This document shows positions 1 through 64,000 of a DNA stretch of 64,000 bases, one piece after another; position 1 is the stretch's first letter, and each line of letters opens with the position of its first letter. A model generated the notes under the pieces. That model saw only the letters and a program-made list of their open reading frames with translations, had not been told where the DNA came from and ran no database searches. Position numbers and translations under genes: made by a program. The DNA is from Methanoculleus thermophilus (lineage in GTDB: Archaea > Halobacteriota > Methanomicrobia > Methanomicrobiales > Methanoculleaceae), in assembly GCF_001571405.1 (NCBI RefSeq), contig NZ_BCNX01000006.1:372001-436000 (forward strand), read 5' to 3'.

Positions 1-444
1 GATGTTCGCGATATCGCGATCGTAGAGGTTCACCTCGGCGGCTCCCCCGGCCCCTTCTACGACCACATGCCCAAAGCGCCTCCGTAATCGCTCGAATGCG
101 GCAACCGCCTCGGATAGCAGCATATCGGTCTCGGCATAATAGTCCCGGATCAGCACATCCTTATATGGGCGGCCGAGCAGCACCACCTGTGAGGTCTGGT
201 CACCCTTTGGTTTGAGGAGGACCGGGTTCATATCGGCTTCCGGCTCAAGGCCCGCCGCGAAGGCCTGGACAGCCTGCGCAATCCCGATCTCGCTCCCATC
301 GGCCGTGACATACGAGTTGAGACTCATGTTCTGGGATTTAAACGGAGCGACGGAGATTCCCCGTCGGTGGAGTGCACGGCAGAGCGCCGCGACCGTCACG
401 CTCTTGCCCACGTGGGATGCAGTTCCGAGCACGATAAGAGACAT
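1..444 (-). CDS. cobQ: Cobyric acid synthase CobQ, N-terminal part (3' end outside window)
   Basis: Amidates cobyrinic a,c-diamide side chains with glutamine and ATP in the cobalamin pathway. Translating the minus strand from the ATG at 444 gives 148 residues without a stop before the window edge. The N-terminus has the deviant P-loop [10 protein letters not shown] and then [12 protein letters not shown], both typical of the CobQ/CbiP dethiobiotin-synthetase-like ATPase domain, and later [10 protein letters not shown]. The C-terminal glutaminase domain lies outside. It is divergent from a ribonucleotide reductase of the B12-dependent class across only 47 bases, so the two share a promoter region containing ATTATTAA. 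The family call is firm; completeness cannot be judged. Confidence 0.92.
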
Positions 445-491
445 TGCCGGCAGAAGAGTTGGACGCGACGGATTATTAAGGGCGGGGTCTT

Positions 492-2150
492 ATGGGGTAT
501 TACATGGAACTCTCCCCGCAGGGCCGCATCCTCCTGGAACACCGCTACCTCCTCCCCGGAGAAGCACCAGAGGACCTCTTCTCCCGGGTCGCCGACGCCG
601 TGGGCGGAACGGCACGGTCTCGCGAGTTCTTCTCGCTCATATCGAGCCTCCTCTTCCTCCCGAACTCTCCGACCCTGATGAACGCAGGAACCCCTGGGGG
701 GCAGCTCTCGGCCTGTTTCGTCCTGCCGATCGAGGATACCCTGGAGGGGATCTTTCGCACCCTCGGCCAGATGGCGCTCATTCATCAGTCCGGGGGCGGG
801 ACGGGGTTCTCGTTCTCACGCCTCCGTCCCCGCGGTGACTCCGTCAACGGGGTCGCCGGCGCCGCCACCGGGCCGGTATCGTTCATCCGGGTCTTCGATG
901 CGGCGACCGAGGCTGTCCGGCAGGGTGGCCGGCGACGGGGGGCGAACATGGGAGTGCTTGCGGCCTCCCATCCCGATATCGAGGAGTTCGTCACCGCCAA
1001 GCAGGACGGGGGCCTCTCGAACTTCAATATCTCGGTCGGGATTGATGAGCAGTTCATCCATGCTCTTGCAACCGGCCGCGAGTACGATCTTATCAACCCC
1101 CGCGACGGCAGCATGTGGCAAAGCATCGACCCACGGTCGCTCTGGCATCTTATCGCCGCCTCCGCAAGGGATTCCGGCGAGCCGGGTGTGCTCTTTCTCG
1201 ATGAGATCAACCGTAGGTGCACCACGCCGCACCTCGGCCCCATCGAGGCGACCAACCCCTGCGGGGAGCAGCCGCTCTACCCCTACGAGAGCTGTAACCT
1301 AGGAAGCATCAACCTTGCCCGATGCATCAGAGGAAGCGACCTTGACGAGGACCTGCTCGCCACCGTCGTTCGGTGCGGCGTCGAGTTTCTCGATGCGGTC
1401 ATCGATGTAAATCACTTCCCAATCCCCGAGATCCAGGAGCGGACCCTTGCTACCCGAAAGATCGGTCTTGGTGTCATGGGATTTGCCGAGGCGCTCATAC
1501 GCCTCGGGATCCCCTACGAATCAGAGGAAGCGATCCGGTTTGCCGGGAGCCTGATGGAGATGATCCAGACCTGGGCCAGGGAGCGGTCGGAGGAACTGGG
1601 GAGGGAGAAGGGGTCGTTTCCAGCCATTGAGGGTTCAATCTACTCAGGAGAGATGCGCAACGCCACCGTCACCACCATCGCCCCTACAGGATCGATCCAT
1701 CTTATCGCCGGAACCACGAGCGGTATCGAGCCGGTCTTCTCGTTTGCCTACGACCGGACGATCGATGGGCGGCCGGTCAGCATCGTAAGCGACCTCATCA
1801 CAGAGTTTCTGCCGAAGACCGCCGGTGGAAGAGATGTCGCGGAGCACGTGCGGCGTTATGGGACGGTTGACGGCCTCCCCCTGGATGACCATACTCGCGA
1901 CCTCTTCAAGACGGCCCTTGAGATCGCACCGGAGCACCACGTCAGGATGCAGGCCGCATTCCAGAAGCACGTTGACAATGCCGTCTCAAAGACCGTGAAC
2001 CTCCCGGAGAATACGGAGGTCGATGATATAACCCGAGTCTTTTCCCTTGCTCATGACCTCAAGTGCAAGGGTATCACCGTCTACCGCTACCGGAGCCGGT
2101 CTGATCAGGTAATCTCCCAGGGCTGCGATATCTGTCGGATTGACGGGTGA
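492..2150 (+). CDS. nrdJ: Adenosylcobalamin-dependent (class II) ribonucleotide reductase
   Basis: Reduces ribonucleotides to deoxyribonucleotides, using adenosylcobalamin to generate the thiyl radical. The 552 residues contain the first redox cysteine in QLSACFVLPIED (C75), the substrate loop GGGTGFSFSRLRPRGD, the catalytic NPCGE motif (N255, C257, E259), the second redox cysteine ESCNLGSINL (C268) and APTGSI. A C-terminal CDIC pair (C545, C548) probably re-reduces the active site. There is no N-terminal ATP cone, so it is at the short end of the family. The in-frame ATG at 504 is an alternative start, since the TATA-like ATTATTAA near 469-476 lies close upstream. It is divergent from cobQ, which fits cofactor dependence. 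Confidence 0.9.
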   Translation: MGYYMELSPQGRILLEHRYLLPGEAPEDLFSRVADAVGGTARSREFFSLISSLLFLPNSPTLMNAGTPGGQLSACFVLPIEDTLEGIFRTLGQMALIHQSGGGTGFSFSRLRPRGDSVNGVAGAATGPVSFIRVFDAATEAVRQGGRRRGANMGVLAASHPDIEEFVTAKQDGGLSNFNISVGIDEQFIHALATGREYDLINPRDGSMWQSIDPRSLWHLIAASARDSGEPGVLFLDEINRRCTTPHLGPIEATNPCGEQPLYPYESCNLGSINLARCIRGSDLDEDLLATVVRCGVEFLDAVIDVNHFPIPEIQERTLATRKIGLGVMGFAEALIRLGIPYESEEAIRFAGSLMEMIQTWARERSEELGREKGSFPAIEGSIYSGEMRNATVTTIAPTGSIHLIAGTTSGIEPVFSFAYDRTIDGRPVSIVSDLITEFLPKTAGGRDVAEHVRRYGTVDGLPLDDHTRDLFKTALEIAPEHHVRMQAAFQKHVDNAVSKTVNLPENTEVDDITRVFSLAHDLKCKGITVYRYRSRSDQVISQGCDICRIDG

Positions 2151-2158
2151 CATGCCAA

Positions 2159-2170
2159 CTAATATATAAC
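2159..2170 (+). promoter_or_regulatory. TATA-type promoter of aIF1
   Basis: CTAATATATAAC matches the archaeal TATA box and lies 22-32 bases before the ATG at 2192. Transcription would therefore start at or a few bases before the start codon, giving a leaderless or nearly leaderless mRNA. Inferred from spacing only. Confidence 0.5.
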
Positions 2171-2191
2171 GAGAGCTGAAAGGTACATGCA

Positions 2192-2497
2192 ATGAACGGT
2201 GGGATATGTCCGACCTGCGGACTGCCAAAGGAACTGTGTATCTGTGAAGAAGTTGCCAAAGAGCAGCAGAGAATAAGCGTAAAGGTAAACAAACGCCGGT
2301 ATGGAAAGGAAGTCACGGTCATCGAGGGCCTCGATCCCTACGACATCGACCTCGAAGACCTCTCGAAGTTCCTGAAAGCGAAACTGGCCTGTGGCGGCAC
2401 GGTCAAAGACTCTTCGATCGAACTGCAGGGCAACCATCGCGAACGGGTGAAGGATCTGCTTGCCCAGAAAGGATATAACATGGAAAATATCAGTTGA
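2192..2497 (+). CDS. Translation initiation factor aIF1 (SUI1 family)
   Basis: Homologue of eIF1/SUI1 that monitors start-codon selection on the 30S subunit. The 101 residues start with a short Cys-rich segment ([13 protein letters not shown]), as in archaeal aIF1. The SUI1 fold follows: [15 protein letters not shown], then [22 protein letters not shown] near the C-terminal half, with the conserved GG-T turn. Length is normal. It is monocistronic: a TATA box lies just upstream and a hairpin plus T run directly follows the stop. Confidence 0.93.
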
Positions 2498-2540
2498 CCC
2501 CGGGGCGTTCTCCCTAGGATCCGGGGATATCTACTTTTTT
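2498..2540 (+). terminator. Probable transcription terminator after aIF1
   Basis: CCCCGG at 2498-2503 can pair with CCGGGG at 2521-2526, and a run of six T follows at 2535-2540. The hairpin begins at the first base after the aIF1 stop codon. In archaea the T run alone may be sufficient. Confidence 0.5.
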
Positions 2541-2719
2541 GCAGGCTTCATTACGGGTTGCAGGGGAAGCGGATGCTGTTTGTTCGTTCGTACTCCATAG
2601 TGAAATCCGCGATGAGTTACTATCGAGACGGCTGAAGGGTATCGAGAGATCCCGACTGCGATGGCCGGATCAGCAGGCAATATAATTAGCAGGTACAATA
2701 CTCTGAGAGTTGATTGCCT

Positions 2720-3058
2720 ATGGCGATGAGATGTTCGTTTGCGCTCGATCCCGACCTGATGGAGCAGATCGACCAGTATGCCAGAGATCACTCGTTCGAC
2801 CGAAACGAAGCGATTCTTGAACTGATCGAGATCGGACTTGCCTGTCGGAAGGAGAATGGGGCGGCAAAGGTACGGCAACGCCGCTCGTATGAGGAGTTGA
2901 ACCGGCTCCTGCGTGAGGTCGAGGATGTCAAGGCTATCCTCACAGATCTTCGAAACGAGGTTAAACTGGTTCACCACACGATCGAGGCAGACTGGACTAA
3001 GGAGGCGAAAGGCGTCCCGTTCCAGACCAAACGCCCGTGGGAGTTCTGGCGAAAGTAA
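2720..3058 (+). CDS. Small protein with ribbon-helix-helix-like N-terminus
   Basis: 112 residues from the ATG at 2720; a TTG at 2714 and an ATG at 2726 are in the same frame. Residues 4-45 (RCSFALDPDLMEQIDQYA, then RNEAILELIEIGL) look like a MetJ/CopG ribbon-helix-helix domain: one strand followed by two helices, with a DRNEAI turn. The rest is a charged, probably coiled-coil segment ending in WEFWRK. It could be an autonomous DNA-binding regulator that dimerises through the coiled coil. A TATA-like AATATAATTAG lies near 2679. No toxin partner is adjacent. The function is unrecognised. Confidence 0.7.
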   Translation: MAMRCSFALDPDLMEQIDQYARDHSFDRNEAILELIEIGLACRKENGAAKVRQRRSYEELNRLLREVEDVKAILTDLRNEVKLVHHTIEADWTKEAKGVPFQTKRPWEFWRK

Positions 3059-3063
3059 GTCTG

Positions 3064-3324
3064 TTAACTAATGATATTCGCGATGCTCCGGAACCCTTCC
3101 TCGCTAAGATCGTCGCAGAGGACCGCCTCGACCTTCGCCATATCGACGCTGGGCGTCTCGCGGCACCTGGTGCAGTAGGCCCGTGCCGGTGACGGCACCT
3201 CTCTTCCTCCAATAACGACGAGAACTGAGTGAACACAAAACCTGCACCGATCAACGGGCTCAGGCTTATTCGGGGTGCACTGCACCAGGCCCCGGACGAC
3301 CTGTAGACGCCGGGTTCTACTCAT
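3064..3324 (-). CDS. Small protein with two CxxC pairs (putative zinc-binding)
   Basis: 86 residues from the ATG at 3324. Two knuckles, CRFC and CTRC, are about 24 residues apart and suggest one zinc site; the C-terminal part is helical and acidic. The start codon overlaps the TAG stop of the upstream YkgJ-type gene (ATGAGTAG), which implies translational coupling and decides the start against a longer reading from 3348. No named family is recognised. The operon with another cysteine-rich protein suggests a shared metal-related role. Confidence 0.65.
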   Translation of the reverse strand: MSRTRRLQVVRGLVQCTPNKPEPVDRCRFCVHSVLVVIGGREVPSPARAYCTRCRETPSVDMAKVEAVLCDDLSEEGFRSIANIIS

Positions 3325-3814
3325 AGGCCTCGACCCGGTAGCCGGCACGCCCGAGAACCTCGCTGACCTTTGCTCTCCAGGCGGTATCGCTCTCGATCAT
3401 GAGCGGCGCGATCGATTCGTTCCAGCACTGCTGGAGGGCGGCATCCTCTGTGACGAGGCTTCTTCTCCCCTTCACCTTCCCGACCTCCCGGCCGTCACCG
3501 GCAAAGATCCTCATTGCACAGCAGGTGTAGGATCGGCAGACCAGCGGTCGGCTGTTGTGAATGGTGCAGACGTACTTCCCCATCTCCCCGGGGAGAGGGC
3601 GCAAGAACGGGCACCAGGATGGGTGTTTACGGTTCTCGGATCTGTCCATGAAAGCATCAAGGAACCTCTCTTCGACCCGGGCGCGGAACGTGCCGCCGAC
3701 GATCTTCTGCCGGCAGAGAAAGTCCCGGCTGGTGAGTTGCTTCTCGACCTCGATGAGTTGGCCGCCTGCGTGCATGCAGCACTTCCCGCAGAGGCTACAT
3801 TCAAATGCGGTCAT
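3317..3814 (-). CDS. YkgJ-family cysteine cluster protein
   Basis: 165 residues beginning MTAFECSLCGKCCMHAGG, the hallmark of the YkgJ/Fliw-type CxxCxxCC metal cluster family (zinc or Fe-S binding). Further cysteines are in WCPFLRPL, YVCTIHNSRPLVCRSYTCC and at C-terminal position AALQQCW. The spacing C-x(n)-CxxH-RPxxCR matches the second half of this family's cluster. The biochemical role is unknown across the family. First gene of a two-gene operon with the CxxC protein downstream. Confidence 0.85.
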   Translation of the reverse strand: MTAFECSLCGKCCMHAGGQLIEVEKQLTSRDFLCRQKIVGGTFRARVEERFLDAFMDRSENRKHPSWCPFLRPLPGEMGKYVCTIHNSRPLVCRSYTCCAMRIFAGDGREVGKVKGRRSLVTEDAALQQCWNESIAPLMIESDTAWRAKVSEVLGRAGYRVEAYE

Positions 3815-3898
3815 CTAGTAGATTCTTTGCGCAACAGAGGATAAAGGTTGGGAACTGGCGCCCTAAGGGTTAAATCGATACGCATACAATGGAGTGGC

Positions 3899-5077
3899 AT
3901 GAAGGTGTGCATTATGTGCGGAGGGGAGGGCACACGGCTCCGTCCCCTCACGTTTGGGCGTCCCAAACCGTGTATTCCCATTGTCAACAAACCTTCTATC
4001 CAGCATCTCGTCTCACACCTCGCAAACCTCGGGTTCACTGATGTAGTGATCACGCTCGGCTACATGAGTGACGCAATCGAGGCGGCGCTTGGGGATGGAT
4101 CGCTCTTTGGGGTCAATGTCACCTATGTCCACGAAAAGACGAAACTCGGGACGGCGGGAAGCGTCAAGAACGCCCAGAAGTATCTTGAGGAGCAGCCGTT
4201 CCTGGTCGTCGGCGGCGACCACGTGGTGGACCTGAACCTGCTTGAGTTCTACCGCGAGCACCTCACCAACGACTCGATCACGACGATCGGGCTCATCAGC
4301 ATCGATGACCCAACGGAGTACGGTATTGCCGAGATCGATGCGAACTACCAGATCAAACGGTTCAAGGAGAAGCCGAGCCCTGGTGAGATCTTCTCGAACC
4401 TCGCAAGCACCGGGATGTACGTCTGCGACCCCGAGATCTTTGACCATATCCCGGCCGGCGAGAAGTTTGACTTCGCCCGCAACCTCTTCCCCGAGTTGAT
4501 GGAGGCTGGCTACTCCCTGAAAGCCTGGCTTGCCCGTGGCAACTGGTCGGATGTGGGGAGCCCGCGATCGTTACGGGAAGCTGAGCGGTGGAAACTACAG
4601 GACATCGGGTTTACGAACATATCCGGCGACCTCTACATAAAAGGCGCCCGAATTATGGGCCCGGCGCAGATCGGGAGTTGTGTCTCGATTGCGGCGAATT
4701 CTCGTGTGATCGGTCCGGTCTCGATCGGTGCCGGGACGATCATTGAGGAGAACGTCGTCATCGGGCCGTACACGAGCATCGGAGAGGGCTGTATCATCAA
4801 GAACAGCGCAAAGATCTTCTCCTCGTCCATCTACAACCGTGTGGTGATCGGCCGGGACAGCACCATCAGCGGGAGCATCATCGACAACGATACGCTCGTC
4901 GGCAGCGGGTGCAACATCGAACACGACACGGTCATCGGCCCGCACGTGGTATTAAAGAACGGTGTCGTCGTCCATTCCGGGACCCGGCTCTGGCCGGAGG
5001 TGATCATCCCGGAGGGGACGGTCGTCAAAGAGCACGTCCTCAACGAGGACTACGATACCAGGACCGAGGGCTCCTAA
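3899..5077 (+). CDS. Sugar-phosphate nucleotidyltransferase with left-handed beta-helix C-terminus (NDP-sugar synthase)
   Basis: Forms NDP-sugars from NTP and sugar-1-phosphate for glycans. The 392 residues start at ATG 3899, preceded by GGAG. The N-terminal Rossmann-like domain carries GGEGTRLRPLTFGRPKPC (residues 7-24) and then VVGGDHVVD. The C-terminal half has repeated hexapeptides (for example IGPVSIGAGTIIEENVVIG) forming a left-handed beta-helix, as in GlmU or GDP-mannose pyrophosphorylase-like enzymes. The substrate (glucose, mannose or GlcNAc phosphate) cannot be set from sequence. Its stop overlaps the stop of the convergent CBS gene by four bases. Confidence 0.88.
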   Translation: MKVCIMCGGEGTRLRPLTFGRPKPCIPIVNKPSIQHLVSHLANLGFTDVVITLGYMSDAIEAALGDGSLFGVNVTYVHEKTKLGTAGSVKNAQKYLEEQPFLVVGGDHVVDLNLLEFYREHLTNDSITTIGLISIDDPTEYGIAEIDANYQIKRFKEKPSPGEIFSNLASTGMYVCDPEIFDHIPAGEKFDFARNLFPELMEAGYSLKAWLARGNWSDVGSPRSLREAERWKLQDIGFTNISGDLYIKGARIMGPAQIGSCVSIAANSRVIGPVSIGAGTIIEENVVIGPYTSIGEGCIIKNSAKIFSSSIYNRVVIGRDSTISGSIIDNDTLVGSGCNIEHDTVIGPHVVLKNGVVVHSGTRLWPEVIIPEGTVVKEHVLNEDYDTRTEGS

Positions 5078-5865
5078 CCGTGCCGCACAAGCCGGTGCGT
5101 CAGCGCAACGAGGGGATGGCGGGCGTAATCGAGCACCTTGATGTCGTCGAGGGTCTTTAAGTTCAGCGTCCGGGCGGTCCGCTCCATCCCCAACTCTATA
5201 TTCTCCCTGATCTCGATGATGTAGGCATCAAGGTTCGTGATCCCGAGCCTCTTTGCCGCGATCGCCCGGTGATGCCCGTCGACCAGGATCAAGCGCCCTG
5301 GCCGCCGGACCACGATCAGGGGTTCAGCAAGCCCCTTCTTGATCTCGTACATCCGCCCCTCGAGTTCGTCTTCATAAATCTTAGACTGGGTGGGCAGGAG
5401 GTTGTTTATCTCGACCGAGCCCCGCTTCAATGTCGGCTCGACACCATAGAGCCTCCTTAGGGTCTCAATGAACTTGAAGACCTTCTCCGGCGAGACATGC
5501 TCGATCTGGGACCTGATGACGTCGGCGTTCGATATGATCCCGATGAGGGTGTTATTCTCGTCGACGACCGGGAGTTTCTGGATGCCGGAACGGAAGATGA
5601 CGCGGGCCGCATCATTCACGCTCATGTCCGGGTCGGCGACGATGAGGTGGCGGGACATCACCTGTTCTATTGGTGTAGCCGGGTGGACGAAGAGGAGGTC
5701 CCGCGCCGATATGTAGCCTACCACTTCCTTTGAGTCCTCCACGACCGGAAATCCGTCATGATGTGTCTTCTTTATGGTCTCGATGACGTCTCGAACCGTA
5801 CCATGGACGTTGACGGTGACGACGTCGTAGGTCATGTAGTCCTTGACCCGCTTTTTATCCATCAT
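5074..5865 (-). CDS. CBS-pair protein fused to a ParB-like nuclease domain
   Basis: 263 residues from the ATG at 5865 (ATG at 5862 and an upstream ATG at 5889 are alternatives). Residues 1-115 hold two CBS motifs (DYMTYDVVTV, DGFPVVE, VVGYISARDLL; IQKLPVVDENNTLIGIIS), which usually bind adenosine nucleotides. The C-terminal half has a ParB/Srx-type domain with the LILVDGHHRAIAAKRLG motif. The arrangement suggests nucleotide-sensing control of a DNA- or nucleotide-acting ParB-fold domain. It is convergent with the sugar nucleotidyltransferase. Domains are clear; the function is unknown. Confidence 0.85.
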   Translation of the reverse strand: MMDKKRVKDYMTYDVVTVNVHGTVRDVIETIKKTHHDGFPVVEDSKEVVGYISARDLLFVHPATPIEQVMSRHLIVADPDMSVNDAARVIFRSGIQKLPVVDENNTLIGIISNADVIRSQIEHVSPEKVFKFIETLRRLYGVEPTLKRGSVEINNLLPTQSKIYEDELEGRMYEIKKGLAEPLIVVRRPGRLILVDGHHRAIAAKRLGITNLDAYIIEIRENIELGMERTARTLNLKTLDDIKVLDYARHPLVALTHRLVRHG

Positions 5866-5929
5866 GGTAGTGTCACGCTGGCTTAACATGAATTATTCGG
5901 TTTCGGATTGCCAGCGGCATGAAAAAATG

Positions 5930-6400
5930 TTACTCTATGGGGATCGTAGTCCCCGTCTCTGTCGGCGTTTTCTTCAGCCGGACCTCGAGAACACCGTTCT
6001 TGAATGTTGCTCTGGCGTTCTCCTCGGTCACCTCGGCAGGAAGAAGCACGGTGCGGCTCATCTGGCCGTAGATGCGCTCTCGCATGAAGAAATCCATGCT
6101 CTCCTCCTCGGTCTCGCCGCTCCGGATGCTCATGATCTCCAGGTGCTGGGGATCGATGAGCCGGATAGTAACGTCTTCCTTCTCGACGCCGGGGAGATCG
6201 GCGACGACGATCACCTCATCCTCGTGGTCCCGGACATCCACGCGGAAGTCCCGGATCGTCGGTACGACTCTTCCCCGAACCTCCTCGCCCCGTGTGCCGA
6301 TCCCTCCGAGCAGAGACTGGAACCTGCTCTCCATCTCGGCCATGAGGTCATCGAAATCCTGCCATATTGTCCGATATGGTCCGCGTAAGTATCTTGCCAT
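5930..6400 (-). CDS. hsp20: Hsp20/alpha-crystallin small heat-shock protein
   Basis: ATP-independent holdase chaperone that keeps unfolding proteins soluble. 156 residues: a variable N-terminal arm (to about 50), the alpha-crystallin domain (DVRDHEDEVIVVADLPGVEKEDVTIRL is its first strands; FKNGVLEVRLKKT its conserved end) and a C-terminal IPI motif (IxI) used in oligomer assembly. Length and order are typical. It is divergent from an FKBP-like membrane protein, and both face an AT-rich promoter region. Confidence 0.95.
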   Translation of the reverse strand: MARYLRGPYRTIWQDFDDLMAEMESRFQSLLGGIGTRGEEVRGRVVPTIRDFRVDVRDHEDEVIVVADLPGVEKEDVTIRLIDPQHLEIMSIRSGETEEESMDFFMRERIYGQMSRTVLLPAEVTEENARATFKNGVLEVRLKKTPTETGTTIPIE

Positions 6401-6470
6401 TTGTAATCACTCCTGTCATCTGGTGTAGCCCCGGAACAGTCGGACTGCCGAGGCTAACCTAAAGGTAGGG

Positions 6471-6490
6471 TTATTAAAATATAAATTTTT
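6471..6490. promoter_or_regulatory. AT-rich divergent promoter between Hsp20 and the FKBP-like gene
   Basis: The stretch around TTAAAATATAAATTT contains TATA-like sequence readable on both strands, between starts at 6400 (-) and 6557 (+). An imperfect palindrome ACCTaaAGGT sits beside it at 6458-6467 and could be an operator. Inferred from composition and spacing. Confidence 0.4.
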
Positions 6491-6556
6491 GCTTTGATGC
6501 AACCCCAATCTCCCAAACGCTACTATTTTATTTCCCCGAAAGGCGATTGTACCGTA

Positions 6557-7255
6557 ATGAAACAGACAGAGAAGAAGAGTTCGAAAGATGAGAATACTCC
6601 GTGGATGAAGTGGGCCTATGTAGGAATCGCCCTGCTCGTTGCGGTGGCTATGGTGGGGACATACCTCACCCCGATGTTTGAGAAGAAACTGACCGCCGAG
6701 GCTGGAAAGACGGCGTTGATCGGCTATACCATCCGTGCAGAGGACGGGCGACCTCTTGTCACGACCGACCAGGATCTCCTGGCAAGCGAATATAAGAAGG
6801 GGAACCATGTCCTCCTCACGAGCAGCATGGAGATCCCCGTCGGCGCCCAGCTTACGAGTGAGAATATTGTGCCTGTCCCGATCCTGTATCCGGAGGGCAC
6901 CGGGTTTTCCGGATTTGGCTTGATGGGATTTGAGACCAACGCCATCTCTGCCGGGTTGGTCGGGATGCAGATCGGGGAGACGCGGATGATACCGTTCTCC
7001 TATGGAGAAAACAATCTTGCAATGAGCCTGAGCCGCGAAGACGCGGACGGCATCGGCCTCAACTTCACGGAGACGGAAGTGGGCGAACTGGTCCCGCTCG
7101 GGCTCACGACCTCCCCGGAAATCCCGGTGGGTAACGAGACCTCCCAGATCCCGGCACTGCGCATTGGAAAAGTCCTCGAAAAGACCGACGATAAACTGGT
7201 CATCGCATACCGCTACGGCAGCGCCGAGGTCACGCTCAATGGTATATCGGGGTGA
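6557..7255 (+). CDS. Membrane-anchored FKBP-like (peptidyl-prolyl isomerase fold) protein
   Basis: 232 residues from ATG 6557. A charged N-terminal stretch is followed by one membrane segment (residues about 15-37, MKWAYVGIALLVAVAMVGTY) that anchors an outward-facing domain. The body resembles SlyD-like FKBPs: LIGYTIRAEDGRPL near the first strand, LVGMQIGETRMIPFSYG matching the FKBP consensus GMxxGExRxxxxP-xxAYG, then an insert before the final strand. Active-site aromatics are poorly kept, so catalysis is unproven. It is divergent from Hsp20, which suggests a folding role outside the membrane. Confidence 0.6.
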   Translation: MKQTEKKSSKDENTPWMKWAYVGIALLVAVAMVGTYLTPMFEKKLTAEAGKTALIGYTIRAEDGRPLVTTDQDLLASEYKKGNHVLLTSSMEIPVGAQLTSENIVPVPILYPEGTGFSGFGLMGFETNAISAGLVGMQIGETRMIPFSYGENNLAMSLSREDADGIGLNFTETEVGELVPLGLTTSPEIPVGNETSQIPALRIGKVLEKTDDKLVIAYRYGSAEVTLNGISG

Positions 7256-7298
7256 GTATACCCCACAATTTTTATAGTCTCCCTTCCTTCTGCCATAT

Positions 7299-7571
7299 AT
7301 GGCGATAAGAGTGATCTGCTTCTACCAGGAAGGGTGTATGGGGTGCGAGGAGCAGGCCCCGATCCTTCGTGAAGTGGAGCGGGATCTCGGGATCGAGATC
7401 GAGGAGATCGATGCCGTGAAGAACCCGGAGTATATCAAAGAGTATGACCTCAGGGTGACGCCCACTACCCTCATCCTCGAGGATGGCAAGATCAGGGAGC
7501 GGATGGTGGGGCTCGTTCACCGCGAAGAACTCGAGGCCGCGATCCGCCGGTATCTTCCAGCGCCACGGTGA
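7299..7571 (+). CDS. Thioredoxin-family protein
   Basis: 90 residues with the redox motif CMGC (residues 13-16) after the first strand IRVICFYQ, a conserved cis-proline in VTPTTLIL, and the terminal helix ELEAAIRRYL. This is the size of archaeal small thioredoxin/glutaredoxin-like proteins. It would reduce disulfides in the cytoplasm, with an unknown reductase partner. It follows the FKBP-like gene by 43 bases with a TATA-like TTTTTATAG between, so it may have its own promoter. Confidence 0.85.
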   Translation: MAIRVICFYQEGCMGCEEQAPILREVERDLGIEIEEIDAVKNPEYIKEYDLRVTPTTLILEDGKIRERMVGLVHREELEAAIRRYLPAPR

Positions 7572-7595
7572 GGAGGGCCACGCGAGAGCGGATGA

Positions 7596-8186
7596 TCACC
7601 GCCGCTCGGAGCCTCTCTCGAGGTAGCCATAGACTCTCTTTACCCTGCGAGCTACTGTCTTCCAGCCCTCTTTTCGCATGACCGGACCATCGCGGAGTTT
7701 TATGTGCGAGATCCTGATCCGCCTTCCGTTGAAGGTGTAGGCTTCGCCGACGACGAGCACCTCCTCCCCGTCCATGGTCTGATAGAGCGGAATGGTCGTG
7801 CGTCCGGTATGGACGGATGCCCTCACCACAACCTGCTCAATCCCTCGGGTCCAGAGGGCCGTCACCTCTTCGGCCTTTGCCTGTCGAACTCTCTTTTCTC
7901 CTGTCTCGATCCCGGTAACCTCGACTCCGAGGACCTCCTCCTCGCACTCTGCGACGATCTTGTCCCCGAGAGAGACGACTTCACCCTCAAACATCTCCGT
8001 GCTGCAGACCTTTGATTCGGTCTCGCGGCTCACGATCGTCTTGACGGTGATGACCCGGGGCTCGGGGGGCCTTGGTATCCGGTGAACCTGGCCACACTCG
8101 CTGCACTGCACCACCAGTTCGGCGGCTTCCCGGAGAACCTGGTGTTCGCACTCCTCTTTACAGACGGGGCAAACGATGCTAATCAT
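7596..8186 (-). CDS. HVO_0476-family zinc finger protein
   Basis: 196 residues starting with a zinc ribbon (CPVCKEECEH, then CSECGQVHRI at about residues 28-37). A beta-rich domain follows, rich in Val and Glu, with EVEVTGIE-like strands and a basic C-terminus ending WKTVARRVKRVYGYLERGSERR-like. This layout matches the archaeal HVO_0476 family. The role is unknown; the zinc ribbon and basic tail suggest nucleic acid binding. It is convergent with the thioredoxin gene and divergent from the DUF371 gene. Confidence 0.8.
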   Translation of the reverse strand: MISIVCPVCKEECEHQVLREAAELVVQCSECGQVHRIPRPPEPRVITVKTIVSRETESKVCSTEMFEGEVVSLGDKIVAECEEEVLGVEVTGIETGEKRVRQAKAEEVTALWTRGIEQVVVRASVHTGRTTIPLYQTMDGEEVLVVGEAYTFNGRRIRISHIKLRDGPVMRKEGWKTVARRVKRVYGYLERGSERR

Positions 8187-8219
8187 TCATTAGCAATAGC
8201 ATCCCTCTCCTAATTAAGC

Positions 8220-8654
8220 ATGAAGGCGAGGGATACTGTCCGGGCGCGGGGGCACCCGCTGATCCGGGGAACCCATCGGACGACGTTTGAGGTGACGAAA
8301 GACGAGACGCTGACCGAGACCGGGGACTGCATCATCGGGATCGGGGCCGACAAAGGTGCCGCCGACCTTGATCCCGGCTTCAAAGCGCTACTTTCCGACG
8401 ACCGGGCGGTGCTCACGACTCGTCTGAGAGTGGGAGACGAGACCGTCGAGGTCCGATCAAGAGGGAGCGCGGCGTTCACTCTGGACCATCCTTCCGACCT
8501 CGTCTGGCGGCGAAGCGATTTTGTCTCGGACCGAACCGTGGGCATCCGCTCCGACCGGGTGGCGGCGTCCATCCCCCGTGGGTTCATCGAGGCACTCCGG
8601 CGAGGGGAGGAACTGGTCGTCGAACTCGAGGTGGAGGTCCCTGAGACCTCTTAA
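8220..8654 (+). CDS. DUF371 family protein
   Basis: 144 residues matching the archaeal DUF371 pattern: RARGHPLIRGTHRTTFEVTKD near the start, CIIGIGADKG in the middle, and a C-terminal helix with ELEVEVPE. The family forms a small beta-barrel-like fold with no known activity. The ATG at 8220 lies 33 bases from the divergent zinc finger start, so promoter elements must be very compact and a leaderless mRNA is likely. Confidence 0.82.
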   Translation: MKARDTVRARGHPLIRGTHRTTFEVTKDETLTETGDCIIGIGADKGAADLDPGFKALLSDDRAVLTTRLRVGDETVEVRSRGSAAFTLDHPSDLVWRRSDFVSDRTVGIRSDRVAASIPRGFIEALRRGEELVVELEVEVPETS

Positions 8655-8765
8655 TCACGGTTGTTCTCTCTCACTGTGAATTCACGCCCCACAAAGCCGG
8701 CGTGCGAGACTGCAATGCCGCCAGGGATAGATTTATGCGTTGGCGGTGCAGGAGAGGGTTGAGAG

Positions 8766-9368
8766 ATGCAACCGCTTGCCCCGGCGCTCGAAGAGATCCT
8801 TGAGCACCTGGAAGACCTCGATCGCCGCCTGCGTCTTCGCAGGGTGGATGCTGGTGCGGAAGATGTGCTCCTCCAGAGGTCGGACCTGGCGGAGATTTAT
8901 GTTCATATCGATGCTCTGATCTCCAGCATCCGGAGCATCGACACCGAATTCCGCCGATATCGCGATCGGTTCCTCCACCATCCGGCCGCCTGCCTCTGCA
9001 CCAGTCCGGACGGTATTGTCCTCGAGGAGAATACGGCAGCAGCTCGCCTCTTTGATCTCCCCCCCGATCGCTTGCGGGGCTCCTCCCTTGATGTACACCT
9101 CCATCCGGAGAGCCTCCCGGTCTTCCGATCTATGGTTGCAGCCCTTGCTCGTGGTGAGGATCTCCGACGGCAGGAGTTTCTCCTCAGGAGAACCGATGGC
9201 GGCGCCGCTCGGGTCGCGGCGGCGGTCTCGGCATTGCGTGGTCCCGGCGGCGCCCTTATCGAACTCATCTGGGTGTTCCAGGAGATCCCGGCAGGCCGCG
9301 AGGTGGGGGAGGCCCTCCGGAGGAGCGAAGATGAGTACCGGGCGATCGCGGGGGGCAGGCCGAGTTGA
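8766..9368 (+). CDS. PAS sensor histidine kinase, N-terminal fragment (frameshifted)
   Basis: 200 residues. Residues about 1-65 are helical/coiled coil; 70-180 form a PAS domain (CTSPDGIVLEENTAAARLFD, then LIELIWVFQEI). The end reads ALRRSEDEYRAIA, the usual lead-in to a second PAS domain, but the frame then stops at 9368. The expected continuation (AELIYRWLPDG) is in another frame directly downstream. The break is at five G residues (9351-9355) after GCG; six G would keep the frame. So this is probably one broken gene, 8766-10354. The ATG at 8766 follows a GAGAGG-type ribosome site. Confidence 0.75.
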   Translation: MQPLAPALEEILEHLEDLDRRLRLRRVDAGAEDVLLQRSDLAEIYVHIDALISSIRSIDTEFRRYRDRFLHHPAACLCTSPDGIVLEENTAAARLFDLPPDRLRGSSLDVHLHPESLPVFRSMVAALARGEDLRRQEFLLRRTDGGAARVAAAVSALRGPGGALIELIWVFQEIPAGREVGEALRRSEDEYRAIAGGRPS

Positions 9369-10354
9369 TCTACCGTTGGCTCCCCGATGGCACCGTCACC
9401 TTCGCAAACGAGGCCTACTGCCGCTACATTGGCATCCCGTGCCGGGATCTCGTTGGACGACGGCATGCCCCCGGTCTCGTGGCCAAAGATGGGGCCCGGG
9501 CCCGGCAGAGCCTTGCCTCCCTCACCCCGGACCACCCGGTATCGGTCACCGAACGTCGGGTCGTCATGCCGGAAGGGGGGGTCCGGTGGCAGCAGTGGAC
9601 CGATACGGCGTTCTTTGACGACGAGGGCTCCGTCGTCGAGTATCAGTCCGTGGGACGGGACATCACCGATGCACGGGCGGCCCGGGAGGCGCTCCTCCTC
9701 GCAAACCGGAAACTCAATCTCCTCTCGGAGGTGACCCGGCATGACATCCTGAACCTGCTTTCTGTACTCATGGGATACCTCGATCTCTCCCGGGCACAGA
9801 CGGACGACCCGGAGTTGCAGGAGTATTTCAAAAAAGAGGAGGAGGCCATCCAGGGAATCCAGCGCTGCATGGCCTTCACCGGGGAGTACCAGGATGTCGG
9901 CGTGGCCTCCCCGGTCTGGCAGCCACTCTCCCGGATCATTCATGAAGCGATGGCGGGGCTCGATCCGGGCGATATCGCCGTCGAGATGGAAGCGGATGAC
10001 CTGGAGGTGTATGCCGATCCCCTCATTGCCCGGGTATTTGCAAACCTCATCGACAACTCGCTCCGGCATGGGGGCAACGTCTCCCGGATACGCATCTATC
10101 CCGAAGTATCGGACCGGGAGATCAAGATCATCTACGAGGACGACGGCATCGGCATCCCCCATGCCGAGAAGGAAAGGTTGTTTGAGCGGGGATTTGGGCG
10201 GAAGACCGGGTTTGGGCTCTTTCTTGCCCGGGAGATCCTCTCAATCACCGATATCTCCATACGCGAGACCGGCGAGCCCGGGAGCGGCGTTCGGTTCGAG
10301 ATCAATATTCCGCCGGGATTCTACCGGTTCACCGGTCCCGGCCGAGCTCGGTGA
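9365..10354 (+). CDS. PAS sensor histidine kinase, C-terminal fragment (frameshifted)
   Basis: 329 residues, open from a TTG at 9365 that overlaps the upstream TGA. It begins inside a PAS domain (LIYRWLPDGTVTFANEAYCRYIG) with its PAC segment to about residue 115. A dimerisation/phosphoacceptor helix follows with His in SEVTRHDILNLLSVLMGYLDL-like sequence. The HATPase domain has the N-box NLIDNSLRHG and the G boxes DDGIGIP and GFGLFLAREIL. All catalytic motifs survive. It would phosphorylate an unidentified response regulator. Translation alone would need restarting at TTG; a frameshift or sequencing error is more likely. Confidence 0.78.
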   Translation: MIYRWLPDGTVTFANEAYCRYIGIPCRDLVGRRHAPGLVAKDGARARQSLASLTPDHPVSVTERRVVMPEGGVRWQQWTDTAFFDDEGSVVEYQSVGRDITDARAAREALLLANRKLNLLSEVTRHDILNLLSVLMGYLDLSRAQTDDPELQEYFKKEEEAIQGIQRCMAFTGEYQDVGVASPVWQPLSRIIHEAMAGLDPGDIAVEMEADDLEVYADPLIARVFANLIDNSLRHGGNVSRIRIYPEVSDREIKIIYEDDGIGIPHAEKERLFERGFGRKTGFGLFLAREILSITDISIRETGEPGSGVRFEINIPPGFYRFTGPGRAR

Positions 10355-10514
10355 GTTTCATCTCGGCTGATGTGAGGAGGTCTTCGCACTGCTTCACGAG
10401 GAGTGCGCCCCGCTCGTAGATTGCGATGCTCTCCTCAAGGCTTGCATCGCCTTCTTCCAGTCTTCGGACGATCTTCCTGAGTTCTTCCAGTTTCTCTTCA
10501 AAGGTCTCTGTCAT
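10329..10514 (-). CDS. xseB: Exodeoxyribonuclease VII small subunit
   Basis: 61 residues (TFEEKLEELRKIVRRLEEGD, then SLEESIAIYERGALLVKQCEDLL), the complete XseB helical hairpin family consensus. It binds XseA to form the single-strand-specific exonuclease VII. The start overlaps the xseA end by 17 bases, so the two are co-translated. Its 3' end overlaps the end of the convergent histidine kinase by 26 bases. A bacterial family, found in some methanogens by transfer. Confidence 0.9.
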   Translation of the reverse strand: MTETFEEKLEELRKIVRRLEEGDASLEESIAIYERGALLVKQCEDLLTSAEMKLTELGRDR

Positions 10515-11745
10515 ACATTATCTCCTCGACAGCGGCTCTCGCCCGCCCGTCTTTCATCCGCAGAGTCACCCGATCAGCCGGTGTGAGGTCGCGGACGCTC
10601 CTTGCAACCCTCCCGTTCACCTCGACGATGCAGTAGCCCCGATCGAGGGCGGCGAGCGGATTCTGTCCGGCGAGACTTGCCCTGACCTCGGCAAGTGCGC
10701 CTCGCTCTCGCTGAATCCGGGCAAGCGCCGCACGCCGGAGCATCTCCTCGTGCTCGGCGAGGCGTTGCATTCGTTCATTGATGCGGCGGGAAAGCCGCCG
10801 GGGATGCATCCGCCCTCTGATGTCCTCGACCTCGCTTCGTGCAGCGGCGAGGCGGTGGAGGAGGAGCGCTTCCATCCTCTCCCGGAACCCGGAGATTTCC
10901 CTGAGTACTTCTTCTCTATCGGGAACGGCCAGTTCGGCGGCTGCCGACGGGGTCGGCGCCCGGAGGTCTGCTGCAAAGTCGCAGAGGGCGGTGTCCACCT
11001 CGTGCCCGACGGCGCTGATGACCGGTGTCCTGCATGCCGCGACGGCTCTCACAACCTCCGGGTGGTTGAAGGGGAAGAGGTCCTCGAAACTCCCTCCGCC
11101 GCGCCCGACGATGATCACATCAACAAGCCCATCAACCCGCCGGATCGCCTCCGCGATCTCGATGTGCGCCCCCTCGCCCTGGACGGCCGTCGGTGAGAGA
11201 ACCACCTCGACCGGATACCGGCGCGAGATGACCGTGAGGATATCCTTCAGCGCCGCACCGGTCCGGGAGGTGACCACGCCGATTCGATGCGGGAAGCGGG
11301 GCAGAGGTCGTCTTCGTTCGGGGTCAAAGAGCCCTTCGGCGGCGAGCTCCCGCTTCCAGCGCTCGACCATGAGGTGCCGTTCACCGGTGCCCGCCGGGAG
11401 GAGTTCCCGGACGATCAACTGATACTTCCCATGAGGCTCATAGACCTCCACGGACCCCCAGGCGAGGACGTCCATGCCATTTTTTGGTTCGAACCCGAGC
11501 CCTGCTGCATACGTCCGCCACATGACGCAGTTAATCAGTGCGGACTCCCTTCCGGTCCCTTCAGAGAGCGAGAAGTAGCGGTGACCGGAGGTATGGTCTT
11601 TGTAGTTGGTCACCTCTCCCCGCACCCAGATCCCGTGCAGGCGATCGTCGTCGAGGAGGTCGCGGATGAGCCCCGATACCTCCGAAACCCCGAGGATCGG
11701 GGTGCCGAACCGGTCCGGGCCGGCGGGAGAGCCGCTCAACATCAT
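10498..11745 (-). CDS. xseA: Exodeoxyribonuclease VII large subunit
   Basis: 415 residues from ATG 11745 (ATG 11742 and GTG 11748 also possible). An N-terminal OB-fold (IWVRGEVTNYKDHTSGHRYFSL, about 35-60) binds single-stranded DNA. The catalytic domain follows (IGVVTSRTGAALKDI, IIVGRGGGSFEDL, VISAVGHEVDTALCDFAADLRAPTPSAAAE). A long helical region then precedes the C-terminal DxGY segment (ALDRGYCIV). Length is near the bacterial norm. With xseB it degrades single-stranded DNA in repair. No neighbour explains its presence; probably an old bacterial acquisition. Confidence 0.93.
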   Translation of the reverse strand: MMLSGSPAGPDRFGTPILGVSEVSGLIRDLLDDDRLHGIWVRGEVTNYKDHTSGHRYFSLSEGTGRESALINCVMWRTYAAGLGFEPKNGMDVLAWGSVEVYEPHGKYQLIVRELLPAGTGERHLMVERWKRELAAEGLFDPERRRPLPRFPHRIGVVTSRTGAALKDILTVISRRYPVEVVLSPTAVQGEGAHIEIAEAIRRVDGLVDVIIVGRGGGSFEDLFPFNHPEVVRAVAACRTPVISAVGHEVDTALCDFAADLRAPTPSAAAELAVPDREEVLREISGFRERMEALLLHRLAAARSEVEDIRGRMHPRRLSRRINERMQRLAEHEEMLRRAALARIQRERGALAEVRASLAGQNPLAALDRGYCIVEVNGRVARSVRDLTPADRVTLRMKDGRARAAVEEIMYDRDL

Positions 11746-11784
11746 CACAATCTATTAGACCTATGGTTTATATCAACTAGTGTT

Positions 11785-12609
11785 ATGGGCCGTTTTGCTG
11801 TCTCGACCATGTTCTTCCACGAGTACCCGTGTGACGATATCTTTGACTATGTCGCCGAGTCAGGACTGGACAGCATCGAGTTCTGGATCGAGACCCCTCA
11901 TTTCTGGCTCCGCGGCGCTCCTCTGGATGATCTTTCCCGATGCGTTGCCGATCATCCGGAACTCTCTCCGATCACCGTCCATGCCCCCTCGCTCGACCTG
12001 AATCCTTGTTCTATCAACCCGAAGGTGGCCGAGATCTCGGTGAAGTATACTGTGGAAGCTGTCTGGATGGCGGACCGAATTGGTGCCGGCGTCGTCACAA
12101 TCCACCCTGGGAGGAGGACAGCAAAGCGGGACCCGAGCGCCTATGACTACCGACGATTCGAGGCTTATATCGCCCAGATCCGGGATATTGCCGAGGAGAC
12201 GAGGGTGAAGGTGGCAATCGAGAACCTTGAGCCCCGGGTCAACGCCATGCTCTATAAGGCAGAGGACGCTCGAGAGGTCCTCGATCGGGAACCCTGGCTC
12301 TGGTTCACGCTCGATATGGGGCATGCCATGATGGCGTCCCGCGGAGAGGTGGACCGGTTCATTGACCTCTGCATCGATCGGATGGTAAACGTTCACGTCA
12401 GCGCACTTGGGGCAAATGGCCGCCCCCATCACCCCATTCATGACGATCCGGCTGCACAACGGGTGCTTGCAGATCTTGCCGACCGGGGCTACACCGGATA
12501 CCTCACCCTGGAGCTTGAGGATATGGTCTTTTCAGGAGCACTCTCATCAGAAGAGAAGATTGTGCTTCTCTCACGAGAATTGAGGGCACTTCAGGAGATA
12601 TTCTCGTGA
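11785..12609 (+). CDS. Sugar phosphate isomerase/epimerase-like TIM-barrel protein
   Basis: 274 residues from ATG 11785; the open frame runs far upstream but there it is antisense to xseA. The AP-endonuclease-2/xylose-isomerase-like barrel is shown by IEFWIET, ITVHAPSLDLNP, VVTIHPGR, VAIENLEPR, WFTLDMGHA and GYLTLELED, with His/Glu/Asp at strand ends suited to two or three metals. Substrate unknown; an endonuclease IV role is less likely because the DNA-binding loops are not evident. TATA-like TTTATATC sits at about 11767-11774, so the mRNA is nearly leaderless. Confidence 0.8.
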   Translation: MGRFAVSTMFFHEYPCDDIFDYVAESGLDSIEFWIETPHFWLRGAPLDDLSRCVADHPELSPITVHAPSLDLNPCSINPKVAEISVKYTVEAVWMADRIGAGVVTIHPGRRTAKRDPSAYDYRRFEAYIAQIRDIAEETRVKVAIENLEPRVNAMLYKAEDAREVLDREPWLWFTLDMGHAMMASRGEVDRFIDLCIDRMVNVHVSALGANGRPHHPIHDDPAAQRVLADLADRGYTGYLTLELEDMVFSGALSSEEKIVLLSRELRALQEIFS

Positions 12610-12704
12610 AGCGCTGGTTTTATAACATCTGCCTGCAACATAATTCATATAACCCCCAAAAATAACCAATGCTGGATTCAGCCGCTTAATGCGGCGTGGA
12701 GCGA

Positions 12705-13985
12705 ATGGTAGTTATAGATCTCTTAATAGTGGAAGTTGTTTTATTTATTGCCGCTTTGCTCTTTTCGGGCTTCTTCTCGAGTTCTGAAGTTGCTCTTATC
12801 TCAATCACGCGGGCAAAAGTCCATGCACTCCAGAGTCAGGGCCGGAAGGGAGCGAAAGCACTCGATACACTGAAGCGGTCGACCGATGCCATCCAGATCA
12901 CCACCTTGATCGGGAGTACCATCGCCAATGTGGCCGTAGCATCGCTTGCAACCGCGATCGGCATAACCCTTTACGGCAACCTCGGTATCGCTGTAGGTCT
13001 CGTTGTTGCGGCCGTCCTGGTGCTCGTCTTCGGCGAGATCGGCCCGAAGATGTACGCCTCCCGGTATACCGAGGAGCTGGCGCTTCGTGTGAGCCGTCCC
13101 ATCCTCTTCTTCTCGAAGTTGCTCTACCCGGTGCTCTGGGTCACGGACCGCATCGAGCAGCAGTTTGCCTTCAGGCCCGGCGTGACCGAGCCGGTCGTCA
13201 CCGAGGAGGAGATCAAGGAATGGATTGACGTCGGTGAGGAGGAGGGGACGATCGAGGAGGAGGAGCGCGATATGCTCTACTCCGTATTGCGTTTTGGAGA
13301 TACGACCGCCCGTGAAGTGATGACGCCGCGTGTCGATGTCGTCATGATCGAGGATACCGCCACACTCGAGAGCGCGCTTGCCATCTTCAACGAGACGGGA
13401 TTCTCACGGATCCCGGTATATCATGAGCGGATCGATAATATCGTCGGTCTCTTGAATGTAAAAGATGTCTTTTCGGCGGTCTTTCGCCAGCAGACGAGCG
13501 CGACGATCCGTGACCTGATGTATGAACCCTATTTCATCCCCGAGAGCAAGAAGATCGATGAACTCTTAAAAGAACTTCAGGTTAAGAAGCAGCACATGGC
13601 CGTCGTTCTTGACGAGTACGGATCGTTTGCAGGGATAGTGACCGTCGAGGATATGCTTGAGGAACTGGTCGGCGAGATTCTGGACGAGTTCGACGAGGAA
13701 GAACCCGAGGTACAACAACTCGAGGAAGGCATCTACCTGGTCGATGCACGGACATGGGTTGAGCATCTCAACGAGGACCTGGACCTCAATCTTCCGCTGA
13801 TGGACACGTATGAGAGTATCGGCGGCCTTGTCATCGAGCGTCTGGGGCATATCCCCCGCCGCGGCGAGGTGGTCAAGATTGAGGAGAGCAACGTCACGCT
13901 GGTGGTGATGCAGATGCGGGGCCGACGGATTGTCAAGGTGAAACTGATTATTGGTCCACCGGTTCCGCCGACGGAGTCGCGGTAA
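12705..13985 (+). CDS. CNNM/CorC-type membrane protein (DUF21, CBS pair, CorC_HlyC)
   Basis: About 426 residues from ATG 12705, with GTG 12696 as the alternative start. Residues 1-170 form the DUF21/CNNM domain: an N-terminal membrane helix, the FSGFFSSSEVALISI signature, and two to three more helices (IGSTIANVAVASLATAIG; VVAAVLVLVFGEIGPK). A CBS pair follows (REVMTPRVDVVMIE, FSRIPVYHERIDNIVGLLNVKD; HMAVVLDEYGSFAGIVTVED). The C-terminal CorC_HlyC domain starts near residue 345. The family is linked to Mg2+/Co2+ or Na+ export; often labelled hemolysin without evidence of lysis. Confidence 0.9.
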   Translation: MVVIDLLIVEVVLFIAALLFSGFFSSSEVALISITRAKVHALQSQGRKGAKALDTLKRSTDAIQITTLIGSTIANVAVASLATAIGITLYGNLGIAVGLVVAAVLVLVFGEIGPKMYASRYTEELALRVSRPILFFSKLLYPVLWVTDRIEQQFAFRPGVTEPVVTEEEIKEWIDVGEEEGTIEEEERDMLYSVLRFGDTTAREVMTPRVDVVMIEDTATLESALAIFNETGFSRIPVYHERIDNIVGLLNVKDVFSAVFRQQTSATIRDLMYEPYFIPESKKIDELLKELQVKKQHMAVVLDEYGSFAGIVTVEDMLEELVGEILDEFDEEEPEVQQLEEGIYLVDARTWVEHLNEDLDLNLPLMDTYESIGGLVIERLGHIPRRGEVVKIEESNVTLVVMQMRGRRIVKVKLIIGPPVPPTESR

Positions 13986-14006
13986 GGTGTAGGGAGAGCG
14001 AGACCT

Positions 14007-14633
14007 ATGGATCCAGAAATATGCGTTAGCAAAAAAAGGGTAGCTGTACTTGCCTCAGGGCGAGGATCGAACTTTCAGGCAGTGATCGATGCAATCGCTG
14101 CCGGGGATATTCCGGCGGTCTGCGTTGGCCTTATCACCGATAACCCCCGGGCATACGCGATCGAGCGGGCAAAAGCCGCCGGCATCCCGGTGACGGTTGT
14201 CGAGTACGCGCGGTTCCCCTCGAAGGCCGCCTATGAGGAGGCGCTCCTTTCCGCAATGAAGAGTTGCCGTGCGGATCTCTTTGTCCTTGCCGGTTACATG
14301 CGGATCCTGGGCGCCGAGATTGTCCACGAGTTCTCGGGCAGGATGATGAATATTCACCCTGCTCTACTCCCGGCATTTGCCGGCCTGCACGCGCAGCGGC
14401 AGGCGATTGAGTATGGAGTAAAGATTGCGGGCTGCACTGTCCATCTCGTGGATGAGGGGATGGATACAGGGCCCATCGTCGTTCAGCGGTGTGTCCCGGT
14501 CCTTCAGGACGACGACGAGTCGACGCTCGCCGAACGGATCCTGGTGGAAGAGCATAAAGCCCTCCCCCTCGCTGTAAAACTCTTCTGTGAGGACCGACTC
14601 GAGGTAATCGGCCGCCGGGTGCGGATCCGATGA
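14007..14633 (+). CDS. purN: Phosphoribosylglycinamide formyltransferase
   Basis: Transfers formyl from 10-formyl-tetrahydropterin to GAR in purine synthesis. 208 residues: the phosphate-binding loop LASGRGSNFQAVIDA (about 14-28), FVLAGYMRILG, the catalytic N-x-H region MNIHPALLPAF, then HLVDEGMDTGPIV with its conserved Asp. Complete length. Starts 22 bases after the CNNM gene and could share its transcript. Confidence 0.95.
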   Translation: MDPEICVSKKRVAVLASGRGSNFQAVIDAIAAGDIPAVCVGLITDNPRAYAIERAKAAGIPVTVVEYARFPSKAAYEEALLSAMKSCRADLFVLAGYMRILGAEIVHEFSGRMMNIHPALLPAFAGLHAQRQAIEYGVKIAGCTVHLVDEGMDTGPIVVQRCVPVLQDDDESTLAERILVEEHKALPLAVKLFCEDRLEVIGRRVRIR

Positions 14634-14648
14634 CCCGAAGATCAAACT

Positions 14649-14656
14649 CTTATATT
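14649..14656 (+). promoter_or_regulatory. TATA box upstream of the RNase P/ribosomal operon
   Basis: CTTATATT, preceded by an A-rich BRE-like stretch (ATCAAA), lies 46-53 bases before the Rpp21 ATG. The predicted start of transcription near 14680 leaves a short leader that contains GATGGGAACGGATC. Confidence 0.5.
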
Positions 14657-14701
14657 CTCCCGCCCCCAACCTCAAAACCCGCAATTTGATGGGAACGGAT
14701 C

Positions 14702-15019
14702 ATGGCAGACACTACACGAAGATCGGGCTCTCGGAGACTCGCCCGCGAGAGGATCGCTCTCCTCTTTGCGCGTGCGGCGGAGTTTTACCCTGAAAATCCC
14801 GCCTGGAGCAACCGTTGCGTCGAACTCGCGCGCAAGATCGGTATGCGCCACCGGGTTCGGATTGAGCGCCCGCTGAAGCGCCGGTTCTGTCGCCGGTGCA
14901 ACGCGTACCTGGTGCCGGGTTCGAACGCCCGTATCAGAATCCACCGCGGAAACGTGATCGTCACCTGCCTTACCTGTGGACACCGGTCACGGTATCCGGT
15001 GGGGAGGCCTCAAGAATGA
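14702..15019 (+). CDS. rnp4: RNase P protein component 4 (Rpp21/Rpr2 family)
   Basis: Protein subunit of archaeal RNase P, which cuts tRNA 5' leaders. 105 residues: N-terminal helices (RIALLFARAAEFYPENPAWSNR-type) that pair with Rpp29, then a zinc ribbon with CRRCNAYLVPG and CLTCGHRSRYPV. All four cysteines are present. Its stop overlaps the CRM-protein start (ATGA at 15016-15019). First gene of the long information-processing operon. Confidence 0.92.
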   Translation: MADTTRRSGSRRLARERIALLFARAAEFYPENPAWSNRCVELARKIGMRHRVRIERPLKRRFCRRCNAYLVPGSNARIRIHRGNVIVTCLTCGHRSRYPVGRPQE

Positions 15020-15255
15020 GCAGGGAATCGTATCAGGATATCAAGCCAACTGTCTGGATCGGCAAGCGCGGCATCACAAACGTCATGATCGATGAGATTC
15101 GGCGCCAGCTTAAAGATCGCAAGATCGTCAAGGTCCGCTGGCTCAGGAATACCGAGGTTGATCCCGAGAAGGTAGCGGTCTCAACCGACGCGGTTCTCCT
15201 CGAGGTCCGAGGGAGGACCCTCGTCCTCGCGGAGCGCCGTCGTCGATCTTCCTGA
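15016..15255 (+). CDS. YhbY-type CRM-domain RNA-binding protein
   Basis: 79 residues forming a single CRM domain: KPTVWIGKRGITNVMIDEIRR with the GxxG RNA-binding loop GKRG, then KVRWLR and LVLAERRR. The family binds pre-50S or intron RNA and probably assists large-subunit assembly. ATG 15016 overlaps the RNase P gene stop, so translation is coupled; the longer reading from 14896 is antisense-free but lies over Rpp21 and is rejected. Confidence 0.88.
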   Translation: MSRESYQDIKPTVWIGKRGITNVMIDEIRRQLKDRKIVKVRWLRNTEVDPEKVAVSTDAVLLEVRGRTLVLAERRRRSS

Positions 15256-15264
15256 CGGGAATCT

Positions 15265-15279
15265 CGAAATATATAAAAC
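15265..15279 (+). promoter_or_regulatory. Strong archaeal BRE/TATA promoter of S19e
   Basis: CGAAATATATAAAAC closely matches the BRE plus TATA consensus. It sits 49-63 bases before the S19e ATG, which predicts a leader of about 25 bases. It probably drives the S19e-to-HemK2 part of the operon. Confidence 0.65.
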
Positions 15280-15327
15280 ATCACTGGACGAATATGTAAA
15301 GACTGTTAGCGATAGTGAGGTTCATCT

Positions 15328-15777
15328 ATGACGACCGTATATGACATCCCTGCCGAGATGCTTATTCGGCAGGTGGCAGAAGAACTCAAGAAAAATCCGC
15401 AGATTCAGCCCCCTGACTGGGCCGCTTTTGCGAAGACGGGGGTACACAGAGAGATGCCCCCCGAGAATGAAGACTGGTGGTACGTGCGTGCGGCGGCGAT
15501 CTTCCGGCGTATATATACTGATGGCCCGGTGGGGATCCAGAGGATGCGTTCCGCCTACGGCGGCAAACGCGACCGGGGCTCGGCTCCCAATCAGTTCCGG
15601 CGGGGAAGCGGCTCCATTGTCCGAAAGGTTTTCCAGCAGCTCGAAGCTGCCGGGTACGTCTCCCACACAACTGAGGGGCGCGTGGTTACCCCTGCCGGGA
15701 GATCGTTCCTTGACAACGTCGCAAACAGTCTGAAGGCCCAGGCTGCCGAGACTGCCCCGGGACTTGCCCGATACTAA
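15328..15777 (+). CDS. rps19e: 30S ribosomal protein S19e
   Basis: 149 residues with the S19e core: VYDIPAEMLIRQVAEELK at the start, WYVRAAAIFRRIYTDGPVGIQRMR in the middle, RGSGSIVRKVFQQLEAAGYV, and the C-terminal GRVVTPAGRSFLDNVA. Binds the 30S head and is needed for 16S maturation. It has its own strong promoter and opens a run of ribosome, chaperone and secretion genes. Confidence 0.96.
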   Translation: MTTVYDIPAEMLIRQVAEELKKNPQIQPPDWAAFAKTGVHREMPPENEDWWYVRAAAIFRRIYTDGPVGIQRMRSAYGGKRDRGSAPNQFRRGSGSIVRKVFQQLEAAGYVSHTTEGRVVTPAGRSFLDNVANSLKAQAAETAPGLARY

Positions 15778-15796
15778 CCGACTGAGGGTGTAACTG

Positions 15797-16135
15797 ATGG
15801 TAGACGACGAACTCGCGGACCTCCGCCGCCGGAGGATGGAACAACTCCAACGGCAGGCGATGGAACAACAGGCAGCCGAGGAGGAGATGGAGCGCCAGCG
15901 GCAGATCGAGTCGCAGATCCGCGTCATGCTCATGGAGATCCTCGAACCCGAAGCGAGAGAGAGACTCAATACCATCAAGTTGACCCGGCCGGATTTTGCG
16001 AAGGCGGTCGAGCAGCAACTGGTAATGCTGGCTCAGAGCGGCCGTATCCGACAGCGGATCACCGATGAGCAGTTAAAAGCCCTGCTCAGCCAGTTGACGC
16101 CGTCCAAAAGAGAGTTTCGGATTACACGAAAGTAA
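15797..16135 (+). CDS. PDCD5-family DNA-binding protein
   Basis: 112 residues, the archaeal homologue of human PDCD5/TFAR19. A charged N-terminal helix rich in Arg, Gln and Glu (RRRRMEQLQRQAMEQQ type) precedes the compact three-helix core RLNTIKLTRPDFAKAVEQQLVMLAQSGRI and the basic tail. It binds DNA weakly and possibly the prefoldin/CCT system. It follows S19e as in most euryarchaea. Its TAA stop overlaps the next ATG by one base. Confidence 0.92.
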   Translation: MVDDELADLRRRRMEQLQRQAMEQQAAEEEMERQRQIESQIRVMLMEILEPEARERLNTIKLTRPDFAKAVEQQLVMLAQSGRIRQRITDEQLKALLSQLTPSKREFRITRK

Positions 16136-16725
16136 TGAAAGCGGGTGTGCTCTTCTCGGGAGGGAAAGACAGTTCGCTCGCGGCGATCATGCTTGCGCGC
16201 GACTACGACGTGGAACTGAATACCTGCGTATTCGACCCTGACCGTGAGGTTCCGGCGGTGCAGGCTGTAGCAGCCGCCTTAAACCTTCCCTTCAAGAGAA
16301 GGGTGCTCGGGAGAGACGTCCTTGACGAGGCCGTCGATCTGATCCTCTCGTGCGGCTACCCGAACGACGCGATCAATATGGTCCACCGGAAGGCTGTTGA
16401 GACCCTCCTGCATGAGTACGAAGTGGTCGGCGACGGCACTCGCCGGGAGGACCGGGTCCCCCGACTCGAGCGCTCCGATGTGCAGCGCCTGGAGATGACG
16501 AGCGGCCACTCCTACGTCCGGCCGCTCCTCGGCTACGGGAAACAGGAGGTTGAACGCCTCGCGAAAAGGTTGTTTGTGATCCGCTACGGAGAGACGGGCA
16601 CGATCGAGAACGGTGACTACGAGCAGGAGATCCGCAGCGCGATTCGCGCTCGCGGCATCGATCCGGCTCCTCTCTTTCCTCCCAACCACCAACAGTCGCT
16701 GGTGGTTGGGATGAGGGAGACCTGA
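16135..16725 (+). CDS. PP-loop ATP pyrophosphatase-family protein
   Basis: 196 residues starting with [18 protein letters not shown], the PP-loop of the adenine nucleotide alpha-hydrolase superfamily (as in tRNA thiolation and asparagine synthase enzymes). The middle [17 protein letters not shown] resembles the substrate-adenylation loop of tRNA-modifying members; there is no zinc-finger or rhodanese domain. It may adenylate a tRNA base, which fits the tRNA-modification genes downstream (trmY, pus10), but the substrate is unknown. Confidence 0.8.
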
Positions 16726-16745
16726 AAGTTATAAGAGTGAGAGTT

Positions 16746-16898
16746 ATGAGCAAGTTGATGAAGGGCCGGAAGATCCGGCTGGCGAAGGCATGCGAGCAGA
16801 ATCGCCGCGTGCCGGCATGGGTGATGATCAGGACCAACCGTGCAGTCGTGTCGCATCCCAAGCGGCGCAACTGGAGACGGAGTACGTTAAAGGTGTAA
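16746..16898 (+). CDS. rpl39e: 50S ribosomal protein L39e
   Basis: 50 residues encoded from ATG 16746 to TAA 16896-16898: [20 protein letters not shown], followed by [20 protein letters not shown] and a basic end. This is the whole L39e family consensus, including the WVMIRT and RRNWRRS motifs. It lines the peptide exit tunnel. Only 4 bases separate it from L31e. Confidence 0.96.
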
Positions 16899-16902
16899 GG
16901 CT

Positions 16903-17166
16903 ATGGCAGAGGCATTGAAGGAGCATATCTATATCATCCCTCTCCGCGAGGTGAAGCGTGCACCCCGCTGGAAGCGAAGCAACACCGCAATTAAGGACAT
17001 CAGGGCGTTCCTTGCCCGGCACATGAAGAGCGAGGACGTCAAACTGGATAAGAGCATCAACGAGAAGGTCTGGGAGCACGGTAATTCCAAGCCCCCGCGA
17101 AAGATTCGCGTCCGTGCGATGAAGTTCGAGGATGGGCAGGTCCAGGCCGAGCTCGCCGAGGAGTGA
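16903..17166 (+). CDS. rpl31e: 50S ribosomal protein L31e
   Basis: 87 residues: [40 protein letters not shown], then [18 protein letters not shown], the standard L31e consensus. It sits near the tunnel exit and contacts the SRP and nascent-chain factors encoded further down the operon. The L39e-L31e-aIF6 order is conserved in archaea. Confidence 0.96.
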
Positions 17167-17167
17167 A

Positions 17168-17830
17168 ATGACAGGAACGATCGATCTCGCCGGCGATCCG
17201 AACATTGGTGTCTACGCCCGCGTCTTTGAGGATATCGCGATCGTATATCCCGGGGCGCCGGCGGAGTTCACCGAGGCTCTCGTGCGAGACCTCGATGTCG
17301 ATATCGTGACCACTACTATCCAGGGAAGCAACATTATCGGGTCGCTTGTTGCGGGAAACAGCCAGGGTCTGATCGTCAGCGGTCTTGCCGACGACGATGA
17401 ACTGGCTGTTCTTGGTGATTATCGCGACATCATGCTGCTCGAAGGCTCCATGAACGCGGCCGGCAACGTGATCCTCGCAAACGACTATGTTGCCGCCGTC
17501 CATCCCGATATGAGCATCGACATCGCCGAGGAGATCGGGTCGTTCCTTGGGGTGCCGGTGATCCGGCTCTCACTTGGAGGCATCAAGACCGTCGGTATGG
17601 CCGGGCATGCGACGAATAAGGGGATCCTCGTCCACCCGAGAGCCAACGATACGGAGATCGCCGCCCTCGAACGGGTTGTCGACCTCCCGATTGGTCTTGG
17701 TTCCGTCAACATGGGTACGGGGCTTGTGGGTACCGGACTTCTTGCGAACAGCAAGGGGTACATTGCAGGCTCCGCCACGACCGGGTTTGAGCTGGGACGG
17801 ATAGAAGAAGTCTTTGGGTTTTTGGAGTGA
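17168..17830 (+). CDS. eif6: Translation initiation factor aIF6
   Basis: Anti-association factor that binds the 50S subunit at L14/L24e and blocks early joining with 30S. 220 residues in a five-fold pseudo-symmetric pentein fold; repeats seen as [42 protein letters not shown]-like and [25 protein letters not shown] 17168 is one base after the L31e stop codon, which decides the start. Confidence 0.95.
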
Positions 17831-17837
17831 GTCAGTC

Positions 17838-18029
17838 ATGGAGAACCAGACATTTGAAGTTGTGGGCGCGTGCATGATCAACAAAGAGTGGAGACCGTAC
17901 CGTAAGGTTGTCGCGGCCCCAAACGAGAACCAGGCAAGAGAGAGAATTTTCACTGAGATTGGAAGCAAACACCGCTTGAAGAGAAGTTATATCACCATCG
18001 AGTCGGTTAACGTAGTAACTGGTGAATAA
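17838..18029 (+). CDS. rpl18a: 50S ribosomal protein L18Ae (LX)
   Basis: 63 residues: FEVVGACMINKEWRPYRKVV and ENQARERIFTEIGSKHRLKR, ending with ITIESVNVV, the short archaeal LX form of eukaryotic L18a (L20e). ATG 17838 follows a TGAGTC spacer 7 bases after the aIF6 stop. The aIF6-LX-prefoldin order is a conserved archaeal cluster. Confidence 0.94.
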   Translation: MENQTFEVVGACMINKEWRPYRKVVAAPNENQARERIFTEIGSKHRLKRSYITIESVNVVTGE

Positions 18030-18030
18030 C

Positions 18031-18480
18031 GTGGACCAGGCAGATCCTCGCGAGATACAGACCCTCCAGATGTACTTAAATGAGTACGGGCAGCAGATCG
18101 AGATTCTGACGCAGCAACTCTCGATGATCGAGCAGCAGCGACTTGAGGCAGCCGCCGCCGTCGAGACCCTTCGTGCCCTTCAGGAGAACGGGGATGCCAC
18201 GCTTCTTCTCCCAATCGGGGGCGGCGCTCACCTCCGGGTGAAGGTGCTTGACGCCGGGCATGCAATCGTGAACATCGGGGCCGACGTCTCTGTCGAACGT
18301 GCCAGTGCGGAGGCGGTTGAGTATCTGGAGGATCGAATCACCGAGCTTGAAGCGCTTGGAAAGAAGGTCGCAGGTTCGGTTGAACAATTGCAGGGGCAGG
18401 CAACGGAGATCTCCCGCCGCCTTGAGGCGGCCTACCGGGGAGCCCGGCAGGCTCAGGCAGGCCAGAGCGGAAGTTCATAA
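18031..18480 (+). CDS. pfdA: Prefoldin alpha subunit
   Basis: Subunit of the jellyfish-shaped chaperone that hands unfolded chains to the thermosome. About 149 residues: an N-terminal coiled coil (EYGQQIEILTQQLSMIEQQR), the beta-hairpin core (LPIGGGAHLRVKVL, VIVNIGADVSVE-like) and a C-terminal coiled coil. GTG 18031 is chosen because GGTGA lies five bases before it; the upstream in-frame GTG at 18022 has no ribosome site. The stop overlaps the ftsY ATG by one base. Confidence 0.93.
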   Translation: MDQADPREIQTLQMYLNEYGQQIEILTQQLSMIEQQRLEAAAAVETLRALQENGDATLLLPIGGGAHLRVKVLDAGHAIVNIGADVSVERASAEAVEYLEDRITELEALGKKVAGSVEQLQGQATEISRRLEAAYRGARQAQAGQSGSS

Positions 18481-19571
18481 TGTTCGATTCATTAAAGAAA
18501 AAACTTCAGAATATTAAGACTAAGTTTACCTCAAGAATCGAGGAGGTCGCCGGTCCGGAGCCGGCGGCTATTGAACAGCCGGCGCTACCGGAGGCTGCAA
18601 AACCCGTCCAGCCCCCCGCCCAGTCCTCTCCCGAACCGACGGCCCCCGCAGAGAGTGTGCCGGAGGAGAAGCGGGAGGAACCTACACTTTTCAACAGGCT
18701 GAAGGTTCTCGTCCGCGAACGGGAGGTCCTTATCCAGGAGAAGGATATCGAGGAGCCTCTTCTTGAACTTGAGATGACTCTCCTCGAGAACGACGTCGCC
18801 CTCCCGGTCACGGACGAGATCATCACCCGTATGCGCACCGACCTTGTGGGCCGGCATAGAAAGATCGGCTCGTCGATCGACGGCCTGGTCGTCTCAACCC
18901 TGCGGTCCGCACTCTGTGGCGTTCTGGGTGAGGGTCTTGACCTCTGCACCTACATCCGTGAGCATGAGCGTCCGGTGAAGATCCTCTTTACCGGAGTGAA
19001 CGGAACCGGAAAGACTACAACTGTTGCGAAGGTCGGGCATTACCTTCAGAAGAACGGGTTTTCCGTCGTGATCGGTGCGGGCGACACGTTCCGCGCGGGT
19101 GCGATCGAGCAGATCCGGACCCATGCAGACCGTCTTGGCATCAAGACGATCCAGCACCAGGACGGCGCCGACCCTTCAGCGGTCCTCTTTGATGCGGTCC
19201 AATACGCGAAGGCGCACAATATCGATGTCGTCCTCGCCGATACCGCCGGGCGGTTCCATAACCGGGCAAACCTCATGAACCAGCTCGGAAAGATCCGCCG
19301 GGTCATGAAGCCCGACCTTGTCGTCTACGTCGATGAGGCGGTGGCCGGGAATGATGCGGTCATCCGCGCCGACGAGTTCAACAAGACCGTCGGGACCGAT
19401 GCGGTCGTCCTGACGAAGGCGGACATGGACCCCAAGGGCGGTGCGGCAATATCGATCGCTCACACGGTGGGCAAACCCATCCTCTTCCTCGGGACCGGTC
19501 AGGGCTATGACGACATCATGCCGTTTAACCCCAGCGTTGTGGTCGACGAGCTCCTTGGGGGTGAGGCCTGA
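18480..19571 (+). CDS. ftsY: Signal recognition particle receptor FtsY
   Basis: Membrane-associated GTPase that receives SRP-ribosome complexes. 363 residues: a Pro/Glu-rich acidic A region (about 20-65), the N helical bundle, then the G domain with [13 protein letters not shown] (about 172-184), the [10 protein letters not shown] insertion box, DTAGR and [12 protein letters not shown], ending in [12 protein letters not shown]. Complete. One-base overlaps with pfdA upstream and srp54 downstream indicate coupled translation of receptor and particle. Confidence 0.96.
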
Positions 19572-20902
19572 TGCTCGATAACCTTGGCACCTCCCTAAAG
19601 GATGCGGTCAAGAGGCTCGCCGGTAAGACGGTGATCGATTGGGCTGCGGTCGACGAACTGGTGCGTGATCTGCAGAGAGCGCTCCTCTCAGCCGACGTCA
19701 ACGTCAAACTTGTGATGCAACTCTCCCAGGCGATCAAGCAGCGTGCCCTCGAAGAGGAGCCCCCGAAGGGCATGGGGGTTCGGGAGCACGTTCTCCGGAT
19801 CGTCTACCAGGAACTGGTCCGGCTGATGGGAAAGCCCGGAGAGGTGACGCTTGAACCCCAGACGATCCTGATGGCTGGTCTGCAGGGGAGCGGCAAGACC
19901 ACGACGACGGCAAAACTCGCCCGCTACTTCCAGCGCAAAGGGCTCCGGGTCGGCGTGATCTGTGCAGACACCTTCCGACCGGGAGCGTATGAGCAGTTAA
20001 AGACCCTCTGCGATCGGATCAGCGTCCCCTGTTACGGTGATCCGAAGGAGCCCGACGCACTCAAGATCGTCCGGGAAGGGCTCCCTAAGTTCCGCAAGCT
20101 CTATGAAGTGATCATCATCGATACTCAAGGACGGCACGCCCTTGAGGAGAACCTGATCGAGGAGATCATCAACATCAATGAGATCTCGCACGCCGACCAC
20201 AGGTGGCTCGTGATCGATGCGGCGCTCGGTCAACAGGCAAGCGAACAGGCCCGCCGGTTCCACGAGGCGATCGGGATCGACGGTGTCCTCGTCACCAAGA
20301 TGGACGGCACGGCAAAGGGTGGCGGCGCTCTCTCGGCGGTTGCCGAGACGCAGAGCGGCATCGTCTTCATCGGGAGCGGGGAGACGATCGAGGACCTTGA
20401 ACGGTTCGACCCTGACGGGTTCATCTCCCGGCTGCTTGGAATGGGAGACTTAAAAGCCCTCGTTGAGCGGGCGGAAGAGGCGGTCTCGGCTGAGGATCTC
20501 GACGTCAACGCTATCCTCAAGGGCCGGTTCACGCTCCGGGATATGTACAAGCAGCTCGAGGCCTTAAACAAGATGGGGCCCTTAAAGCAGATCATGAGCA
20601 TGCTCCCGCTCGGCGGCATGCAGATCCCCGATGAAGCTTACGATATCACCAGCACCAAGATGCAGCGCTACAAGGTGATCATGGACTCGATGACTCCTTC
20701 GGAACTCGATGATCCCTCGATCATCGGGGGCTCCCGGGTCCAGCGGATCGCACGCGGCGCCGGGGTGGCGCCCGAGGACGTCAGGGATCTCATCAAGTAC
20801 TACAAGATCATGCAGCGGGCCTTGAAGGGCATGCGGGGCATGAGCGGCGGCAGGTTCAACATGCAGCGCATGTTAAAGAAGTTCGGCGGACCCAGCAGAT
20901 GA
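19571..20902 (+). CDS. srp54: Signal recognition particle protein SRP54
   Basis: 443 residues. N domain (1-85), G domain with [15 protein letters not shown] (about 99-113), [16 protein letters not shown] (the usual A is Q here, as in several archaea), [13 protein letters not shown] and [12 protein letters not shown]. The methionine-rich M domain starts near 300, with [13 protein letters not shown] and the helix-turn [22 protein letters not shown] that binds SRP RNA. It recognises signal peptides. Four-base overlap with trmY. Confidence 0.97.
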
Positions 20903-21480
20903 AGCGATTCGCCATCGTGGGGCATCTTGCCGCAACAAGCGGCAACTTCAGCCTCAACGATCTTCCTGGAAGCGGCGGGAGGATGGACGTCCTCTGCCGC
21001 TCTGTCAACTCCTCGTTCTTCCTCTCACACGATCTGCGGCGCGACGTCGAGTGCTATCTTATTCTCTGTGGAGAGCCCGGGCCAGAAAAGACCGTCCTCT
21101 TCCGGGGCAGCGTTGTCCGCTACCTCTCGCCGGATGAGCGGAGCAGCGCCGCCCTGATCAAGAAGGCGCTCTCGATCCCCTGCGGCGACGAGTTTCGGGA
21201 GTCGACTCCGGGCGTCTACGTCCGTCGCGGTGGGCTTTCGCGGCTCCTTGCCGAGATCCCGTTTGCGGTCCTTGACGAGGCGGGAGAGGATGTCAGGACG
21301 GCCCCGGTTCTCCCGGAGTCATATCTTCTCTCAGACCACCTCAACTTCACCCCAGAGGAGCAGGAGATGATCGAAGGGTACTCCCGCTACTCGGTGGGAC
21401 CACGGTCGCTGCATGCCGATCATGCTATTACCGTCCTCTTAAACGAGATGGATCGGAGGGAATCCGGATGGGTATCATAG
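20899..21480 (+). CDS. trmY: tRNA (pseudouridine(54)-N1)-methyltransferase
   Basis: SPOUT-class methyltransferase that converts pseudouridine-54 of archaeal tRNA to N1-methylpseudouridine. 193 residues, with [21 protein letters not shown] at the N-terminus and the SAM-binding trefoil knot in the C-terminal third ([18 protein letters not shown], then [19 protein letters not shown]). The next gene, pus10, makes the pseudouridine this enzyme methylates, and the two reading frames overlap by 13 bases. Confidence 0.92.
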
Positions 21481-22706
21481 AAGAGGTTGAAGCAATTCTT
21501 GGATACGGCGAGATCTGCAACCACTGTCTTGGGCGGTTCTTCGGTAAGCGGTCGTTTGGACTGACGAATGATGAGCGGGGCAGGGCGCTCCGGATCGCCT
21601 ACGAGATAGCGGCAAACGTGCCGCACCACGAGCCTGATCCGGATTCGTGCTGGATCTGCGGGGGCGAACTCTCTCGCATCGATGCCTGGGCCGAGAGGAT
21701 CGTGGAGGCTCTTGCCGGGATCGAGTTCGAGACGTTTCTTGTCGGCACAAAGGTGCCGCCGATCGCCGCGGAGAGCGAGGAGATGGTCTGGAGCGATCTC
21801 TCCCTCCGTGACCCCGAGCCGATGAAGGCGGAGATGAATCGGGAAGTAGGAAAGGCCGTATCGGCTCTCACCGGGAAGACGGCCGACCTCAAACGCCCCG
21901 ACATCGTTGCGATCCTCGATCTTGCAGAAGACTCGGTCGAGATACAGGTCAACCCGGTCTTCTTCTTCGGCCGGTATCTGAAGTACGAGCGAGGCATCCC
22001 GCAGACTCACTGGGATTGCCGTGCATGCCGCGGGGCCGGATGCGAGAAGTGCAACTTCACCGGGAAGCAGTACGTCGATTCTGTCGAGGAACTGATCGGC
22101 CGACCGGTGATGGAGGCCTTCGAGGCGGAGAACGCCGTTCTGCACGGTGCTGGTCGGGAGGATATCGATGCACGGATGCTCGGTTCTGGGCGCCCCTTTG
22201 TGATGGAAGTGGAAGCGCCCAGGAAACGCTCCGTGGACCTTGCACTGCTTGAGGAAGAGATCAACAGAAGTGCCGCGGGCAGGGTGGCGGTCCATCTGAC
22301 CGGATGGGCAGATCGGAAGACGGTGCAAAGTCTTAAGTCCGACAAGGCGCATAAAAAATACAGGATCCTGGTCGAGATCGACGGCCCTGTGGCCCCAGAT
22401 GAGCTCAGGACGGCCCTCGATCAGTTAAAAGGTGTAACAATACGACAGCGCACCCCTACGCGGGTGTCACACCGACGGGCAGATAAAGTTCGGGAACGGC
22501 AGGTCCTCGATATCCAGTGTACGGGGAGAGACGACGATGGATACTGGATTGAAGTCGTCGGTGAAGCAGGCCTCTACATCAAGGAACTGGTATCGGGTGA
22601 CAACGGCAGAACCCAGCCCAGCCTCGCCCAGATCCTGGGGCGCACCGCACGTGTTGTCAGCCTCGATGTGGTGCTGGTCGAAACAGCGAATGAGTATGGT
22701 GAGTAA
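21468..22706 (+). CDS. pus10: tRNA pseudouridine(54/55) synthase Pus10
   Basis: 412 residues. The N-terminal accessory domain has the zinc cysteines CNHCLGRFFGKRS (14-26) and CWICGGEL, later CRACRGAGCEKCNFTGKQYV. The catalytic domain holds the Asp in GREDIDARMLGSGRPFVMEV, the signature of this family, and the C-terminal LVSGDNGRTQPSL segment. It isomerises U54 and U55 in tRNA. Translational overlap with trmY links both steps of the T-loop modification. Confidence 0.94.
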   Translation: MGIIEEVEAILGYGEICNHCLGRFFGKRSFGLTNDERGRALRIAYEIAANVPHHEPDPDSCWICGGELSRIDAWAERIVEALAGIEFETFLVGTKVPPIAAESEEMVWSDLSLRDPEPMKAEMNREVGKAVSALTGKTADLKRPDIVAILDLAEDSVEIQVNPVFFFGRYLKYERGIPQTHWDCRACRGAGCEKCNFTGKQYVDSVEELIGRPVMEAFEAENAVLHGAGREDIDARMLGSGRPFVMEVEAPRKRSVDLALLEEEINRSAAGRVAVHLTGWADRKTVQSLKSDKAHKKYRILVEIDGPVAPDELRTALDQLKGVTIRQRTPTRVSHRRADKVRERQVLDIQCTGRDDDGYWIEVVGEAGLYIKELVSGDNGRTQPSLAQILGRTARVVSLDVVLVETANEYGE

Positions 22707-22708
22707 TT

Positions 22709-23002
22709 ATGGCACAACACAATGGACCACGCAGAAAGACGCGGTATAAGTTCAAGAAGGACCTCCGAAAACGCGGTATTCCACCGGTAACCTCGGTGAT
22801 CCAGAATTTTGAGATCGGGCAGAAAGTGCACGTTGTGGTCGAGCCGAGTGTCCAGAAGGGCATGCCCCACCGGAGATTCCACGGGAAGACCGGCACGGTC
22901 ATCGGACAGCGCGGACGCGCATGGGTGCTCGAGATCCGGGATGGAGATTCGATGAAACAGGTGATTGCGAGACCGCAACATCTAAAAGCGCAGAAGGTAT
23001 AA
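22709..23002 (+). CDS. rpl21e: 50S ribosomal protein L21e
   Basis: 97 residues: GPRRKTRYKFKKDLRKRGI, KVHVVVEPSVQKGMPHRRFHGKTG, then GQRGRAWVLEIRDG. This is the complete archaeal L21e. Two bases after pus10, with the next gene (Rpb4) 21 bases downstream, as in many euryarchaea. Confidence 0.96.
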   Translation: MAQHNGPRRKTRYKFKKDLRKRGIPPVTSVIQNFEIGQKVHVVVEPSVQKGMPHRRFHGKTGTVIGQRGRAWVLEIRDGDSMKQVIARPQHLKAQKV

Positions 23003-23023
23003 TTCTCAACAGCAGTGATTGGC

Positions 23024-23374
23024 ATGAAGGTAAAACGAATCATCAGTGAAGAGCGGATGCTACTCCCCGAGTTACGTGATGTTCTCCTTTCCGTGGAGGC
23101 AGCCCGGCTCGAGTCTGGAGATGAGATGTCCTACGAACTCCGTAAGAGTATCGAGCATGCCAATCACCTCTCTAAAACCTCCGCCGAGAAGGCCCGCGCT
23201 CTCGTCGACGAGCTGATGAAGCTCGAGAAGATGAAGGAGGATATCGCTTACCGCATTGCAAACCTGATGCCCCGGACCCGGGACGAACTCCGTGCAATCT
23301 ACGCCAAAGAACGTTTCAACCTTACGACGGAAGAGCTCGACGAGATCCTCGACCTGGTAATGACCCACTTCTGA
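23024..23374 (+). CDS. rpo4: RNA polymerase subunit Rpo4 (Rpb4/RpoF)
   Basis: 116 residues: VKRIISEERMLLPELRDVLL, a central helix with HANHLSKTSAEKARALVDEL, then the HRDC-like AYRIANLMPRTRDELRAIYAKER. It forms the polymerase stalk with Rpo7, which is not encoded here. ATG 23024 is preferred to 23015 because conserved residues begin at MKVKRI. Confidence 0.92.
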   Translation: MKVKRIISEERMLLPELRDVLLSVEAARLESGDEMSYELRKSIEHANHLSKTSAEKARALVDELMKLEKMKEDIAYRIANLMPRTRDELRAIYAKERFNLTTEELDEILDLVMTHF

Positions 23375-23392
23375 GCGAAGAGGGTGATACCT

Positions 23393-23962
23393 ATGAAGAC
23401 GGAAAGGGAGAGGAAGGAGGAGAACGCCATAGTCCTTGACGTTCTCCCCATGGGGTACGTGGGCGAGCAGCGGCCTGCTTTTAAGCGTGAGCCGATTGTC
23501 CAGGGCGTCGGTGTGGACCAGTTCAAGTTGCTTGAGCTCGTCCCTAAGCCGGGTGCGGATATCCAGATCCACGAGCGCGTCTATATCGGTGACGGGGAGC
23601 GAGAGAAGATCGAGCGCGTCAAGCGGCGGATCAGTTATGAAGACCTGACGGCGACGGCGAAGCTGGAACTGCCGTTTGCGATCGAGCAGATCGTTCGCGA
23701 GAACGAGCCGAAGTTCGTCGAGTTCTTCAACAAGTCTGTCCCGATCACGCCGAAGTTCCACATGCTGCACCTGCTCCCCGGGATCGGAAAGAAGTTGATG
23801 TGGGAAGTGATCCAGCAGCGGGAGCGGAAGCCTTTTGAGAGTTTCGCCGATATCTCTGCCCGAATCAAGTCAATCCCGCACCCGGAACGGATGATCGTCA
23901 GCCGGATCCTGCATGAGATTGAGGATCCGGAAGAGAAATATCATATCTTTACATCAAAATGA
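23393..23962 (+). CDS. DUF655 family RNA/DNA-binding protein
   Basis: 189 residues from ATG 23393, set by the ribosome site GAGGGTGAT 5-13 bases upstream. An S1/OB-like N-terminal half (AIVLDVLPMGYV, VYIGDGEREKIERVKRR) is followed by helix-hairpin-helix motifs (LHLLPGIGKKLMWEVIQQRERKPF, then IPHPERMIVSRILHEIED). The family is archaeal and lies between Rpo4 and RsmA. Nucleic acid binding is likely; the activity is unknown. Four-base overlap with rsmA. Confidence 0.88.
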   Translation: MKTERERKEENAIVLDVLPMGYVGEQRPAFKREPIVQGVGVDQFKLLELVPKPGADIQIHERVYIGDGEREKIERVKRRISYEDLTATAKLELPFAIEQIVRENEPKFVEFFNKSVPITPKFHMLHLLPGIGKKLMWEVIQQRERKPFESFADISARIKSIPHPERMIVSRILHEIEDPEEKYHIFTSK

Positions 23963-24738
23963 GCGCTCCGCGGGACCAACATTTCCTCGTCGACCAAAGA
24001 GCCGTCGAGAAGATTGCCGGTTTTGTCGACGTTGCAGGCCGGAGGGTGCTCGAGATAGGACCCGGTGAAGGGGTCCTCACCCGCGCCCTCCTTGATAGGG
24101 GCGCAAACGTGATCGCGGTGGAGATCGATCCGGCCCTTGTAGAGGACCTCGAGGCCACGTTTGCCGACGAGATCGAGGAGGGGCGTCTTGAGATCATCGA
24201 GGGCGACGCACAGAAGGTCGACCTCCCGCCGTTTGATATCGTCGTCGCAAACCTCCCTTATTCTGTCTCCTCTAAGATTACATTCCGGCTGCTTGAGATC
24301 GGGTTTGAGGTCGCGGTCCTGATGTACCAGAAGGAGTTCGCCCAGCGGATGATCGCGCCCCCGGGGACGTCGAACGTCGGCCGGCTCTCGGTGATGGTGC
24401 AGACGTATGCATCTGTAAAACCCCTGCTTGAACTCTCACCGAACGCCTTCCACCCAAAACCGCAGGTCTGGTCCTGGGTGGTCCGGCTTCTCCCTCACGA
24501 GCCACCCCACCCGATCGCGGATCGGAAGGTCTATGCCGACGCCGTCCGGGTGCTCTTTTCCTACCGGCGAAAGACCGTTCGGAAGGGGCTTCGGAGCGGC
24601 AAAGATACGTTCCCGCCCGAGGTTATCGAGCGGGCGATCGCGGATCTTCCTGACGACCTTCTGCAGCGGCGGCCGGAGGACCTGACGCTTGAGGAGTTCG
24701 CGTTGATTGCGAACAGGCTTGCCGGGTGCAGAGGATGA
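23959..24738 (+). CDS. rsmA: 16S rRNA dimethyladenosine transferase RsmA/KsgA (Dim1)
   Basis: 259 residues: QHFLVDQRAVEKIAG, motif I VLEIGPGEGVLTRALL (about 35-50), VEID, GDAQKVDLP, the catalytic motif IV NLPYSVSSK (about 94-102), and a C-terminal helical domain. It dimethylates two adjacent adenines near the 3' end of 16S rRNA. Overlaps the next gene's start by four bases (ATGA). Confidence 0.95.
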   Translation: MSAPRDQHFLVDQRAVEKIAGFVDVAGRRVLEIGPGEGVLTRALLDRGANVIAVEIDPALVEDLEATFADEIEEGRLEIIEGDAQKVDLPPFDIVVANLPYSVSSKITFRLLEIGFEVAVLMYQKEFAQRMIAPPGTSNVGRLSVMVQTYASVKPLLELSPNAFHPKPQVWSWVVRLLPHEPPHPIADRKVYADAVRVLFSYRRKTVRKGLRSGKDTFPPEVIERAIADLPDDLLQRRPEDLTLEEFALIANRLAGCRG

Positions 24739-25313
24739 GCGACCGGAAGGTCCCGGACCAGGTCTATTCTCCCGCCGAAGACTCCGCTCTTCTTCTCCGG
24801 GCGGCGCTCCGCGAGATCCACCCGACCGACCGGGTGCTCGAAGTCGGGACCGGGAGCGGATACGTCGCGGCTGGCCTCCTGAACCGGGCGGCCAGGGTTC
24901 TTGCGACCGATATCAACCCCCACGCGGTGGCATGCGCCCGCGCCCGGGGGGTCGCGGTGGTCCGGACGGACCTTTTTGCGGGCCTCTCGGGTCCGTTCGA
25001 CCTCATCCTCTTCAACCCCCCTTACCTGCCGACCGCCCCTGAGGAGCGGATCGACGACTGGCTGGAGTATGCTCTCGACGGCGGGCCGACGGGAAGGGTG
25101 GTGATCGAGCGGTTCATCGGGGACGTCGGCAGGGTCCTTGCTCCGTTCGGGCGGGTCCTGCTCCTCGTCTCTTCGCTGACCGGGCTCGATGAAGTCCGGG
25201 ATCTCTTCGCCCGGGGGGGTTTTGTCTCGTTCATCGTCGACGAAGAGGCGCTCGAGGGGGAGCGGCTCTACGTCCTCCGGGCGATGCGGGACCTCTGTCG
25301 GATGGGTGCGTGA
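24735..25313 (+). CDS. HemK2/Mtq2-type protein methyltransferase
   Basis: 192 residues. Class I methyltransferase with VYSPAEDSALLL, motif I VLEVGTGSGYVAAGLL, and the NPPY motif in LILFNPPYLPT, which marks N-methylation of Gln or Asn side chains. The size and the absence of the N-terminal PrmC domain point to the archaeal/eukaryotic HemK2 branch, which methylates release factor aRF1 at GGQ. ATG 24735 overlaps the rsmA stop. Last gene of the long operon. Confidence 0.87.
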   Translation: MSDRKVPDQVYSPAEDSALLLRAALREIHPTDRVLEVGTGSGYVAAGLLNRAARVLATDINPHAVACARARGVAVVRTDLFAGLSGPFDLILFNPPYLPTAPEERIDDWLEYALDGGPTGRVVIERFIGDVGRVLAPFGRVLLLVSSLTGLDEVRDLFARGGFVSFIVDEEALEGERLYVLRAMRDLCRMGA

Positions 25314-25504
25314 GCGAGGCCCGGGTTCTGTCACCGTCCCTCCTCTCTTGGTGGGTTCGTGCTAAAAATCCTATCCGTTTTGTTCGATATAGATGTCTGA
25401 TTTAGTGCCGGATAGGTCTTAATTTTTGATTTAGCAGGTAATTTTGGTAATGTGTTTCGGCTAATATTTATCATCTAACCATACATATAATAATAAGTTT
25501 TGCA

Positions 25505-26884
25505 ATGCAGTATTCCAATAACACTCTCACCGAAGGATCGGTCGGGAAAGGCCTCTGGATAGTGGCGCTCCCGATCATCATCAGCAACTTTCTTTCGAGC
25601 ATCCTTGAGGTGGTGGATATGTATTTCATCGGCAAGCTCGGCGACGTCGCGATCGCCGGCGGAGCGATGAGCATATCCATCGTACTGGTGCTTACAACAG
25701 TGATCTTTGGGACAGTGACAGCAACGGCTGCATTCGTCTCGCGAGCCTACGGGTCCGAGCGGTTTGAGCGCATCCCGGTGATCCTTGCACATTCGCTGTA
25801 TCTGGCACTCGCCTTCTCGGCGGTTCTGATGGTCATCGGCATCTTCTGGCCGCAGGATCTCCTCCTGCTTCTTGGGGCGGAGAGCGAGGTTGCAGAGACA
25901 GGAGCACGCTTCCTCTCCCCTGTCCTGATAGGGATGTTTGTCTTCGTCACATTGATGATCTTGACGACCGTCTTTCAGAGTACGGGTGACTCGAGAACGC
26001 CGATGTTCGTCATGATCGCCGTAAATCTCGTGAACATCGTTCTCAACCCGACACTGATCATGGGTCTAGGCGGTCTCCCGGCGTTCGGGATCGCCGGGTC
26101 TGCGTATGCGTCTCTCGCATCGCGTACGATCGGTGTACTGCTCCTGATTGGGGCGATGTATCTCCCATCCCGGAAGGACGGTGTGATCAAGTTCCCGAAG
26201 ACGTGGACGTTTGAGCCACAGTTAATCAAGGATATCGCGAAGGTCATGATCCCCTCGGCTGTACAGAGCGGGGTCAGAAGTTTTGCGTTCCTGGGGATGA
26301 CGGCGATCGTAGCACTCTACGGCACGGCGGCGGTGGCAGCATACGGTATCTGCCAGCGTCTGGATATGCTGGGTCTGATCTTCGTGATGGGGCTCTGCAC
26401 GGGAGTCGCGGTGATGGTCGGGCAGAATCTGGGAGCGGGAAAAGTAGAAAGAGCGGAGAAAGCCGTGAGAATCGCGCTGGTTGTGAACGCCGCGTTTATG
26501 GCGCTGGTGGGTATCCTGTATCTGTCGCGTGCAGAGTCACTCCTTGCGATATTCGGGGCGACGGGCGAGTCGCTTGCAGACGGTATCCTGTTCATGCACA
26601 TAGTCCCGTTGTCGTACTTCTTGATCGCTATGGCGATGACGATGGGATTTGCGATGAACGGTGCGGGGATGACGAGACCCGGCATGTATGCGGCGGTTGC
26701 CGGGCAGTTGATCGTGCAGGTGGGCCTTGCTTCGATCTTTGTGACGATGGGCATGCCGCTGCAGTTCATCTGGTTTGCAGTGGTCTGCGGCACTGTGGTG
26801 GTGTTCCTGTGCGACCTGTTCTTCTACAGACAGGGGGCCTGGAAGACAAAGAAGCTGAACCTCGGCGGGGAGAATTGCTCCTGA
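25505..26884 (+). CDS. MATE-family multidrug/cation efflux transporter
   Basis: 459 residues in about twelve membrane segments, arranged as two six-helix halves. Family motifs are GSVGKGLWIVALPIIISNFLSSILEVVDMYFIG at the N-terminus (split here as helix 1), FVTLMILTTVFQSTGDSRTPM and the half-2 equivalent AMTMGFAMNGAGMTRPGM. It exports organic cations or drugs in exchange for Na+ or H+. Monocistronic: the AT-rich stretch before it has the TATA-like ACATATAATAAT near 25484, and TCTTTTTT follows the stop. Confidence 0.93.
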   Translation: MQYSNNTLTEGSVGKGLWIVALPIIISNFLSSILEVVDMYFIGKLGDVAIAGGAMSISIVLVLTTVIFGTVTATAAFVSRAYGSERFERIPVILAHSLYLALAFSAVLMVIGIFWPQDLLLLLGAESEVAETGARFLSPVLIGMFVFVTLMILTTVFQSTGDSRTPMFVMIAVNLVNIVLNPTLIMGLGGLPAFGIAGSAYASLASRTIGVLLLIGAMYLPSRKDGVIKFPKTWTFEPQLIKDIAKVMIPSAVQSGVRSFAFLGMTAIVALYGTAAVAAYGICQRLDMLGLIFVMGLCTGVAVMVGQNLGAGKVERAEKAVRIALVVNAAFMALVGILYLSRAESLLAIFGATGESLADGILFMHIVPLSYFLIAMAMTMGFAMNGAGMTRPGMYAAVAGQLIVQVGLASIFVTMGMPLQFIWFAVVCGTVVVFLCDLFFYRQGAWKTKKLNLGGENCS

Positions 26885-27126
26885 AAACCTCTGATAATCT
26901 TTTTTGGACAGGGCCCGCAAGGGTCTCCAGTCCCGCGCATCGTCAGGATGTCGCAGACACCCTTCAAGAACACCAAATCCTTGATTTTTCTTCGCGAACG
27001 TTGCGGTTCAAAACCTGACGACTTCTTGCGAAGCGGGGAATCGTTCAGTGGAGGGGTTTCGCATGCCCCCATGGTCCGTCTTGAGGTCGAGGCGGTCAGA
27101 AAAAGAGGATTGGTGGGAATCCCGGC
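26885..27126. other. Intergenic region between convergent genes
   Basis: 242 bases between the MATE stop and the end of the radical SAM gene. It starts with a T run at 26899-26904, the likely MATE terminator. A few short open frames exist, with no ribosome site or recognisable product. Nothing else was seen. Confidence 0.5.
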
Positions 27127-28878
27127 CTACTGCCGTCTCGTTCCCGGGTGGGCAAACGAGCGGTTGTGGACGGCCGCCCGGTAGGGCACCCCGTAGAAGC
27201 GACGGTAGAACCTGTCTGCTTCCTCCTCAATCCTGAAGGCGAAGAGGTCGGGGTGGAGGGCGTTTGCGATCGTCATCAGGCCGAGGATCCATCGGGGACT
27301 CCCGAAGTCCCATGACGGGTGCATTGAGTAGACCCGCTGGTTCTGGACCGCCGGCACGTCGAGGCCGTGCTCTGCGCAGTAGCGGAGAGTATCTTCCACC
27401 GAGGAGGTGAGGAACCCCGACGTGAAGAGATACTCGGGTTCGAGCGCGACGAACTCCTCCCGTGAGATGGTGACGCCCGGTTTACCCTCCCGGCCGATCG
27501 CCCGGTTGACGTAGATCCCGCCGGCGGCCTCCACGAGTTTTCCTTCGAGCCTGCCGGGGTTGAGGGCGAAGAGCGGGTGGCCCATGGCGTAGAATACCCG
27601 GGGGCGCGGCGCGTCCGCAACCCGTCCCCTGATGTAGTCCAGCCGTTTCCGGATGTAGCCGGTGAGTTCCCGCCCCTCCTCCTCGCGGCCGGTCCGGTGA
27701 GCAAGGTCCATGATGAGGTCCAGGTATGCATCGATGTTGTTCATCCGGTCATGCAGTTCCCGACCAAGCATCCCGCTCTGGAGCACCCCGCCCCAGATCC
27801 TGGCAAGGTCCGCCCGGTCATCGACGCCGAGGCAGGTGAGGATTGCCCAGACCATCTCAAGCCCCCTGGTCGCCCGGTATCCTCCCATCATCCCGGGCTC
27901 GTAATAGACCTCGGGACTGACAGAACCCCGGACCGGGATGGTTTGGCCGCAGTCGCAGACGATCTGCGCCTTCCCTGCGAGATGCGAACCCATCGGGCCG
28001 AAGAACTCGCGCTCGATGCAGGGCTTTTTGCATGCCGGGCAGAATGTCGTCAGGTTCGCAGTCCCCGGCGAGTTGAAGAGGTAGACCCAGGGGAGGATAT
28101 CGCGGAGCCGGTCACAGAGCTCCTCGCCTGCGTAGATCGTCGGCTCCTCATCGAGCCCCGCATCGCCGAAGGGGACAAACCGCATCACCTGGAGAGGGAT
28201 ATCCGGGGAGATTGCTGCAATCTTTCGCGCCACATCAAGCACCTCATCCTCTCCGTCCCGGCGGTAGACGACCGAGGCCTCGACATGCACCCCTCCTTCG
28301 TGAAGCAGCCGGATCGTACGAAAGACCGGTGCGGCACTCCTTGCACCGCAGGCACGGTAACTTTCGTCGGTTGTTCCTTTAAGCCCGATACTGACAAAAT
28401 CTGCCCGCTCGCAGAGTCGCAGAGCGGATGCTTCTGTCATGTAGCCGTTCGTGGAGCAGCCGACGGAGAGCCCCTTCTCCCTTGCCCTCTCTGCGAGCCT
28501 GCAGAACGTCGGGAACGAGACGATCGGGTCGTTCAGCGCGAAGGCGATCCCGGTGCAGGCCTGATCATTCGCGAGGCGGAGCAGGTCGTCGGTCGTGAGG
28601 GCCGTCCCGGATGCTGCAAGCGGTTCGGCATGCTCAACCAGCATCTCCGAGACACACCCCCCGCATGAGAGGTTGCATCCGACCGTGCAGACCTGGAGGA
28701 CCTTCGCGCCGGGAAAGAAGTGGAGCACCGGCAGCGTCTCGATCGCAACAGGGAACGCAGCAAGGAAGGCGTCTGGATACCGTTCAACGATCCCGGTGCC
28801 GTTGTTCTCGTACATCCGGCACCTGCCGACTCCCCCCTCGGGGATATCGCATCCGACCTCACAGATCTCGCACTTCAT
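27127..28878 (-). CDS. Radical SAM protein fused to a periplasmic-binding-protein (FecB/BtuF-like) domain
   Basis: 583 residues, no signal peptide. N-terminal cysteines (C3, C6, C10, C20, in CEICEVGCDIPEGGVGRC) resemble the AmmeMemoRadiSam/PflA-like lead. The radical SAM cluster motif is C68-x3-C72-x2-C75, with an extra C64. A barrel follows to about 275, then a second cysteine cluster (C280, C283, C287, C308, C310). Residues about 328-575 match a type III metal-chelate binding protein: LEMVWAILTCLGVDDRADL, the long connecting helix (YIRKRLDYIRGRV) and LVEAAGGIYVNRA, then VYSMHPSWDFGSPRWILGL. Last gene of the chelate-transport operon, so a cytoplasmic chelate-processing role is inferred. Confidence 0.85.
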   Translation of the reverse strand: MKCEICEVGCDIPEGGVGRCRMYENNGTGIVERYPDAFLAAFPVAIETLPVLHFFPGAKVLQVCTVGCNLSCGGCVSEMLVEHAEPLAASGTALTTDDLLRLANDQACTGIAFALNDPIVSFPTFCRLAERAREKGLSVGCSTNGYMTEASALRLCERADFVSIGLKGTTDESYRACGARSAAPVFRTIRLLHEGGVHVEASVVYRRDGEDEVLDVARKIAAISPDIPLQVMRFVPFGDAGLDEEPTIYAGEELCDRLRDILPWVYLFNSPGTANLTTFCPACKKPCIEREFFGPMGSHLAGKAQIVCDCGQTIPVRGSVSPEVYYEPGMMGGYRATRGLEMVWAILTCLGVDDRADLARIWGGVLQSGMLGRELHDRMNNIDAYLDLIMDLAHRTGREEEGRELTGYIRKRLDYIRGRVADAPRPRVFYAMGHPLFALNPGRLEGKLVEAAGGIYVNRAIGREGKPGVTISREEFVALEPEYLFTSGFLTSSVEDTLRYCAEHGLDVPAVQNQRVYSMHPSWDFGSPRWILGLMTIANALHPDLFAFRIEEEADRFYRRFYGVPYRAAVHNRSFAHPGTRRQ

Positions 28879-28884
28879 CCGTCG

Positions 28885-29526
28885 TCACTTCTCCATGATT
28901 ATCCAGAACCCGGCCTCGTCCTCAAAGACCTTGTATGCCGGTATCTTCGCCTGCTCCAACTCCCGGCGGATGAGATCCCTGTTTCCTCTCGAGAGTCGTT
29001 CTGCAGCCTTTACCTCCCACTCGGGGTCTATCTCGCGCATCTTCTCCGTAATTTCTGCCTTCAGGGCGGGAGTGCCGAATCCTCCGCCGACAAACGTCCT
29101 CCCGCCGGGCCGCAGCACCCGCGCGATCTCGGAGAACGCCCGCACCCGGTCGTCCCAGAAGAAGAGCGAGCCGCGGCTCACGATGAGATCGATGGAGCCG
29201 TCGGCGTAGGGGAGGTTGTGGACATCGCCGCAGACCGGGCGTACGCGCCCGATGAGCCCGGCATCCTGGAGATTCCTCCGTGCGATCGAGAGCATGTCGG
29301 TCGATGCGTCAAGAGCGTCGATGGCGAGATCGCTTACTGCCGCGAGCGCCATCGCGAGGTGTCCCGGCCCGCATCCGATATCGACGCACCTGCCTTCGCG
29401 GATCCTGCAGGTATCCAGGATCTGCCGGGCGATTGTCGGATATATCGGCGCAAAAGGTCCTTTCGCGATGGCGTCCATCCTTCTGGCACCTTGGCCGGTG
29501 AACTGGTCGTCTGATTTCTCGGTCAT
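28885..29526 (-). CDS. Class I SAM-dependent methyltransferase (transport operon)
   Basis: 213 residues from ATG 29526, which overlaps the stop of the ABC ATPase gene (ATGA). Motif I is VDIGCGPGHLAMALAA (about 48-63), then DALDAS, VCGDVHNLPYADGSIDLIVSRGS and IARVLRPGGRTFVGGG. The fold is UbiE/COQ5-like; no metal-binding or substrate-specific motif is seen. Six bases separate it from the radical SAM gene. In this operon its substrate may be the imported chelate or its ligand, which is inference. Confidence 0.85.
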   Translation of the reverse strand: MTEKSDDQFTGQGARRMDAIAKGPFAPIYPTIARQILDTCRIREGRCVDIGCGPGHLAMALAAVSDLAIDALDASTDMLSIARRNLQDAGLIGRVRPVCGDVHNLPYADGSIDLIVSRGSLFFWDDRVRAFSEIARVLRPGGRTFVGGGFGTPALKAEITEKMREIDPEWEVKAAERLSRGNRDLIRRELEQAKIPAYKVFEDEAGFWIIMEK

Positions 29527-30320
29527 GGTTTCACCCACCCTGCCACAGGTACGCAGATCTGCCGGTTGATCGGATCGCCGAGGTTTACAATCCTAACATC
29601 GGTGCCGTAGGCACGACGCATCGTATCCTCGTTGATAACCTCATTCGGACCTCCCATAGCAAGAATTCTTTGATTTTTCAGGATTGCAACCTGGCTTGAC
29701 GTCAGAAGTGCGTGATCGGGGAAATGGGTCGCGACAACAATGGTCATTCCGTCCTCTGCGAGTCCCCTGATGACGTTGAGCACCCGTACCTGGTTACCGA
29801 GGTCCAGGTGGGACGTCGGTTCGTCGAGGAGAAGGATCCCCGGACGCTGTGCGATCGCCCGCGCGATCAGGACAAGCTGCCACTCGCCGCCGCTGATCTC
29901 GGTGCACGGTCTTTCGGCGAGGTGAGATATGCCGATCCGGTCGAGGGCGTCAGCAGCAATCTCTTCATCCTCAGATGAGGGAGTTGAAAAGGGGCCGAGA
30001 TGGGCTGCTCTCCCCATGAGGACGATGTCCCTGACAAGGAACGGGAACGGCGAGACCTGTGTCTGGGGGACGAACCCGATCCGCCGGGCAATCTCGTGCG
30101 GCTGCATTCCTGCGATGTCATGCCCATCGAGGAGAACGCGGCCGTGCGAGGGGGAGATGAGCCCTGCCATGCACTTGAGAAGCGTGGATTTTCCGGTCCC
30201 GTTCGGGCCGAGAAGCGAGTATACGCACCCCTCATCCACGGTGAGCGTGATGCCCGTAAAGACGGGGGCTCCGCCCGGGTAGTTGAACGTTATATCCTCT
30301 ACGCTGATACGGCTTCCCAT
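29523..30320 (-). CDS. Iron-chelate/cobalamin-type ABC transporter ATPase (FecE/BtuD-like)
   Basis: 265 residues from ATG 30320; a longer reading frame to 30683 lies over the permease gene and is rejected. Walker A GPNGTGKST (about 36-44), Q-loop FVPQTQ, signature ISGGEWQL, Walker B GILLLDEPTSHLD and switch His in VATHFPDH. The closest subfamily is FepC/BtuD, paired with FecCD permeases. It starts two bases after the permease stop. Confidence 0.93.
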   Translation of the reverse strand: MGSRISVEDITFNYPGGAPVFTGITLTVDEGCVYSLLGPNGTGKSTLLKCMAGLISPSHGRVLLDGHDIAGMQPHEIARRIGFVPQTQVSPFPFLVRDIVLMGRAAHLGPFSTPSSEDEEIAADALDRIGISHLAERPCTEISGGEWQLVLIARAIAQRPGILLLDEPTSHLDLGNQVRVLNVIRGLAEDGMTIVVATHFPDHALLTSSQVAILKNQRILAMGGPNEVINEDTMRRAYGTDVRIVNLGDPINRQICVPVAGWVKP

Positions 30321-30322
30321 GC

Positions 30323-31426
30323 TCACCACCCCGGGTTGTTGCGCCGGAGCAGCACTGCAAATATCGGCGCCCCGATGACCGCCGTCAGGATGCCGATCGG
30401 GATCTCGGCAGGGGCGGCCGTCCTTGCGATGGTGTCGACGGCAATCAGGAACGCTCCCCCGAGGAGCACCGAGACCGGCAGAAGGTAGCGGTTGTCGGGT
30501 CCGACAAGCATCCGTCCCATATGCGGGATAACAAGCCCGATCCACCCGATGATCCCGCTCAAACAGACCGCTGCTGCTGTGATCACGGTCGAGAGGAAGA
30601 TGATGATAGCCTTCAAGTGCTCGGTGTTCACCCCGAGCGCCCGTGCCTCCTCGTCGCCCATCGTGAGGACATTGATTCGCCACCGGACGGCAAGCAGTCC
30701 TGCTATCGAGACGATGATGATCGGGCCGAGGATCATCAGGTCCGACGCCGAGACGTGGTTGAGCGACCCGAGCAGCCAGAAGACGATCGCCGGCATCTTG
30801 TTCATCGGGTCGGCCACGTACTTCGCCATGGAGGTGAGGGCCGAAAAGAGCGATCCGATCACGATACCTGCGAGAACGAGCATCAGGATCGGGGTCGAGC
30901 TCCTGACCCTGCTGAGCGCATAGGCCATCCCCACGGCAAGCAAGCCGAAGACGAACGAGAGAATCTGGACGAGAACGAGACTGTCCAGGAGGAGGATGCC
31001 AATCGCCGCTCCAAAGCCCGCGCCGGAGGCCACGCCGAGGATCTCAGAGGAGACCAGAGGGTTCCGGAACATCCCCTGGAATGAGGCCCCGCTGATGGCA
31101 AGACCCGCTCCGACGAGGAGGCCGGCGATGATCCGGGGGATACGGACGTCCACGATGGCTGAAGTCGCCGTCGCTGCCCAGGTCATCTCGATCGGGTAGA
31201 CCGAACTTATGATTGTCGCGATCACCGTCTCCGGTGGGATCATATACCGGCCGGCCATCAGGGCGATGAAGATAACAACCCCGAGCACGCCGAGGAGGAG
31301 CACCAGGATGGTGCCGGGGTGCCGCTCCCCCCAGCTCCTGCTGGTGGCCTGGTTTGCCACCGCCGTCCCGGTCACCGTGGTTCCCCCATCGGTCTGTACA
31401 CCGGTCTTCGTTGGTCTCTGTCTCAT
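30323..31426 (-). CDS. Iron-chelate/cobalamin-type ABC transporter permease (FecCD family)
   Basis: 367 residues, about ten membrane segments after a 35-residue cytoplasmic start. FecCD family signatures: DVRIPRIIAGLLVGAGLAISG, then FQGMFRNPLVSSEILGV (the binding-protein contact and gating region), and GIIGWIGLVIPHMGRMLVG near the C-terminus, a coupling helix. It forms a homodimer with the ATPase. Start overlaps the binding-protein stop by four bases. Confidence 0.93.
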   Translation of the reverse strand: MRQRPTKTGVQTDGGTTVTGTAVANQATSRSWGERHPGTILVLLLGVLGVVIFIALMAGRYMIPPETVIATIISSVYPIEMTWAATATSAIVDVRIPRIIAGLLVGAGLAISGASFQGMFRNPLVSSEILGVASGAGFGAAIGILLLDSLVLVQILSFVFGLLAVGMAYALSRVRSSTPILMLVLAGIVIGSLFSALTSMAKYVADPMNKMPAIVFWLLGSLNHVSASDLMILGPIIIVSIAGLLAVRWRINVLTMGDEEARALGVNTEHLKAIIIFLSTVITAAAVCLSGIIGWIGLVIPHMGRMLVGPDNRYLLPVSVLLGGAFLIAVDTIARTAAPAEIPIGILTAVIGAPIFAVLLRRNNPGW

Positions 31427-32532
31427 CCGAGCTGCTTCACCTGGCCGAACGTCACGCTCCCATAGGTGCCGTCGATGACCTTCTGCGCCTGCTCATCCGT
31501 GAGGGTGAACCCGAAGATCTCGGCGTAGAAGTCCTTCACCCGGTCGGTGAGCGGCACGTCCTCGAAGCGGTCGGGGTAGGCCTTGTACGCGAGCCAGACC
31601 GGGTAGAGGACGGCGGACTCGGCGGACGGACGGCTCCAGAGGAAGAGTCCGGTCGGTTGCTTGTAGACCCGGCCTTCTTTGACGGCACTAAGTTCCTTCC
31701 AGCGGCTGTCGTTCTTGAGTTCAGCGGGACTGCCGGTATCGATGATGATGATATCAGGGTCGGCGGCAAGGACCTGCTCCATCGAGATCTCGTTGATACC
31801 GGTGTGGATACCCTCCTGCTGTCCGTGCGTCGTCTCGATGGTGGCTACGGCGTTTCTGCACCCTGCAGCCGCGGTCCACTCAGTGAAGAACGTGTCTCCT
31901 CCAAGTGTCTGAAGGTGGCTTACTCCCTCGCCGAGGAAGACGGTGACCCGCTCGTCCTCGGGGATGTTGGCGGTGCGCTCACGGAGGAACTCGAGTGTCT
32001 CGTTAAGGTAATCGATGTAAGCCTGCGCTCTATCGGGCTTTCCGAAGACCTCGCCCATGAAGGCGATCTCCCGCCGCATCTCATCGAACCCGTCGCTCAT
32101 TGTCCCGGAGAGGTAGATGACCGGAATATTGGTGTGAGATTCCACGATCTCCCCGTCGACGTCGAAGGCAATGACGCAGTCGGGGTTCGTAACCAGGAGT
32201 TCCTCGATGTTCACGTTGCCGTTCGTCGTCCGCGGTGCCGGTTTATCGATGATGCCCGGGTCCATCTCCTGCATCATCTCCATCAGCTGCGGTCCCTTCG
32301 TGACTGCAATGACACTGTCATTCGCTCCAAGGAGGTAGGGCACCTGGCTGATGGGCCCGCCGAAGACGGCGAACGTCGCTCCTTCTGCGGGGATTGTGAT
32401 CTGGTTTCCCACCATATCGGTGATCGTTCGGGTCGCAGCCGGATCCTCCGGCATCGTTGTTGTCGTGCAACCGCAGCAGAGCATTCCTGCCGCAATGATG
32501 AGTGCAAAGAAGACATAACTGACTTTTGTCAT
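31423..32532 (-). CDS. Metal-chelate-binding lipoprotein (FecB/BtuF-type substrate-binding protein)
   Basis: 369 residues. A hydrophobic leader ends in a lipobox-like MLCCGCTTTT (about 17-26), so the mature protein is probably lipid-anchored outside. Two lobes joined by a long helix: TITDMVGNQITIP, ISQVPYLLGANDSV, VNIEELLVTNPDCVIAFD; helix AYIDYLNETLEFLRER; second lobe AVKEGRVYKQPTGLF and SAVLYPVWLAYKAYP. The ligand (siderophore, cobamide, heme) is unknown. First gene of the operon 32532-27127. Confidence 0.9.
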   Translation of the reverse strand: MTKVSYVFFALIIAAGMLCCGCTTTTMPEDPAATRTITDMVGNQITIPAEGATFAVFGGPISQVPYLLGANDSVIAVTKGPQLMEMMQEMDPGIIDKPAPRTTNGNVNIEELLVTNPDCVIAFDVDGEIVESHTNIPVIYLSGTMSDGFDEMRREIAFMGEVFGKPDRAQAYIDYLNETLEFLRERTANIPEDERVTVFLGEGVSHLQTLGGDTFFTEWTAAAGCRNAVATIETTHGQQEGIHTGINEISMEQVLAADPDIIIIDTGSPAELKNDSRWKELSAVKEGRVYKQPTGLFLWSRPSAESAVLYPVWLAYKAYPDRFEDVPLTDRVKDFYAEIFGFTLTDEQAQKVIDGTYGSVTFGQVKQLG

Positions 32533-32649
32533 CCTTAAACCTCTGTAGTTACTCTACAGCGGAGTATGCCTGTTTTAATGCAAAATCCGCTGAATAGGGG
32601 AGAAATTTCGATCTGGATGAAGAAAACAGTTGCCTTTTTCTGTCGGGTA

Positions 32650-32663
32650 AATTAGTTCTAATT
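32650..32663. promoter_or_regulatory. Palindrome AATTAGttCTAATT in the chelate-operon promoter region
   Basis: Perfect six-base arms with a two-base centre, lying between the binding-protein start (32532, minus) and the Lon-like gene (32762, plus). The TTAG...CTAA core resembles operators of DtxR/MntR-type metalloregulators, which include TTAGGnnnnCCTAA forms. The operator role is inferred. Confidence 0.4.
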
Positions 32664-32761
32664 AACCAGAGGTGATCGCGGCCGCCGGACCGGGAAATGG
32701 CACCTCTACTGACGTATCCCTGGAAAGGTATATATCTAAACGAATAATACCAGGGCACCGT

Positions 32762-33628
32762 ATGCGTATACGGGAGAAGACTCTGACGATTCTGCTTCTT
32801 CTATCGCTCGTTGCAAATGTCTTCTTCCTGGCTGTGGTCTTCATGCCGGGAGTTCCCTCCCCCGCTCTCTCTAAGCAGGAAGAGATCGCTCCCTTCCCGA
32901 CCACACCCGTATCCTCTCACGCTCTGGAGAGAGAGGCAGGGTTCGGCATGGCCTCCATGCAGGCACCGGTCATCATCCAGAAGGTTGAGGTCGAGCGCGG
33001 CTGGGGTCCGCTCATCTACGAGGAGGTGACCGAAGAGGGCGCGATGGTGACCGTCTCGGTCGAGGTCGTGCCCGGGAGGGGGAGGGTGCTTGTTCAGACG
33101 ACGCCTCTGACGGGGACGGTCTTTCAGGAGACCGCGAATCGGGCCGTTGCCCTCGCCGCCAACCACTCACGTGTGGACCTCGCAGAGAGCGATATTATCT
33201 TTAGCATCCAGGGGCCCGTGGAGGTTTCCGAGATCGACGGCCCGAGTGCAGGGGCGTTGATGACCACGCTTCTCCTCTCGGTGCTTGAGGAGTTTAGGAT
33301 CAACGAGAGCGTGACCATGACCGGAACGATCGGCGAGGACGGGAGCATCGGACCGGTCAGCGGGGTCCTCGAGAAGGCCAGGGCCGCTGCGGCAAGCGGC
33401 AAGACCCTCCTGATCCTCCCGGAAGGAAACGATCTGTTGATCGAGTGCCAGGAAGAATCCCGGTCACTCGGCGGGCTGAGGATCGCGGGGCAACGGCCGG
33501 TTGTCGTGGATGCGAAGGAGTATATTGAAGAGAATCTTGGCATCCACGTTAGATATGCGAACTCCATCGACGACCTGGTCGCCGATGTCCGCGATCCTCC
33601 CGCCGCCCCGGCGACTACGCCGATCTGA
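32762..33628 (+). CDS. Membrane-anchored Lon-like (S16) protease domain protein
   Basis: 288 residues from ATG 32762 (the frame extends upstream but without homology). One hydrophobic segment at 8-28 acts as anchor or signal. A linker to about 70 precedes a Lon protease domain with the catalytic Ser in EIDGPSAGALMTTLLL (S162) and Lys in PVSGVLEKARAAAASG (K205), so the dyad is complete. No AAA+ module is present. Probably an ATP-independent extracytoplasmic peptidase; the substrate is unknown. It is divergent from the chelate-uptake operon. Confidence 0.83.
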   Translation: MRIREKTLTILLLLSLVANVFFLAVVFMPGVPSPALSKQEEIAPFPTTPVSSHALEREAGFGMASMQAPVIIQKVEVERGWGPLIYEEVTEEGAMVTVSVEVVPGRGRVLVQTTPLTGTVFQETANRAVALAANHSRVDLAESDIIFSIQGPVEVSEIDGPSAGALMTTLLLSVLEEFRINESVTMTGTIGEDGSIGPVSGVLEKARAAAASGKTLLILPEGNDLLIECQEESRSLGGLRIAGQRPVVVDAKEYIEENLGIHVRYANSIDDLVADVRDPPAAPATTPI

Positions 33629-33802
33629 ATCGTCAAAGGGCAACGTGCGGCCGCTCTCCCCCGGCGGCACTGCCGCCGGGAGAATACTTGGTGCTTGCGG
33701 TCCCGCACGGGGATCACAGAGCAGTTCCCCGCCGTGTTCCGTGAGGGTGTCCTGCGTAACTGATGGGTTTTTATGATTTCCCGGGCCATGTACGGGGTAA
33801 AC

Positions 33803-34390
33803 ATGAAGCCACAGAGTTTACTGATCGTCGGGGTTCTTGCGGTCGCCGCAATCGCCATCCTTGTGCTGCTGCTGCCGGGTACCTCGGCGCCTGCGGCGCC
33901 CGAACCCGTCCCCGTCCCGGGCAAACCTACTCCGGTTCCGGTCCCCGAGAACGGCACCTACGTCAACACAACCTACGGTTATGCCCTCACCTGCCCGGAG
34001 GGATGGTTCTACACCGAGTCGGGAGAGAGCGTCTGGTTCTCCTCCCCGGTGAAGCACGAGGAGGTCAGGGTGAACGCGATCCCGCTCGCGAATACGAACG
34101 CCACCGATGAAGAGATCCTTGAGACCCTGAACAAGACCTACGCGAAGGACCTTCGTGCCGATATCGGGGCCGAATGGGTATCCACGGAGCGGATATCGCT
34201 TGACGGTGTCCCGGCGTACAGGTCAACCTACTCCGTCCCGATCGTCGAGGACGACCGGTATACCTTCATCATCCGCTACGCCATCAAGGACGACATACTG
34301 TTTTCGGTCATGCACACGGTCTTCCCACCGGAGTATGATATCTATAATGTCGATGCGGCTCCGACGGCTGAGTCATTCCGTTTCATCTAA
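33803..34390 (+). CDS. Secreted or membrane-anchored protein of unknown function (PsbP-like fold possible)
   Basis: 195 residues from ATG 33803, preceded by GGGGT. An N-terminal hydrophobic helix (about 5-25) and a Pro/Val-rich linker (PVPVPGKPTPVPVPENG) lead to a globular domain. It starts YVNTTYGYALTCPEGWFYTE, a pattern seen in PsbP/MOG1-like domains of many secreted archaeal and bacterial proteins. Asn-rich sequons (NTT, NAT, NKT) suggest glycosylation. No function can be assigned. Confidence 0.72.
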   Translation: MKPQSLLIVGVLAVAAIAILVLLLPGTSAPAAPEPVPVPGKPTPVPVPENGTYVNTTYGYALTCPEGWFYTESGESVWFSSPVKHEEVRVNAIPLANTNATDEEILETLNKTYAKDLRADIGAEWVSTERISLDGVPAYRSTYSVPIVEDDRYTFIIRYAIKDDILFSVMHTVFPPEYDIYNVDAAPTAESFRFI

Positions 34391-34780
34391 CCCACTTTTT
34401 TCCCGGTTGCACTATGGCCCTATCCGATCCGGATCAATAGATCGGAAAAAAAGGGGGAGAGGTGATATGATGTTGGATGGCATTCAACAGGTAGGGCGTT
34501 TTAAGTGGTCTCCCGTCGTCTGAACACTCCGGTGAGACCACGGAAAGAGTGTGTCCCAAGAATGGGTTCTCCGGGTCATCGTTCTCGGGTGAATTCTGTG
34601 ATGTGGTGTCACACGGCTCGTTCCCCTCTTCAGATACGGGCGAGTCCTGGTTGTGACATAGGCATACTTATCCTCGAAGGTTAAATCCATTCTGATACGG
34701 CATTTGGAGGAGATTCTCTCAATATCCAATGCATTTCTAAAAAAAGGGTGTTATTTGGGCCTGATTTGACCCTGATCACA
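34391..34780. other. 390-base gene-free region between convergent genes
   Basis: Lies between the secreted-protein stop and the mutL 3' end. A T run at 34395-34401 is a likely terminator. An inverted repeat at 34505-34541 has GTGGTCTC pairing with GAGACCAC, extended inward by CCG/CGG around a short bulge, with a loop of about 14 bases. No coding frame with family features was seen. Either an untranslated RNA or the remnant of a lost gene is possible. Confidence 0.4.
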
Positions 34781-36541
34781 TTATCCCCGCCGGAAGAGTC
34801 CGTCGAGTTTGCGCTTGTCGAACGCCACGACCGTCGGCCTTCCGTGCGGGCAGGTCCAGGGGGTTTTGGTCCGGGCAAGTTGCATAAGGAGGCGCTTCTG
34901 CTGCTCGGCGGTGAGGAGGGCGCCGGCCTTCACAGCACCGCGGCATGCGATGATGCAGGTGACCGCCTCACGCCGGTCGGGAGCGGCCCGGGCCTCCCCG
35001 GCGAGGAACTCGGCTATCATCTCCCTGATGCTTGCGGGGTCCTCGACGGCCCCGAGGGCGGCCGGCACCGCCCGGACGGCGAAGGTATCCCGGCCGAACT
35101 CCTCCACCACAAATCCCTCGCCCGCGAGGAGAGGCACCGCGTCCCGGAGCGCGGCCGACTCTTTCGGTGGAAGGGAGAGGACGACGGGCATGATCAACTC
35201 CTGCGACCCGGCCGCCTTGTCGCGCTGTTCCACGACCTGGTCGTAGAGGATCCGCTCATGGGCCGCATGCTGGTCGACGAGGTAGAGGGTGCCGTCGGTC
35301 CCCTCCGCCACGATGTAGGTCGCGGCTACCTGTCCTATCGGCTCCATCGGGGGGAGGAGGTTCTCCTGTCCACCTGCCTCTGTCTCCGTCCGGCGGAGCT
35401 GACGATCCGAGAGGGCGAGTTCCCGGTGCCGGGCCGTGTAAGCCGCTTCGGGCTCGCCTGCCGCTGGAGCGGGAGCCGGGACAGGTTCTTGCGGCAGGAG
35501 CGGCTGCTGCACCGGTTCGGCCGGAGCATCGCCAAGAAGGTCGTGCCCGGCGAGGGCCTCTCCTACCGCGGTTGCAATTGCTCCCGTGATCTCCCGCTCC
35601 CGGGATAGGCGGACCTCCCTCTTTGTCGGGTGGACGTTGACGTCCACAAGATCGGTCTCGATCGTGAGATCGAGGAATGCCACAGGATAACGGTCCTTTG
35701 GGAGGAGGGTGCCGTAGCCCTCCCGGACGGCGGCGGCGATCTGGCGGGAGGAGATGCTCCGGCCGTTGATGCTGATATAGATCTCAGATTGGTTTCCCCG
35801 GTTCTCCGACGGGCGGGAGACATAGCCGCGGATGGTAAGGATCGGGAGCCTTCCCTCGACCGGGACGAGCGCCCGGGCAAGGTCTGCACCGTAAAGTCCG
35901 GTGATGGTGGCAAGAAGGTCCCTGGACCGCTGGGTCGAGAGCCGCTCCTTTCCGTTCTGCACCACCCGGAAGGCAACCTCACCGTGGGCGAGGGCCAGGT
36001 TCTCCACAGCGGCGTAGATGTGGGCAAGTTCAGTGTTCCTGCTCTTTAGGAACTTCCGGCGGGCGGGGGTGTTGTAGAAGAGGTGCTCCACGATGATCGT
36101 CGTCCCCTCCGGGGCGCCCACCTCGCTCTTCTCGACGATCTCACCGCCCCTGATCACCAGCCGTGTCCCGGCGAGCGCGCCGCTCCCACGGGGACGGGTG
36201 ACCAGGGTCACCTCCGCGACGGCGGCGATGCTCGCGAGCGCCTCCCCCCGGAACCCCAGCGTCCGGAGGGTCGAAAGATCGGCGATATCTCGGATCTTGC
36301 TCGTGGCGTGGGGCGCAAACGCAAGGACGGCCTCCTCCGGCGTCATCCCCTCGCCGTCGTCGGTCACCCGGATCTTCGTGACAGCAGCCATGTCCGACGT
36401 AATCTCGATGAGGATGCTCGTCGAACCGGCATCGATCGCGTTCTCGATGAGTTCTTTCACCACCGATGCCGGCCGCTCCACGACCTCGCCGGCGGCGATC
36501 TGGTTCACGGTGTCGGGGTCGAGGACCCGGATCTTCGTCAT
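34781..36541 (-). CDS. mutL: DNA mismatch repair protein MutL
   Basis: 586 residues. N-terminal GHKL ATPase: NQIAAGEVVERPASVVKELIENAIDAG (the Glu is catalytic), VTDDGEGM, then ATSKI and GFRGEALASI. The C-terminal domain has the endonuclease motifs DQHAAHERILYD, ACRGAVKAG and CPHGRPT. The usual DQHA-xx-E-xxxx-E motif ends in D here rather than E. Coordinates strand discrimination and nicking with MutS, whose stop it overlaps by four bases. Confidence 0.96.
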   Translation of the reverse strand: MTKIRVLDPDTVNQIAAGEVVERPASVVKELIENAIDAGSTSILIEITSDMAAVTKIRVTDDGEGMTPEEAVLAFAPHATSKIRDIADLSTLRTLGFRGEALASIAAVAEVTLVTRPRGSGALAGTRLVIRGGEIVEKSEVGAPEGTTIIVEHLFYNTPARRKFLKSRNTELAHIYAAVENLALAHGEVAFRVVQNGKERLSTQRSRDLLATITGLYGADLARALVPVEGRLPILTIRGYVSRPSENRGNQSEIYISINGRSISSRQIAAAVREGYGTLLPKDRYPVAFLDLTIETDLVDVNVHPTKREVRLSREREITGAIATAVGEALAGHDLLGDAPAEPVQQPLLPQEPVPAPAPAAGEPEAAYTARHRELALSDRQLRRTETEAGGQENLLPPMEPIGQVAATYIVAEGTDGTLYLVDQHAAHERILYDQVVEQRDKAAGSQELIMPVVLSLPPKESAALRDAVPLLAGEGFVVEEFGRDTFAVRAVPAALGAVEDPASIREMIAEFLAGEARAAPDRREAVTCIIACRGAVKAGALLTAEQQKRLLMQLARTKTPWTCPHGRPTVVAFDKRKLDGLFRRG

Positions 36542-39162
36542 CGCTTCTCCTCCCCGTCCCCGTTTACGAGCCGCTGGAGGCGGCAGAGGGTGTTTAAGGC
36601 ATCAATCGGAGTCATCTCGTTGGGATTCAGGCATTTGAGCTCCTTGATTGCCGGGTTCTCCTCGGCAACCCCCTCGCCGGGGTCGATGAGGAGCATCTGC
36701 GTGTAGCGCGGGGCTCGCGGTCCGGCCGGGATCTCCCGGGCCGCTGCCTCCTTTAAGATCTCCATCGCCCTGTCAGTCACCTTCTTCGGGACCCCGGCAA
36801 GACGGGCCACATGGATGCCGTAACTCCTGTCGGTCGCGCCGGGAATGATCTTGCGCAGAAAGACGACATCATCCCCGGTATCCCTCACGGCGAAGTGGAA
36901 GTTCTTCACCCTCTTATGCGTCCCCTCGAGATCAATCAGGTCGTGGAAGTGGGTTGCAAAGAGGGTCCGCGGTCCGGCAACCGCCCTCCCGTGCAGGAAC
37001 TCCACTACCGCCCGGGCGATTGCGCACCCGTCCAGCGTGCTCGTTCCGCGTCCGATCTCATCGAGGATGATGAGGCTCTGTGGGGTTACGTTATTCAAGA
37101 TATTTGCAAGCTCGAGCATCTCGACCATGAACGTGGACTGCCCCGAGGCAAGATCGTCGAACGCTCCCACCCGGGTGAAGACCCGGTCGACGATCCCGAT
37201 GGTGGCATGCCGGGCCGGGACGAAGCTTCCCATCTGGGCCATGATGCAGCAGAGCGCGACCGCCCGCATGTAGGTGGACTTGCCCGCCATGTTCGCCCCG
37301 GTGATGATCATGATCTGGTTGTCGGTGGAATCGAGTTCCGTATCGTTCGGGACGAACGGGACCGGGAGGTTCCGCTCCACCACCGGGTGGCGGCCGTCCC
37401 GGATAACGATCCGGCCGCTCTCCTCGATCACGGGGCGGGTATAGCCGTAGCGGGCGGCAACTTCTGCGAGGGCCGAATAGACATCGAGCAATCCTACCGC
37501 CCGGGCGGTCGCCTGGAGACCGGGGACCTCCGCCGCAAGCGTCCTGATGAGTTCTGCGTAGATCTCCGCTTCGAGAGCGCTGAGCCGATCCTCAGCAGTC
37601 GCGATCATCGCCTCTTTCTCCCGGAGGTCGGGTATCGTGTAGCGCTCGCCGTTCGCGGTCGTCTGCCGGCGCTCGTACTCCGGCGGCACCAGGTGCAGGT
37701 TCGGTTTTGTCACCTCAATATAGTAGCCGAAGACCCGGTTGTAGCCGACCTTGAGGGACTTGATTCCTGTCCTCTCCCTCTCCTGCTGCTGGAACTCCAC
37801 GATCCAGTCCTTTCCGGTCGTCGCGAGGTGCCGGAGCTCGTCAAGCTTCGCATTGAACCCCTCCCTGATCATCCCGCCGGACTTTGCGAGCGCCGGCGGA
37901 TCATCCACGATCGCCCGGCCGATGAGGTCGATGATCCCGGAGTGGTCGTTCATCGCGTCGAGGGCCTCGCGGATGAGCGCGGGAGGGTCGCCGGAAAAGA
38001 GCGCCTTTACATCCGGGATCGATTCCAGCGATTCCCGGAGTGTCGCGAGATCTCGCGGGCCGGCGTTTCCGTAGGCAATCCTTCCCGCGATCCGCTCGAT
38101 ATCGGCGAAGTTGCTGAGGCTTTCGCGAAGCGCCTGCCGTTCGAGAGTGTTGTTGAAGAACCACTCCACGGCATCGAGCCGCTCCTCGATCGCCTCTTTC
38201 CGAATCAAGGGGCTGATCAGGAACGACCGCATCGTCCGGCTCCCCATCGATGTCTCCGTGACGTCAAGCGCGGCAAGAAGGGTGCTCCCGTCGCCTTCGC
38301 CGCGGATGCCGGTCGTTATCTCGAGGTTCCGGAGGGTGATTGCGTCGAGCACCATGTTCCCCGATGGTATCCGGGTCGAAAGCCCCGTGATGTGGGGGAG
38401 GGGCGACTGCTGGGTTTCCTGGGCGTAGCGGAGGGCTGCACCGGCCGCGGCGATTGCCCCCGGCATCTGGGCGCATCCGTAGCCGTCGAGCGTCGTTGTC
38501 CCGAACTGCTCGCAGAGGTGCTTGTGTGCCGCGTCCACGTTGAAGGCGTCGTCGCGATAGCGGCTCACCGTCACCCCAAGAGTTTCGAGCCGCTCGGGGA
38601 GCGGCTCGCTGAAACTCTCCGGGACGATCGCCTCCGTCGGGCGGTATCGTACCACTTCCGAGATGATCTCTGCATAGCCGCGGCTGGCGCTCCCGGAGGA
38701 GACGAAGAACTCTCCGGTCGAGACATCCAGGAATGCGAGCCCGAAGGTTCCCTTTCGGTCGGGAGCGATCGCCATGAGGTAGTGTGCCCCGGCCGAGCCG
38801 AGCATCGTGGAGTCGATCAGGGTCCCGGGGGTGATCACACGTGTGACCTCTCGCTTCACCACGCCTTTTGCGGTCTTAGGATCTTCCACCTGGTCGCAGA
38901 TTACCACTTTGTAGCCCTTATTCACCAGGCGGGCGATGTAGCCGTCGGCGGCGTGATGTGGGACGCCTGCGAGAGGCATCCGGTCGCCGTTCTTATCCCT
39001 GCCCCGGGCCGTCAGGGTGATATCGAGTTCCCGGGCTACGACGCCGGCATCTTCCCCAAAGGTCTCGTAAAAGTCTCCCATCCGGAAGAAGACGATGCCG
39101 TCAGGGTATCGGGCTTTCACTGAGTAATACTGCCGCATTGCCGGGGTTGGTCCGTCGGTCAT
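36538..39162 (-). CDS. mutS: DNA mismatch recognition protein MutS
   Basis: 874 residues of MutS1 type. The mismatch-binding domain has MRQYYSVKARYPDGIVFFRMGDFYETF (split here), with the Phe-x-Glu motif FYETF that wedges into mismatched DNA. The clamp and core follow. The ABC-type ATPase has GANMAGKSTYMRAVAL, the signature STFMVEMLE and Walker B SLIILDEIGRGTST. A C-terminal helical tail ends the protein. Heads the mutS-mutL operon; this bacterial-type system is scattered among archaea. Confidence 0.97.
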   Translation of the reverse strand: MTDGPTPAMRQYYSVKARYPDGIVFFRMGDFYETFGEDAGVVARELDITLTARGRDKNGDRMPLAGVPHHAADGYIARLVNKGYKVVICDQVEDPKTAKGVVKREVTRVITPGTLIDSTMLGSAGAHYLMAIAPDRKGTFGLAFLDVSTGEFFVSSGSASRGYAEIISEVVRYRPTEAIVPESFSEPLPERLETLGVTVSRYRDDAFNVDAAHKHLCEQFGTTTLDGYGCAQMPGAIAAAGAALRYAQETQQSPLPHITGLSTRIPSGNMVLDAITLRNLEITTGIRGEGDGSTLLAALDVTETSMGSRTMRSFLISPLIRKEAIEERLDAVEWFFNNTLERQALRESLSNFADIERIAGRIAYGNAGPRDLATLRESLESIPDVKALFSGDPPALIREALDAMNDHSGIIDLIGRAIVDDPPALAKSGGMIREGFNAKLDELRHLATTGKDWIVEFQQQERERTGIKSLKVGYNRVFGYYIEVTKPNLHLVPPEYERRQTTANGERYTIPDLREKEAMIATAEDRLSALEAEIYAELIRTLAAEVPGLQATARAVGLLDVYSALAEVAARYGYTRPVIEESGRIVIRDGRHPVVERNLPVPFVPNDTELDSTDNQIMIITGANMAGKSTYMRAVALCCIMAQMGSFVPARHATIGIVDRVFTRVGAFDDLASGQSTFMVEMLELANILNNVTPQSLIILDEIGRGTSTLDGCAIARAVVEFLHGRAVAGPRTLFATHFHDLIDLEGTHKRVKNFHFAVRDTGDDVVFLRKIIPGATDRSYGIHVARLAGVPKKVTDRAMEILKEAAAREIPAGPRAPRYTQMLLIDPGEGVAEENPAIKELKCLNPNEMTPIDALNTLCRLQRLVNGDGEEKR

Positions 39163-39305
39163 CGCTTCTCCTTATACAATCCGCATGGGGTCACATAAGG
39201 GTACTCCCCCAAGATTCTGCGAAATTTTGCTTGGATTCGGCACCCGGATAGAGCGTGTCCAGATAAGCTAAATACGTCAGAAGCGCGTACCAAAACGAGA
39301 TAAAC

Positions 39306-40559
39306 ATGTCGGCGACGATCGCAGAAAAGATATTCTCAGAACGGTGCGGCAGACCCGTCCGCGCGGGAGAGGTGGTGATGGCGCCGGTGGATGCGGCGAT
39401 GATCCACGACATCACCGGCCCGCTTGCGGTCCGGGTCTTTCGCGAGATGGGTGGAGAGCGCGTCTATGATCCGGAGCGAATCATTATGCTCTTCGACCAC
39501 CAGGTGCCCGCCGACTCGATACCCGCTGCCGAGAACCACGTCTTCATGCGGCAGTTCGCAAAGGAGCAGGGGATCCACAACTACGATCTCCTCGAGGGCG
39601 TCTGCCACCAGGTCGTGATGGAGAAGGGGCGGGCGGCGCCCGGTGAGATCATCGTCGGGACCGACTCTCACACCTGCACCTACGGTGCTGCGGGTGCGTT
39701 TGCGACCGGCATCGGCTCGACCGATATGGGATTCGTCTTAAAGTTCGGTGCTCTCTACTTCCGGGTACCCGAGAGCATCCGGGTCGAGGTGGACGGGAAG
39801 TTCGGCCGCAGGGTCGGAGCAAAAGACTTCATCCTCTCGCTCGCCGGGGATATCGGTGCTGATGGCGCAACCTACATGGCGCTTGAGTTTGCCGGCAGCG
39901 CGATGCGCGAGATGGATATGGCAGGCCGGATGACCTGTGCGAACATGGCGATCGAGATGGGCGCAAAGGCCGGGATCGTCCAGCCCGACGCAATTACCTG
40001 GGAGTATGTCACCGCCCGACGCGCAATCGAGCCCTTCGACCTTGCAGGCGACGACGACGCGGTCTACCGGGATCGCAGGCACTACGACGTCACCGATCTC
40101 GCCCCGCAGGTCGCCGTCCCCCACAATGTCGACAACGTCGTGGACGTAACGAAGGTCGCCGGGACGAGAGTAGACCAGGTCTTCATCGGCTCCTGCACGA
40201 ACGGCCGCTACGAAGACCTTGCCGAGGCGGCCGAGGTGCTCGGGACCTCCGACAGATTCGCGGACGGTGTACGGGTGATCGTCATCCCGGCCTCGCGGAC
40301 CGAGTACCTCAAAGCCCTCCGGGCCGGGATCATAGAGCGCTTCGTCGAGGCGGGCGCCCTCGTGGAAGCGCCCTGCTGCGGCCCCTGCATGGGCGGGGCG
40401 TTCGGGCTGCTCGCCCCCGGCGAGGTCTCGCTCTCGACGTCGAACCGGAACTTCCGGGGCAGACAGGGGAGCACGCAGGCCCAGGTCTACCTCTCCTCGC
40501 CGGCGACGGCGGCGGCGAGCGCTCTCTACGGCGAGATCACCGACCCGAGGGAGGTGTGA
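39306..40559 (+). CDS. Homoaconitase/3-isopropylmalate dehydratase large subunit
   Basis: 417 residues of the archaeal HacA/LeuC type. [4Fe-4S] ligands in [29 protein letters not shown] and [10 protein letters not shown]. It isomerises 2-hydroxy-dicarboxylate/tricarboxylate intermediates. In methanogens two such paralogous enzymes exist: leucine biosynthesis (LeuC) and 2-oxosuberate chain elongation for coenzyme B (AksD/HacA). Which this is depends on the small subunit. First gene of a three-gene operon. Confidence 0.9.
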
Positions 40560-40562
40560 ATC

Positions 40563-41054
40563 ATGCGAGTCTGGAAGTTCGGCGACGATATCGATACGGA
40601 TGCGATCATCCCCGGGCGGTTCCTCACCATCTACGACCCGGCTGAACTTGCGAAGCACGCGTTCGAAGGAACAAGAGACGAGTTTGCAAAGACCGCAAAG
40701 GAGGGCGACATTATCGTCGCCGGAACCAACTTCGGGTGCGGCTCCTCCCGCGAACATGCACCGCTCGCCCTCCTCGGCGCCGGGATCCGGATCGTGGTCG
40801 CGAAGTCCTTTGCGCGGATCTTCTACCGGAACGCCGTGAACACCGGGCTCCTGCCCCTGGTCTGTCCGGAGGCCGATGGGATCCGGGACGGTGACACCGT
40901 AACCGTGGATATCGCCGCGGGTTACATCGAGGTGGGCGGAAAGAGGCTTTCGATCGAGCCGGTGCCCGACTTCCTCAAGGAGATCGTCGATGCCGGTGGG
41001 CTCGTTGCATATGCGAAAAACCTGGAGAAGGTGGAGACATGCAGCACAAAGTAG
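40563..41054 (+). CDS. Homoaconitase/3-isopropylmalate dehydratase small subunit
   Basis: 163 residues with RVWKFGDDIDTDAIIPGRFLTIYD, then GTNFGCGSSREHAPLALLGAGI and FARIFYRNAVNTGLLPL. The loop that discriminates substrates in Methanocaldococcus (YLRT in HacB, YLVY in LeuD) reads RFLTIYD here and matches neither, so specificity is unresolved. Four bases after the large subunit and 16-base overlap with the dehydrogenase. Confidence 0.9.
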   Translation: MRVWKFGDDIDTDAIIPGRFLTIYDPAELAKHAFEGTRDEFAKTAKEGDIIVAGTNFGCGSSREHAPLALLGAGIRIVVAKSFARIFYRNAVNTGLLPLVCPEADGIRDGDTVTVDIAAGYIEVGGKRLSIEPVPDFLKEIVDAGGLVAYAKNLEKVETCSTK

Positions 41055-42160
41055 CATTGATCGGTGGGGACGGGATCGGCCCCGAGATCGTGGCGGCGGG
41101 AAGAGAGGTTCTTGATGCCGCGGGAGAGCGGTATGGATTCGATATTAACTGGACCGAGTTCGATATCGGGGCGGAGCGCTACCTCGCGACGGGAGAACTC
41201 CTGACCGAAGAGGATATCCAGGAGCTCTCGAAGTTCCCGGCCATCTACTTCGGGGCGATCGGTGACGACCGGGTAAGGCCCGGGATCCTTGAGAAAGGTA
41301 TCCTGCTTGCCATCCGGTTCCACTTCGACCAGTTCATCAACCTCCGGCCGATCAAACTCCTTGATGGCGTCACGACGCCGCTTGCGAATAAAAAGCCTGA
41401 GGATATCGACTTCGTCGTGGTCCGGGAGAACACCGAGGACTTCTACGTCGGGATCGGCTCCCGCTTCTCCGGCACGCACGAGCAAAAGACCCTCGAGGTC
41501 GTCCGGGATATGTATAACATCAAGTTCGGGCTGGACGTCGAGACCGATGCCGACGAGCTCGCCTACCAGATCGGCGTCATCACCCGGCCGGGTGCGGAGA
41601 GGGTGATCCGCTACGCCTTCGATCTCGCCAATCGTCGGCGCAAGAAGGTTACGTCGGTCGACAAGGCAAACGTCCTCTCCGACGTCTACGGCCTCTGGCG
41701 GGATGTCTTTACCGGAGTCGCCGCCGGCTACCCGGATATCCAGACGGAGTTCAACTTTGTCGACGCCGTCACGATGTGGTTCGTCAAGAACCCGGAGTGG
41801 TTCGACGTCGTCGTCACCCCGAATATGTTCGGGGACATCATCACCGATCTCGGAGCCATGATCCAGGGCGGGCTCGGGCTCGCCCCCGGCGGAAACATCA
41901 ACCCCGACGGCACCTCGATGTTTGAGCCGATTCACGGTTCGGCGCCGAAGTACCGCGGTCAGGACGTTGCAAACCCGCTCGCCACGATATGGGCGGGCTC
42001 GATGCTCCTCGACCACCTCGGTGAGCATGATGCGGCGGCGGCCGTCCTTAGAGCGATCGAGAGGAGTATCCGTGACGGATACGTGACCCGGGATATGGGC
42101 GGGGCGATGAAGACGAGCGAGGTCGGGAGAAAGATCGCGGAGCTTGTAAAGACGGTGTAG
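41039..42160 (+). CDS. Isopropylmalate/homoisocitrate-type dehydrogenase
   Basis: 373 residues of the beta-decarboxylating dehydrogenase family: [17 protein letters not shown], the substrate region [33 protein letters not shown], then [21 protein letters not shown] and [16 protein letters not shown]. It oxidises and decarboxylates the product of the preceding isomerase. LeuB (leucine) or AksF (coenzyme B) are both possible. The enzyme pair in one operon makes a complete two-step module. Confidence 0.88.
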
Positions 42161-42198
42161 GTCCATCCCTCCCCTCTTTTTTTCGAAAAAGACCGTCC

Positions 42199-42206
42199 TT
42201 TATATC
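42199..42206 (+). promoter_or_regulatory. TATA box of the nitrogenase-like gene at 42234
   Basis: TTTATATC lies 28-35 bases before the ATG and no ribosome site precedes it. The mRNA is probably leaderless or nearly so. Confidence 0.5.
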
Positions 42207-42233
42207 CCCACACCGCCATGATCTTGTAGACCG

Positions 42234-43412
42234 ATGCAAATAGAGCAGCATATGCCGTGCGAAAACCCGCTCTGGCCCTGTGCGATGACCGGGGCGGTCG
42301 CATGCCTTTCGGGATTCGATGGCCTCGCCGTCGTCGTTCATGGTTCAAGTGGGTGCTACTTCTACCCCGCGTCGCTCGTCGGCGTCCCCATCCACGGGAC
42401 GTTTCTGGTCGAGAGCGAGGTCATCTTCGGGACGGAGTCCCGCCTCATGGAGGTCATCCGGGACCTTAACGGCCGGTACTCGCAGGTAGCCGTGGTTAAT
42501 ACCTGCGTGCCCGCGATCATGGGCGAGGATCTCAGCGCCCTTGCCCGTGATGGGCGGGTCCTCTTCATCGACAGCCCCGGGTTCCTCGGCGACCTTGAGG
42601 CCGGCTACCGCCGGGCGCTCGATACGATCGCACCGGTAGTGGACCCGGATACTCCCGGCGTCAATATCGACGGCATCTGCCGTACAGACCCCTTCTGCCG
42701 GGGAAATGCGCTCGAGGCGCGACGCCTCCTCAATCTCGCCGGCGCCCCGGTCGCCGCCACCTTCTGCCTCGACCGCTACGATGCGGCGCACCGAGCAGCG
42801 CCCTTCACCGTCGGGACGAATCCGGATCTGGCAAGCGGCGTCGGGACCTGGTGCGGCTCGCTTCTCGGGCTTGATGCCGTCGGCGAGACCTTCGAGCGGC
42901 TTGAATCCCTGGTCGACGGTGTTGACTCCCGACCAATCAAAGAGGAGATCGCTTGGGCCGATGCCCGGATACAGAAGGCCTGCGGAAAGTATCTTCGAAG
43001 GTTCGACCCTCCCCGGGTGGTGATCGCCGCCCAGAGCGCGTACGCTGCGTTCGCGAAAGATTTCCTCGATCGCTACCTCGGGGCCGATATCGTCTGCATT
43101 GCCGCTCGAAACAACCCCGGTGAAGATAGCAACGGTATCACCTCCACAACCGACTTCTCGACCATCCGGGAGATGATCCTGGATGCCGAACCGGACCTGG
43201 TCATCGGATCCTCCTACGAGCGGACGCTCGCTCCCGGTGCCGCCTTCGTCGGGCTGACGCCGCCCCTCCGGGGTATGGTCCTCCTCTCGTCCCGGATGAT
43301 TGCCGGGGTCGAGGGGGCGCTCTGGTTCATGGATGAGGTGCTCAACGCCTGTGCAAACCGGAACCGGCGCTCAAAGAGCGAGAATGTGGTTCACGCCAAA
43401 GATCGGCGCTGA
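42234..43412 (+). CDS. Nitrogenase component 1-like protein (NifD/NifK homologue), copy A
   Basis: 392 residues. Three cysteines line up with the P-cluster ligands of NifD/K: C16 in PLWPCAMTGA, C41 in VHGSSGCYFYP and C91 in VVNTCVPAIMGEDL. A DxxE/FGxExxL helix follows the second (VESEVIFGTESRLMEVI). The FeMo-cofactor His/Cys region of true nitrogenase is not recognisable, so dinitrogen fixation is unlikely. A divergent partner pair (NifH-like and a second copy) lies 2.2 kb away. The HPRPS-type N-terminus I associate with CfbD of F430 synthesis is absent. Substrate unknown. Confidence 0.78.
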   Translation: MQIEQHMPCENPLWPCAMTGAVACLSGFDGLAVVVHGSSGCYFYPASLVGVPIHGTFLVESEVIFGTESRLMEVIRDLNGRYSQVAVVNTCVPAIMGEDLSALARDGRVLFIDSPGFLGDLEAGYRRALDTIAPVVDPDTPGVNIDGICRTDPFCRGNALEARRLLNLAGAPVAATFCLDRYDAAHRAAPFTVGTNPDLASGVGTWCGSLLGLDAVGETFERLESLVDGVDSRPIKEEIAWADARIQKACGKYLRRFDPPRVVIAAQSAYAAFAKDFLDRYLGADIVCIAARNNPGEDSNGITSTTDFSTIREMILDAEPDLVIGSSYERTLAPGAAFVGLTPPLRGMVLLSSRMIAGVEGALWFMDEVLNACANRNRRSKSENVVHAKDRR

Positions 43413-43613
43413 TATCTTCGGTTTCGTGAGGCTTCGGGTGAATTTGTCACCCTCCATACAACATCTCTCGAAAAGACAGGCGGAGCACGGGAGGTTTCCC
43501 ACAACCCCGAAAGAGTCCGGGGTAGTTGCGCCCACCATAAACTTTTTTATCAACCGATGAGCACCGGGGTGCCGTTCTGCCCACTGGGCAGATCGCAACA
43601 GGGAGGTTATGGG

Positions 43614-43820
43614 ATGACACACGGTGGTGGAGGCGGCCCCCACGGGCTGCTCCTTGAGCAGATGTTTGAACTCCTCGACGAGAATCAGAAGCGGCAGTTG
43701 ATGGTCCGGATGATTGAACACCGGATCAAGACGAAGGAGCACTGGGTCGAATCGATGAAGCAGAAGATCGAGACCTACAAGATGGCACGTGATATGCTCC
43801 AGGCGGGCATAAAGAAGTGA
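43614..43820 (+). CDS. Small helical protein of unknown function
   Basis: 68 residues from ATG 43614, chosen because GGGAGGT sits 7-13 bases upstream; the frame continues back to 43557 with no such site. A Gly/His-rich start (MTHGGGGGPHG) is followed by an amphipathic helical body (LLEQMFELLDENQKRQLMVR, then TKEHWVESMKQKIETYKMAR). TATA-like TTTTTTATC occurs near 43545. No family recognised. Confidence 0.6.
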   Translation: MTHGGGGGPHGLLLEQMFELLDENQKRQLMVRMIEHRIKTKEHWVESMKQKIETYKMARDMLQAGIKK

Positions 43821-43977
43821 GTCCGGGCTATGGGACACCCCGGGGATTTGATATCCCCGGGCCGAATCTCTTTTTGAACATAGGATATAGTCGGGTTGAA
43901 TGATTGCTGGAGACCGTACGCCTCGCGCTGCCAGCAGTCACGATTGTATAAACCCTCCCGATGAATAATACTCCAGT

Positions 43978-44457
43978 ATGGACCTGGTCATCAGGCAATA
44001 TTGCAAAGAGGATTTTACCTCTGTGTGTGATCTTGAGCGGGAGAATAGTCCGCAAGGGTGCAAGCCCGAGGTCTTTATCCGCCAGGCGGGGGTTCTCTTT
44101 GCCGATACCTTCCTCGTTGCGGAATGCGGCGGGGAGGTCATCGGCTATACCATCGGGGCTCTCGTGCAACAGCGCCCCGCTACCGGGTGGATCATCCGGC
44201 TGGTGGTCTCCGGGAAACACCGGCGAAAGGGTTTTGGAGATAGCCTCGTTACCGCAGTCATCAGCGGTCTTTTGGAACGCGGGGCAGAAGAGATCTATCT
44301 TTCGGTTGCACCGGGAAACAGAGCTGCACGAGCACTTTACGAAAAACATGGATTCCAGGAGACCGAGTTCTGTCCGGCCTACTTCGGTGAAGGGGCCGAT
44401 CGATACATCCTCCGGAGGAGCATCGACGATCATAAAGGTTTAACCCGTTTGTATTGA
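43978..44457 (+). CDS. GNAT-family N-acetyltransferase (RimI-like)
   Basis: 159 residues. Acetyl-CoA-binding motif A is seen as RLVVSGKHRRKGFGDSLVTAVISGL (R/Q-x-x-G-x-G/A as RRKGFG), followed by EEIYLSVAPGNRAARALYEKHGF. The N-terminal DLVIRQYCKEDFTSVCDLER is the typical RimI-like first strand and helix. It probably acetylates a protein N-terminus or small amine. TATAAA at 43947-43952 and lack of a ribosome site suggest a leaderless mRNA. Confidence 0.86.
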   Translation: MDLVIRQYCKEDFTSVCDLERENSPQGCKPEVFIRQAGVLFADTFLVAECGGEVIGYTIGALVQQRPATGWIIRLVVSGKHRRKGFGDSLVTAVISGLLERGAEEIYLSVAPGNRAARALYEKHGFQETEFCPAYFGEGADRYILRRSIDDHKGLTRLY

Positions 44458-44472
44458 TATCGGTGCGATAAC

Positions 44473-45057
44473 ATGCCTCTTATACCGCTTCGAATTGGTG
44501 AGATATTCCGACCGGCGCTGCAGTTCCGGTCATACCTCTACGCATCCCTGGCCCTGGCCGTCGTCGTCTTCATCCTGCCGTGGCTCATCCCCGTTGTCAT
44601 CTTCAGTCCACTGCCCGTTGCTCTCGCCGTCGCTATCCCGGTGCTCGCCGTTGTTGCGTTCGTCGCCTACTGGATACCCCTCTACTATGAGAGCATAGCC
44701 TACCGGCTCACCACGAGCGAGATCACCTGGCAGCGCGGCGTCTGGTTTCGGCAGACGGGGTTCGTCCCCTACAACCGGATCACAAACGTCGATATCACAC
44801 AGGGCCCCCTGATGCGGTTCTTCTCCTTCTCGGCAGTCCGGGTGCAGACCGCCGGCTACTCGGCTCAGGCGCAGGCGGAGATCGTTCTCAACGGGATCGA
44901 GGACCCAAAGGACCTCCAGGAGAAGATCATGAGTTTCGTTCGGGGAACCGGTCCGGTCGCGGTCGGGGGCGAGCCGGAGGGTCAGCCGGCCGGGGATACG
45001 GTTGTGGCGGAACTTCGGGCGATCCGGCAGTTGCTCGAGAGAGTGCTTGAAAAATAG
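44473..45057 (+). CDS. PH domain-containing membrane protein (YdbT/bPH2 type)
   Basis: 194 residues. Two membrane helices at about 23-45 and 50-70 (LALAVVVFILPWLIPVVIF; AVAIPVLAVVAFVAYWIPL) precede a bacterial-type PH domain: YRLTTSEITWQRGVWFRQTGFVPYNRITNVDITQGPLMRFFS, split across strands, with VRVQTAGYS. A long helix ends the protein. No enzymatic site. Starts 15 bases after the GNAT stop and may share its mRNA. Confidence 0.83.
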   Translation: MPLIPLRIGEIFRPALQFRSYLYASLALAVVVFILPWLIPVVIFSPLPVALAVAIPVLAVVAFVAYWIPLYYESIAYRLTTSEITWQRGVWFRQTGFVPYNRITNVDITQGPLMRFFSFSAVRVQTAGYSAQAQAEIVLNGIEDPKDLQEKIMSFVRGTGPVAVGGEPEGQPAGDTVVAELRAIRQLLERVLEK

Positions 45058-45074
45058 GATTTCTGGTACAAGAC

Positions 45075-45548
45075 CTACCTTCCCGCAGCCGCGTCCCGCT
45101 TGATAACCAGGACCGGCTGGCGGGCGTTCTTGATCACGTACTCCGAGACCGTTCCGAGCAGGCGATCCCGGAGGTTCGACCGGCCGTGGGAGCCGATGAC
45201 GATGAGCGAGACTCCCTCCGCCTCCGCTGCGTTCACGATCTCCGTTCCTGGCGTGCCGAGGGGCGTCCGGACCGTCACCTTCAGACCCTGCCTCTCAAGC
45301 GCCCGGCGGGTATCGATGATCCGGTGCTGGACCTCCTCCCGCAGTTGTCGTTGAGTTTCGGTCTCCTGGTCGGGTATGGTTCCGAGAAACCCCTGCCCAC
45401 CCGAGGCGATCGTTGTGATCTCCTTTGAGTCGATGACATGGACAAGGATCACCTCCCGGGTTCCTGCCTCCTGCAGTGCAGGGATGTAATCCAGCGCCTT
45501 CATGGAGGGTCCGGAGAAGTCGGTTGGAAAGAGGATACGTTCGAACAT
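45075..45548 (-). CDS. Universal stress protein (UspA family)
   Basis: 157 residues from ATG 45548, with GGAGTGAGG as ribosome site just upstream. FERILFPTDFSGPSMKALDY and the ATP-binding pattern GSHGRSNLRDRLLGTVSEYV (G-2x-G-9x-G-S/T) with VLVI at the C-terminus. ATP-binding UspA subclass. It is convergent with the PH-domain gene and downstream of the nitrogenase-like pair. Confidence 0.92.
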   Translation of the reverse strand: MFERILFPTDFSGPSMKALDYIPALQEAGTREVILVHVIDSKEITTIASGGQGFLGTIPDQETETQRQLREEVQHRIIDTRRALERQGLKVTVRTPLGTPGTEIVNAAEAEGVSLIVIGSHGRSNLRDRLLGTVSEYVIKNARQPVLVIKRDAAAGR

Positions 45549-45631
45549 GGGCCTCACTCCGATAACATCCCTTCCGCTGGAGATGTATAAAAGGCATCGT
45601 TTGATGGGCGAAGGAGGCGAGTGGCGGAGTG

Positions 45632-46753
45632 CTACCCGGGTGGCATCTCTCTTTCGCGCTTTGGGCGTTTGGAGTATGCCTTATCCTGCCTCATTCCCCG
45701 AATCAGAACTCTCCACCGGTGAAGCATCCGTCGAAGACCAGTAGTTCCGACCGGCGCAGGATACGGGAGGGGGATCGCCGTCCCGTCCGGGTCGACGACG
45801 AGATCGAGGGCGTCTGTACACTCGGTGCAGACGGTCTTCGCGTCCAGATCCGCGTCCAGCATGGGATGGGGCGACTGGAAGTATACCCGGCTTCCCGCGA
45901 TATCGGCGAACTCCTCAAGCATCTTCGCCTGGAATACTTTCTCCTCCGCAACGGCTGCCGTAGCATCTATGCCGCAGATCCGGCCGATCTCCTCGATGAA
46001 CCGGCATGTCCCGGCAAGGCCGACCGGGAACGAGTCTACGTATGGGATACTAAACCTCCGTTTGAAGTCCTCGCCGACCGGCCGGAGGGAGGGTTCCCGA
46101 AGAATGTTTACGGCGGCAGAGTTGAGGCACCCGACGTCATCTGTCCTGATCTCGCGCACGAACCGTAGGTTGACTGCTATACCGAGCCGGGAGAGAAGGC
46201 GCTCAATCTCGGCCGCATTCTCGTCGACGTCGTACTCCAGGTTCTTCTCGCCGATGAGGTTCGCCGAGAGGGTCTTTTCGGTCGCTGGCCGGGCCAGAGA
46301 GGCGACGGCGGAGAGGGCGTTCCTGATGCCGGTCTCAAACACCCCTCCAAGGAACCCCGCGGTCGGCACGGCAATCACCGGGATGCCCCAGTCCCGTGCA
46401 CAGACAGCCGCGACGTCGTCACCGATCGTCTCGACGATGCAGGTTGAGAGGACGAATATAGAGGCGGGCGCAGGTGAGAGCGAGATTGCCCGCGCAATCG
46501 CCCTCTCCAGCGCCTCTTCACCCCCGAAGATGATGTCGTTCTCCGTTAAGCGGGTGGTAAGGAGACGTGGGACCTCAAGCCGGTCGTTTGAGAGGTGGGT
46601 AGCGTGGAGGAGGGAAAAGTTATGGTGGGTGCAGCCCGACGGTCCATGGATGATGCAGACGGCGTCCCGTACCTCTGTGAGCACCGAGAGCGCTCCGGTC
46701 AGGGTGCATCCTTCAAACCTGGACGAATTCGAGAGCGAAGGATTCGAGTTCAT
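45632..46753 (-). CDS. Nitrogenase component 1-like protein (NifD/NifK homologue), copy B
   Basis: 373 residues from ATG 46753. P-cluster-type cysteines C16 ([11 protein letters not shown]), C41 ([11 protein letters not shown]) and C105 ([13 protein letters not shown]) are all kept, with [17 protein letters not shown] between them, closer to nitrogenase than copy A. A later Cys is in [15 protein letters not shown]. The frame overlaps the NifH-like gene by 41 bases, so the pair is co-translated. Together with copy A it could form a D/K-type heterotetramer. F430 reductase CfbD is not favoured. Confidence 0.8.
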
Positions 46754-47531
46754 CCGTCTCAAGGGGCTTTGGGATGCTCGTTGTTTTGTTCTCGTAGACG
46801 GTGCGTGCAAGTCCCCGGTAGACCGCAGCCTGGTTGGAGTCGGGGGCGTACTCGACGACCGTCTGCTTCTGTAGTTCCGCGATCTGCACCACCCGATCGC
46901 GGGGGATATAGGCGATGAGCCGTGAGTTGATCCGGCGGGCGAACTCCTCGACCAGGTCCCGCTCGCCCTCGATATTCTTTGCGTTGCAGATCACCCCACC
47001 GAGGGTGCACCTGCTTCGCACTCTGCGTGAGAGGCGGGCGATGGCTTTTGCAATGTTGTTTGCTGCGTAGATGGACATCAGTTCGCCGGAGGTGACAAGA
47101 TAGATCTCCTGCGCGTATCCATCCCGCATCGGCATTGCAAACCCGCCGCAGACGACATCTCCGAGGACATCGTAGACGATGACATCGCCTTTGAGGGCTT
47201 CCAGGCGCTCAAGGAGCTGGAACGTTGCAATGATTCCCCGCCCGGCGCACCCGATCCCCGGCTCCGGGCCGCCGGCCTCCACACAGCGCACGCCTGAAAA
47301 CCCCCGGTAGACCACGTCGCCGACGGTGATCTCCGCCTCCCCGCGCTCCCGGATAAGGTCGAGGACCGTCGGGATCCAGGTCCCGTGCATCAGCATGCGG
47401 GTGCTGTCATGTTTCGGATCGCAGCCGATCTGCAGGATATCGAGCCCATCCTCTGCGAGTGCTGCCGATAGGTTTGCTGCAGTAGTGGATTTTCCGATTC
47501 CACCCTTCCCGTAGAGGGCGATCTGTTTCAT
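46713..47531 (-). CDS. Nitrogenase iron protein-like ATPase (NifH homologue)
   Basis: 272 residues of the NifH/BchL/CfbC family: P-loop GKGGIGKST (8-16), [10 protein letters not shown], [4Fe-4S] ligands C95 (GIGCAGRG) and C128 ([12 protein letters not shown]), and switch regions. It would donate electrons one at a time to a component-1-like partner at the cost of ATP. The partner is the overlapping downstream gene. No nifE/N/B/V or P-II regulators are near, so it is a nitrogenase-like reductase rather than a nitrogenase. Confidence 0.86.
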
Positions 47532-47589
47532 TATTCTTACTATGCGCTTGCATGGGTAATTATGTGTCGGATGGGATCCAGCGCAATTT

Positions 47590-47601
47590 AATATATATAC
47601 T
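47590..47601 (-). promoter_or_regulatory. AT-rich promoter of the NifH-like operon
   Basis: On the minus strand the stretch reads AGTATATATATT, a TATA-like element about 60-70 bases before the NifH-like start codon at 47531. The wider gap 47532-47760 is strongly AT-rich compared with its neighbours and probably serves both divergent genes. Confidence 0.5.
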
Positions 47602-47760
47602 TTGCTGTAATTCAGTCCGTCTTTTTGAGAATTCCTTTAGCCACAATTCTTAGTGTTTGGCCACTGTATAATTATCTGGCAATTATAATTGAAATTTTAG
47701 ATTTAGAAAAGTATATTATAGTCGATATGAAACTCTTTGTTAGGCAGAGGGAGACGAACC

Positions 47761-48381
47761 ATGGACCCACGATTCAGATCACGGTTGGTTGCGGCGATTA
47801 TCCTGATCATCGTCGTTTGTTCGGCCTTTTCGGTGAGCCCGGTTAGTGGTTTCCGTCTGGAAAACAGGGATGGGGACAGCACTGAAGCGGCGATTGCAGA
47901 GGCTCTGGTGCTCCAGCAGAGCACCAAGATCAGGGATGAGTTCATCGAGGATGTGACAGTCTACATCGACAGCGCAAACCCGGCCTTCCGGCAACAGGAT
48001 GCGTCGACGAACCCAGGCGGCCTGTATATCCCTGAGGAGAACGCCATCTATATTCGCTCAGATAAGGACCCGTCACGGGCCGATGAGGTCTTCGTCCAGC
48101 AGGTCGGGTACCGCGTCTACCACACCATGGGGTTTGATGAGAGCACAGTCTTCCCGACTCTTGGCGTTGCCCCTGGATCCTACCTGGACCAGGTCAACAC
48201 CCCGGCCGGCGAGGATAAGGAGGCTGCTGTCTTCGCAGAGGCCTTCATGCTCTATCACACCTCTCCAGACCTCCTTGAGGAGGATGCCCCGGAGATTTAT
48301 GCCTACATGGACTTGCTGGTCGAGAGCGGTGGGGACTGCGCAACGGTGGACGACCAATATATCAACTATCAGCCGGAGTAA
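47761..48381 (+). CDS. Secreted protein of unknown function
   Basis: 206 residues from ATG 47761 (preceded by GAGGGAGACG). Signal peptide at about 1-33 with a hydrophobic core (LVAAIILIIVVCSAFSVS) and a likely cut before VSGFRLEN. The mature part is acidic and has an E-rich helix, VQQVGYRVYHTMGF and FAEAFMLYHTSPDLLEE, reminiscent of zincin-type metallopeptidase-like domains, but no HExxH motif exists. Divergent from the NifH-like gene. Confidence 0.7.
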   Translation: MDPRFRSRLVAAIILIIVVCSAFSVSPVSGFRLENRDGDSTEAAIAEALVLQQSTKIRDEFIEDVTVYIDSANPAFRQQDASTNPGGLYIPEENAIYIRSDKDPSRADEVFVQQVGYRVYHTMGFDESTVFPTLGVAPGSYLDQVNTPAGEDKEAAVFAEAFMLYHTSPDLLEEDAPEIYAYMDLLVESGGDCATVDDQYINYQPE

Positions 48382-48454
48382 CCGGCATATTATTTTTTGT
48401 AAGCCCGATCCGTTTCCGATTGGGATGACCTGTCTTAGCCCCGGAACGGGCCGC

Positions 48455-49912
48455 TCACTCATACCGCTTGAAGAGACCCATTACCAGCATGATCACCGGT
48501 ATGACCTCCAGGCGACCGATCCACATGAGCAGGATAAAGACGATCTTTGCCGGACCGTTCATCTCGGGCGAGACAAACCCTGTGGATATGCCGTTGTTGC
48601 ACATCGCGGTGGATACCTCGAAGATCACGTTGCTTGAGTCGAAGGCTGTCGGCTGCAGGTGCATCAGCAGTATCGTGGCGACGAAGATGGTCAGGAAGTA
48701 GAGCATAATAATCAGCATGTTCCGCGAGACCTCGAGGTCGGCGATATTCTTCGGGATCACCCTGCCGTTGTACTTGAACGGCACGAGCACCTTTCCTGAG
48801 ACGAACATCCGCCGGAACCACCAGACCAGGCTCTGAAACCCGAGGACTACCCGGGAGAGTTTGATGCCTCCGGCGGTGCTCCCCGACGCGCCGCCTATTA
48901 TGATCAACATCGCAAGGAAGAGGACCGTCACGCTCGCCCACTCGTTTGGAGAGGCGACCTGAAATCCGGTACTGGTGACCGCCGCCGTCGACATGAAGAG
49001 CGCCTGCCGGATGGCGGTGGGAATATCCGTCGCGCTGAGTGTGACGAGGTCCCACGCAATCACGATGATCCCGAGCGCAATGAGTATAAAGAGGAGTCTG
49101 GCCTGCTGGTCGTCGAAGATGTGCACAGACTTCTGACGGTAAAAGAGGTAATAGAGTTTGAACGGCAGAGCACCGGCGATCATAACCGGGACGATCAGAA
49201 CCTCAAGGAGCGGGTTATTGTAAAAAGAAATTCCTTCCGAGTGGACAGAGAACCCACCGGTGGCGATTGCGACAAGGGCGATATTCACGGCGTCCCAGAC
49301 CGGTATCCCTGACAGGAGGATGAGGCCGATTGCAGCGGCGGTCAGTGCCAGATAGATCTTCCACATCTCAAGTCCCGTCGCGACAACGCTCGGCATCAGC
49401 GCCTCCGAGCGCCCTTCAGACCGATAGAGGCGGAACTGGGTCAATCCCGTCCGGGAGGCCATTGCGACGGTGAAGGCGACGATCCCGAGCCCCCCTAGCC
49501 ACTGCATCAGCGATCGCCAGAAGAGGATGGTTCGGGGCAGTTCCTCGACCGAGCGCATCATCGTCAGGCCCGTATCCGTCCACCCGGACATCGCCTCAAA
49601 GACTGCGTCGAGGTAGGAGACACCGAGCCCGAGGGTGAAAGGAAGGGCGCTCACGAGCGCTATGGCGAGCCAGATCAGGGCGACGGCCATAAGGGCGGCG
49701 GATAGGGGTGCCTCACGATCTTCCCGGGGGACTTTGGCCAGGAGCGTCCCGAGAAGAAATAGAACGACCGGGACGGAGGCCATGGGCAGGACCATCGCCC
49801 ACTCCCGGTAGATCGCCGCTACGAGAAGCGGGAGTGCCGTGACGATGCTGATATACCGAAAGATATTGCCAATATCGGGTGCGATGGTCGAGAACTGCTC
49901 GATCCTATCCAT
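48455..49912 (-). CDS. trkH: TrkH-family potassium uptake protein
   Basis: 485 residues in about ten to twelve membrane segments. Selectivity-filter-type loops are visible: MSGWTDTGLTMM, AIATGGFSVHSEGI, STAAVTSTGFQVAS and STAMCNNGISTG. GGASGSTAGGIKLSRV marks the intramembrane gating loop. It moves K+ in concert with a TrkA subunit not encoded here. It follows the phosphoribulokinase gene by 73 bases. Confidence 0.92.
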   Translation of the reverse strand: MDRIEQFSTIAPDIGNIFRYISIVTALPLLVAAIYREWAMVLPMASVPVVLFLLGTLLAKVPREDREAPLSAALMAVALIWLAIALVSALPFTLGLGVSYLDAVFEAMSGWTDTGLTMMRSVEELPRTILFWRSLMQWLGGLGIVAFTVAMASRTGLTQFRLYRSEGRSEALMPSVVATGLEMWKIYLALTAAAIGLILLSGIPVWDAVNIALVAIATGGFSVHSEGISFYNNPLLEVLIVPVMIAGALPFKLYYLFYRQKSVHIFDDQQARLLFILIALGIIVIAWDLVTLSATDIPTAIRQALFMSTAAVTSTGFQVASPNEWASVTVLFLAMLIIIGGASGSTAGGIKLSRVVLGFQSLVWWFRRMFVSGKVLVPFKYNGRVIPKNIADLEVSRNMLIIMLYFLTIFVATILLMHLQPTAFDSSNVIFEVSTAMCNNGISTGFVSPEMNGPAKIVFILLMWIGRLEVIPVIMLVMGLFKRYE

Positions 49913-49985
49913 CAGTACACATTCTCCGGAAACTGATATCTACCTTCCCCAGTACAGCATTCGGATTTTAGTCCCCGGAAACTCG

Positions 49986-51011
49986 TTACCTCCGGTCGCC
50001 GCACCCGCACCCGCCACTTGCGGCCGCCGTTACCTTTCTGCCGGTTGATTCCGGGGAACTCTCGATGAAGATGCGCCGGTTGATGATCCGCCAGGCGAGG
50101 ATGAGTTGCGCCACATCCCCGGCCGTCAGGTATCCACCGCTCTGGACCAGATCGATGGGTTGCACCTGTGTCTGAATCTCGATGTTCTTCTCCAGTCTCC
50201 TCACCACAGCGTAGTTCAACTCTCCGTCGAACGTGAGCGCCCCCATGGCTCTTCCCCCGATCTCTTCGATCGTAAACTCGACCATGAAGTTCCGCTCCGA
50301 GAGGGATAGGAGGGGGAAGAGATCGATGGAGAGGTCGACGTCTCTGATGCTCCGCTCGAGTTTGCTCTGGCAGAGGGTGACGTGGTAGACGTTGCGCTCC
50401 TCGCTTATCTCTCTCCCATACTTCGAGAAAGCAATCTTGATGACCGCGTCGGCAAACTGGCATTGCGGTGCGACGTACGCTTCGTAGTCGCGCTTGCGCT
50501 CGGCCATCTCCTGGACGACGGCGTCAGGGGTGTATCCCCTCCGTTCCACATCACGCTTGATCTTCCAGGCCCGTTTTACGTCGGGATCCGGGTCCACGTA
50601 GAGTTTGAAGTCGATCAGGCCCCGCAATCTTGGAGTGATGAATGGGTGCAGCCCTTCGAGGATCAGGATCTTCGTGGGGCTGAAGGGCACCGGAGGATCG
50701 AACCTCCCGGTGTTGTGGTTGTAGACCGGTTTCTGGATCGTCTTCCCCTCTTTGAGGGCAGCAAGGTGCTCTTCCAGGAGGTCGAATCGGTTCGCTTCGG
50801 GTGCAAGCGGGGTGATCCCGAGTTTTCTGCGCTCCTCGCGGTCGTATCTGTGGTAGTCGTCGATCGTGATCGTCGAGATCAGGTCCTTTCCAAAGATCTC
50901 CCGGATCGCTCTCGTGAAGGTGGTCTTTCCGGTCCCGCTGTCTCCCGCAACGCCGATGATGAAGACGTAGGGCGACTCGGCAATAACTCTCTTGAAGTCG
51001 GAAGGGGGCAT
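49986..51011 (-). CDS. prk: Phosphoribulokinase/uridine kinase-family protein
   Basis: 341 residues: Walker A GDSGTGKTTFTRA (about 23-35), ISTITIDDYHRYDR, YNHNTGRFDPP, ILILEGLHPF. The rest is typical of archaeal phosphoribulokinase-like enzymes rather than uridine kinases, which are shorter. In Methanomicrobiales this enzyme makes ribulose-1,5-bisphosphate for the reductive hexulose-phosphate pathway with archaeal RuBisCO. The Gly/Cys-rich C-terminal end (GGCGCGDRR) is unusual. RuBisCO is not in the window. Confidence 0.82.
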   Translation of the reverse strand: MPPSDFKRVIAESPYVFIIGVAGDSGTGKTTFTRAIREIFGKDLISTITIDDYHRYDREERRKLGITPLAPEANRFDLLEEHLAALKEGKTIQKPVYNHNTGRFDPPVPFSPTKILILEGLHPFITPRLRGLIDFKLYVDPDPDVKRAWKIKRDVERRGYTPDAVVQEMAERKRDYEAYVAPQCQFADAVIKIAFSKYGREISEERNVYHVTLCQSKLERSIRDVDLSIDLFPLLSLSERNFMVEFTIEEIGGRAMGALTFDGELNYAVVRRLEKNIEIQTQVQPIDLVQSGGYLTAGDVAQLILAWRIINRRIFIESSPESTGRKVTAAASGGCGCGDRR

Positions 51012-51112
51012 AGATCAACTCAAGGGTGTGGGTAGGTATCCTGGCGTGTTAAGATTTCGGTGCGGGTTGACCGATCCATGTTCGAACCGGCAACCGTGAA
51101 AAAGGGTGGAGG

Positions 51113-52303
51113 TTACGAGGGGAGGATCCCCGCCTCCTTGTGCTTCTTTGCGATCTCGTCGGCGAGCCGGTCGAGAGCCGCGAAGTCTTCCTCCTTCGGA
51201 TGCCCCTTGATGTAGACCGGATCAAGGAACTCGACCTTGAGCCGGTCGAGCATCTTCACGGTGGTGTCGACCGTCTTTCCGCCCCAGCCGTATGAACCAA
51301 TCACCGTCGCGTAACGGGTCTTCGGGCGGAGGAGATTTGCAAGGTACATCGCGTAGACTGCTTGAGGATGGGGACCAAAGATGAGCGTAGGCGCCCCGAT
51401 CACGACTGTTGCGGCATCCACCAGCGCTTTTGCGAGTTCACCGATGTCGGTCTTTGTGAGGTTGAACGGCTGGACCTCGACGCCGCGTTTCATCAGGGCG
51501 TCGACGAAGTGCTCGACCATCGCGAGTGTACTTCCGTGCATGGAGACGTACGGCAGCACCACCGTATTCGTCACGGCGTCGCTCGTCCAGTCCCGATAGG
51601 CGTCGAGGATGAACGCCGGTCTATTATAGACCGGGCCGTGGCTCGGCGCGATCAGATCGATCTCGCGTGAGGCAAGCTTCTCAAGGTGCCCCTTGATGCT
51701 CGACCGAAACGGCATCATGATCTCGGCGTAGTAACGTTTTGCGGACTCGTAGACCGCACCCTCGTCGGGGACGTAGAGGGAACTCGTCGCGTAATGTGAA
51801 CCAAAGAGGTCGCAGGGGAAGAGGATCCGGTCTTCCGGCAGATAGGTCAGCATCGTCTCCGGCCAGTGGACCCAGGGAGCGATGATGAATTCGAGCGTCT
51901 TACCCCCCAGATCGAGCGTCTCACCGTCGTTGATGACGACGAACTGATCTTCCGGGACGTGGAGGAGGTCGATCAGGAAATCCCGGCATTTCTGATTCGT
52001 CACCACCTTTGCACCGTCGAACCTCTCAAGCATTGCCGGTATCGAGCCCGAATGGTCCTGCTCCGCGTGGTTGGCTATGACGTAGTCGATCTTCTCGACT
52101 CCGAGCGCCTCCAGGTTTGCCACAAGTTCTGCGGTCTTCGCCGGGTCGACGGTATCGATTAGCGCCGTCTTTTCGCTGCCCTGCACCAGGTAACTGTTGT
52201 AGGTGGTGCCGTCGGGGAGCGGGATCAGTTCATCGAAGATCCGTCGGTCCCAGTCAATGGCTCCTACGGCAAAGACACCCGGCACAATCTCACGTGCTGC
52301 CAT
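51113..52303 (-). CDS. fprA: FprA-family A-type flavoprotein (F420H2 oxidase)
   Basis: 396 residues from ATG 52303, 9 bases after GGAGG. A metallo-beta-lactamase-like diiron domain (residues 1-250) has the HxExD motif NHAEQDHSG and APWVHWPETM. A flavodoxin-like FMN domain (about 255-396) has VLPYVSMHGSTLAMVEHF and GSYGWGGKTVD. In methanogens it reduces O2 to water with coenzyme F420H2. It precedes endonuclease V and rubredoxin genes, so an oxygen-defence neighbourhood is likely. Confidence 0.93.
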   Translation of the reverse strand: MAAREIVPGVFAVGAIDWDRRIFDELIPLPDGTTYNSYLVQGSEKTALIDTVDPAKTAELVANLEALGVEKIDYVIANHAEQDHSGSIPAMLERFDGAKVVTNQKCRDFLIDLLHVPEDQFVVINDGETLDLGGKTLEFIIAPWVHWPETMLTYLPEDRILFPCDLFGSHYATSSLYVPDEGAVYESAKRYYAEIMMPFRSSIKGHLEKLASREIDLIAPSHGPVYNRPAFILDAYRDWTSDAVTNTVVLPYVSMHGSTLAMVEHFVDALMKRGVEVQPFNLTKTDIGELAKALVDAATVVIGAPTLIFGPHPQAVYAMYLANLLRPKTRYATVIGSYGWGGKTVDTTVKMLDRLKVEFLDPVYIKGHPKEEDFAALDRLADEIAKKHKEAGILPS

Positions 52304-52441
52304 CTCCAATCGCCTCCTCCGCCTTAAGGCATCTGCAAGTATCCGTCATGGTCATGCTCCATAGCTCTCAACCGTCCCGGCGGACGGGGTCCGCCGGTCA
52401 GCAAACGTCTCTCATGTCCGGACGCTGATAACGGTTTCGTT

Positions 52442-53155
52442 TTATCTTCCATGTGAGAGGGTGGTTTGTCTGCTTACCCCTCCTCCCTCTTTTCGGACGG
52501 TGTTTGCATAGAGATGGGCCTGTCGGGTCGGTTCGGGGAGGCGGTATCCCCGTGCGGTCTCAAGGACGAGGTCGACGGCCCGTGAGAGTTCAACCCGGTG
52601 GCCGACCGAGACATAGACCGGCTTGATACTCTCTTTCGTTCGCACAGCCATCCCGATCGTCTCGCCGTCCCGGAGGATCGGACTCGTCGATCCCCTGCCG
52701 GCCTCCGGCTCAGCCGCTGTGCCGACAAGGAGACTCTTTGCGACCCCTATGGTGGGGCGGTCGAGCAGGACGCCCATGTGGCTTGCGATGCCAAGTCCCC
52801 GGGGATGGGCGATCCCCTGCCCGTCAAAGAAGATGACGTCCGGCTCGGACCGCATTCTACGGAACGCCTCGATGAGGGCAGGACCTTCCCGGAAGGTCAG
52901 AAGACCGGGGATGTAGGGGAACAACGTCCTTATGGAGGCGGAGACCCGCTCGACGACGGTAAGGTCCGGGCAGCGGAGGGCGACGACGACCGCATGAATC
53001 TCGTCTGAGCTCTTCGTGTAGGAGGCATCTGCACCGGCCACAAGGGAGACCTCTCCGATCTCGCCGGAGGTGCGGACCCGGGTCCGAAGTTCCTCCTGGA
53101 GGCGGGCTGCCTCGTTCGGCGTCAGGTCGAAGGGGTGGATCTCCCGGATCTCCAT
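52442..53155 (-). CDS. nfi: Endonuclease V (deoxyinosine endonuclease)
   Basis: 237 residues: catalytic Asp in VAGADASYTK (about 40-49), YIPGLLTFREGPALIEAF, VIFFDGQGIAHPRGLGIASHMGVLLD (with the catalytic DGxG), then IGVAKSLLVG. All family motifs are present. It cuts one base 3' of deoxyinosine formed by adenine deamination. Divergent from rubredoxin. Confidence 0.95.
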   Translation of the reverse strand: MEIREIHPFDLTPNEAARLQEELRTRVRTSGEIGEVSLVAGADASYTKSSDEIHAVVVALRCPDLTVVERVSASIRTLFPYIPGLLTFREGPALIEAFRRMRSEPDVIFFDGQGIAHPRGLGIASHMGVLLDRPTIGVAKSLLVGTAAEPEAGRGSTSPILRDGETIGMAVRTKESIKPVYVSVGHRVELSRAVDLVLETARGYRLPEPTRQAHLYANTVRKEGGGVSRQTTLSHGR

Positions 53156-53424
53156 AGTCGTCTCTTGCCCGTAGGCTTGCAGGTGGATATACCTTCTGGA
53201 TGTGCGGCACTCCGGGTGGAATACCCGATCTGACCAGGCCCTACTCGATGCACAATTCTATAGGGGCTAGCGATTACCCCGCCTCCTTCACGATCTGCGG
53301 TCTTTTTCCTTGGGGTCTGGTGCTGTCGTAGACATCCTCACTGCCCCGGCCCGTGTCTCTCACCAGGTAGTTTTATATCCAGAGAAGGATACGGCCCGGC
53401 AAGCCACCTTCGGACGTGAGCAGT

Positions 53425-53625
53425 ATGGGGCGTTGGATCTGCAGTGTTTGTGATTACGAGTATAACGAGGAGGCGGGAGACCCCGCCACCGGGATCCCGC
53501 CAGGAACCCTGTTTGAGGACCTCCCTGACGACTGGCGATGTCCCGGGTGCAGTGTAGGGAAGGAAGCATTTGTAAGGGTTAATGATGAGGGGGAGGCGAA
53601 GGCAGATGAAGAAGACTACCTCTGA
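53425..53625 (+). CDS. Rubredoxin
   Basis: 66 residues from ATG 53425. Two knuckles, WICSVCDYEYNEEAGDP and WRCPGCSVGKEAF, bind a single iron through four cysteines; PPGTLFEDLPDDW sits between. Small electron carrier, here beside FprA and a TPP enzyme. A TATA box (TTTTATATC) lies at about 53369-53377. Its coding end overlaps the TPP gene start by 20 bases. Confidence 0.94.
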   Translation: MGRWICSVCDYEYNEEAGDPATGIPPGTLFEDLPDDWRCPGCSVGKEAFVRVNDEGEAKADEEDYL

Positions 53626-55225
53626 AGGGGCCGCCACGACCGTGGCCGATGTCCTGGTCTCTGAACTTGCCGCATGGGGGATCACCCTTTACTTCGGTAT
53701 CCCCGGAGCGTCGTCGCTCCCGCTCGTGGATGCGGTCAGGCGAAACCCTGACGCCCGGTATATCGTTGTCCGACACGAGCAGACCGCTGCCCTCGCAGCG
53801 TCTGCCTACAACAAGTTCACAGGAAAGATCGCGGTCTGTCTGACGATCGCCGGGCCCGGAGCGACGAATCTTGCCACCGGGCTATACGATGCAAAAGAAG
53901 ACCGGGCGAGTGTCCTCGCGCTCTCCGGTCAGGCGAAGACGCAGTATGCCGGCCCGGGCGGCATCCAGGAGATCGATCAGGACGCGTTTTTCCGGCCTAT
54001 TTCAGTCTTCAACAACACCGTTGCCGATCCAAAGACCGCGGTCAAGCTCCTGACGAGGGCCATCCGTTACGCCATCGTTGGGCGCGGTGTCGCCCAGCTC
54101 TCCATCCCGAACGATGTGCAGCGTGAACCCCTCGAGCCGTCCTACTGCGAACGCGAGACCTGCCTTCCCGAGGTCCGGGTTGCCCCGACCGACGAGGCCG
54201 TCAGGGCAGCGGTGGAGGTGATCGACGCCGCCCAACGGCCGGTCATTCTTGCGGGATTCGGGAGCATGAATGCAGCCGGAGCTCTCCTTGATCTCGCAAA
54301 GACGATCCAGGCTCCGATCGTCACCACCTTCCGGGCGAAGGGGGTCCTCCCCGAAGAGAATGAATGGGTTGCGGGGGTGCACGGGCCGCTCGGGACGCCG
54401 CATGCCCGTGCATTCGTCGAAGAGTCGGATCTTGTGATCGCCTGCGGTGCGAGTTTCTCGGACTTCACCGGGATCCCGTGGGAGAAACGGGTCGTCCATA
54501 TCGATATCGACCCGCTCCAGCTCGGCAAGCATCCGTTCACGGCCGCGGTCTGGGGGGACTGTGCCGTTGCCATACCCCGGATCCGGGAGCAGGTTCGGGC
54601 GCGGGATGACCCGTCGGTCAGGAAACGGCTCGCGGAGCAGAAACAAGCATGGTCCGAGCAGCTCGACCGGGAAGCCGATCCGAAAGCCGTACCTATTCGC
54701 CCGCCCTACATCATGAAGGTTCTCTCCGAGACCCTTCCTGAGGATGCGCTCATCTCTATTGATGTTGGGGAGAACCTCTGGTGGTTCGGGCGAAACTTCC
54801 GGATGAAGCGGCAACGGTTCGCGATGTCGGGCTACCTCGGGACGATGGGTTTCGGGCTTCCCGGGGCGATCGCCGCGAAGCTTGCCTATCCTGATGCGAC
54901 CGTCGTCTGCATCACCGGGGACGGGGGATTTTCCATGGTTATGGCTGACTTTGTCACGGCGGTCAAGTACGGCCTCCCCTTGGTCGTGGTGATCTTAAAC
55001 AACCATGAACTTGCCATGATCCGGGAGGAGCAGCGAGAAGCGAATTATCCGCCGTACGGCACCGAACTCACGAACCCCGACTATGCTCTCTATGCAGAGT
55101 CCTGCGGCGGCGCCGGGATTCGGGTGACCAGGCCTCTGGACCTCCCCGATGCAGTTCGGCGAGCACTCATGATGGACAAGCCCGTTGTAATAGATATCGA
55201 GACCGACCCGAAACGGTTTGAGTGA
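53606..55225 (+). CDS. Thiamine pyrophosphate-dependent enzyme (acetolactate synthase/pyruvate oxidase-like)
   Basis: 539 residues from ATG 53606, with GGGAGGC upstream. The N-terminal PYR domain has the catalytic-type Glu in VVRHEQTAALAASAY (about 52-66) and TIAGPGATNLATGLYDAKED. A central domain follows (about 190-340). The PP domain has the TPP/Mg motif GDGGFSMVMADF ... VVVILNN. Closest in style to pyruvate oxidase, but the substrate (pyruvate, 2-oxoacid, sulfopyruvate) cannot be decided. Overlap with rubredoxin suggests coupled expression and electron transfer. Confidence 0.83.
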   Translation: MKKTTSEGAATTVADVLVSELAAWGITLYFGIPGASSLPLVDAVRRNPDARYIVVRHEQTAALAASAYNKFTGKIAVCLTIAGPGATNLATGLYDAKEDRASVLALSGQAKTQYAGPGGIQEIDQDAFFRPISVFNNTVADPKTAVKLLTRAIRYAIVGRGVAQLSIPNDVQREPLEPSYCERETCLPEVRVAPTDEAVRAAVEVIDAAQRPVILAGFGSMNAAGALLDLAKTIQAPIVTTFRAKGVLPEENEWVAGVHGPLGTPHARAFVEESDLVIACGASFSDFTGIPWEKRVVHIDIDPLQLGKHPFTAAVWGDCAVAIPRIREQVRARDDPSVRKRLAEQKQAWSEQLDREADPKAVPIRPPYIMKVLSETLPEDALISIDVGENLWWFGRNFRMKRQRFAMSGYLGTMGFGLPGAIAAKLAYPDATVVCITGDGGFSMVMADFVTAVKYGLPLVVVILNNHELAMIREEQREANYPPYGTELTNPDYALYAESCGGAGIRVTRPLDLPDAVRRALMMDKPVVIDIETDPKRFE

Positions 55226-55260
55226 CTCCCTGGTGCACGAATCTTAGGGGTTGGGTTGCA

Positions 55261-55297
55261 GCGGGCATCGGGCGGGTGCGGCATGGTGCCCGCCCGA
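55261..55297 (+). other. GC-rich inverted repeat before the candidate RNA promoter
   Basis: TCGGGCGGG (55268-55276) pairs perfectly with CCCGCCCGA (55289-55297). A competing pairing, GCGGGCA (55261-55267) with TGCCCGC (55287-55293), shares the right arm. It may terminate the TPP-enzyme transcript or act as a switch; which role is unproven. Confidence 0.4.
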
Positions 55298-55301
55298 AAC
55301 C

Positions 55302-55307
55302 TATAAA
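55302..55307 (+). promoter_or_regulatory. TATA box upstream of the candidate structured RNA
   Basis: TATAAA preceded by the BRE-like CCCGAAACC lies in a GC-rich setting, so it stands out clearly. Transcription would start near 55330. Confidence 0.45.
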
Positions 55308-55319
55308 TGTCCCCCGCGG

Positions 55320-55530
55320 GAATGGGGTTCCGAGGGTAATGTGAACATCCCGGCCATAGATGCTGCATCCGCGGTCTCTGTGCCGGGTATATGCGGATCG
55401 CCGGACGTTGATCCGGGTGGGAGCACGGGAATTTGCTCCACGCTTAAGGGCTCCGTGGGTGCCCGTTCAATCATGGGCACCCATGGAGGGATGTGCAGTG
55501 AACCGGAACGCTCCGGTTCGCCGCTCTTCT
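55320..55530 (+). ncRNA. Candidate structured non-coding RNA with at least five hairpins
   Basis: A 368-base gap lies between the TPP enzyme and the convergent aquaporin. After its own TATA box it can form hairpins ATCCGC/GCGGAT (55367-55398), CCGGA/TCCGG (55401-55416) and GGAGCA/TGCTCC (55420-55439). A 14-pair stem with one G-U joins 55451-55464 to 55475-55488. GAACCGGA/TCCGGTTC (55500-55519) has a four-base loop, is extendable by two pairs, and is followed by a pyrimidine tail. No RNase P or SRP RNA signature (no conserved GGAAG or domain IV motif) was found. The alternative is a small protein from GTG 55341 ending at 55535, with no recognisable product. Confidence 0.4.
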
Positions 55531-55593
55531 TCTGACTGTTGAAAATTCATAGCGTCCAGTGAGGCGGACTGTTCAAAAATAATTGGAGTTTGG

Positions 55594-56337
55594 TTACTCC
55601 TCGCAGAGGTAGTCGTAGAGGAATGCGGCGAGCACAGCACCGACGATGGGGCCGATGATGTAGATCGGGAAGAACTCCCAGAGGCTCTGGCCGGCAAGCA
55701 GCCAGTCCCCAAGGAAGGGGCCGAACGTACGGGCGGGGTTTAACGATGCACCGGTCAGGTTCCCGACCGTCGTGATGATCCCCGCGACCGCGAGACCCAC
55801 CACAAGCCCGGCAAAGCCCGGCGTGGCCCGTTCGTCGACTGCGGCGCCCATGATGACGAGCATCAGGAGGAATGTTCCGATAGCCTCGATGACGATCGCC
55901 TGCAGGTAACCGATGCCGGGGAACGGCGTCGTCGCCCCAAGCCCGCCGATCGTGACGGCATCCGGGCCGACGACCCAGGCAAGGAGCAGGCTTGCTGCCG
56001 CGGCGCCGATCAGTTGCGCGACGATGTACGGGACGACGTCGCGGCCGGGGAGCCGGCGGGTCGCAAAGAGGGCTATCGTCACCGCCGGGTTGATGTGGCA
56101 CCCCGATATCCTCCCGAATGCGTAGATCGATCCGGCGATGGCGATACCGAAGGCGAGCCCGATCGCGAGCCAGTCTCCAAGCCCACCGAGCGCACCGATC
56201 CCTATGTTGAAGGGGGTCGCCGGGGTCGTCCCCGCAGCGAGCATCAGCGTGACGACCGCGGCGCCGGTACCGAAGAAGACGAGTATGAACATTCCGACGG
56301 CTTCGGCGAGGCAGCGTTTTCCAAGGGATATGGTCAT
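55594..56337 (-). CDS. aqpM: Aquaporin (MIP family water/glycerol channel)
   Basis: 247 residues, six membrane helices and two half-helices carrying the NPA motifs (GCHINPAVTIALF near 83-92; SLNPARTFGPF near 197-206). Arg follows the second NPA, as required for selectivity. The Methanothermobacter relative AqpM passes water and some glycerol. GGTGAAACC before the start is the ribosome site. A T6 run upstream separates it from the DUF2180 gene, so it may have its own promoter. Confidence 0.92.
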   Translation of the reverse strand: MTISLGKRCLAEAVGMFILVFFGTGAAVVTLMLAAGTTPATPFNIGIGALGGLGDWLAIGLAFGIAIAGSIYAFGRISGCHINPAVTIALFATRRLPGRDVVPYIVAQLIGAAAASLLLAWVVGPDAVTIGGLGATTPFPGIGYLQAIVIEAIGTFLLMLVIMGAAVDERATPGFAGLVVGLAVAGIITTVGNLTGASLNPARTFGPFLGDWLLAGQSLWEFFPIYIIGPIVGAVLAAFLYDYLCEE

Positions 56338-56400
56338 GGTTTCACCAGTACGTGAGATACTCCTTTTTGGTCTAGTCCAAAAAATGGGTTTTAAGTGCCT

Positions 56401-56610
56401 TTACTTCCCATACAGGGCGTTGTAGCACTCGGGACAGAGAATCCTCGGCAAGGGAGTCTTTACGCGTTTGCTTGGGAGCGGGTAGCCCCCCTCCCAGACA
56501 TCGATGTCCTTTCGGACGATATGATCCATGCAGAGTCCCATCCCGCAGACGATGCAGATCGCGACTGCATCGCTATCCTTCCCCTCAAGGGCGCAGTAGT
56601 AGCACTTCAT
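56401..56610 (-). CDS. DUF2180 family zinc-finger protein
   Basis: 69 residues: CYYCALEG, AICIVCGMGLCMDHIV and LCPECYNALYGK form a double zinc ribbon/RING-like arrangement with eight Cys/His ligands. Family found only in methanogenic archaea, beside DUF2193. Function unknown. It starts 14 bases after the DUF2193 stop in the same direction, so it is part of that operon. Confidence 0.85.
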   Translation of the reverse strand: MKCYYCALEGKDSDAVAICIVCGMGLCMDHIVRKDIDVWEGGYPLPSKRVKTPLPRILCPECYNALYGK

Positions 56611-56623
56611 GCCCTCTCTTCCT

Positions 56624-58123
56624 CTAGACCGCCTCTCTCCACTGGCAGTACGGGTGTCGCCGATCGACCAGACATGCCGAGGCGCAGTTCTTGCAGGCCC
56701 GCACCGGAGCGGCTGCCGTCTCCTTCTCGAGAGCGATGATGTTCGTCATCATCGTTGCAGTCACGGGCTCGCTCGTCAGGAGGCACGGGTAGTCGGCGAG
56801 GCTCATCAGGGCGGCGAACCGGACCGTTATGGCGCAGGCCGGGTAGACGTACCACTGCGGATTCATCAGCACTTCGTTCTTGCGGATGGGTGTAAGATCG
56901 ACGGGGTACTTGCCGACCCGGGGGATCAGTTCCTCGCCGGACCCGTTCGCGCCCCGTTCTGCCTTATCGAGGATCTTCCACCCGCGGTAGATCATGTCCA
57001 TGAAGTCGCAGTTGTGGAGTTCCACCGCCGCGCCCCGGTCGGGGTAGACCTGGACATAGTTGTGGAACCTCTTCGTGAGCAGGTCGACGACCATGGGGGC
57101 GTTGAACCCATCGAGTTCGAGGAGGTACTCAGCCGCTGCGGCCGAAGCACCGGTTGCAAGATTGAGGACGTCCCAGTAACTCTTGTAGGCATCGAGTGAG
57201 TTTCGCAGCGTCGACTCCATCACATCGGTGACCGCCTCGATCGTCGCCATCACGACGTCGTCCTTACACATGTTGAAGGTCGACTGGGCGATGTGGTGTG
57301 CGACATCGCCGACACTGTAGGCGGGAACGGTCAGGATGTTGCCGTAGTGGACACCATCATCGATGGCTGCCTTGACGGTCGTCTCCATCCGCCGACGGTA
57401 CTCGGCCATGTATTTCCTCGGGTCAAACGACGTCATCCCGGCTTCATCCATCAGCTCCGCCTGGGCTTCTACCGGTTCGCGGTAGAGTTTCTGCATGATC
57501 GCGATCTCTTTCTTCGTCGCCTCAGCGGGGGTATCCCCAGCTTCGAGGGCTTTAGAGAAGGCGTCGCCGAGCCCGTAGGAGGTGTTCATACCCCAAGATT
57601 TGGCGGCGAGAATGGCGCGCTTGTGCTCGACCGGGATATCGGTCTTCTGGAGTATGCGGTTCACCACGTTGCTCGTGCTCCCCGGCATCAGAGCGAAATC
57701 GACGACGCAGGTAGGACCGTAGAACCCGCCGTAGTGGCGCACCGATTCCAGACCGATCAGGGCCTCTGCATCGGCGATTGCCTGGATGAATGTATCAACG
57801 CTCTTTGCGAACGCTTCGTCCTGATCCTTTAAGATCTCAAGCACCACGGGTGTCTGGTAGTGCTCGACGAAGGGGTCGTCTTCGGGACGGACTGTCTTTG
57901 TGAGGCTCTTGAGGATCTCGTAGTGCGAGACTACCGAGTTCTTGTGGAGGTCGATGACTGCTTGGCTCTGGTCCCCGATCGCCGTCATCTTCTTCGCCAC
58001 GTCGACGTAGGGTTTCGTGTCCTCGATGACGAACTTCTGACCGCGTTTCGCCCTTACCGTCTCCACGTCCGCCCGCTGGGCGGCCATGGCCTCATTTATC
58101 ATCTTTTCGTAGAGTTCTCTCAT
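56624..58123 (-). CDS. DUF2193 family methanogen protein
   Basis: 499 residues, helical, with a C-terminal cysteine motif (ACKNCASACLVDRRHPYC) that could bind a metal or Fe-S cluster, and scattered Cys residues (GPTCVVDFA; FNMCKDDVV). The family is restricted to methanogens and no activity is known. A two-hairpin leader of about 220 bases precedes it, and a TATA box is on the minus strand at 58371-58378. Forms an operon with DUF2180. The start is set by GGTGAT at 58130-58135. Confidence 0.88.
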   Translation of the reverse strand: MRELYEKMINEAMAAQRADVETVRAKRGQKFVIEDTKPYVDVAKKMTAIGDQSQAVIDLHKNSVVSHYEILKSLTKTVRPEDDPFVEHYQTPVVLEILKDQDEAFAKSVDTFIQAIADAEALIGLESVRHYGGFYGPTCVVDFALMPGSTSNVVNRILQKTDIPVEHKRAILAAKSWGMNTSYGLGDAFSKALEAGDTPAEATKKEIAIMQKLYREPVEAQAELMDEAGMTSFDPRKYMAEYRRRMETTVKAAIDDGVHYGNILTVPAYSVGDVAHHIAQSTFNMCKDDVVMATIEAVTDVMESTLRNSLDAYKSYWDVLNLATGASAAAAEYLLELDGFNAPMVVDLLTKRFHNYVQVYPDRGAAVELHNCDFMDMIYRGWKILDKAERGANGSGEELIPRVGKYPVDLTPIRKNEVLMNPQWYVYPACAITVRFAALMSLADYPCLLTSEPVTATMMTNIIALEKETAAAPVRACKNCASACLVDRRHPYCQWREAV

Positions 58124-58487
58124 ATACGATCACCTGGTAACTTCCACTGTCCGGTCTTCGGACAGTCAGTCTGAATGTGCGATACATACGGGGGTCCCTG
58201 CTGGACCCCCGGAGTCCGGCAGACAATTCCCAGGAGGGAGAATGCTGACAGTTGCTTGGGATACTGGAGCGGGATTGAAATTTCGGAAATACGGTATCGG
58301 CCCGTGCACCCTCCCTCTCGCCTTCGAATCCCGATAGATACTCGTCGATCGGTGACTTGGGTCGTTTAAGGATATATGTTTTGTGTCGTAGTCCGGGCTC
58401 AGGGCTCCTCTTAGAAAAAAAAGTCATTCCGGGCCATCGATTTTTCTTTGATCTTCGGCCCCGTCGCTTAATGCCATTCCTCAAGTA
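58124..58487 (-). other. 364-base gap holding the structured 5' leader of DUF2193 and the FEN1 terminator
   Basis: Transcribed on the minus strand from near 58345 (TATA at 58371-58378). Hairpins: C89-G211 stem (58189-58197 with 58203-58211; GGGGGTCC type arms, 9 pairs, 5-base loop) and 58146-58153 with 58159-58166 (ACTGTCCG/CGGACAGT, 8 pairs, 5-base loop), the second ending about 22 bases before the start codon. The run of eight to nine A at 58414-58422 is a T run on the minus strand and probably ends the FEN1 mRNA. No known riboswitch was recognised. Confidence 0.45.
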
Positions 58488-59489
58488 TCAAAACCAGGCA
58501 TCCAGGGTCTTCTGCGCCGCCTTCACCGAGACCTTGGCGAGAGCGCTTCTGACGCGGTCTTCGGAGAAGTCGTAGCGCCCGCAGAGCATCTCAACGACCC
58601 CCTCCACGTCCGGAGCCCTCCACTCGAGGGTGTAATCGTCGGTGACCGGAGGGCTAAGGAAGAACTCCCGAATTGGATCGGGATCGAACTCGGGCTGCTT
58701 TTCGGCTATCACCGAGTCAAACGCGCCGCTTCGCACGATCTTCAGGGCCGTCTTGCCCCCGATGCCCCGGATGCCCGGGTTAAAGTCCGTTCCTACCAGG
58801 ATCCCGATCTCGATCAACTGCTCCCTTGTCACGCCCAGGCATTTTTGGAGGGCTGATAAGACGATTCGTTCGGGATTCACCGTGATCGTCCGCCCTCTGA
58901 TCTTTCGCCGGCCGCTGACCGTGAGGTTCCTCACCAGGACCGGAGAGCCGAAGAGGAGCGAGTCGTAGTCCTGGGAGACGGAGTAGGTGACCTTCCCTTC
59001 CTGAACCATGTATGCTGCCTGCGCCTCGCCCTCGCTTGGCGCCTGCACCCAGGGGATCCCGAGCAGGTCGAGGAGTTCATGGGACGACGTGATGACATGG
59101 CTGTCGATCCGGGATGATGCGCTTGCCTGCCGGTAAGCCTCCTCCATGTCTCCCTCCCGGAGCGCTGCCTTCCAGGCCTCGTCGGCCTTTGTGCGGGCGA
59201 GGCGCCGCTCTTCAATCGTCTCCTGTTTGAATTCCGGCGGTTTTCCATCAAAGACAAAGACGGGTTTGATGCCCATCTCCAGGAAGTTGACCGTTCGAAA
59301 GAGGATACCGGAGAGATGCGATGTGATCTCTCCTGCATCATTCATTAACGGAGTCCCGTCGGGCTGCCGGATGATCGAGAGGAACTGATAAAGCGCGTTG
59401 TGCGCATCCACTGCCGCAGTGCCGGAGAGTTCATCCCACGTCAGCGTCTCTTTACAGTCTGCCAGGATATCGCGGATAGCAACGCCCAT
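58488..59489 (-). CDS. fen: Flap endonuclease 1 (FEN1/XPG family)
   Basis: 333 residues. N-region metal ligand in [14 protein letters not shown] (about 26-39), [12 protein letters not shown] with the second Asp, [15 protein letters not shown] with the acidic pair and YDSLLFGSP; a helix-hairpin-helix follows with [24 protein letters not shown]. The C-terminus ends [11 protein letters not shown], a PCNA-binding (PIP) box. Removes 5' flaps in lagging-strand maturation and repair. Confidence 0.96.
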
Positions 59490-59538
59490 GATACCTTACT
59501 CATGAGAAGGGAAGAGGCCATTAAGGTGGCGATCCGTA

Positions 59539-59853
59539 TTACCGGTACATCCGCCGGGAGAGCCCGTCGACGATCTCTTCGATGTGGCTCACGGTATTCT
59601 CGTATTTGGCCGTCATCGTCTTCCCCATCTCTTCCATATTCACCCGTATGGTGCGCTCCCGCTGTGTGATACTCTCTTCAAGGCTCACAATCTTCATACC
59701 GAGCGAGATGAGCAACCCTCCAAGGGAGAGCATCATGAACGTTGCGGCAATCGCTATCGTCAGATCCTGCCAGAACCGCATGACCAGCACAACGGTCGAG
59801 ATCACCATCACGATAGTGAGAACAATGTCGATGATGAGTTCGCGAATCTCCAT
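59539..59853 (-). CDS. Small membrane protein with two helices and coiled coil
   Basis: 104 residues: hydrophobic segments at about 5-25 (LIIDIVLTIVMVISTVVLVM) and 32-53 (IAIAATFMMLSLGGLLISLG), then a charged helix (LEESITQRERTIRVNMEEMG) ending in HIEEIVDGLSRR. Unrecognised family; topology suggests membrane assembly. Divergent from the presenilin gene. Confidence 0.65.
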   Translation of the reverse strand: MEIRELIIDIVLTIVMVISTVVLVMRFWQDLTIAIAATFMMLSLGGLLISLGMKIVSLEESITQRERTIRVNMEEMGKTMTAKYENTVSHIEEIVDGLSRRMYR

Positions 59854-59910
59854 ATTTTAAAGTGATGAGGATGCATTAATTAACCTACCTAAAGTGAATG
59901 GAGTCCTGTT

Positions 59911-60822
59911 ATGAAGATACGCGACTGGCTGCCAATTCTCGGGATGCCCATCATGCTCCTTGCCGTCCAGATCCTTGCTATCGTACTCGTCATGCCCATG
60001 CAGGCGGCAGGGCTTGTGGCGTTCGAAGACCCAGAGTCGGTCGCAAATCCCCTGTTTTTCATAGGGATACTGCTTGTATTCACACTCTTTCTGCTCCTCC
60101 TGATGCGGTTTGGAGGGCAGCGCTTCATTGCCGTCATCGTCGGTTTTGCGCTCTTTATGACCTTCCTCTACATCTTTTCGTCACTCTCCCTCCTCGTGCT
60201 CGGGACCACTGATGCTGCGGCTATTGTCGCGCTCGTCGGCGCAGGAGCCGCGACGGCGCTCCTCTACTTCTACCCTGAATGGTACGTCATCGATATTCTT
60301 GGCGTCCTGATATCCGCGGGCGTAGCTTCCATATTCGGGATATCTCTCGCAATTCTACCGGTGCTCGTGCTGCTCGTGTTGCTCGCGGTCTACGATGCCG
60401 TATCGGTCTATCGGACAAAGCATATGATTACGCTTGCCGAAGGCGTCCTCAAGACAAAAGCGCCCATCATGGTCGTGGTCCCGAAGAGAGCGGACTACTC
60501 GTTCCGGCGGGAGGGCCTCACTATGACGGAAGGGGAAGAGCGCGGCGCGTATCTCATGGGGATGGGCGACCTCATCATGCCCTCCATCCTCGTCGCGTCC
60601 TCGCATACGTTTGCAGGCGCCCCCCCGGTCCTCTGGATCCTCTCCGCCCCGACGATCGGCGCGATGGCGGGCTCGCTCGCCGGCCTTGCCGTGCTGCTCT
60701 TCTTCGTCAACAAGGGCAAACCCCAGGCGGGGCTGCCGCCGCTAAACGGCGGTGCTATTGCTGGTTTTCTGATTGGAGCGGTCCTCGCGGGCTCGCTTTC
60801 TTGGATTCCTTTCGGTATGTGA
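59911..60822 (+). CDS. Presenilin-type intramembrane aspartyl protease (PSH)
   Basis: 303 residues with nine membrane segments. Catalytic Asp residues are D162 (LAVYDAVSVYRTKHM) and D220 (LMGMGDLIMPSIL, the GxGD motif). The PAL-like region reads LPPLNGGAIAGF instead of canonical PAL. The enzyme clips signal peptides or membrane proteins within the bilayer. Preceded by GGAGTCCT; its C-terminal coding end overlaps the convergent GTPase gene by 68 bases. Confidence 0.88.
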   Translation: MKIRDWLPILGMPIMLLAVQILAIVLVMPMQAAGLVAFEDPESVANPLFFIGILLVFTLFLLLLMRFGGQRFIAVIVGFALFMTFLYIFSSLSLLVLGTTDAAAIVALVGAGAATALLYFYPEWYVIDILGVLISAGVASIFGISLAILPVLVLLVLLAVYDAVSVYRTKHMITLAEGVLKTKAPIMVVVPKRADYSFRREGLTMTEGEERGAYLMGMGDLIMPSILVASSHTFAGAPPVLWILSAPTIGAMAGSLAGLAVLLFFVNKGKPQAGLPPLNGGAIAGFLIGAVLAGSLSWIPFGM

Positions 60823-61744
60823 GCAAGAGGTCGAGGACCTCGTCCACCCCCTCGCCGGTGAGGGTGGACATCGTCGGGTATCCTTCGATTGCGCGGATAT
60901 CCGCCTTGTTTACGACCGTGAGAATCGGAACCTCGACAAGCCGGCGGATCTCGTCCAAGAGTCGGACCTGGTTCTCTATCGAGTATCCGCAGTGTTCGCT
61001 TGTATCAATGATGAAGAGGACGAGATCGGCCGTGTTGATGATGGCGCTCACCGCTTGCCGCTCGATGGGGTTCCTCTCCTCCGCCGGGCGCTCGAGGACT
61101 CCGGGCGTATCGATGAACTGGATTCGTTCGTGTCTCCCGATATCGCGGTGGCCAACGATGATCCCCTTGGTGGTGAAGGGATATGCCGCAATCTCTGGCT
61201 CCGCCGTGGAGACAAGCCTGATGAACGAGGATTTCCCGACGTTCGGAAACCCTGCCACCACGATGGTGAACTCATCTTCGCTCACGTGCGGGAGTTTGCG
61301 CAGGATGTTTCGGGCTTCGTTTAAGAATATGAGGTCATCTTCCACCTGATGGACGATGGAGGCGATGCGGGCAACGGCCTGCCGCCGTTTCCGGTCAGTC
61401 TCCCCTCCTGACCGCATACTGCGGGCATAACCGGAGCCGACGGTCCTGGCCTGGTCGGCCGCCCAGGAGACGGCGCCGAGGGACTTTTTAATCCGGTCGA
61501 GGGAGATGAGGATATCGGCCACCTCGCGGTAGAAGGGAGGGAGGCGCTCGAAACTCGGAAACGAACTGACCACGCTCTTCAACTTATCGTGGATGGCGCT
61601 CGCGACCGCTCTCACAAACTCCTCGTTTGCTCTATCGACATTTGTCTTCAGTTTCTTCTTGGCAGCTGCCCTGCGAAGACTGCGGTCGAGCACTTCGTCC
61701 GCTGTCGGAACGGTCGGGATAGTTTCGAATTCCACTGCAAGCAC
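60755..61744 (-). CDS. NOG1-family ribosome-associated GTPase
   Basis: 329 residues. N-terminal helical domain (1-155) of the NOG1 type with FYREVADILISLDRIKKSL and VARIASIVHQVEDDLIFLNEAR. G domain: G1 GFPNVGKSS (about 170), G3 FIDTPGVLERP, G4 NKAD, with AAYPFTTKGIIVGH as switch I. It assists 50S assembly in archaea and eukaryotes. Tail-to-tail overlap with the presenilin gene. TATA-like TTTAAAT is upstream near 61756. Confidence 0.9.
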   Translation of the reverse strand: MLAVEFETIPTVPTADEVLDRSLRRAAAKKKLKTNVDRANEEFVRAVASAIHDKLKSVVSSFPSFERLPPFYREVADILISLDRIKKSLGAVSWAADQARTVGSGYARSMRSGGETDRKRRQAVARIASIVHQVEDDLIFLNEARNILRKLPHVSEDEFTIVVAGFPNVGKSSFIRLVSTAEPEIAAYPFTTKGIIVGHRDIGRHERIQFIDTPGVLERPAEERNPIERQAVSAIINTADLVLFIIDTSEHCGYSIENQVRLLDEIRRLVEVPILTVVNKADIRAIEGYPTMSTLTGEGVDEVLDLLLTYRKESKKASPRGPLQSENQQ

Positions 61745-61783
61745 AACCTAATGTATTTAAACAACATATTATGACTGATAACT

Positions 61784-62665
61784 ATGGATCTCTCTCCGAT
61801 TCAGAAGGACATCTTGATTACTTTAATTACTCTATATCATCAGTCCTCCCACTCTATAAAAGGTGAGGAGATCGCGGATGTACTGAAGCGCAACCCCGGT
61901 ACTGTTCGCAACCAGATGCAGGCATTAAAAGCATTGGGGCTTGTCGACGGCGTGCCCGGCCCCAAAGGCGGTTACAGCCCGACTGCACGTGCATACAAGG
62001 AACTGAATCTGGGAGACCTCGAGCACCAGTCCGAGGTGCCGATCTTTCGCGACGGTGAGAAGGTGAAGGGTGTCCGGGTCGCTGAGCTCGATTTCACCAC
62101 TCTCTGCCATCCGGACCTCTGCCACGCGATGGTCCGGATCATCGGGAGCGTGAAACTCTTCCGTGTCGGGGATATGGTCTCTATCGGGCCCACACCGGTG
62201 AATAAACTCCTTGTCCGGGGTGAGGTCTATGGAATGGATGAAAACCTGCAGGCGCTTCTTATCAGCGTCGCGGAGATGATATCCCTTCCGAAACAGGCGA
62301 TCAAGCACTACATGAGCACACCGCTTCTGACCCTGCCGGTCTCCGCCACCCTTCGTGACGCAGTTCACCTCTTTAATCTCCACCGTATCCACGGTGCCCC
62401 GGTGATTGGGGATAATGGCGATCTTGCGGGCATCGTGACGCTGAGCGATATCGCTCGCGCTCTGGACGAAGGGTTGAGTATGGATGCGCCCGTTGCACAG
62501 ATTATGACCCCCGATGTGGTGATGGTGCCGTCATCAATCCGACTCTACGAACTCGTTAGACGATTCAAAGAACGAGAGATTGGGAGATTGATTGTAGTCG
62601 AGGATGGTAAGCCCGTTGGGATCGTTACTCAGACCGATATTATTCGGGTCTTTCCCTCACTTTGA
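61784..62665 (+). CDS. Winged-helix regulator with C-terminal CBS pair
   Basis: 293 residues. N-terminal winged helix (about 1-70; SIKGEEIADVLKRNPGTVRNQMQALKALGLVDG) and a central domain (75-165) with PIFRDGEKVKGVRVAELDF. The CBS pair is at 170-293 (YMSTPLLTLPV, IHGAPVIGDNGDLAGIVTLSD; IMTPDVVMV, GRLIVVEDGKPVGIVTQTDI). A methanogen-type DNA-binding sensor of an adenosine nucleotide or SAM-like ligand. Target genes unknown; the histone gene lies 144 bases downstream. Confidence 0.86.
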   Translation: MDLSPIQKDILITLITLYHQSSHSIKGEEIADVLKRNPGTVRNQMQALKALGLVDGVPGPKGGYSPTARAYKELNLGDLEHQSEVPIFRDGEKVKGVRVAELDFTTLCHPDLCHAMVRIIGSVKLFRVGDMVSIGPTPVNKLLVRGEVYGMDENLQALLISVAEMISLPKQAIKHYMSTPLLTLPVSATLRDAVHLFNLHRIHGAPVIGDNGDLAGIVTLSDIARALDEGLSMDAPVAQIMTPDVVMVPSSIRLYELVRRFKEREIGRLIVVEDGKPVGIVTQTDIIRVFPSL

Positions 62666-62718
62666 TACCCTCCCCGTTCTGAATTTGTCACTTCAACCCC
62701 TCTGCTGACGGATAAGTA

Positions 62719-62726
62719 TTTATATG
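62719..62726 (+). promoter_or_regulatory. TATA box of the histone gene
   Basis: TTTATATG preceded by AAGTA. It predicts transcription from about 62748, just before the leader hairpin. Confidence 0.55.
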
Positions 62727-62753
62727 AGAATACCTATGGTGCTTCTGTAAAAC

Positions 62754-62786
62754 GAGCTCTGTTTGAGAGTACAATGAACAGAGCTC
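62754..62786 (+). promoter_or_regulatory. Leader hairpin of the histone mRNA
   Basis: GAGCTCTGTT (62754-62763) pairs perfectly with AACAGAGCTC (62777-62786), ten pairs with a 13-base loop. It would form close to the 5' end of the mRNA, followed by the ribosome site GGGGGG. Could stabilise the message or control translation; could also be an operator as DNA. Confidence 0.45.
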
Positions 62787-62809
62787 AATGAAAAGGGGGG
62801 AATAAGATC

Positions 62810-63019
62810 ATGACTGATATACCTCTGGCACCAGTTGGGAGAATCGTGAAGAAATCCGGCGCGGAGCGAGTTAGTTCCGATGCCAATGAAGAACTTGCAA
62901 AGTTAATGGAGCAGTACGCGTCGAGAATCGCAAAAGAGGCGATTAAACTCGCAGGTCATGCAGGCAGAAAGACAGTCAAAGCAACAGATGTTCGGATGGC
63001 CGCCGAGACTGTTAAATGA
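62810..63019 (+). CDS. Archaeal histone
   Basis: 69 residues forming a single histone fold: IPLAPVGRIVKKSGAERVSSDA, then EELAKLMEQYASRIAKEAIKLAGHAGRKTVKATDVRMA. No tails. Dimerises and wraps DNA. It follows a GGGGGG ribosome site 12-17 bases upstream, and T runs after the stop (near 63036 and 63068) are likely terminators. Length is normal for euryarchaeal HMf-type histones. Confidence 0.96.
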   Translation: MTDIPLAPVGRIVKKSGAERVSSDANEELAKLMEQYASRIAKEAIKLAGHAGRKTVKATDVRMAAETVK

Positions 63020-63223
63020 AACAATTCTAACTTCTATTTTTCGGCCAGGGCAAACCCTTTGGGCGGCTTTTTTGCAGATATTCCTCTTGAAATCCGCATA
63101 GATCCTCCTCAATCGTCAATCCCGGTCTTTCTTGGGGTATGACCAGCACGATCCGGAATTCATCCGGGTGTTCTCAACCCTCATTCTAATTCCGGAACGC
63201 CGCATTTAAAGGATATTTGGGAA

Positions 63224-63240
63224 ATTTAAAAGTTTAAATA
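63224..63240 (+). promoter_or_regulatory. Palindromic promoter of the PRC-barrel gene
   Basis: ATTTAAAagTTTAAAT (63224-63239) is a perfect seven-base inverted repeat, and its right arm is also the TATA element TTTAAATA. The ATG at 63263 lies 23-30 bases downstream with no ribosome site, so the mRNA is probably leaderless. A dimeric regulator bound here would block TBP. Confidence 0.5.
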
Positions 63241-63262
63241 GTAAAAAGACCTCAAACTCTGT

Positions 63263-63520
63263 ATGAGCAAAACCTTCTGCCGGACCCTTGCAAAGAAAAG
63301 AGTAATGAGTAACGATGGCATGCTCATTGGAACTCTCAAGAACATCATGGCCGATCTCAATACCGGGCAGATAATTGACCTGATCGTCAAACCGGATGAG
63401 ACATTCAGGACTGATGGTTACCGAATGGATGGGGACAAGATGCTCGTTCCGTTCGAGGCGGTAAAGGATATAAAAGATTATATTGTTGTCGACCGTTATC
63501 TGCTGAAGAGATCGGGATAA
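63263..63520 (+). CDS. PRC-barrel domain protein
   Basis: 85 residues: a PRC-barrel beta domain, with LAKKRVMSNDGMLIGTLKNIMADLNTGQIIDLIV as core (split here), then DKMLVPFEAVKDIKDYIVVD. Small stand-alone members are common in methanogens and may bind RNA or protein; some relate to cell division or ribosome maturation. Function unknown. It overlaps the end of the convergent HAD gene by 25 bases. Confidence 0.82.
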   Translation: MSKTFCRTLAKKRVMSNDGMLIGTLKNIMADLNTGQIIDLIVKPDETFRTDGYRMDGDKMLVPFEAVKDIKDYIVVDRYLLKRSG

Positions 63521-64000
63521 TACTTCTTTACCGCCTCTACGAACCCCTCTCCGTACATCCCCTGTGAGACCCAGTCTGCCGCCGATTGCGTCAGTGCCGG
63601 GGCATTTCGTACTGCGACTCCAACTCCGGCGGCTCTGAGCATCTCGATGTCGTTCTCCGAGTCGCCGATAGCCATCATCTCGTCCGGGTGAATCCCCAGC
63701 TCTCCGGCGAGTTCCCGGAGCGCCGTTCCCTTGTTGACGCCGAGAACCTGGAGGTGGATCGCAAACCCGGTGTCGAGCACCCGGACGGGGAGGTGACGGT
63801 CGCGGATGATCGCCCTCGCTTCATCGGCGTCGATGTTCCGGGCAAAGGCCACATCGGCGAACCGGTACTGCGCGCCAAAAAGTTCGAGTTCAATACCCTT
63901 CTCGGCAAAATAATCCCTGAGTTCTTCAAACGCAGCAAGACAGACTTTCTGGTCACCGGAGATGTTGAGCGTACCTGAGAATGTCCTCCGATAGACTCCT
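63496..64000 (-). CDS. HAD-superfamily phosphatase, probably archaeal phosphoglycolate phosphatase (5' end outside window)
   Basis: The minus-strand frame is open from 63999 to the TAA at 63496-63498, giving about 167 residues of C-terminal sequence. Cof/TA0175-type HAD signatures: NKGTALRELAGELGIHPDEM, then MAIGDSENDIEML (motif IV, two Asp) and VGVAVRNAPALTQSAADWV. The catalytic first Asp motif lies outside. The family dephosphorylates phosphoglycolate or related sugars. An internal ATG at 63852 is not the true start, because homology runs upstream. Confidence 0.85.
   Translation of the reverse strand, partial: GVYRRTFSGTLNISGDQKVCLAAFEELRDYFAEKGIELELFGAQYRFADVAFARNIDADEARAIIRDRHLPVRVLDTGFAIHLQVLGVNKGTALRELAGELGIHPDEMMAIGDSENDIEMLRAAGVGVAVRNAPALTQSAADWVSQGMYGEGFVEAVKKYYPDLFSR

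Follow-up and report, generated by a model that had tools for sequence, protein, structure and literature searches.

We examined a 64,000-nucleotide stretch of the genome of Methanoculleus thermophilus (the window). On its minus strand, from 32532 to 27127, lies an operon of five genes, for a binding protein, a permease, an ATPase, a methyltransferase, and a radical SAM protein, and we found open reading frames for all five (Table 1). The first three junctions overlap by 4 bp each (for example, the GTG start of the ATPase gene overlaps the stop of the permease gene), and the radical SAM gene is preceded by a gap of 6 bp. The coordinates and the Pfam matches bear out a first-pass annotation, made from the sequence alone, which had described five genes in this order with four-base overlaps or gaps of a few bases and had assigned these five families. 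A scan of the window for known RNA elements, tRNAs, and tmRNAs found none.

Table 1. Features of the operon and its upstream region.
Feature	Position	Strand	Size or extent	Evidence or remarks
FecB-type substrate-binding lipoprotein	31423..32532	-	369 aa	PF01497 4e-22; lipoprotein-type N terminus
FecCD-family permease	30323..31426	-	367 aa	PF01032 1.7e-84
ABC ATPase, FecE/BtuD type	29523..30326	-	267 aa	PF00005 4.7e-33
Class I SAM-dependent methyltransferase	28885..29526	-	213 aa from ATG	Methyltransf_11 1.7e-24
Radical SAM / half-binding-protein fusion gene	27127-28878	-		Radical_SAM PF04055 1.3e-11; PF01497 6e-10
Radical SAM domain of the fusion	27919..28878	-	residues 1-320	PF04055 1.3e-11; AF2 model
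Half binding protein of the fusion	27184..27726	-	residues about 385-565	PF01497 6e-10; Foldseek; hhalign
Operator-like inverted repeat (GTTAAT-N8-ATTAAC, 1 mismatch)	32647..32666		GTTAATTAGAACTAATTTAC	114 bp upstream of binding-protein start

A Peripla_BP_2 protein, a FecCD permease, and an ABC ATPase are co-encoded in overlapping genes, which is the gene set of a type II importer. Judged by these families, the operon encodes an importer of the FecBCD/BtuFCD type, which is predicted to take up a metal chelate. The subfamily matches of the FecB and FecC proteins were generic (a BtuC-like model scored 240 bits, under its cut-off). The best solved relative of the binding protein with a known ligand is the molybdate-binding MolA (HI_1472, 1e-19); positions that are conserved within the operon's own binding-protein family (E202-G203 and W299-x-R301-P302) differ from HI_1472. 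For the methyltransferase, the top NCBIfam match was the DVU_1556 family, at 59 bits, which does not reach the cut-off of 155.

A radical SAM protein is indeed encoded by the last gene, as the first-pass annotation had it, but half of a FecB-type binding protein is fused to this enzyme and had been overlooked. Within the Radical_SAM domain, the CX3CX2C cysteines (C68, C72, and C75) are invariant in 80 fusion sequences, which places the protein in the radical SAM superfamily. Across these 80 fusions, the CX3CX2C cysteines, the N-terminal cysteines (C3/C6/C10/C20), and those of a C-terminal ribbon (C280, C283, and C310) are 99-100% conserved. The nearest NCBIfam radical SAM family is AmmeMemoSam (TIGR04337), with a score of 105.3 bits that is below the curated cut-off of 220; homologues score 82-121 bits.

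In the second half of the fusion, the Peripla_BP_2 (PF01497) match runs from residue 383 to 521 and covers profile positions 93-233 only. This part consists of a linker helix, a C-lobe, and a C-terminal tail, without the N-lobe. Foldseek matched it to 4hn9 (2e-10) and to other structures, and hhalign aligned it to the family of the operon's own binding protein with a probability of 99.9 (E 4e-32). By these comparisons, the C-terminal part of the radical SAM protein is homologous to the FecB-type protein that the same operon encodes. The AF2 model of the fusion has a pLDDT of 87.5 and a pTM of 0.87.

Conservation of the importer and the enzymes

Named genomes carry the full-length fusion at no fewer than 80 loci, of which 29 are bacterial. 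Its carriers belong to the Methanomicrobiales, Methanosarcinales, Desulfobacterota, Bacillota, Deferribacterota, and Spirochaetota. Among the 66 named-genome loci with sufficient flanking sequence, we found a methyltransferase near the fusion gene in 55, always on the same strand, FecB in 52, and FecCD in 45. The first-pass annotation had proposed that importer and enzymes are functionally linked and had allowed that the link would be accidental if, in most related genomes, the enzyme genes lay away from any FecBCD transporter. They mostly lie beside one, in archaea and in several bacterial phyla alike. Because the methyltransferase, FecCD, and FecB recur near the fusion across these loci, and because the grouping is conserved in other genomes as well, we ruled out an accidental neighborhood. 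The system of importer, radical SAM enzyme, and methyltransferase appears to be widespread in anaerobes.

The two enzymes are closely associated: 61 of 79 loci have the fusion gene and the methyltransferase gene on one strand and within 60 bp of each other. FecBCD genes are present at most loci, in an order around this pair that varies among genomes. At some loci, the pair has no importer nearby (L084 and L086-L089), and at another (L039) it adjoins an Opp/Nik-type importer. With the ModABC genes that adjoin it at two further loci (L031 and L111), the pair is associated with three importer types: FecBCD, ModABC, and Opp/Nik-like.

Regulatory elements in common with molybdenum and tungsten genes

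Upstream of the binding-protein gene is an inverted repeat, GTTAAT-N8-ATTAAC, whose position and spacing are kept upstream of orthologous operons. (A second palindrome, CTGTAG-AGTAA-CTACAG, lies directly before the start codon; we dropped it as it is not conserved in the orthologues.) We derived the motif from orthologous promoters and scanned the 2.2 Mb genome, allowing at most one mismatch. There were four sites: one at this operon and three in a tungstate/molybdate transport island. Within the island, the first site is 22 bp before a TupA gene, the second is before WtpB/WtpC-type genes, and the third follows a UMP-kinase-like gene, with 49 bp between the site and the gene ahead of a second tupABC. 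The reversed control pattern, at the same threshold, had no sites in the same genome.

The motif also turns up in relatives: ahead of modA (L190), ahead of a second FecCD-methyltransferase-FecB set (L191), and within a tup/mod cluster (L187). For Methanosarcina operons and most bacterial operons, the upstream motif is either weak or missing, and it was not found at the importer-less loci. In three genomes (G047, G012, and G017), some of its copies stand in front of large ORFs for surface proteins.

Bacterial homologues provide another kind of regulatory element. A Moco riboswitch (RF01055) is directly upstream of the homologous operon in relatives of Syntrophomonas (L108, L110, and L114), another is just 3' of the fusion gene in L126, and two Moco-II RNAs stand at the head of a Pelobacter cluster (L143). 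The background was 110 sites in about 70 Mb. Syntrophomonas genomes have 10-15 Moco riboswitches each, so part of this signal comes from one lineage. Overall, the motif and the riboswitches are elements that the operon and its homologues have in common with established Mo/W acquisition genes, and the link of the operon to Mo/W is well supported.

Proposed uptake and opening of a molybdenum or tungsten chelate

The metal is probably molybdenum or tungsten, not iron, heme, or cobalt. Gene neighborhoods agree with the regulatory elements in this: ModABC or FmdE genes lie next to the pair at other loci, and many loci have DUF364, a family with published links to tungstate and molybdate transport. 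TonB genes and TonB-dependent receptors in some Gram-negative versions speak for a large chelate. On balance, we lean towards the view that the operon is a Mo/W chelate acquisition and processing system of anaerobes, in which the radical SAM enzyme and the methyltransferase alter the ligand. Three points of this view are inferred: the importer takes up chelated metal, not free oxyanion; the half binding protein binds the ligand; and the two enzymes have that ligand as their substrate. The lipoprotein and the FecCD/ATPase importer would bring in chelated Mo or W. The chelate would be passed in the cytosol to the C-lobe of the fusion, with the radical SAM domain at the N-terminal side of that lobe, where the usual N-lobe is absent. 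The radical SAM center and the co-translated methyltransferase would then alter the ligand, for example by radical cleavage together with methylation of donor oxygens or sulfurs to keep the ligand from binding the metal again. The released Mo or W would go to cofactor synthesis. More tentatively, the radical SAM barrel and the captured C-lobe may act as a clamp in which the chelate is opened without oxygen while the methyltransferase blocks the freed ligand, in a Mo/W-metallophore pathway common to methanogens, sulfate reducers, and syntrophs.

Two kinds of known importer bear comparison with this Mo/W chelate system. MolBCA (HI1470-1472), which imports molybdate/tungstate, is likewise FecBCD-type and Mo-linked, and its binding protein belongs to the same structural group; it has neither a radical SAM enzyme nor a methyltransferase. 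TupABC, WtpABC, and ModABC, with which the operon has its upstream motif in common in M. thermophilus, are unrelated oxyanion importers without processing enzymes. Counting against the Mo/W chelate model are the generic FecB/FecC matches, the differences from MolA, the importer-less pairs, the patchy motif and its copies before surface-protein ORFs, the share of the riboswitch signal that comes from one lineage, and the Opp/Nik-type locus.

The regulatory evidence fits equally well if the enzymes make or tailor a Mo/W metallophore or pterin-like ligand, which is exported, loaded, and re-imported via FecBCD. In richer versions, the operon also has genes for DUF364 (PF04016, putative heavy-metal chelation) and for an O-methyltransferase, both of which might take part, as well as a deaminase-like gene. 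DUF364 is near the pair in many loci, including several relatives; its published gene context includes ABC importers and tungstate and molybdate transport genes, and its crystal structure paper proposes synthesis of a flavin- or pterin-like chelator (PMC2954201). However, a search of the M. thermophilus genome found no DUF364, its operon has two enzymes only and no exporter, and the binding-protein lobe of the fusion enzyme points to handling of an imported species. We consider this reading unlikely.

We are more doubtful still of salvage, in which molybdopterin-type cofactor or its breakdown products (a pterin-dithiolene) would be imported and the enzymes would recycle the pterin or the metal. 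Besides the Moco riboswitches, this would fit a NifU_N-MOSC protein gene near the pair in L111 and FmdE genes near it in L143, L144, L147, and L149. But we found no Moco biosynthesis gene in the operon itself, and Moco riboswitches govern plain molybdate transport just as well (PMC2408646).

The first-pass annotation had suggested heme, corrinoid, or an iron siderophore, opened anaerobically after uptake. FecBCD transporters carry mostly such chelates, and some Gram-negative versions include TonB-dependent receptors (L143 and L149) or TonB (L118 and L144), which implies a large chelate; these receptors score best against siderophore/heme/B12 models. The neighborhoods and shared regulatory elements, in M. 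thermophilus and in bacteria, point to Mo/W instead. Of the five FecCD loci in the M. thermophilus genome, only this operon has the motif, and none of the 29 bacterial loci scanned has a cobalamin riboswitch. Because of the riboswitch and motif results, we set heme, corrinoid, and iron aside as leading candidates, and this reading has little chance of being correct. In anaerobic heme degradation (ChuW/HutW), a radical SAM enzyme sits beside the heme importer; the outline is alike, but the analogy fails by family, as the fusion had no HemN/HutW/ChuW-type model among its NCBIfam matches. That the enzymes open or modify an imported chelate without oxygen is still plausible, and the idea is strengthened because half a binding protein is fused to the radical SAM enzyme.

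It is also improbable that the two enzymes have a protein or tRNA as their target and share no more than co-regulation with the importer: the pair does stand alone in some genomes, and our literature search found no substrate for AmmeMemoSam, but this would leave the fused half and the three importer types unexplained. AmmeMemoRadiSam enzymes, the nearest described family, show full-length similarity over residues 1-316; the fusion differs from them in its half binding protein and in its FecBCD and methyltransferase neighbors.

Our searches of openly licensed papers on AmmeMemoRadiSam, DUF364, FmdE, and radical SAM enzymes in methanogen iron uptake or with Mo/W metallophores turned up no account of the system, and a proteome paper on Methanococcus voltae grown with pyrite has no matching locus. 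As far as we found, the importer-methyltransferase-radical SAM fusion system is previously undescribed. Methanogens, syntrophs, and sulfate reducers need Mo/W enzymes in sulfidic settings, where little Mo or W is likely to be available. To our knowledge, the well-known Mo/W importers of anaerobes are oxyanion importers only. The conservation of this module and its Mo/W control suggest that organic Mo/W chelates, too, are used by anaerobes and are opened without oxygen, which offers a testable function for a large radical SAM family, for its half-binding-protein fusion, and possibly for DUF364.

Layout of the operon and its fused last protein

Five genes lie in a row on the minus strand, at exactly the coordinates that the first-pass annotation gave, encoding a binding protein, a FecCD permease, an ATPase, a methyltransferase, and a radical SAM protein; all of these families were confirmed by Pfam. 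The first four genes are joined by 4-bp overlaps, and a 6-bp gap separates the methyltransferase gene from the radical SAM gene. That annotation missed that the last protein (583 residues) is two proteins in one. Residues 1–320 form a complete AmmeMemoSam-like radical SAM enzyme (105 bits against the AmmeMemoSam model, below its cut-off of 220), and residues 383–521 match Peripla_BP_2 from Pfam, in the second half of the profile only.

In an AlphaFold2 model built on 21 homologues (pLDDT 87.5, pTM 0.87), the radical SAM domain is followed by a helical stretch (332–396), a long linker helix (399–419), and the C-lobe of a binding protein; the N-lobe is missing. The Foldseek matches of the first half are NifB and pyruvate formate-lyase activating enzyme; those of the second half are binding proteins for iron, molybdate, nickel-histidine, B12, and heme. 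Homology between the second half and the binding-protein family of the operon itself extends through the C-terminal tail (probability 99.9, E = 4e-32). Because we saw no export signal in the fusion by eye, and because the enzyme requires cytosolic SAM, we infer that the fusion is cytosolic.

Conservation across relatives

Full-length fusions are present in many of 100 relatives, and a scan of named species kept 80 loci from 125 relatives. By genus, the carriers belong to the methanogens, Desulfobacterota, Bacillota, Deferribacterota, and Spirochaetota. Among the 66 loci with enough flank, a methyltransferase (55), FecB (52), or FecCD (45) gene lies within 6 kb of the fusion; some counts depend on a basic ORF caller and on contigs with little flanking sequence. 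The order is SBP-PERM-ATP-MT-RS in Methanoculleus (binding protein, permease, ATPase, methyltransferase, radical SAM fusion), SBP-MT-RS-PERM-ATP in Methanosarcina and relatives, and PERM-ATP-SBP-MT-RS in Pelotomaculum. Since gene content is constant while order is shuffled, these neighborhoods are strong evidence that importer, methyltransferase, and fusion form a functional unit. The core of the system is the methyltransferase-fusion pair, which is also found without a nearby importer.

Several loci in relatives (L-numbers) show variants. At L039, the genes that precede the fusion encode not FecBCD but an Opp/Nik-type ABC importer and a THEP1-like NTPase. In sister systems (L043–L046, L104, L107, L113), the radical SAM protein (about 335 amino acids) is unfused and adjoins a protein of about 390–425 amino acids without a Pfam match; L043–L046 also encode a binding protein of 736–774 amino acids, which in L043 carries two Peripla_BP_2 domains. 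Some Methanoculleus genomes have two convergent fusion genes (L066, L070, L041); in the second type, the binding-protein half no longer contains its conserved motifs GKPG and WDFGSP. In a few Methanoculleus genomes (L097, L041, L042), a frameshift or stop splits the fusion gene, reflecting decay or assembly error.

Molybdenum or tungsten as the probable metal

Three independent lines of evidence (an upstream motif, Moco RNAs, and neighboring genes) point to Mo/W as the operon's metal. First, the inverted repeat GTTAAT-N8-ATTAAC, picked by eye from this operon's orthologues, sits upstream of orthologous operons. Allowing up to 1 mismatch, it has four copies in the 2.22-Mb host genome, and the reversed control has none. 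Besides the copy upstream of the operon, the other three are confined to a stretch of about 10.4 kb, part of an island with a MOT1 molybdate permease, and the motif is absent from the genome's other four FecCD loci. Among relatives, copies also stand upstream of modA and of a second FecCD-methyltransferase-FecB set, fall inside a tup/mod cluster, and in some cases precede other genes.

Locations of the operon, the motif copies, and the Mo/W transport island
Feature	Location	Context
Operon	window 32532–27127, minus strand	five genes
Motif copy 1	window 32647–32666	upstream of operon
Motif copy 2		22 bp before TupA-type gene
Motif copy 3		before WtpB/WtpC-type genes
Motif copy 4		directly after UMP-kinase-like gene, 49 bp before gene preceding second tupABC
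Mo/W transport island (L161)	G000:C6:463000-482000, beyond window	two tupABC sets, WtpB/WtpC-type genes, MOT1 permease

Second, when all 29 bacterial loci (about 500 kb) were scanned with Rfam, Moco riboswitches turned up seven times and Moco-II RNAs twice, with much of the riboswitch signal coming from three Syntrophomonas-type loci. The background rate is 110 Moco sites in about 70 Mb; by arithmetic, chance would give about 0.8 sites across the flanks, and about 0.007 within 300 nt upstream of the 29 operons. In the near-identical loci L108 and L110, a riboswitch precedes the permease gene by about 160 nt; in L114, one precedes the binding-protein gene by about 260 nt, and in L126, one follows the fusion gene at a distance of about 26 nt. 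In Pelobacter, the two Moco-II RNAs stand at the start of a cluster that encodes the methyltransferase and fusion together with an importer, FmdE, and a TonB receptor. The riboswitches of L110, L114, and L126 have the P3 stem, which Regulski et al. associated with Mo rather than W (PMC2408646). By eye, L110 has a possible terminator hairpin downstream of the aptamer, which the scanner did not report.

Third, one archaeal locus (L031) and a locus of Clostridium thailandense (L111) have ModABC genes next to the methyltransferase-fusion pair, FmdE is found in four loci, and DUF364, which Miller et al. linked to tungstate and molybdate transport (PMC2954201), is often present.

Two further observations concern upstream elements in relatives. 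Motif copies in L185, L186, L195, and L196 lie near large secreted or surface proteins with phrases such as FINVSN. L179, L183, L189, and L194 share a conserved element of identical sequence, GTTAATAATAACCTATTAAT, which is upstream of an apparent WecB-type epimerase gene in all three loci inspected (L179, L183, and L189).

Proposed import and fate of a chelate

Gram-negative versions of the system include TonB-dependent receptors (L143, L149) or TonB (L118, L144). TonB-dependent systems serve large, scarce ligands and would not be required for simple oxyanions, so this gene content suggests that the imported species is a chelate. In the most economical model, a Mo/W chelate would be imported, the half binding protein of the fusion would capture it, and radical or methyl modification of the ligand would free the metal. 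Two alternatives are also live, namely that the system makes a metallophore or that it salvages molybdopterin; regulation by itself does not tell these readings apart. Because Tup and Wtp importers are already encoded in the host genome, the operon would be a supplementary source of Mo/W. In the transport island, the UMP-kinase-like protein could serve in Mo storage.

Follow-up and report, generated by a model that had tools for sequence, protein, structure and literature searches.

A putative nitrogenase-like system conserved across Methanomicrobiales, with an iron protein that most likely stands in for CfbC

F430 is required for biological methane, and the reductase of the key step in its formation is usually taken to be CfbC. 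The genes nflD and nflH are reported to be present in all methanogens (Kaster et al. 2011, PMC3087415). Dos Santos et al. 2012 (PMC3464626) describe NifE/NifN-like 'yellow' clades, in which each subunit carries three P-cluster-type cysteines and the FeMoco ligands are missing, as well as the single-subunit NflD (CfbD); the genus Methanoculleus does not occur in the text of that paper. CfbD is treated as a distant homologue both in a study of MCR activation (PMC12176620) and in one of methylthio-alkane reductase (Mar; PMC12552129). Among papers accessible without subscription, a literature search found none on an H-B-A operon or on a replacement of CfbC in Methanomicrobiales.

The locus considered here is located in a stretch of 64,000 nucleotides (the window) from Methanoculleus thermophilus, a member of the order Methanomicrobiales. 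A sequence-only reading of the window had placed three nitrogenase-like open reading frames in it, and all three are present, two of them matching PF00148 and one PF00142. The first, H, encodes a NifH-type ATP-driven iron protein of 272 aa (46713-47531, minus strand; PF00142, E 5e-109). As had been noted, it overlaps a component-1-like gene, by 41 nt: B encodes a subunit of 373 aa from the NifD/E side (45632-46753, minus strand; PF00148, E 3e-55). The second component-1-like gene, A, encodes a subunit of 392 aa from the NifK/N side (42234-43412, plus strand; PF00148, E 2e-37) and is indeed found 2.2 kb from B on the opposite strand. The reading frame of B ends with a stop at 45632 and is open upstream to a TTG at 46810; the best start is the ATG at 46753, where the Met is kept in 21 of 21 aligned orthologues. 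The same genome also encodes a second NifHDK-like trio on contig C7, remote from H-B-A, whose neighbours are SepCysS and O-acetylhomoserine sulfhydrylase.

The cysteines that had been picked out in the three proteins are borne out by the sequence, namely the cluster cysteines C95 and C128 of H and the P-cluster-type cysteines C16, C41 and C91 of A and C16, C41 and C105 of B. An alignment of 21 orthologues, drawn from six families, shows no exchange at any of the six component-1 cysteines, nor at two additional ones, C9 of A and C118 of B. C128 of H is likewise invariant and C95 is present in all 20 rows that reach this position. The three P-cluster cysteines per subunit that characterize nitrogenase NifDK are therefore found in A and B throughout (21/21), whereas the FeMoco ligands Cys275 and His442 of NifD are missing from B. 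The position of Cys275 is occupied by Arg219, an invariant residue that also replaces the equivalent cluster-binding Cys of NifE. A counterpart of His442 was sought by alignment with NifD and is absent, because the C-terminal domain of B is shortened. CfbD keeps only two of the three P-cluster-type cysteines in the alignment that contains B and NifD. B has a Cys where BchB uses Asp36 as a cluster ligand, and B and NifE have in common a further Cys that follows the third P-cluster Cys. Without the Cys and His ligands of FeMoco, a FeMoco enzyme is excluded and a scaffold for an L-cluster is made less plausible. Judged by its residues, A-B is very unlikely to fix nitrogen, since in B the Cys ligand is replaced by Arg and there is no His ligand; an interface cluster on the six cysteines of A and B is possible.

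In profile searches, neither A nor B reaches any NCBIfam cut-off. The CfbD model (TIGR03282, cut-off 268.4 bits) yields 43.1 bits for A and 51.8 bits for B, and the BchB model yields 70.4 bits for B against a cut-off of 490. The best NCBIfam match of B is NifE with 125.6 bits (E 2e-36; cut-off 505). Sequence searches place B on the NifD/E side and A nearer to NifK/N. In the trees, A, B and CfbD each form a clade with 100/100 support, mutually apart and on long stems; A and B join neither NifD/E nor NifK/N nor any of the other nitrogenase-like pairs in the sample, and the order of the deep branches is not fixed by these trees. These trees are based on a reduced set; an earlier component-1 tree, which also contained Bch and odd G149 copies, came from a quick search, had long branches and was set aside. 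An identity of A or B with CfbD, NifDK, NifEN or BchNB is ruled out by cut-offs, ligands and trees, and the distinctness from CfbD, Nif and Bch that had been proposed is thus supported. A and B each represent a deep component-1 lineage of their own, apart from all sampled clades. The suggested assignment to group IV holds in the loose sense of an uncharacterised nitrogenase-like pair, by cut-offs and trees: a NifH-type protein occurs together with PF00148 component-1 proteins that lack the FeMoco ligands. That reading did not anticipate the tie to F430 through H described below.

AlphaFold yielded good models for B and A (mean pLDDT 88.6 and 87.9, respectively). The best structural match of both is BchB of the protochlorophyllide reductase DPOR (A: Z 35.1, 3.0 Å, 367 residues; B: Z 31.0, 4.1 Å, 344 residues). 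The best chains from other families are found about 3 Z units below BchB, with Mar chains among the next best matches of A (Z 32.0). The DPOR-like fold predicted for A and B does not prove a common substrate, and B, with its shortened third domain, may lack the usual active-site cavity.

The NifE match of B bears on the possibility that A-B is a non-catalytic, NifEN-like scaffold or carrier, with H maturing or delivering a complex Fe-S cluster; an example of such cargo is the [8Fe-9S-C] cluster type that a study of the MCR activation complex reports (PMC12176620). The extra Cys common to B and NifE is in line with this, as is the presence of NifB in 16 of 16 genomes searched. However, B has an invariant Arg in place of the Cys with which NifE binds its cluster, and its score is far below the NifE cut-off. 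Moreover, two genomes have NifB and CfbD without A-B, and other orders have NifB without A-B. A scaffold function is consequently regarded as improbable. A role of A-B as a stand-in for NifB was rejected on the same 16 genomes, which include the two lacking A-B (G047 and G149). The sequence-only reading had reported no nif cofactor genes. This is correct for the surroundings of the locus, and NifE/N-type genes are not found beyond the C7 trio, but a NifB homologue is encoded at C7:54946-55764.

Within the order, A orthologues are found in 141 and B orthologues in 138 of 150 genomes, as counted from match lists. Most of the gaps fall in fragmented MAGs. No close A orthologue was found outside the order among 294 genomes of the phylum, only remote matches. 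Distant full-length matches of A (~25% identity) in G278, G305, G333, G376 and G282 belong to other nitrogenase-like pairs and were rejected as orthologues. H, B and A occur together in all 20 sampled loci, which cover six families, usually in the arrangement H-B-A on one strand with overlapping ends. In the Methanoculleus genome G084, A is encoded downstream of B on the same strand; in the window genome, A is inverted and adjoins LeuB. The separation of A and B in the window is a local rearrangement and not the ancestral state, and an ancestral H-B-A operon of Methanomicrobiales is the best explanation. The operon is kept by nearly all members of the order, including those with genomes of about 1.8 Mb.

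Across families, H is preceded by FprA-like, PRK-like and TrkH-like genes, and A is followed by a cluster of the LeuB-D-C type. An assignment of function from these neighbours was discarded, as the flanks (LeuC-D-B type, TrkH-like, PRK-like and FprA-like) look like general synteny. In one f2 locus, a NifX-like gene (PF02579) is located beside A. Neither a tetrapyrrole-pathway gene consistently beside H-B-A nor a conserved sulfur-metabolism gene was found in the neighbourhoods of the sampled loci. The latter result is relevant to a reduction of non-tetrapyrrole compounds by H-A-B, for example organosulfur compounds as in methylthio-alkane reductase or isethionate assimilation. Known heteromeric nitrogenase-like enzymes act on sulfur compounds (PMC12552129, PMC11423573), and the Mar chains among the fold matches of A are in agreement with such a substrate. 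In contrast, B lacks the cofactor Cys, no sulfur gene is conserved at the locus, and the trio with SepCysS and O-acetylhomoserine sulfhydrylase as neighbours is the other one, on C7. An organosulfur or other non-tetrapyrrole substrate is thus considered doubtful.

Two genomes, G047 and G149, both 99% complete, are without A and B; in G047, CfbD is the only PF00148 protein. H has kept its ancestral place in both: FprA-like and TrkH-like or PRK-like genes precede it, and the place of B and A behind it is taken by a short unrelated ORF. As H is kept after the loss of A-B, it has a function that does not depend on A-B, and the loss in two lineages indicates that A-B is dispensable for F430.

In the window genome, a separate CfbD with the N-terminus QPRPS is encoded on contig C4 (513 bits, cut-off 268). 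It adjoins CfbE (340 bits at a cut-off of 250) and a CfbB-like gene that runs into the end of the locus, and cfbC is absent between these genes. The search for a separate cfbCD locus, which the sequence-only reading had proposed, was hence successful for cfbD, found with cfbE and cfbB, and not for cfbC, of which the genome has no separate copy. The outcome that would have spoken against a new group, B and H falling within the CfbCD clade in the absence of a further cfbCD elsewhere in the genome, was not obtained: B is located outside CfbD and H outside CfbC, and cfbD is encoded elsewhere. CfbD exceeds its cut-off in 136 of the 150 genomes of the order and is unlinked to H-B-A, with a distance of only ~10-16 kb in some genera. 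In other families of the phylum, most of the fetched CfbC genes adjoin cfbD.

H passes the CfbC model (NF033200) with 422.1 bits at a cut-off of 402, and is annotated as CfbC only because this threshold admits it; for the same reason, a displacement of CfbC has to be judged by trees. The second NifH-like protein of the window genome (C7H) reaches 350 bits, below the cut-off. A tree of 69 rows separates CfbC from H and joins H to NifH and a few NifH-like proteins (95/87), the support for H with NifH being 93-95%. When long rows are removed, the CfbC clade and the H clade are both supported by at least 100/98. A tree constrained to unite CfbC and H is worse by 18 log units (AU p 0.010, with the tested groups named post hoc, after the first tree had been seen). 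Most CfbD-linked CfbC proteins match C7H best (~45%, in a small panel) and not H, whereas H shares 52.9% identity with a rhizobial NifH. Among the 141 order genomes with a NifH-family match, about 101 contain exactly one such protein, namely H. The single H was verified by locus in 13 of 13 checked genomes; the window genome has two NifH-family proteins. In the approximately 101 genomes, H is the only candidate for the CfbD reductase, as there is no other NifH-family protein.

The score of H, compared with that of C7H, and its status as the sole NifH-family protein in most genomes with CfbD would also fit an ordinary, fast-evolving CfbC that moved away from cfbD and gained B and A as neighbours, without any displacement. 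This is unlikely in view of the separate clades, the cost of uniting them, and the proximity of CfbD-linked CfbC to C7H and of rhizobial NifH to H. Because H is the only NifH-family protein in so many genomes and is kept without A-B, the trio reductase H has most likely replaced CfbC and stands in for it. H is very probably the working CfbC of Methanomicrobiales; service to CfbD is the simplest reading of its retention without A-B. H probably serves both CfbD and A-B, the latter judging from the operon. Since there is no separate cfbC and H is the only available CfbD partner in most relatives, H links the trio to the biosynthesis of F430.

In the proposed mechanism, canonical CfbC would have been displaced by H, an ATP-driven NifH-type reductase. 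With a low-potential donor as its source of electrons and ATP as its driving force, H would dock on CfbD and A-B in turn and pass electrons to these two clients, one encoded in the cfbE-D-B cluster of F430 biosynthesis and the other alongside H. A would pair with B as NifK does with NifD, and the six invariant cysteines, three per subunit, would hold an interface Fe-S cluster that may be P-cluster-like or [4Fe-4S]. With the Cys and His ligands missing, A-B would do without a cofactor of the FeMoco or L-cluster type. Electrons would flow from H via the interface cluster to an organic substrate in a cavity. The most likely substrate class would be a tetrapyrrole-type conjugated ring, which is favoured by the DPOR-like fold and the F430 link via H; that the substrate is a tetrapyrrole is nevertheless put forward only tentatively. 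The idea that A-B takes the place of CbiJ, the cobalt-precorrin-6A reductase, was rejected: PF02571 is absent in 16 of 16 genomes searched, which does not discriminate, as outgroup families without A-B lack PF02571 too. Neither this search nor that for NifB narrowed the choice of substrate.

H-A-B is likely to be a two-component reductase that depends on ATP and acts on something other than N2. For the complete explanation (an H-B-A operon whose H displaced CfbC and feeds both CfbD and an A-B reductase), the chances are about even. We are similarly divided on its order-wide form, in which CfbC was displaced by a NifH-type protein common to CfbD and a new heteromeric A-B that would hold a cluster on 3 + 3 cysteines, do without a FeMoco-type cofactor and act on a yet undiscovered substrate throughout the order. 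An entire order seems to use a different NifH-type protein for the F430 step. Its operon partner would be an uncharacterised nitrogenase-like enzyme, a widespread putative ATP-dependent reductase of methanogens, and H is a natural case for one iron protein possibly serving two component-1 partners.

Compared with known systems, H-A-B appears to be an uncharacterised nitrogenase-like system and a new lineage conserved across the order. DPOR (BchL/BchN/BchB) is closest to A and B in fold, has a heteromeric component 1 and lacks FeMoco ligands. In contrast to DPOR, A and B keep all three cysteines each, B has a Cys at the position of BchB Asp36, the identity is ~20% and the NCBIfam cut-offs are missed. 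NifDK and NifEN resemble the pair in the relation of B to NifD/E and of A to NifK/N and in the complete P-cluster-type cysteines of both subunits; they differ in that B lacks Cys275 and His442, that A and B form separate deep lineages and that the NifD/K/E/N cut-offs are missed. For the NifEN scaffold in particular, the NifE cluster-binding Cys is replaced by Arg219 and the NifE/N cut-offs are not reached (NifE, 125.6 vs 505 bits). Mar is a non-N2 reductase that likewise combines one H with two unlike component-1 subunits. It contains a P-cluster and an [Fe8S9C] cluster (PMC12552129), whereas B lacks the ligand at the Cys275 position according to the alignment with NifD; H-B-A also has no sulfhydrylase neighbour. 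The 'yellow' clades (PMC3464626), compared by their description only, are like A and B in having three cysteines per subunit and no FeMoco ligands. CfbC/CfbD, the Ni-sirohydrochlorin a,c-diamide reductive cyclase of F430 biosynthesis, differs in that A and B are two unlike subunits with three cysteines each (two in CfbD) and score far under the CfbD cut-off, and H is located outside the clade of CfbD-linked CfbC. Nevertheless, both systems combine an ATP-driven iron protein with a component 1 in methanogens, H passes the CfbC model, and H is probably the reductase of CfbD.

The NifH-type protein of the window (H, 46713-47531, minus strand) scores above the cut-off of the NCBIfam model for CfbC, the reductase component of F430 biosynthesis (NF033200, F430_CfbC), although this reductase lies outside the CfbC clade. 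Automatic annotations of CfbC in Methanomicrobiales may therefore be based on a paralogue. For precorrin-6A reductase, the CbiJ model (PF02571) was without a match in all 16 genomes searched, which comprise Methanomicrobiales and outgroup and include M. thermophilus itself, and thus leaves this enzyme unassigned in them.

Beside H, the plus strand of the window carries an ORF of 214 aa (47737-48381) with a weak Pfam match to the metalloprotease-type domain PF07737. At 20.7 bits the match is below the Pfam cut-off of 27.4, and it probably reflects a distant peptidase-like fold or chance. In the two genomes that keep H without the component-1-like genes B and A, a short ORF follows H in place of B (L244 8215-8730 and L293 2513-2932). 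The two ORFs are alike and start with MLEKAGY. In one f2 genome, a gene of the NifX/NafY-like family PF02579 (L076 4843-5418) is immediately convergent to A; ORFs of comparable size and position are found in L077 and L079.

G149, one of the two genomes without B and A, has five NifH-family and 11 component-1 family (PF00148) matches in total. In a 671-aa ORF of this genome (L249 8441-10456), a NifH-type domain takes up part of the reading frame and seems to be joined to a segment resembling component 1. Some genomes from other orders have multiple nitrogenase-like H, D and K genes in arrays (loci L250, L252 and L304 of G278 and G376; also G305, with 17 PF00148 matches).

A second NifH-D-K-like trio is encoded on the minus strand of another M. 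thermophilus contig (C7:242965-246860, corresponding to L010 6966-10860). Its D subunit retains the cofactor cysteine, and no NifE/N-type genes were found in this genome. Genes for SepCysS and O-acetylhomoserine sulfhydrylase are located nearby, surroundings that resemble the neighborhoods reported for methylthio-alkane reductase.
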